From Dissophora ornata (lineage: Eukaryota > Mortierellomycota > Mortierellomycetes > Mortierellales > Mortierellaceae): a DNA stretch of 22,141 nt. The position numbers and the translations under genes are program-made. This document shows positions 1 to 22,141 of this stretch, in pieces (position 1 is the first letter of the stretch; each line of letters starts with the position of its first letter). Under the pieces are notes generated by a model. The model worked only from the letters and a program-made list of their open reading frames with translations, was not told where the DNA came from and searched no databases. The DNA lies in contig MU617132.1 of NCBI GenBank assembly GCA_025201705.1, positions 1 through 22,141 of the forward strand. Reading direction: 5' to 3'.

Positions 1-72
1 AAAGGACAGTGTTGGGAGAAGGAAGAAAGGAGGGTGAGAAAGAAGGAAGAAGGGCAACGTGTCGATTAGTTA
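1..72. other. Purine-rich (GA) stretch at the window edge
   Basis: The first 60 bases are almost pure GGAGAA/GAAGG on the plus strand, hence CT-rich on the minus strand. Several genes here have CT-rich leaders, so this could be the leader of a divergent gene lying left of the window. Nothing coding can be seen. Confidence 0.3.
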
Positions 73-88
73 TTGCCATCTGACCCAG

Positions 89-93
89 CCAAT
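89..93 (+). promoter_or_regulatory. CCAAT box upstream of the dipeptidase gene
   Basis: A CCAAT pentamer in the context CAGCCAATAGCC lies about 145 nt before ATG 236. It is followed by a pyrimidine-rich leader (about 150-235) typical of fungal 5' ends. Such boxes bind the HAP/NF-Y complex. The motif is short and its role here is inferred. Confidence 0.45.
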
Positions 94-235
94 AGCCAGC
101 CGCAGGTGACGTTGTCAGAACTCAAGTCCGCCACCATTTTCAGTCTTTTCTCTGTGCTTCGGTTGTTTTCTTTTTCCTTTCCTCCTCAACCCACGCGAAC
201 AACACCACACATCACCAATCACCACCGCTACCACC

Positions 236-2409
236 ATGGACGCCCACCTCAGCCAGTTCTTTGCCCAGGTCGACAAGGACCAGAACACCTACGTCGAGCG
301 ACTCCGCGAAGTCGTCGCCATCCCCAGGTACTGCCTGGCTGACATGTTTACTAAATGCTCATTCCCTGTCCATCAAGCCAAAAATTGCACCCGTGGGAAA
401 CTCCTTCTTCCAATAGCGATCCACAGGGATGTATGTCTCCACCACAGCGCTCCGATCAGCGGTGTCCCCTGTTTTTCTTTTTGTTAGAACATGTACTGGC
501 ATAGGCCTATTGCGTTGCCCAACGTCTTGTCATCCCTGGCGCCACTCGTGCATTCGCCCCCAGCACGCCATTACCTTCGAAATATTCACCTTTGTCCCAT
601 ACAACTGGCCGCCTCTTAACAACTCTGTCGTTTTCGTGACAATTAGTGTGAGCTCTGACGCCTCGATGCGCCCTCACGTCTTCCGCATGGGCGAGTGGGT
701 TCAGAAGGAATTGAAGCGCCTCAATGTCGAGTAAGTCTTGCGCAGCCACTGAAGATTTGCAAACAAAGCAGATTTCAAACCACACTAGCGACAAAGCGTA
801 CTCAATTGCTTGCTCCAATTACTTTTGTCTGCAGGTTTGAGATCCGCGACCCCGGTACCCACGTCATGGACGGACAGACCCTTCAGCTGCCCCCTGTTGT
901 CTTGGGTGCCTACGGACGTGATCCCGCCAAGAAGACCGTCTTGGTTTACGGCCATTACGATGTCCAGCCCGCTCTCAAGGAGGACGGATGGGCCACCGAG
1001 CCTTTCGAGCTGATCGAGAACGAGAAGGGTGAGCTTGTCGGACGTGGTTCCACTGATGACAAGGGCCCCATTCTCGGCTGGTTGAACGCCATTGAGGCTC
1101 ACCAGAAGCTGGGTCTCGAGCTCCCCGTCAACCTTCGCATGTGCTTTGAGGGTACGTCCGTTTGACCTGTTGGCACTACTGGCCCCATTCTTTTTAACTG
1201 GTTGGCATGATTGAATGTGTATGTATTGTCTAACCCTCTTATCTTTTCTAGGTATGGAGGAGAACGGATCTGAGGGATTGGACGACATCATCATTGCCGA
1301 GGCTAAGGGCTGGTTCAAGGACGTCGATGCTGTCTGCATCTCTGACAACTACTGGCTCGGCGACAGCAAGCCCTGCATCACCTACGGTCTCCGAGGAATC
1401 TCCTACTACAAGCTTACCATCGAGGGACCCGGCCGTGATCTTCACTCTGGTGTTTTCGGCGGTACCGTCCACGAGCCCATGACCGACTTGTCCTACATCT
1501 TTTCCAAGCTCGTCACTCCCCAGGGCAAGATCCTCGTTCCTGGCATCATGGACGATGTTGCTCCCGTGACTGGTATGTTGGCTGTTCTAGCATCCTGCTT
1601 TACTATGTTGAACCTATTTCCAATGTGGATTAATGAAGGCCATGTTGCTGCCGCTGCCGCTGACGCTGTATACAATAAATCAACACTATAGCTGCCGAGG
1701 AGGCTTCGTACCCTCCTTTGGACTTTAGCTTGAGCACTCTCCACAACGCCATTGACGCCAAGAACACGATCCACGACAACCACATTGATGCCTTGAAGGG
1801 TCGCTGGCGTTACCCCTCCCTCTCTCTCCATGGAATTGAGGGTGCCTTCTCTGCTCCTGGTGCCAAGACCGTCATCCCTGCCAAGGTCATCGGAAAGTTC
1901 TCGATCCGCTCTGTCCCCAACATGGTCCCTGAGAAGATCGATGCTTGCGTCACAAAGTACATCACCGAGGAGTTCAACAAGCTCGGCTCGAAGAACCGTG
2001 TCCATGTTGAGTGCCTCCACGCTGGCAAGCCTTGGGTCGCTTCCTTTGAGCACCCTAACTATGGTACACACATGGATAGCTGGCTCGTCTTCATGTATTA
2101 TAACATTGAGGGAAATACGCTGCATGCTAACGTTTATTGTAACACTTTCTGCTGCACGTCTTAGTTGCCGCTGCCAACGCTGTGGAGCGTGTGTTCAAGG
2201 TCAAGCCCGATTTGACTCGCGAGGGAGGATCGATCCCTGTGACCTTGACCTTCCAGGATGCCTTGAACAAGAACGTGTTGTTGTTGCCCATGGGACGCTC
2301 CTCCGATGGTGCTCACTCAATCAACGAGAAGCTGGATCGCTCGAACTACATCGAGGGCACCAAGTTGCTCGGTGCCTACCTTTGGGAGCTCTCGACTCAG
2401 CAGTTCTAA
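236..2409 (+). CDS. DUG1: Cytosolic Cys-Gly / non-specific metallodipeptidase (M20 family, Dug1/CNDP2-like)
   Basis: Spliced from six exons: 236-327, 647-730, 835-1151, 1252-1572, 1692-2063 and 2165-2409. All introns are GT-AG and phases join to 476 aa, matching the roughly 475-480 aa of yeast Dug1 and human CNDP2. The start is ATG 236 in a CCACCATGG context, with no ATG between the CCAAT box and it. All di-zinc M20 residues are visible: His99 and catalytic Asp101 in GHYDVQP, Asp133 in GSTDDKG, catalytic Glu167 and ligand Glu168 in GMEENGSEG, Asp196 in ISDN, and His446 in DGAHSINEK. His229 in DLHSGVFGG, in the lid/dimerisation domain, is also present. By family, it hydrolyses Cys-Gly and other dipeptides in the cytosol, the last step of glutathione degradation. 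The fold and family are secure; exact substrate range (Cys-Gly versus general dipeptides) is inferred. Confidence 0.95.
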
Positions 2410-2505
2410 ATACAGAAGCTGCCTCTTCAAGAGCACAGCTTCTATTTCTTCTATGTAACATATCCTCACACCGCACTGCACATATCCGCTAGGCTATCAG
2501 TTCAC

Positions 2506-2511
2506 AATAAA
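2506..2511 (+). terminator. AATAAA poly(A) signal of the dipeptidase gene
   Basis: A canonical AATAAA lies about 97 nt after the stop codon at 2407-2409, at a normal distance for 3' end formation of the upstream gene. Confidence 0.6.
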
Positions 2512-3225
2512 CACAAGAGAGATGGATTGAATGAATGGGCGCGTCCTTTTAAGGAGGGAGAGTGAGCAGGCAAGTGAGGGATAGCAAACCCTTTTTGCTC
2601 TTCCGTTGACAGTGGCTGTGGGACCAACTGCTATGTTTTCCTTGCGTGCATTCAAGGGCCAGCCAGTGAGCGCTCAGATCCACTGCAATGCGTAAACATT
2701 GGATTCATCGTGGAGCTGAACGTGCACATATTGACCCCATATCATTGTTCCCCCTCACGATATCGAGGACCTCGATTGACGCGACCTTGCAAAGCATTCG
2801 GGACTTTTCATTTTCAAGTTCTTTAATGACAGCAAGCGCATGGCTTTGCATAGCGCTTTGTTCTGCACACAAAAAATTAGGGAGAAAAAAAGCCCTGCCA
2901 CATTTGTACCCATTCTTTCCTTGATGTATTACTGTGGACAAGCAAGAGGCTTGTCACGTTTCGAGTCGTCAGAACAATGTCCAGCGTTGTGTTGTTGTTG
3001 TCTGTCATTGTCGACTCCTGATGACATGTATCGGAAGACAGACTGATACGCAGACTAATAAACAGATCTGTGGGAAGATCCGGACATGCGCTATGAGGCA
3101 GTGCCTGCGTTGTCAACCCACCAAGCTTGACGGTCCACATAAAATGAAAACCGACTAGCAGGTGTATAGCGCGAAAGCTACTTTTGTTTGGGAAGAGCAA
3201 GACGGCGAATGGCGCGATAGGTTTC
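2512..3225. other. Intergenic, no gene seen
   Basis: Open frames here are short, on both strands, carry no recognisable motif and lack ATG-context or splice support. Nothing resembling a tRNA A/B box pair was seen. The sequence is best read as 3' flank of the dipeptidase gene and distal upstream DNA of the pseudokinase gene. Confidence 0.6.
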
Positions 3226-3353
3226 TGGGTGTCCCTGGACAATGAGCTATGTTTCGTCTACTTGCACTTGCTGTGGTCAACAAGCTTTTGGGTGTCCCTG
3301 GACAATAATGAGTAGATCCGCATATGTTTCGTCTGCCTGCACTTGCTGTTGGT
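3226..3353. repeat. Two-copy imperfect direct repeat
   Basis: An 18-bp block, TGGGTGTCCCTGGACAAT, is present at 3226-3243 and again at 3289-3306. Each copy is followed by a second shared block (TATGTTTCGTCT, then TTGCACTTGCTGT or CTGCACTTGCTGT), at about 3248-3274 and 3323-3348. The second copy carries about 12 extra bases between the blocks (AATAATGAGTAGATCCG region). This is a local tandem duplication that has since diverged; no coding role is evident. Confidence 0.85.
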
Positions 3354-3530
3354 TGCAGTCGTTCTAGACGCGAGGGGTTGCCATGCACAAGGACGGAGAT
3401 GAAAAAAAAAGAAAAAAAAGGAGGGCCTGCATACGACAAACACGCACCCGCCGAAACAAGCCCGGGGGGGATGAAGAAGCGAGACACAGATGGTTGACCA
3501 AGCACCGCACCAGACACACAGTCTGAGCAG

Positions 3531-3582
3531 CAGCAACAACGACAACATCAACAACAACATCAACAACAGCAACAGAAGCGGC
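3531..3582 (+). repeat. CAA/CAG/CAT-rich simple sequence upstream of the pseudokinase gene
   Basis: The stretch is built of CAGCAACAACGACAACATCAAC-type triplets. It lies about 360-400 bp before ATG 3939, in promoter or leader DNA. It is non-coding in any model I can support. The same triplet types make the polyglutamine run inside the gene. Confidence 0.6.
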
Positions 3583-3938
3583 GAAAAGTGACAGGGCGGC
3601 AGCGGCGGCACACCAGAACGCAGGCGCGAAGACCATGGAACCAAACAAGAAAAACGGTGCTCAGCCATTGATCCCCTGCGTATTCTTTCTTCTTCTCCGC
3701 TTTGCTCCCACCGTCCATGGCTCTGTAGCATCGTCGACACTCCTTCCCGTCGCTATTCGTTTCAGGACAATACCTATCAGCATAAAACACTTTCTTGAGC
3801 ACATCCCTCCTCCCTTCCTGAGCCATCCCCTCCCTCTGTTCCAGATTCCCTCTTACTTTACTACCACCACCACTACCCTACCACAACCCCACTACCCACC
3901 CCTCGCCCTCCCTCTCCCTCCCTCGCTCACCTCGCACC

Positions 3939-6139
3939 ATGGTGGACTTTGGACTCTTCTCTGGCGCCATCCAGCTAGCCCTCGTCATCAACGAGATGGC
4001 CCGCGCCGCCCAGGCCAACAAAGTCAGCTGCATGGCCATGAACCACCGAATCCAAATCGCAAACGAGATCATAAAAGCGGCCTTTGAGCAGCACAAACTC
4101 AGCCCCAAGACCGTTGTTATATCAGAAACGGCCTTCAAGATGTACTTCCAGCTGCTAGAGCGCATGCGCGACTTTGTCGCCGAGATTAGTAAACGAAAGA
4201 CGTTTTCAAAGGTAAATGGGACCCTGCTGCTGAGCCTTGCATGTGCCACGCCATGTTTGTTTGCGCAGAGATGTGCTGTGCCGTACGAGGCTGTCTGTGT
4301 ACGCCCTCTACCTTGCCAGAGGCATTCTGGGTGCCTGACGTGGCGATAGTGGATACTTATTCTGACAACCCGGTCTCTGTCTTTCAATGTCGCCGATATG
4401 AAAATATAGCTCTTCTACGCACTGAGGTTCCGCGACGAGTTCGATGCGTTGCTGCGGGACTTTGACAGCTGTGTCCTGGATGTGAGTTATGCTTTTTGCC
4501 TCAACAGCCGCTCTCTCACGCGCGCGACTGGATGAATTCTATTGCTGACATGACAAGAATTCCCATTTGCTCTGCACCAATCGCTGTCTAGCTGAATCTC
4601 GGTATCGCGCTGCGAACACAGGCCCAGCTCGAGACAGATAGGAGTGCGCTCGAGGAGGACATGGTCGAGTTGCGAGCCTTCCGCAAGGAGCTCCAGAGCG
4701 GCGTGGATTGCCTTGGTGGCCAACTTATGGGCATCCGTCAGATGATTGCCACCAACCGCCCCTCAGACGACATCCTGACCGTGGTCGAGATTGACTATCG
4801 ACAGGTGGTGGACATCACCCCAGGAGAGATTCGCAAAGGAAGGACCTTCCCTGTGCACAAACGGTCGTTTCTTGCGCAGGAAGTCGCAGAGAAGCCCCTG
4901 GGGTTCTTTGGGTCAAATGACATGCTGGACATGCTGAAGAACGAAGTCGCCATCCTGAAGAAGCTGGACCGGTCCAACTACATCACAAGGTTCATGGGAG
5001 TCACCAACCGCAATAAAAACATCAGCATCATCATGGAATGGTTGCCTGGCGGAGATTTGGCGTCCGCACTGGCAAAGGTAAGATATCCAAGCATGGCCTT
5101 CTCTGCGTATACGATGACACTGCTCAAACCATAGCATTCTCTATGGGGACCACTGACTCACACTCATTGCTTTGCTCTGTTCCTCAGGGAGACCTGGATT
5201 GGGAGACAAAGCTGTTCATCGCCGCAGACGTTACCCGAGGACTCCACTTCTTGCACGAGGTAATGACCGTACAAAATGAGTCAGAACTGTATCTTCTTGC
5301 ATTGGCACTGTAAAGCACATCTTCTAATTCTGACCCGCTTCCCCACCATATAGGTTGGTATTATTCACAAGACTCTGCGCGCAAAAAACATTCTCCTGAC
5401 GCGGCATGGTCAAGCGAAAATCACAAACTTCCGTCAGAGTCGATTGGAGAATGCACAAACACGCCCAATGTCCGACCCGTTCAGCTTTGTGCGCTGGCTG
5501 GCACCAGAGAAAATGACACACAAGGATACCCGATATAGCGCAGAGTGCGATATCTACAGCTTTGGTATGCTCCTCTTTGAGATTGCGTCGAACCGCATCC
5601 CATTCCCCCAATACAAAGACCGAGAACTGCCAGAGCTGATTGTCCTCAATCAAATGTACGAGACTGTGCCAGAAGGCACGCCCTTGCAATTTTCAAACAT
5701 CATGACTGCATGCTGGTCACACGACCCTCGGTTGCGACCCACGGTCTCCCAGGTGCTACTAATTCTCAGGGAAGCGTCATCTGCGATTACGAATGGACCA
5801 GAGTTGTTTGGGGGTCTGCCTACGAGCATGGCGGACCCGGCACCACTGTTTGCCATGTTGCCACCAACGCCCTTGGTGAGCCATGCCCAACCGGCACCCA
5901 CCCCCAACGTACCCCAGAATGGAATGTTGATGCCGGAAGTCTGGAATAACCCTTATGTCAATAAGCGGTTCGTTGAAGAGTCAATGGAACAAATGAGGCA
6001 GGCCCAGCAGAGTCAGGGGCAGCAGCCATTGCCGTCTCAGTCCCAGCCTCCTCAGTCGCAATCTTCACAACCCCAGCAGCAGCCCCAACAACAGCAGCAA
6101 CAGTCATCTCTACAACTGCAACAGCAGAAGCTGCAACAG

Positions 6140-6174
<35 letters not shown>

Positions 6175-7471
6175 GCAGCAACAGCAGCAACAGCAACAAC
6201 AGAAGCAAACGTCCCCTCAGATTCAGCATCAATCTCCGCGCATCCAGACCCAACCACCTGTATATCATTCTCCGCCGTCTCAAACACATCAAGCGCCAGG
6301 ATCAAAGCACGAGTATGTGGACACAGCTCAAGCGAGCTCCGACAGCGCTCCGCACGCCTCTAAACTGCAACTCCAAACCAAAACTTTTACGCACCCACAG
6401 GGACTCAATCATCCCCCTATCTCTGTCTCCTTCCCTGTCGATCCTCAGACACCATCATCAGCGGGATCATATTCTGCGGGACCATTCTCTGCAGGATCAA
6501 CATCATCTACTGGGCCATTCTCCGCTGGGCCGTCTTCTGGAGGATCATCCTCTTCCACTTCCCGGCCTGGAGACACTCCGCCACTCGTCAATAGGAACAC
6601 TCGTCCATTGGGCATTAAATCCAAGAGGGGTTCACAGCCATTGGAGACTGAGATGAACCGCATGTCGCTGCAAGGCGATGACAAGTCGGGCAGTCCTGTG
6701 ACATATGACCAAAACGCGAGCTACTCGCCGCAGCTTGCCATCAGAAATATAGGCGGCAACAGCAGCAGTAACAACAGCAACAATGTCAGCCGCAACAACA
6801 GCGGCGGTGGAGGTGGCAGCAGCGGCAGCAACAACGTCAGCCGCAATAACAGCAACAATAGCGTCAATCGCCACAGTAGTACCACCAGTAACGGTGGCCA
6901 TGACGGCAGCGCGTCCCCGAACGTGATGCCAAGGGAATCGATCCGTCCTCGATCCACTAGCCTTGCGCCTGGAACACCGATCAACACGCTATCTCAGGCG
7001 TTGGTCTTCCATGAGAGCCAGGAACGAGATCAGGCCTGGAGGATCTTCAAGGCCTATTGCGACCAAGGAAACCCAGAGGGCATGTACTGGGCTGGCTACT
7101 ATATGTTCCATGGAGAGGGCGGCCAGGTTCAGAACAAGCAAGCGGCATTTGAACTGTTCCGCGCAGTGACGTTGATGGAGTTAACTCCAGAGATGGGCCG
7201 ATTGGCGTCGAATGCCCATTTCTACACTGCGGTCTGTTACCTTGAGGGACAGGGCGTGGAGCGTAATCATGCCACGGGATTTGGACATATGGAGATGGCG
7301 GCGGATTCGGGCAACGCGTTCGCACAATACCTGGTGGGCGATGCGTACCACAAGGGAAGCGTGGTGGTGCAGGCCAATCCACAGAGGCGGAATCATTACT
7401 GGCAGATGGCAGCAAGGCAAAAAGAGCCACGAGCGATCGATCAATGTCGTAAATATCAAATTCCGATGTGA
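3939..7471 (+). CDS. MLKL-like pseudokinase with Q/N-rich linker and C-terminal Sel1 repeats
   Basis: Five exons (3939-4211, 4410-4481, 4592-5077, 5188-5259, 5354-7471) join in frame to 1006 aa. The start is ATG 3939 in GCACCATGG. Residues 1-115 look like a four-helix bundle (FSGAIQLALVINEMARAAQ near the N-terminus), followed by a charged brace-like helix (about 116-160). Residues about 165-430 have a TKL kinase fold: VAEK with Lys216, NEVAILKKL helix C, GGDLASAL hinge region, WLAPE at 349-353 and CDIYSFG at 366-372. Catalysis should be lost: the HRD motif reads His306-Lys-Thr308 and DFG reads Asn326-Phe-Arg328. A Q-rich tract includes 23 consecutive Gln (562-584). An Asn/Ser/Gly tract (about 765-814) follows, then Sel1-like repeats from about 850. 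By family, Sel1 repeats mediate protein assembly. Membrane killing or scaffolding is inferred only from the MLKL-like layout. Confidence 0.88.
6134..6202 (+). repeat. CAG/CAA trinucleotide run encoding 23 glutamines
   Basis: This is an uninterrupted run of CAG and CAA codons (residues 562-584) inside the last exon of the pseudokinase gene, flanked by further Gln-rich sequence (about 6001-6210). CAA interruptions break the pure CAG repeat. Length variation between strains would be expected. Confidence 0.95.
6745..6890 (+). repeat. Asn/Ser/Gly low-complexity segment with repeated NNVSRNNS
   Basis: AAC/AGC/GGC triplets encode an Asn/Ser/Gly-rich segment in which the octapeptide NNVSRNNS occurs twice, separated by a poly-Gly/Ser stretch. 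It lies between the Gln-rich tract and the Sel1 repeats. Together with the polyQ run it makes a prion-like linker of several hundred residues. Confidence 0.85.
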
Positions 7472-7603
7472 GTGGCAGTGATGTGTTGTTTGGAATGTGT
7501 ACTTAATTAAAAAGAGGAGAAAAAAAAATTACGAGAAGTGCTGCGTCTGTCGCACAGAGACGTGCTTTCCTTTTCTTTTCTTTTTCTTTCTTGCGACGAT
7601 AAA

Positions 7604-7609
7604 AATAAA
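7604..7609 (+). terminator. AATAAA poly(A) signal of the pseudokinase gene
   Basis: AATAAA lies about 133 nt after the stop codon, just beyond a T-rich stretch (about 7567-7591). A second AATAAA occurs near 7755. Either could be used. Confidence 0.5.
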
Positions 7610-9130
7610 ACATGGTTGTGAGCGTTCTTGCACAGATGTACTGTTCATGTCCAAGGGTTTCTTGTTTCTAGATTATGTATTTGACAAAAAGGTCGCGTTG
7701 AAAGATACCACGAGGCTGAACGGGACAGAACGTCGTGCCAAAAAAAAAAATAGCAATAAAGAAGGGAGTGGGAAGGCATCCTCTTTGTTTCCAGAGACCT
7801 TCTGTTTCCGATCTACTTCGGTTCCTGTCTCTATGTCATCATGCCTCTATCAAGAAGCAGACTTGAAGGTTGCGTTTTTATCATTTGGTCTGGCCGACTC
7901 ATTATGGACAGGGCACGCGACGAACACCAAAGTTTGCTATACTGCTGACACCGTTGATGCATGGACATCGCTGATAGATTAACCTTGTGTTTGAGACGTG
8001 AGCTCGCCTACGAGGTGTGGTTTTTTGCATATACACGTGAAGCAATGGTTGTGCCTCTCGCTCTCTGTTTTGTGTGAAGAATGATACCCTCTCGCGCGAC
8101 TGCTAATAATCGAATGCACGCGCGCGTAACCAGAACGCAGGGGGAAAGAAAAAATCGCCCAAGCCTTTCCTTTCAGCCCTCTCTGGCGGCTTGGCATGCA
8201 AGAAAAAAAAAAGAGGGGGAGGGGAGAAGAGTTTACTCCCTGATCCGGAATTCCGTGCCGTTTCCTACGCGACGCGTGGATGCATCTTCAAAGAGGAGGG
8301 ACTTGTACCACGTGTAATCTCGAAAAAAAAAAAGAACCCCCGGGTATTTTCCATGTTTATGATACTATGATCTGATCCTACCTTGGCCTTGTCATAGTTG
8401 CGAAACGGGGTTGATGCCAAACAAGGGTTTGCAAGCCAAGAAAGCAAATAATAGCCCTCGAATAACCTATTTATTCTTTTGTGTACACCAACAAACACGC
8501 CAGACAAAATTGTTGTTTATTTTGTCCGCATCATGCACAGTAGCGATAGTCCACAACGAGTGGAGTTTGCATTCTTTTTGTTGATAGCTGTATTTTTTTA
8601 AGCTCGCTATAATTAACCACGTTCGAACGCGCTCGGTCCAAACAATGGGCCTGAACAGTTTGCTCATGTTTTGATTTCTCTGCTCTTGCCAGCCTCGTGG
8701 CAAAATAAAATGAAATTAAAAAAACCCGAGTTGTTGCAGCCTGGATCGCCGTGTGACTCTTGCTTCTACAACTCCCGAACTGTTGTTTGGGGAGCCCAAA
8801 GAAAAACAGCAGGCGCCTACATGGCCTGCCGTGCTCTTGTTGTGTCCCTGTCGGCTTGTTATTCTTCCGAGTGGTGTTGGCAGAGGGTGCTTCATATCGG
8901 CTGCTAATGCTTCTTCTGTGCTTCGTACTACCGAAGATAATATTCATCTTACTTTCCTCCCTCCGGCACTTTCATTTCCTGACACAAGAGCCCTCATAAT
9001 TATTGTTTCGACGCGTGTCCCTTCTTCTGTTCTCTGTGCTGCCCGTTTGCCCTGCTCATTGTTTAGATGTCCATCCACACCATTGTTGTTGCCGTTATGC
9101 GAGCCCAGATCCTGAAAGCGTACTCGTCGT
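7610..9130. other. Intergenic, no gene seen
   Basis: About 1.5 kb of DNA contains several A-tracts (near 7741, 8200 and 8322), a CG-alternating patch (about 8118-8128) and short frames on both strands without start context, splice logic or recognisable domains. TTTATT hexamers near 8467-8472 and 8515 would be poly(A) signals on the minus strand, but no minus-strand coding region leads to them. Treated as flanking DNA. Confidence 0.55.
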
Positions 9131-9145
9131 CCATGGGGGCACGTT

Positions 9146-9151
9146 TATAAA
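9146..9151 (+). promoter_or_regulatory. TATA box of the C2H2 factor gene
   Basis: TATAAA in the context ACGTTTATAAAGAG lies 157 nt before ATG 9303. A start site about 30 nt downstream would exclude the ATG at 9167 and leave a leader with no upstream ATG. This supports 9303 or 9312 as the translation start. Confidence 0.65.
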
Positions 9152-9302
9152 GAGACCCCCAAGGTGATGACCTCCTTCGTATCGAGCTCGACGCTAAAAC
9201 ACTCCCACTTTTCTTTTAACAAGAAAAAACACACTCTAGAATATAACACCCGTTTCATCCCAGTTCACTTGGCACAATCGAGGTTTCTTGCCCGTTACTT
9301 CA

Positions 9303-11639
9303 ATGAAGGAGATGACCTGGACTACCGCCCCTCCCTCAACCGCAATCACTCCTATTTCAACTCCTTTCATGGGATCTTCCCCCCATTCGCACTCGCAGCC
9401 ATTTGCAAACCCGACCGTCTTTCCGGGATTCGATTTCCGTCTCTCGTCCGACATAGAGTCCTCAGATTCATCCTCTGCATACTCTACACCGACCACTGCC
9501 ACAGCTGTAGAGGTTTGGTCATACTCATCAATGCCCGTCAATCACAACAGCAATAGTAGTAGCAGCATCGACAACCACAACGGCTACAGCAGCACCTCCA
9601 CGGAGAGCAAGAGTCAACAGAATCAGATCGCGAGGATGGCAGAGTTACGATCTTTAGATTATGCTAATACAAAGGAGTATAGTTGCGACACGCCAACCAT
9701 GGAAGCATGCTCCAATGACGCTCTATCGCAGCGGCTAAGAAATAACGCTGATCAGCCCCAAGGGTTACTGCAGGCTCAGTCACGGGAGGCGCTGGTGCTT
9801 TCTCGCTCGAATCACGGCATAGCCTCCTCGTCCTCTCCTACACGATCTGTCCACTCCAGTCATTCACACCCCCTGGCAACCACAGCAACAACAACAGCGA
9901 CGGTGACATCGATACCAACAACAGCAATCATGTCGCCATCTCCGTCACAACAGCACCTGAATGCGCAGCAATACTTGACAATGATGAACGAGGCTGCGAG
10001 TCGGATCCGGGCTCTCACCGACGACCAACAGCAGTCGTCAGCTTCGCCACTTTTACCGCCGTCAAACTCTTTGTACAATACATCTCAATGGGGTGATTTC
10101 GTGAGTCAGCCTCCATCAAGCAATAGTGTTGCTCATAATTATCATCCAGCTTATCAGAACCTTTCGCATCTAGCCTTGAGAAGGACCCAGAGCATGGGTG
10201 TGTTTGCGCCTCAGATCCCGTCGCTCTCTTTGAGCACGGGTACCATGACAAATGCCTCTTCGCCAGACAGCCCTATGGTGATGCTCCTTCCACGCCATCA
10301 CAGCCCTCTCCATAGCGCAGGCACCCCCCAAAGTGCACGGCCGCGACATAATCCATATAATGACTACTTTGGGCCATCCAACGCTTCGACCTCATCATCG
10401 CTATCGCCATCACCTGTCCCCACATCTACTCTTGTTGGAGGCGCTTCTGCTGATTCAAACTTGGATTTGGGTATAGATACGAACATGCACATGATGGCAG
10501 CAACAACAGCGGCCTACTCTAATTCCACGACGACAGCTACAATAGAGAACCATCGCGTCCATATCCCAGTGCCAATTCCCATGGCCCTTACTGGGTCATC
10601 ATCACCTGTACTATTGCATACCCTAAAGGGAAACAGACAGGAGTTTATAGTGTCTTCGCCATCCCTTCCTTCTTCACTGTCGTTGGCGCTTCTCTCGTCT
10701 TCATCCTCTTCTACTTCGCCTTCGCCTTCATCACCAAGTCCACTCATGCTCTCATCTTCCTCTTCTTCTACCTATTCTTTTTCTTCAAGTCCATCTTCAT
10801 CTCTTGCTGTGGCTAGTTCTGGCCGTCACAGACGACTAAGCATCATGACAAACACCTCTTCCACTTTTGCATCTGTATCGGGAGCGATGTCGTCTCCGGC
10901 GACGAACTCTTCCTCCCCATACTACAACTTCCCTACCTCCGCCTTTTACGAACACTACAAGCCGGTCCCTGCATCGCAGAGTCCATCCAATAACAGCAAT
11001 AACAGCCACAACAACAACAAAGGCGCAAGCACCAGTGACAAGAGCAACAGTATCAATAACAAAAAGTCCAAAGCACGTTATGTCTGTAAAATCCCAGACT
11101 GCCACCGAACATTCTCTCGACCCTTCAACCTCAAATCGCACGGTCTGACGCACGAGACCCACCGCCCACATGCCTGTGGTCAGTGTCCAAAGACGTTTGC
11201 ACGGATCCACGATCGGGACCGACATAGCAAGGGGCATTTGCTGGAGAAAGCCCATTCCTGTATTGTCTGTCTAGGTCGGTTTGCGAGACAGGATGCGGTG
11301 ACGAGACATCTGAAGCTGGCGAACGAACAGAATCCGTGTGCGTCGATCTTGAAGAGCCGTGGGGTTAGCTTTCGGGAGGCTGCAGCTGGGAGGGTGAAGC
11401 GGAGCGCATTGGGAGAAGAAGGAGTGATTAGAAGGTGGTTGGAGGGGCTGGAGGAGCGGGCGAGGAAGGCGAGAGCGAGCAAGAATTTGGAGATGGGGAT
11501 GATGAACATGAATATGGACTTGAATATGAATGTGACCGTGGGAATGGGTAGTGGAAGTGGACGAGGAGCGATGGAGGTGGTGATGGACGGGATTGCAGGG
11601 TACGAGTTGAACGGGATAGTAGGACATGCCAACTATTAG
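9303..11639 (+). CDS. C2H2 zinc-finger transcription factor with Ser-rich N-terminus
   Basis: A single uninterrupted frame gives 778 aa from the first ATG at 9303. A second in-frame ATG at 9312 has better context (purine at -3) and could also be used. Residues 1 to about 580 are low-complexity Ser/Thr/Pro/Asn, typical of activation or regulatory regions. Three fingers follow. The first has Cys595, Cys600, His613 and His617. The second has Cys625, Cys628, His641 and His645. The third has Cys653, Cys656 and His669 with Cys679 as likely last ligand (RQDAVTRHL then NPC). The arrangement, with FSRPFNLKSHGLTHE and FARIHDRDRHSKGH, resembles Crz1-type fungal regulators. That resemblance is from memory, and no calcineurin docking site was found. 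The tail is Met/Asn/Gly-rich (NMNMDLNMN). It should act in the nucleus; target genes are unknown. Confidence 0.87.
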   Translation: MKEMTWTTAPPSTAITPISTPFMGSSPHSHSQPFANPTVFPGFDFRLSSDIESSDSSSAYSTPTTATAVEVWSYSSMPVNHNSNSSSSIDNHNGYSSTSTESKSQQNQIARMAELRSLDYANTKEYSCDTPTMEACSNDALSQRLRNNADQPQGLLQAQSREALVLSRSNHGIASSSSPTRSVHSSHSHPLATTATTTATVTSIPTTAIMSPSPSQQHLNAQQYLTMMNEAASRIRALTDDQQQSSASPLLPPSNSLYNTSQWGDFVSQPPSSNSVAHNYHPAYQNLSHLALRRTQSMGVFAPQIPSLSLSTGTMTNASSPDSPMVMLLPRHHSPLHSAGTPQSARPRHNPYNDYFGPSNASTSSSLSPSPVPTSTLVGGASADSNLDLGIDTNMHMMAATTAAYSNSTTTATIENHRVHIPVPIPMALTGSSSPVLLHTLKGNRQEFIVSSPSLPSSLSLALLSSSSSSTSPSPSSPSPLMLSSSSSSTYSFSSSPSSSLAVASSGRHRRLSIMTNTSSTFASVSGAMSSPATNSSSPYYNFPTSAFYEHYKPVPASQSPSNNSNNSHNNNKGASTSDKSNSINNKKSKARYVCKIPDCHRTFSRPFNLKSHGLTHETHRPHACGQCPKTFARIHDRDRHSKGHLLEKAHSCIVCLGRFARQDAVTRHLKLANEQNPCASILKSRGVSFREAAAGRVKRSALGEEGVIRRWLEGLEERARKARASKNLEMGMMNMNMDLNMNVTVGMGSGSGRGAMEVVMDGIAGYELNGIVGHANY

Positions 11640-12045
11640 ACCAGTTTTGGAAAAAATAATTTATTTTATTAAAAAAAAAGCTGTGCTAGGCATCTCAAAG
11701 CACGCGTCGTCTGTCTCAATGCATGTGGATGGGAGAACACTATGCTTTTGGGTAAACAGCGAGGATCTAACGTTCGCACAGCACTTGCGAATATATGTTT
11801 GGACATTGGCCGCACTCGTTTTGCGCTTGACAGAAGGCTTTTTATTCTTGGCGGGCGAGTATCATAGTGGTGGTCCCTGTCATCGCCAACCTAATCATCC
11901 CGCCTATACTACTATGGTATGAATGAATGACAAATAAAAGGCTGACGAGAGGGGCGATTTACTCTCGTATTTGTTTTCCTTCCTTCAATACTCCCCATCA
12001 TCATTCCCCCCATTCCCATCCTCATCACAAACAACTAAAACCACG
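11640..12045 (+). promoter_or_regulatory. Short intergenic region: 3' end of the C2H2 gene and promoter of the cytidylyltransferase gene
   Basis: Just after the C2H2 stop lies an A/T-rich patch (11650-11679) that could serve 3' end formation, though it has no perfect AATAAA. CAAATAAAAGG at 11931-11941 holds an AATAAA (11933-11938). It sits about 108 nt before ATG 12046, so it could be either a distal poly(A) signal or a TATA-like element for the next gene. A C/T-rich leader (11975-12030) precedes the start codon. Confidence 0.45.
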
Positions 12046-13563
12046 ATGAACACAGCTAGAATTGCTGCCACTGAAAAGACAGGAACAGCAGCAGCAGACA
12101 GCTCCCACTCACGGAACCCTGTTCGGATCTGGGTTGATGGCTGTTACGACGTGATGCACCACGGCCACTTCAATGCCCTGCGACAAGCCAAGGCCATGGG
12201 CGACATTATCGTCGCAGGTGTCCATTCAGACGCAGAACTGCTGCTTCACAAGGGTCCTCCCGTCATGAACGAACAAGAGAGGTACGATTACTAAAAGTCG
12301 ATACATTTCTATCTGGAGTAAAATGGCGCTTGTACGCTTACAAAAAAAAAAAAAAATAGGATCGCTGCAGTAGCGGCTTGCAAATGGGTTGACGAAGTAG
12401 TTCCCAACGCGCCATACCTGACTTCGCTCGAGTGGATGGATCGGTACAGCTGTGATTTCTGTGTCCATGGAGATGATGTCTCGACATTAGCAGATGGGTC
12501 AGACTCGTATAAACATGTCAAGGATGTAGGTCGGTACCGCGAATGCAAGCGTACCAAAGGCGTCTCGACCACGGACTTGGTCTCGCGCATGCTGACTATG
12601 GCGCAAGATCAGCAGCAACAGCCAACCCAGTCAGATCAGGATCACACGTCCACAGCCTCATTGGAAGGCAGAACTGCCGATGACGTGACCACTGATGGAT
12701 CTGAAGAAAGAGGGAGTGATAATGACACCATCAAATGCAAAGGGATCAACACCATCAACGGCACCAAGCACGGAAACAATAGCGAGAGTAGCGATTATCA
12801 TGTCCTTGCGACAGCCCGCAAGATTGGTCAATTCTTAGAGGGCAACAAAGAGCCTAAGAAGGGCGACAAAGTTGTTTATGTTGACGGAGGGTTCGATCTC
12901 TTCCACGTGGGTCATATCGAGTTTCTGAGGCGAGCCAGGGCGATGGGAGACTACCTCGTCGTGGGCGTACATGACGATCAGACGGTCGGGGCAATCAAAG
13001 GAGATCGCCATCCATTACTGAGTCTGCACGAGCGTGTTCTCAGTGTTCTCGCCTGTCGTGTAAGCTATGCCTCGAGGAGAGGGGGTTTAAGCATCTGTGT
13101 TGCAATCGCACGGTTCTAACCGGCTGTCAATTTGCCGTTTGCAGTATGTAAATGATGTTGTGATAGGCGCACCGTATAATGTCACGGACCAGGTGCTGGA
13201 TGGAGACTACGGCGTGGATGTGGTCGTGCGTGGAGCTACGACTGCATCAAACGACACAAATGGCCAAGATCCGTACAGAATACCTAAGCAGAGAGGGATC
13301 TTTGTTCAGCTTGACCAGCCGCCGCATCCAGTAACTACGGAGAGCATTGTTCATCGTATCCTTGTCAACCGAAATTTGTAAGTCTATTGTAAATCTTTAG
13401 CAGCGAGCGATGATTTCCTAGTCATGTTCTAATGAAACGGGGGGCATCTTTTGTGTACGTGTGTGTGGTCGGTAGGTATGAAGAGCGGCAGCGGCGAAAG
13501 GCAGCCAAGGAAGCAGCTGCCGCGCTGGCACATCCCAAGGAGGATCAGTGCGGCACTATGTAG
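12046..13563 (+). CDS. ECT1: Ethanolamine-phosphate cytidylyltransferase
   Basis: Four exons (12046-12281, 12360-13059, 13145-13377, 13476-13563) join to 418 aa. The protein has two cytidylyltransferase domains, as in yeast Ect1 and mammalian PCYT2. Each carries the nucleotidyl-transfer HxGH motif: HHGH at 38-41 in DGCYDVMHHGHFN, and HVGH at 261-264 in GGFDLFHVGHIEF. The first domain also shows CVHGDD and the RTKGVSTTD signature (143-151). The C-terminal domain ends with IVHRILVNR and a basic/Ala-rich tail. By family, it makes CDP-ethanolamine from CTP and phosphoethanolamine, the rate-setting step of the Kennedy route to phosphatidylethanolamine, at the cytosol/ER surface. An acidic, Gln/Ser/Thr-rich insert (roughly 158-230) separates the domains and makes the protein longer than its yeast (323 aa) and human (389 aa) relatives. 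Confidence 0.95.
12342..12356 (+). repeat. A15 homopolymer at an intron 3' end
   Basis: Fifteen adenines run directly into TAG at the acceptor of the first ECT1 intron (12282-12359), where a pyrimidine tract would be expected. The reading frame across the junction (completing an Arg codon, then IAAVAACKW) confirms the splice site. Confidence 0.85.
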
Positions 13564-13893
13564 GACGAATAAGTCGAATTAAAAATTGGTGGCAAATAGT
13601 CAAAACAAACAAAGAAACGCGTTCGCTGCGAACCCGGTAATGTGAAAATTTCTGGCTAGCAACCTTCGTAAGGGCAATGGGACGGTAGGAGCAAGCCACC
13701 GCGCCGGACTCCTGCTTTCCTTTCTCGGACGGAAACCCTGGTGGAAAAAAAAGAAAAAAACCTCCACCTCCAGTAGCATTTGTCCTCTTTGCTTTCTCTT
13801 CCATTGACAACTTTGCATTCGTTTCCTGCCCGTCTGCGCGTCTAATTGTCCGTCTGTTCGTCAAGACTCTTGGAAGAAAAAAACAAAAGCACA
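13564..13893 (+). promoter_or_regulatory. Intergenic region and promoter/leader of the mitochondrial DnaJ gene
   Basis: This 330-nt gap holds an A-rich tract (13745-13760) and a CT-rich leader (13785-13866). I looked for alternating GAA/TTC heat-shock elements and found only imperfect candidates such as GAAAATTTC near 13643. I also saw no clear TATA box. Confidence 0.4.
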
Positions 13894-16321
13894 ATGTCTG
13901 CAACGTCTGTTCTCCGCATTAGTTCCCGATGCACCTCTAAATCGATGCCCGTCGCCACCAATTCGCTCGGGATCCCGAGGGCTTTCTCTGTCCTCAGCTC
14001 CAAGCGTCTGGGAACCCACCTCCACCATGCTGGCGCGGCGCTCAAAGGTATAAAACAGGGACAGCAACACCGAACTCATGGATATAATAAAAGGATCTGG
14101 TGGGAACCAACTTACTTTCGATCTACGATCTGTTAACGCCTTGATACTCACTTTCTCATTTTGATCTGTCATCACTCCAAACACAGGCCATGGCCAGGCT
14201 GTAGGATGCGCACCCGCAGTTTTCAGTCAACAGGTACTGCTATCCTCTGCTGCTTGCAATGCTCGTTTCTATGCTCTTCACTTTTTTTATTTGATCTGGC
14301 CCGATCTGCGTGTAGTTTGATATGAATCCCCCATGTCTCATTTTGCCCAATGTCTCCTCTTAAATCTGATAGCGAAACTTTCATGCCTCAGGTATTGCAG
14401 GACGCTTTGCTTTACATTCGCCAATATACTTGCTGGATATCACTGGAAAGACATCCCATCTTGGCAACGGAATAGCTCACCATAGCATGGAGCCTCTATT
14501 TGCATCTTACCCGGGAAATGTATATAATAGCACCCACGCTAGCTAGCCAGCAGGACCCTTACGCCCTTCTCGGAGTAAAAAAGACAGCTAGCCAGTCAGA
14601 GATCAAGAAGGCTTACTACCAGGTATAGCATTTTTCTCGATTATGGATTAGAGGTCGACTCTTTTGGCCTGGATCATAGAGCAGGAATATGAGATACTGA
14701 GCCGCTTATCGGTGTATATGAAAACCGTTTTTTTTTTCATATATATGTAGCTTGCGAAGCAGTACCATCCAGACACCAACAAGGACCCAGCAGCTCGTGA
14801 AAAGTTCGTACAGATTCAGGAGGCATACGAGATCTTGTCGGATGAACAAAAGAAGGCTCAGTACGATGAGTTTGGTCATGCTGGATTTAATGGTATGTCC
14901 GACATTATATTTCCGGGGCTTCAAATCTGTGCGGCAGCGGTCATCGATATCTTTACTCATTTTTTGTGGTACGATCTGTTAACGTCCTATGCATTCTTGG
15001 TTTGGCCATCTCCCTTTTTCTAGGCGGTTCCCCTGGTGGAGCTGGCGGTTTCCCAGGCGGTTTCCCAGGTGGTTTCCCTGGTGCTGGCGGAGGGTTCGGT
15101 AACTTTGAGGACGTGTTTGATTTCTTTGGAGGAGGATTTGGAGGACCTCGCGGGGCTAGGTCCTCTGGATTCTCGAGCCAAGGCGAGGACCTTGAGGTAA
15201 TATATCACTGTCGCTGTAACTCGTAAATTCCTATTCAACCGGAATTTCGGCTTGACAACTGACAGAGCGCAATTTCTATTATTCATGTATAATGCTAGGT
15301 TCCATTGGTAGTGGATTTTATGGAGGCTGTCAAGGGAGCATCAAAGAAATTGACGATCGACCCCATCCGGACTTGCGATCCGTGCCATGGATTTGGAACA
15401 AAGACCGGAAAGGCACCGGACGTTTGCAAAACTTGCCACGGAACGGGTCAACAGAAGATTTCGATTCAGGGATTCCACATGGCGGCGCCTTGCCAGGCTT
15501 GCGGCGGTGTGGGCACGATGCTGCCGAAGGGCAAGGAGTGTAATACCTGTGGAGGAGTTGGTCGTGTTCGTGTACACGAATCTGTGGATGTGCATGTTCC
15601 TGCAGGTAACATTTTTATTAGCGCCCCTGTGGTTTTCCTTGAATGATCCCTTCGATTCTTGTACGCCCTCGATACTGATACAGTGACTTTTTTTCTCTTC
15701 TTTGCTTTTCTTTTCTTTTGTTGTCTGTTGAAATGGCGATTAGGTGCTGACGAAGGTGTTCGTATCCGTTTGGGTGGAAAGGGCAACGCACCAGTGCACG
15801 GCGAAGGCAAATCTGGAGATTTGTTTGTTCGGTTGAGGGTCAAGCCGTCGCCATTCTTTAAGCGCCAGGGCGCAGATGTGTACACGGAAACAACGATTCC
15901 ATTCACAACAGCAGCACTGGGAGGCACGGTCAAAATTCCTACAGTGGATGGGGATGTGGAACTGAAGATTCCTTCAGGAACACAACCAAACGATGTCAGT
16001 CGACTGACGAAACGTGGAATCCAGAGATTGAACAGGAGCGATAAGGGAGATCAGTTTGTGACACTGAAGGTTGCATTGCCAAAATCGCTGTCGAAGACTC
16101 AGCGCGAGATCTTGCAGAAGTTTGAGGAAATTACGTATCCTAGTGCCAAGCCTTCATCATCGTCATCATCAACGGATTCAAACGACCCACACTCGGCAGG
16201 AGGGTTCTTTAAGTCGACGCTTGACATGCTGAAGGACAAACTGCACCACCACGATGACACCGAGAAGGAGGGCGACAACAAGAAAGACGACACAAAGAAG
16301 GATGATGGCAAGAAGCAGTAA
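13894..16321 (+). CDS. MDJ1: Mitochondrial type I J-protein (DnaJ/Hsp40, Mdj1-like)
   Basis: Seven exons join in frame to 489-490 aa: 13894-14047, 14187-14233, 14551 or 14554-14622, 14751-14892, 15024-15196, 15299-15605 and 15744-16321. Residues 1-67 are rich in Arg/Ser/Ala and lack Asp and Glu, as expected for a mitochondrial presequence. The J domain begins at [10 protein letters not shown] (68) and has HPD at 96-98. A Gly/Phe region (about 138-185) includes repeated GGFP units. The zinc domain has all four CxxCxGxG motifs at Cys221/224, 238/241, 260/263 and 276/279. The substrate-binding C-terminal domain follows. By family, it stimulates matrix Hsp70 ATPase and binds unfolded proteins. 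The tail (about 465-489) is a Lys/Asp-rich charged extension with HHHDD. Yeast Mdj1 is of similar size (511 aa). Exon 2 (47 nt) is assigned from phase and splice sites alone. Confidence 0.92.
14541..14595 (+). repeat. Duplicated 10-mer AGCTAGCCAG spanning a tandem splice acceptor
   Basis: AGCTAGCCAG occurs at 14541-14550, ending at the acceptor of DnaJ exon 3, and again at 14586-14595 inside the exon, 45 nt later. Directly after the first copy comes another CAG, so the acceptor is a NAGNAG pair (14550 and 14553). Both choices keep frame and differ by one Gln. Confidence 0.8.
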
Positions 16322-16459
16322 ATCTGAGAAAGATACAGAAGAGAGGAAGCATTGTTCTTATCCGGAGTAGTTATTCTCGTCGTAATGATATAGACAAGCA
16401 TGTGCACGATAAAAATACGGGTTATTATTATGTATTTATTATTTTTACATGGTTCATGT
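16322..16459. other. Convergent 3' gap between the DnaJ and Tvp38-like genes
   Basis: Only 138 nt separate the two stop codons. TTTATT at 16435-16440 is an AATAAA on the minus strand, 20 nt past the Tvp38-like stop, so that transcript probably ends inside this gap or in the DnaJ 3' end. No plus-strand AATAAA is present; GATAAAAATA at 16409 is the closest A-rich candidate. Overlapping 3' UTRs are likely. Confidence 0.6.
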
Positions 16460-18571
16460 TCACCATCCATCGCTAATGTCGACCCCATTATCTGCAAACC
16501 AGCCCATGGTTTCGCGCTCAGCAGCCCTCTGTGAGCCTTGTTGCAGGAGAGGAAATGTGGGACTCCTGACACTCATTTCTGTCTCGTCCTGCTGGAACAG
16601 GACAGTGTCTTCTACGCCACGCTCCATGTCGCTCATATTTTCGTCATCATCATCCAGGAAATCGGATAACTCCGAGTCTGTCCCATATTCAAGAGGACTC
16701 GGCAAAGCCCTCTCTGAGGTGTGTTGGTCATGACGGCCTACAAGTGCCTGATCCTCCTGTCCCTCATCATAGTCCATGTACTGGGTGCCGCCAGCAACAC
16801 CTCCTACAAAATCAGAATCTCCCAATGCTGTTACTCCTGCTAAGTCAACAACAGGAACGCGGTCACTGCTGCTCAACAACTCAAGTCCACCTGAAGACCC
16901 ACTCCTACCCAGTATGTTATTGCCTTCCGCCCTTCCCGACCCCCGTCCCCCCGCCAATGCTGCCGCTACGTTTCCAGATACTCCACCAGAAGATGAGCGC
17001 ATGGAGACCCGACTCAATCTCATGCTCTCTCTCCTCTTCCTGCGCCTCTCGGTCCTGATGCCCTCACTCGCTTCGATTTCGCGTTTCGCCACAATCCACA
17101 CGTACGCTCCGACTGCAAAGCCAATGATCATGCTGAACACCATGACCACAATCTTCAGAGCCCGCCCATGAGAGTTGCCGTCTGCAGGATCGGGCAAAGG
17201 CGCAGTCGTGTCACCGTCGTCTCCAAGCGGGGGAGGCGGAAGGACTGCGAGGGACGAGAGCGTGGATCCGATGTAGACGTGAAGGGCGAGCTTTATAAGG
17301 GAGATGGCTGTAGCAAGCGCAAATGTCGAGAGCGGGATATGAGTCGCAGAGAGCAGGGCGTTCATGACATTGAAAGGATAGGGCGCCAGACGGATCAAGA
17401 GCATCAGCTAAAACAATTGAAATCCCGGTTTTTTTGTTGATGAGATTACGTGTCAGTCAAAGGATGGACGATGCCATGGCGCTGTTATGCATCGCATTTG
17501 TGCATTGCTGTGATACGTGGCGCCTAGATATGTACTCAAACAAGCCAATATCGTGGACTACAGAAATAATTAAATGTACTGCGTGTCGATTTAGTTTACC
17601 TTGAAGCCCCGCTTCTCCACAGCCTTGACAACAGACTTCATGCTCTGCTTCTTGGCCATCAAGGCCCTGACCTGGACCTTGAACCACCTTCGGCACAGGT
17701 AGAAACATGCAATCGATCCCAGCAGCGCAGACGTGTATGCAATAAACAGACCGAATCCGAATCCATAAACATATCCTAAGACAATGCAATTGTGATCGTG
17801 TGAGTGATCAACGAGTCAGGCGTAGTCGACTTGGGCTGTAGGCCGTTTATGATTTTGTATCCAGCTCGATCCGTTCTCCAATCGATTAAACGCCAATGCG
17901 CCCACTATGTTCATTCTGCGACCTGTAATATACCTGACATGGTCACCAGAGAAGAGTACCCGACAAGAGGCGGGAACGCTGTCAGGAAAAGCCCAAGCAT
18001 GATGATTGGCGGACCACTACAACAACAAAAAACGGCAACCCAGGAGTCAAACAACATGCAATCAGATCTACGGTTGAACAATTGAAGCGGTCCATCTTCG
18101 TACCCTCCTCCACCCACAGGTTATACAAGAAAGATCAGACACGTACGCTCGTCCGAGTCCTTTGATAAAACTCGCCATGGTCTCCAGCAACTCAAAGATC
18201 CGCGTATGAAACCCTGCAAAGACTGCAACGCCGACCATTGCAAAGACTAGCCACAATCCAACCCAGAACCACGGCCGCACCATCGCCGGTAATGCGGCTC
18301 TGATTCGAAAGAGGATTGAAAGGTTGTACTGGATGGCCCGTATTGGTATTGATTTAAGTCCTGTCAGATTGCTATTGCTGTGGCTGCTATTGGAATTGCT
18401 TTGACTAGAAGCAGAGTTGATGGTGCTGAAAGAGTCCTCGTGGTAGTGGGCGTGGCGAGCGTGTTGTTGGTGGTGGGAGTGCGGGTTGTTGGTAGAGGAG
18501 GACGAGGTGACGAGGCGAGGCGAGGGCAAGGACCTAAAGGCCTCCCCGACCGAGGGCAGACTGGAGCTCAT
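16460..18571 (-). CDS. TVP38: Tvp38/TMEM64-type VTT-domain membrane protein
   Basis: Minus-strand exons 18571-18147, 18016-17934, 17775-17600 and 17407-16460 join in frame to 543 aa. After a Ser/His/Asn-rich N-terminus, a first membrane segment spans about 99-121 (WFWVGLWLVFAMVGVAVFAG). The VTT (SNARE-associated Golgi protein) domain follows, with PPIIMLGLFLTAFPPLVGYS (144-163), a Gly-rich membrane segment (about 171-195) and the conserved RLAPYPFNVMN (234-244). A final membrane segment lies at about 311-336. The tail of roughly 200 residues is basic (RRRKRRESMR), then Ser/Gly-rich, then acidic (DFLDDDDENMSD). Yeast Tvp38 is shorter (337 aa). Members of this superfamily (VMP1, TMEM41B, DedA) move phospholipids across bilayers; Golgi residence is inferred from Tvp38. 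The start is uncertain: the frame stays open upstream to 19117, but that part is CT-rich and looks like leader. Confidence 0.88.
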
Positions 18572-19117
18572 TCGCGATGCTGTGGCAGGAGGGATGAACA
18601 AGAGGCAGAAGAACGCAAAGTGTAAGAAGAGGAGAGAAAATAAACGGTGCTTGAAGAGACGTTGAATGAGAGGGAGACAAGAAAAAAGAGCGATGAAACG
18701 AATGAGGAGGGAGGGGATGATTCGATGGTAGGCGAATGAGCGGCTTTCGAAGAAGATTGTGGGAGAGAGTTCTGTTGGATTTGGCGCAGCGGGATTGGAT
18801 GTCGGTTGAAAAGAGTGGAGGAACACCCGTCGCCCAGGGACACACCATTCCCTCAAACTCGATTGTGTGGACACGCGAGGACGCAGTGGGCACAAGGGGG
18901 ATTGACATGAGGGGAAGAAAGGAGGGGAGGGGAGCGAGCACGCTTGCTGTGCCGAGGGAGCGTCGATCATGGTCCATCCATCCCCATTGCACCGTCGCTC
19001 TCCGTTCGGGCGGGCAGCAGCCTGTCCACGTGCCAAAAAAGAACTAAACGGTGCCACCGCTTTGGCCATTGACTCCACACGCGCTTTCCTGTTCTCTCTC
19101 GCGTCTATGCAGAGCAA
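18572..19117 (-). promoter_or_regulatory. Probable 5' leader and promoter of the Tvp38-like gene
   Basis: Read on the minus strand, this stretch is very rich in CT runs, like the leaders of neighbouring genes. The frame of exon 1 remains open through it for 182 codons, with in-frame ATGs at the far end. The composition (Ser/Pro/Leu/Phe-heavy) fits translated leader DNA rather than a conserved domain, though one hydrophobic stretch could mimic a membrane helix. Confidence 0.45.
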
Positions 19118-21500
19118 TGTAGAAATCCTTTCGCATAATCCCGCTGAGCAGTTTTATGTATTTATTCGCAACGGTCTAATAGAATGGTCTTCATTTGTGA
19201 AGAGCTCGTAGTACGCGCTGCGTCTTTACACTCATCGAGCTAGCTAGCATTCACAGCCTCTCCTGCTTGCGAACCCGCAACATGTGGATGGTAATGCTAT
19301 CTATTTCCTCTTCTCCCCCTTCAACAGCCACAACAACTTGCTTCGAGAAAGATAATGCGTCAACGATGGGCTGTGACAATCTGAAGAGCAGGCTCATTCA
19401 AGCCCAGTTAAAACACTTCAATGTGTTCAACCCACCTTGTGTATCTGAGTAGTGTCAGTGCCTAGAAAAGACGCTATCATATCTTAACAAAAATAAAGTT
19501 GTCGCAGGCTATGATGAGAACGCGTGCATTAGGCCATTACTCCGTATTGGGTGTTTACGTACCTGAGAAGAGTTGAAGGTGCAACCAAGGGGGGCTATGC
19601 ACTACAGTGCTGCAAAGACCAGCGGATGCAAGGCGATGATGCATCGAATGGCCATGTTGCAGTCTGGCAAAGATGCTAGTATTTTAACATTTGTATCGGC
19701 CTGACGGCTACAGGCAGATGATAGACTAATAATAAACTATTGCGCGCGCTGAATATCCGTTTTGCTTGTTTGTCCTGACTTCACTGATTGCCGCCTGTTT
19801 CTGTTTGTTTGTTTGTTTTAGTTCGTGTGTTTGCTTGCCGTATTGGTAATTGACGCTCTAGCTTAGCCCCACGAGTAATTGGCGTTATTTTGCCATAGTC
19901 AGATGTAAAAGGTGATGCCTTTTTTATTAACGTCAATCCAACCGGTGCCGCGGGATCCTTTCCTCTTCATTATCCACTGCATACTGCTAATATACCATGT
20001 CATCATATATCGATCAGAGGTGTGAGGTCAACAAACATTGCAGCCTTTCTTGGATTAAAACTCTACAGCACATATTGGTTGGGGCTTGCGTCATTCTCAA
20101 CAGAATGCGCATTGCAAAGCGTCAAGCCCTTGATTTGAGCCTGTGGAATCAAGTGAGGATAAAACGGTAGAACAATAGTCCCGGACAACAAGGACATCAG
20201 AAAGAGTGACGGATGAGCTTTATCTCCCAGTGGCGTGCCTCAAATGAAAAGGACACGCTCTAGAGCGCTCGGATCTTGCCTCCGTGTCTGCGGATTGTGG
20301 CTTGAAGGAACGGTCGGAGAAGAAGCTTAAGGATTATGAATCAATTAGAAAAGTGAGATTGTTGTTTGAGAAAAGTTGGTTTGTTACATGGCAAATAGGG
20401 GAAAAAGAAAGTGATGTCCCGCATGACGTGATGCCACACGGTGTTGAGTACATCTGCAAAAGGCGATTGTCGACTACGGACGCGTGTCCATTGGGGCAGC
20501 ATGTGCACAGTCCTGATTGGAGGAGCGAAACAAAGAACCGAGATTTGCGAATAACACATAAACATGTCAAGGGAAGAGTGCGCAAAGGAGTCTGTTCGTA
20601 TGGGGATGCAGCAGCGCAGTCTTTGCATCCAAGAAAGTGGGGCTCTCTTGCCTAGTGCTGCTTGTTGTGTCTAATGTCCTCTCCCCAAAGCACATGTTAA
20701 CGATAGCTTGTGGCGAACTACCGACTGAAGAGGTAGCACAACCGACTATTCTGCAATGCAAAGGCTCGGAGAGCGATACACTGGCACTGCTTCCATGACT
20801 ACCACCACTACCACCAACACAACCCATCTTTCATTCTCACCTTTTCTAAGGAAATGTTCGCTCTCTGCTGGGATAGAACTTTGATCGCGAAGACTCCACT
20901 GATTCGAAGGACAGAGCGGACCAAAGGGGTGCACCATTCTAAATCGGAAAGAGGAGCTGCGGAATGCTGAGCAACCTTCTTTTACCTTCCACTTCACAAC
21001 ATCGTCACTAGACTACGTATTCCATCTCCCTTTTTCTTCCGTTCTTATCCTTCCTATTAGACTATTGTATGCCATTGTTCATTTCCCTATTCCGCTATCC
21101 GTTGGTGCGCAATGCCCACTCCGACAAACGTTACCCGAGGAGCAAGCTTCGTCTTTCCGCCTCCCCTTTTTACAGTTTCCTCTCTCGACAATCATGAGAA
21201 TCGCTGAATTGGGGTATTTGCAAAGAAGTGTGGAATTGGTGGGAGAGAATGAGGTTTAACGTGAAACATTGGTTCGCGTTCGTCAACAAGCCTGAGGCTT
21301 CTAAGAAATATGAAAACCATCTTTGTGATTTGAGCAGGGGTCCCTGTTTATGATTATGCAAATCAGTGGCCAGAGATGTCAACAAGCTCACATACAAACA
21401 TGCTTATTCCGATTTAGAATAGTCTTTGTTTGGAACCAGACGGAGGGCGTACATAAACGATACACTGCGCGGAGCAATTGGGGAGTAACCCCCGCCCGAT
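19118..21500. other. Long intergenic region, no supported gene
   Basis: About 2.4 kb shows no domain-bearing frame on either strand. The longest open frame (20284-20655, 123 codons, Lys/Arg/His-rich) begins without an ATG, has no recognisable family and no splice partners. A TGTT microsatellite lies near 19800. I found no tRNA box pair, terminal repeats or transposase motifs. Confidence 0.5.
19802..19817 (+). repeat. TGTT microsatellite
   Basis: Four perfect TGTT units lie within a wider TTTG-rich patch (about 19762-19835) in intergenic DNA. No function is implied. Confidence 0.8.
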
Positions 21501-21532
21501 CGAATGTTTCTCTGGACAGGGCTGTTGACTGC

Positions 21533-21546
21533 GGACATACGTGTCC
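21533..21546. promoter_or_regulatory. Palindromic GGACA-N4-TGTCC site upstream of the MFS gene
   Basis: Inverted GGACA and TGTCC half-sites are separated by TACG and lie 36 nt before the TATA box. A close relative of the whole 22-nt context occurs at 20472-20491. The position and symmetry suggest a binding site for a dimeric regulator of the downstream transporter; the regulator is unknown. Confidence 0.4.
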
Positions 21547-21581
21547 ATCCATTCGTTCGAGAGAGAGACCCAACACACCAT

Positions 21582-21589
21582 TATATAAA
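21582..21589 (+). promoter_or_regulatory. TATA box of the MFS transporter gene
   Basis: TATATAAA is followed by a pyrimidine-rich leader and ATG 21798 about 210 nt downstream. It is the clearest core promoter in the window. Confidence 0.7.
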
Positions 21590-21765
21590 CCGACCCTGCT
21601 TCTCCCTATTCCCATCCACTTTTATTTTCTTTTTTACACTCGCTCTACTCTTTGTGCGTTGCCACATCGAAACACATTACACGACCTCTTTACCAGGAAT
21701 CGTTGCCTATTCCAATCTATCCCATTTACCCGTCCGATCAATCTGGCCTCACCCTCCTACTTCAT

Positions 21766-21792
21766 ACCTATTATACTTATTATACCTATTAT
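21766..21792 (+). repeat. Three 9-bp units AC(C/T)TATTAT in the leader
   Basis: Units at 21766-21774, 21775-21783 and 21784-21792 are identical but for one C/T change in the middle copy. They end five bases before the start codon, so they are probably part of the 5' UTR of the MFS gene. Confidence 0.85.
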
Positions 21793-21797
21793 AACAG

Positions 21798-22141
21798 ATG
21801 GACGTTACTTCAACAGACAAACCCAAGCTGCCTTGGTATCGCAGGCTGAACCAAATGAAGGGCTTGTTGTTGATGCTCATGTCTATGGCTCAGGTATGTC
21901 GTAGTCGAAGGACTATCCGCGCCAACATCTCACACTCATTTTTAAAATCGAGCATCTTCATACGGCTCAATAATAATAATAATAAAAAACCCCCTGAGAT
22001 CCCTTCTTGGCCGTATATTTATCTGCCTTCCTGTATCCTGACTCTCACACATCCCCTCATGCCATGATGCTTATAGATGCTTGATATCATCAATGTTGCC
22101 AGTGTAACCATTACACTGCCAGATATCATGAAGGAGGTTGG
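21798..22141 (+). CDS. Major facilitator superfamily transporter, DHA2-like (5' part only)
   Basis: Exon 1 is 21798-21893 and exon 2 starts at 22077 (acceptor TTATAG) and runs off the window end. The 54 visible residues show a short charged cytosolic N-terminus (TDKPKLPWYRRLNQMKG). A first membrane helix follows, LLLMLMSMAQMLDIINVASV, running into TITLPDIMKEVG. The pattern 'LDxxNVxxVxxxLPxI' is typical of the first helix of 14-helix drug:H+ antiporters (DHA2). The joint removes a 183-nt intron and restores the helix, which supports the model. Start ATG 21798 follows a clear TATA box and has G at +4. By family, it would export drugs or toxic metabolites at the plasma or vacuolar membrane; with so little sequence, substrate and even subfamily are tentative. 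Confidence 0.75.
21969..21984 (+). repeat. AAT microsatellite in the first MFS intron
   Basis: About five AAT units followed by an A-run lie within the intron 21894-22076. It is a simple repeat with no coding consequence. Confidence 0.8.

Follow-up and report, generated by a model that had tools for sequence, protein, structure and literature searches.

Does the fungus Dissophora ornata possess a protein built like the animal necroptosis executor MLKL, and could it act like one? The question is raised by a gene on contig MU617132.1, found in a stretch of 22,141 nucleotides that is called the window here. The original prediction described its product as an MLKL-like pseudokinase fused to a prion-like linker and Sel1 repeats.

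Gene Structure and Domain Order

The gene was reconstructed as five exons separated by introns that are all GT-AG, with a coding sequence of 3021 nt in frame. The positions of its parts in the window and the basis of each assignment are as follows:

3939..7471, + strand: whole gene from ATG to stop, five exons, 1006 aa (GT-AG introns, 3021-nt open frame)
3939..4211, + strand: exon 1, residues 1–91, predicted helices 1–3 of the four-helix bundle (splice model and ortholog fold)
4410..4481, + strand: exon 2, residues 92–115, most of predicted bundle helix 4 (splice model and ortholog fold)
4592..5077, + strand: exon 3, residues 116–277, predicted brace helix (119–180) and kinase N-lobe (splice model and ortholog model)
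5188..5259, + strand: exon 4, residues 278–301 (splice model)
5354..7471, + strand: exon 5, residues 302–1006 and stop, kinase C-lobe, linker and Sel1 repeats (splice model, Pfam)
4892..4894, + strand: K216, the VAxK lysine, kept (VAEK in 20 of 20 orthologs)
5366..5374, + strand: H306-K307-T308 replacing HRD (all 20 orthologs have HKT or HKN here)
5426..5509, + strand: activation segment from NFR (for DFG) to APE, residues 326–353 (residues 326–352 with a mean identity of 96% in 21 rows, the protein itself included)
5786..7021, + strand: predicted disordered linker, residues 446–857, with a 23-Q run at 6134–6202 (ortholog model; weakly conserved)
7022..7468, + strand: Sel1 repeats, residues 858–1006 (Pfam Sel1, E 4e-12; high-confidence helices in the ortholog model)

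The Pfam search of the spliced protein found PK_Tyr_Ser-Thr at residues 193–436 (E 1e-40) and Sel1 in three stretches (E 4e-12), the latter bearing out the C-terminal repeats proposed originally. The NCBIfam models matched by the protein were chiefly general kinase models, far below their cut-offs.

For comparison, 20 orthologs were used, 19 of them from named Mortierellomycota and P0015 being the other. Their identity to residues 1–449 is 69–88% (78% over the 69% covered in the truncated P0021). The N-terminal exons were found joined to the kinase exons in one protein in 19 of the 20 ortholog gene models, which are themselves predictions. The exceptions among the orthologs were P0021 without the N-terminal part, P0019 without exon 2, and P0020 without exon 4. 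Because 19 of 20 models join the same parts, a gene-model artefact was rejected. The splice model, Pfam, and the structure models of an ortholog give the domain chain as it had been claimed, i.e., bundle, brace, TKL pseudokinase, linker, and Sel1 repeats.

Animal MLKL, in which the VAxK lysine is kept and the catalytic motifs are lost, has its four-helix bundle, brace, and TKL pseudokinase in the same order as the fungal protein. The full-length MLKL structure 4btf was aligned to the ortholog model over 458 columns with an rmsd of 27, and the domain order was equal; the identity in structural alignments is about 20%. In contrast to animal MLKL, the fungal protein adds the long disordered linker and the C-terminal Sel1 repeats. 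Plant MLKL proteins (AtMLKL2, AtMLKL3) belong to a different lineage and are not known to have Sel1 repeats.

Likeness of the N-Terminal Part to MLKL

The fold predictions were made for the ortholog P0002 and not for the spliced window protein. When VIA-align was run on the whole ortholog model, kinases filled the results, so that the N-terminus was hardly tested and was therefore folded alone. The resulting model contained helices at 4–23, 28–54, 63–85, and 88–115, in keeping with the four-helix bundle proposed for residues 1–115, and a long helix at 125–168 beyond the bundle. The best eight Foldseek matches of this model were all MLKL executioner domains. No HeLo structure was among the matches listed, although a likeness to HeLo may exist as well.

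A profile that included two Glomeromycota relatives matched MLKL N-terminal structures at E 3.4e-7 and no non-MLKL structures under E 0.05; the profile of seven Mortierellomycota N-termini had no PDB matches. At the level of sequence, the link proposed between the N-terminus and MLKL was thus recovered by way of the Glomeromycota relatives, whereas the direct match to Pfam MLKL_N was under the cut-off with the N-terminus alone, and MLKL_N was unlisted for the whole protein even at E 5. The HeLo Pfam domain had no match in the protein at E up to 5. Taken as predictions, these models and profiles support an MLKL-type four-helix bundle at the N-terminus. The brace expected between the bundle and the kinase-like domain was also predicted in the ortholog models, as helices 125–169 and 171–179, at moderate to low confidence (pLDDT of 49–71 in 10-residue blocks).

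Loss of Catalytic Residues in the Kinase-Like Domain

The motif changes claimed for this domain were all confirmed: K216 (in VAEK) and A351-P352-E353 are kept, HRD is HKT (306–308), and DFG is NFR (326–328). The VAEK lysine, HK[TN], NFR, and APE are present in the window protein and in 20 of 20 orthologs. As aligned, the domain has lost the catalytic residues at the two Asp positions (T308 and N326), and we infer that it is inactive. Meanwhile, the segment IYSFG..LFEIA..IPFP, which had been regarded as MLKL-like, turned out to be general to this kinase group, with TNNI3K and MLTK outscoring MLKL.

It could be argued that the kinase is still active, in which case the protein would serve in signalling and its helical part would be a targeting domain. 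Some kinases without canonical motifs remain active, and here K216, the alpha-C Glu, and APE are kept in a domain that scores in Pfam as a full kinase. However, the catalytic Asp and the DFG Asp are gone in all 20 orthologs and no glycine loop could be recognised in the domain by eye, which makes an active kinase highly improbable.

The Linker

The linker is rich in Q/N/S/P, and its mean identity is about 0.34. Its longest Q run, 23 residues in the window protein, reaches at most 11 in the 20 orthologs and is shorter than four in four of them. A RHIM-like pattern, the one pattern searched, was found in 0 of 21 proteins (the window protein and 20 orthologs). It should be noted that the linker lengths and compositions omit P0005, P0006, P0008, P0009, P0010, and P0015, in which the start motif was not found and which contribute Q-run lengths and the pattern search only. 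The term "prion-like" describes the composition of the tract in this species, but not a conserved feature; the tract is a variable, Q-rich linker.

HET-S style switching is present in fungi according to PMC10197012, and the Q/N/S/P-rich linker with its 23-Q run might likewise act as a prion, with amyloid templating as the trigger of the bundle. The short Q runs of the orthologs, the low linker identity, and the missing RHIM-like pattern speak against it. Since the polyglutamine is not kept across the 20 orthologs, a conserved prion role of the linker was rejected, and we rank such a switch as the least probable of the readings considered.

Orthologs, Relatives, and Genomic Context

The mean identity to the window protein (21 rows, itself included) is 0.80 in the bundle, 0.81 in the brace, 0.83 in the kinase domain, 0.96 in the activation segment, 0.34 in the linker, and 0.72 in the Sel1 repeats. 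A four-helix bundle, a pseudokinase, and Sel1 repeats are shared with relatives from Glomeromycota. MLKL-family proteins with Sel1 repeats were described as occurring "exclusively in Glomeromycotina" in a survey of early-diverging fungi (PMC8778642), so this kind of protein is already known. The 19 named orthologs correct that printed claim, as by their sequences the family extends to Mortierellomycota. The literature searched, with subscription journals and preprints outside its scope, gave no description of this protein in Mortierellomycota. Within that literature, the strictly conserved, long-linkered orthologs of Mortierellomycota are new.

The Glomeromycota proteins (P0025, P0123–P0125, and others; PMC8778642) also have Asn for the DFG Asp, which was seen in 21 of 21 rows matched by the pattern (7 of 28 rows were unmatched). 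They differ from the window family in having mostly HHD instead of HKT in the catalytic loop and in being several per species versus one in the D. ornata genome; in P0025 the linker is also shorter. Because the Glomeromycota loop is mostly HHD, the DFG Asp seems to have been lost earlier, and the HRD Asp in Mortierellomycota only. In a kinase tree of 55 rows sampled from the sequences collected (including 9 of 21 from the window family, 12 of 28 from Glomeromycota, 17 of 41 from the compact family described below, and ten TKL-Sel1 kinase domains), the window family and the Glomeromycota proteins were on one side of a branch with a support of 99/96. The sequences thus support a shared descent of the two groups.

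In two Glomeromycota proteins, P0022 (Gigaspora margarita) and P0136 (Funneliformis geosporum), one or more HRD/DFG kinase domains stand upstream of the four-helix bundle, pseudokinase, and Sel1 repeats in single gene models. These may be either true fusions or neighbouring genes merged by annotation.

When the genome was searched with the ortholog P0003, the window gave 67–88% identity and the next matches were other kinase domains at no more than 36%. The gene thus looks single-copy in its genome and, judged by these identities, is slow-evolving. Eight neighbour frames were scanned with Pfam: five matched gene-naming families (M20 peptidase twice, cytidylyltransferase, DnaJ C-terminal domain, and, just under the cut-off, C2H2 zinc finger), one matched VTT under the cut-off, and two had no match. 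The frames with window coordinates are:

659–2164: M20 peptidase
9240–11639: C2H2 zinc finger (under cut-off)
12322–13119: cytidylyltransferase
15647–16321: DnaJ C-terminal domain
16460–17407: VTT (under cut-off)

No kinase, NLR, or defence family was found among the eight neighbour frames (the 22-kb window is all of contig C566 examined), and by their Pfam assignments the neighbours are ordinary genes.

According to PMC9815663 and PMC12881547, the HeLo and HELL domains of fungi and the MLKL-like domains of basidiomycetes, which take part in NLR pathways, form one bundle superfamily, to which the bundle of the window protein would also belong; the 2025 review (PMC12881547) also places HELL domains as integral parts of proteins with kinase or pseudokinase domains. 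The HeLo/HELL systems are tied in these texts to NLRs and amyloid motifs, whereas the window has no NLR in the eight neighbour frames and its protein no RHIM-like pattern.

Proposed Mechanism

Computation supports the anatomy of the protein, from the structure of its gene and the order of its domains to the predicted MLKL-like fold, the catalytic loss, and the conservation across Mortierellomycota, and also its common descent with the Glomeromycota proteins. The mechanism, drawn by analogy with MLKL (PMC12881547), would be the following. The catalytically dead TKL domain would restrain a membrane-active four-helix bundle through the brace helix, and the Sel1 repeats on their flexible tether would dock a partner or assembly bearing the signal. 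Most likely, an active TKL kinase would give the signal by phosphorylating the activation segment, which is nearly invariant; alternatively, a ligand could bind in the pocket where K216 is retained. The signal would alter the pseudokinase, the bundle would be freed, and the protein would assemble on a membrane. The switch, the membrane targeting, and any cell-death outcome are suggested by this analogy.

The same observations can be explained by a conserved housekeeping scaffold without cell death. In such a scaffold, the bundle would attach to a membrane or lipid but not perforate it, the pseudokinase would serve for allosteric docking, and clients would be brought in by the Sel1 repeats. Sel1 adaptors serve chitin synthase or ER degradation. 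The single copy, the 69–88% identity among 20 orthologs, Sel1 repeats conserved nearly like the kinase domain (0.72 vs. 0.83), the ordinary neighbours, and a first helix that is not uniformly hydrophobic all suit a scaffold. On the other hand, the predicted fold and the domain order are those of MLKL, and the tested four-helix bundle relatives are described in PMC12881547 as membrane-acting in cell death. As slow evolution and a single copy also fit a scaffold, we give the MLKL-type executioner mechanism a probability of only about 0.5 and regard the scaffold as a serious competitor.

A Second Family Beside Intact Kinases

The genome also contains four full-length genes of a compact family, coding proteins of 402–428 aa in which a kinase-like domain follows an N-terminus resembling the bundle:

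L043:1255–2619, contig C28
L055:1486–2754, contig C28
L045:4713–5948, contig C675
L046:2000–3295, contig C339

MLKL_N was matched under the cut-off in three of them (E 0.0074, 0.055, and 0.0078), with no Pfam match to it in the gene of L046. The profile of the four proteins matched full-length MLKL 4btf in one stretch (11–418 to 12–463, E 2.4e-20), although many kinases outscored MLKL with this profile. In the family, DFG is replaced by GFE (37) or GLE (1) in the 38 of 41 rows that have the column, the catalytic Asp is kept in the same 38, and the VAxK lysine is Arg in 41 of 41 (by eye). The 37 listed proteins P0240–P0276 were taken as members; all 36 named ones come from Mortierellomycota, and two, deposited for D. 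ornata, are identical to proteins of this genome over 356 of 356 and 402 of 402 residues; a third protein of the genome is 91% identical to a deposited D. ornata protein over 361 residues. Profile–profile comparison gave no significant match between the compact family and the seven Mortierellomycota N-termini (probability 0.4%). The window gene as a recent copy of this family was rejected, as the two form separate groups in the kinase tree.

All four compact genes lie 0.3–1.2 kb from TKL-Sel1 kinase frames (311, 865, 1170, and 1172 bp between open frames), which have a VAxK-type lysine, HRD or HCD, DFG, and Sel1 repeats. Degenerate kinase frames are also nearby, namely L045:244–1710 (HRK/GFG, Sel1 repeats) and L046:829–1461 (HGD/GFG). 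A compact-family remnant, L060:1501–1641 (contig C226, 47 residues matched), is 155 bp from the TKL-Sel1 kinase frame L060:1797–3140; beside another remnant, on C311, no kinase gene was seen by eye in the 3.2 kb read. The probability of such adjacency by chance is 3e-10 for four genes or 8e-8 for three loci, if the genes are placed independently of each other and the 12 stretches listed by hand are taken as the basis. Since the loci may have descended from one ancestral cluster, these figures indicate linkage and not independent recruitment. This genomic pairing is new within the literature searched, and in layout it recalls the gene pair RIPK3/MLKL.

We tentatively propose, while considering it rather unlikely, that the early-diverging Mortierellomycota and Glomeromycota have a kinase-driven pathway of the RIPK3/MLKL kind that needs neither NLRs nor amyloids. 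In it, intact TKL kinases with Sel1 repeats as sensor or scaffold would switch four-helix bundle pseudokinases encoded next door or fused (as the P0022 and P0136 gene models suggest), the window gene being an ancient fused single-copy member. If this were true, signalling from kinase through pseudokinase to four-helix bundle would be older than animals. In the reviews consulted, the link between fungal cell death and necroptosis is made via HeLo-type bundles, for which NLRs and amyloids are the switch. With the conserved domain chain of the window protein in Mortierellomycota and a second family beside intact kinases, it becomes directly testable whether an MLKL-type bundle is under kinase control in fungi and whether such control is older than animals.

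Other Four-Helix Bundle Proteins

Two further loci in the genome, L001 and L002 (contigs C45 and C28), are over the MLKL_N cut-off. They are followed by the frames L003:2214–4790 and L004:1879–3981 of 859 and 701 aa, which had no Pfam matches with E limits of 0.1 and 0.01, respectively. The protein P0028 (594 aa) combines a compact four-helix bundle (MLKL_N, 58 bits) with Sel1 repeats and a kinase domain in which HRD is kept and DFG is NFG.
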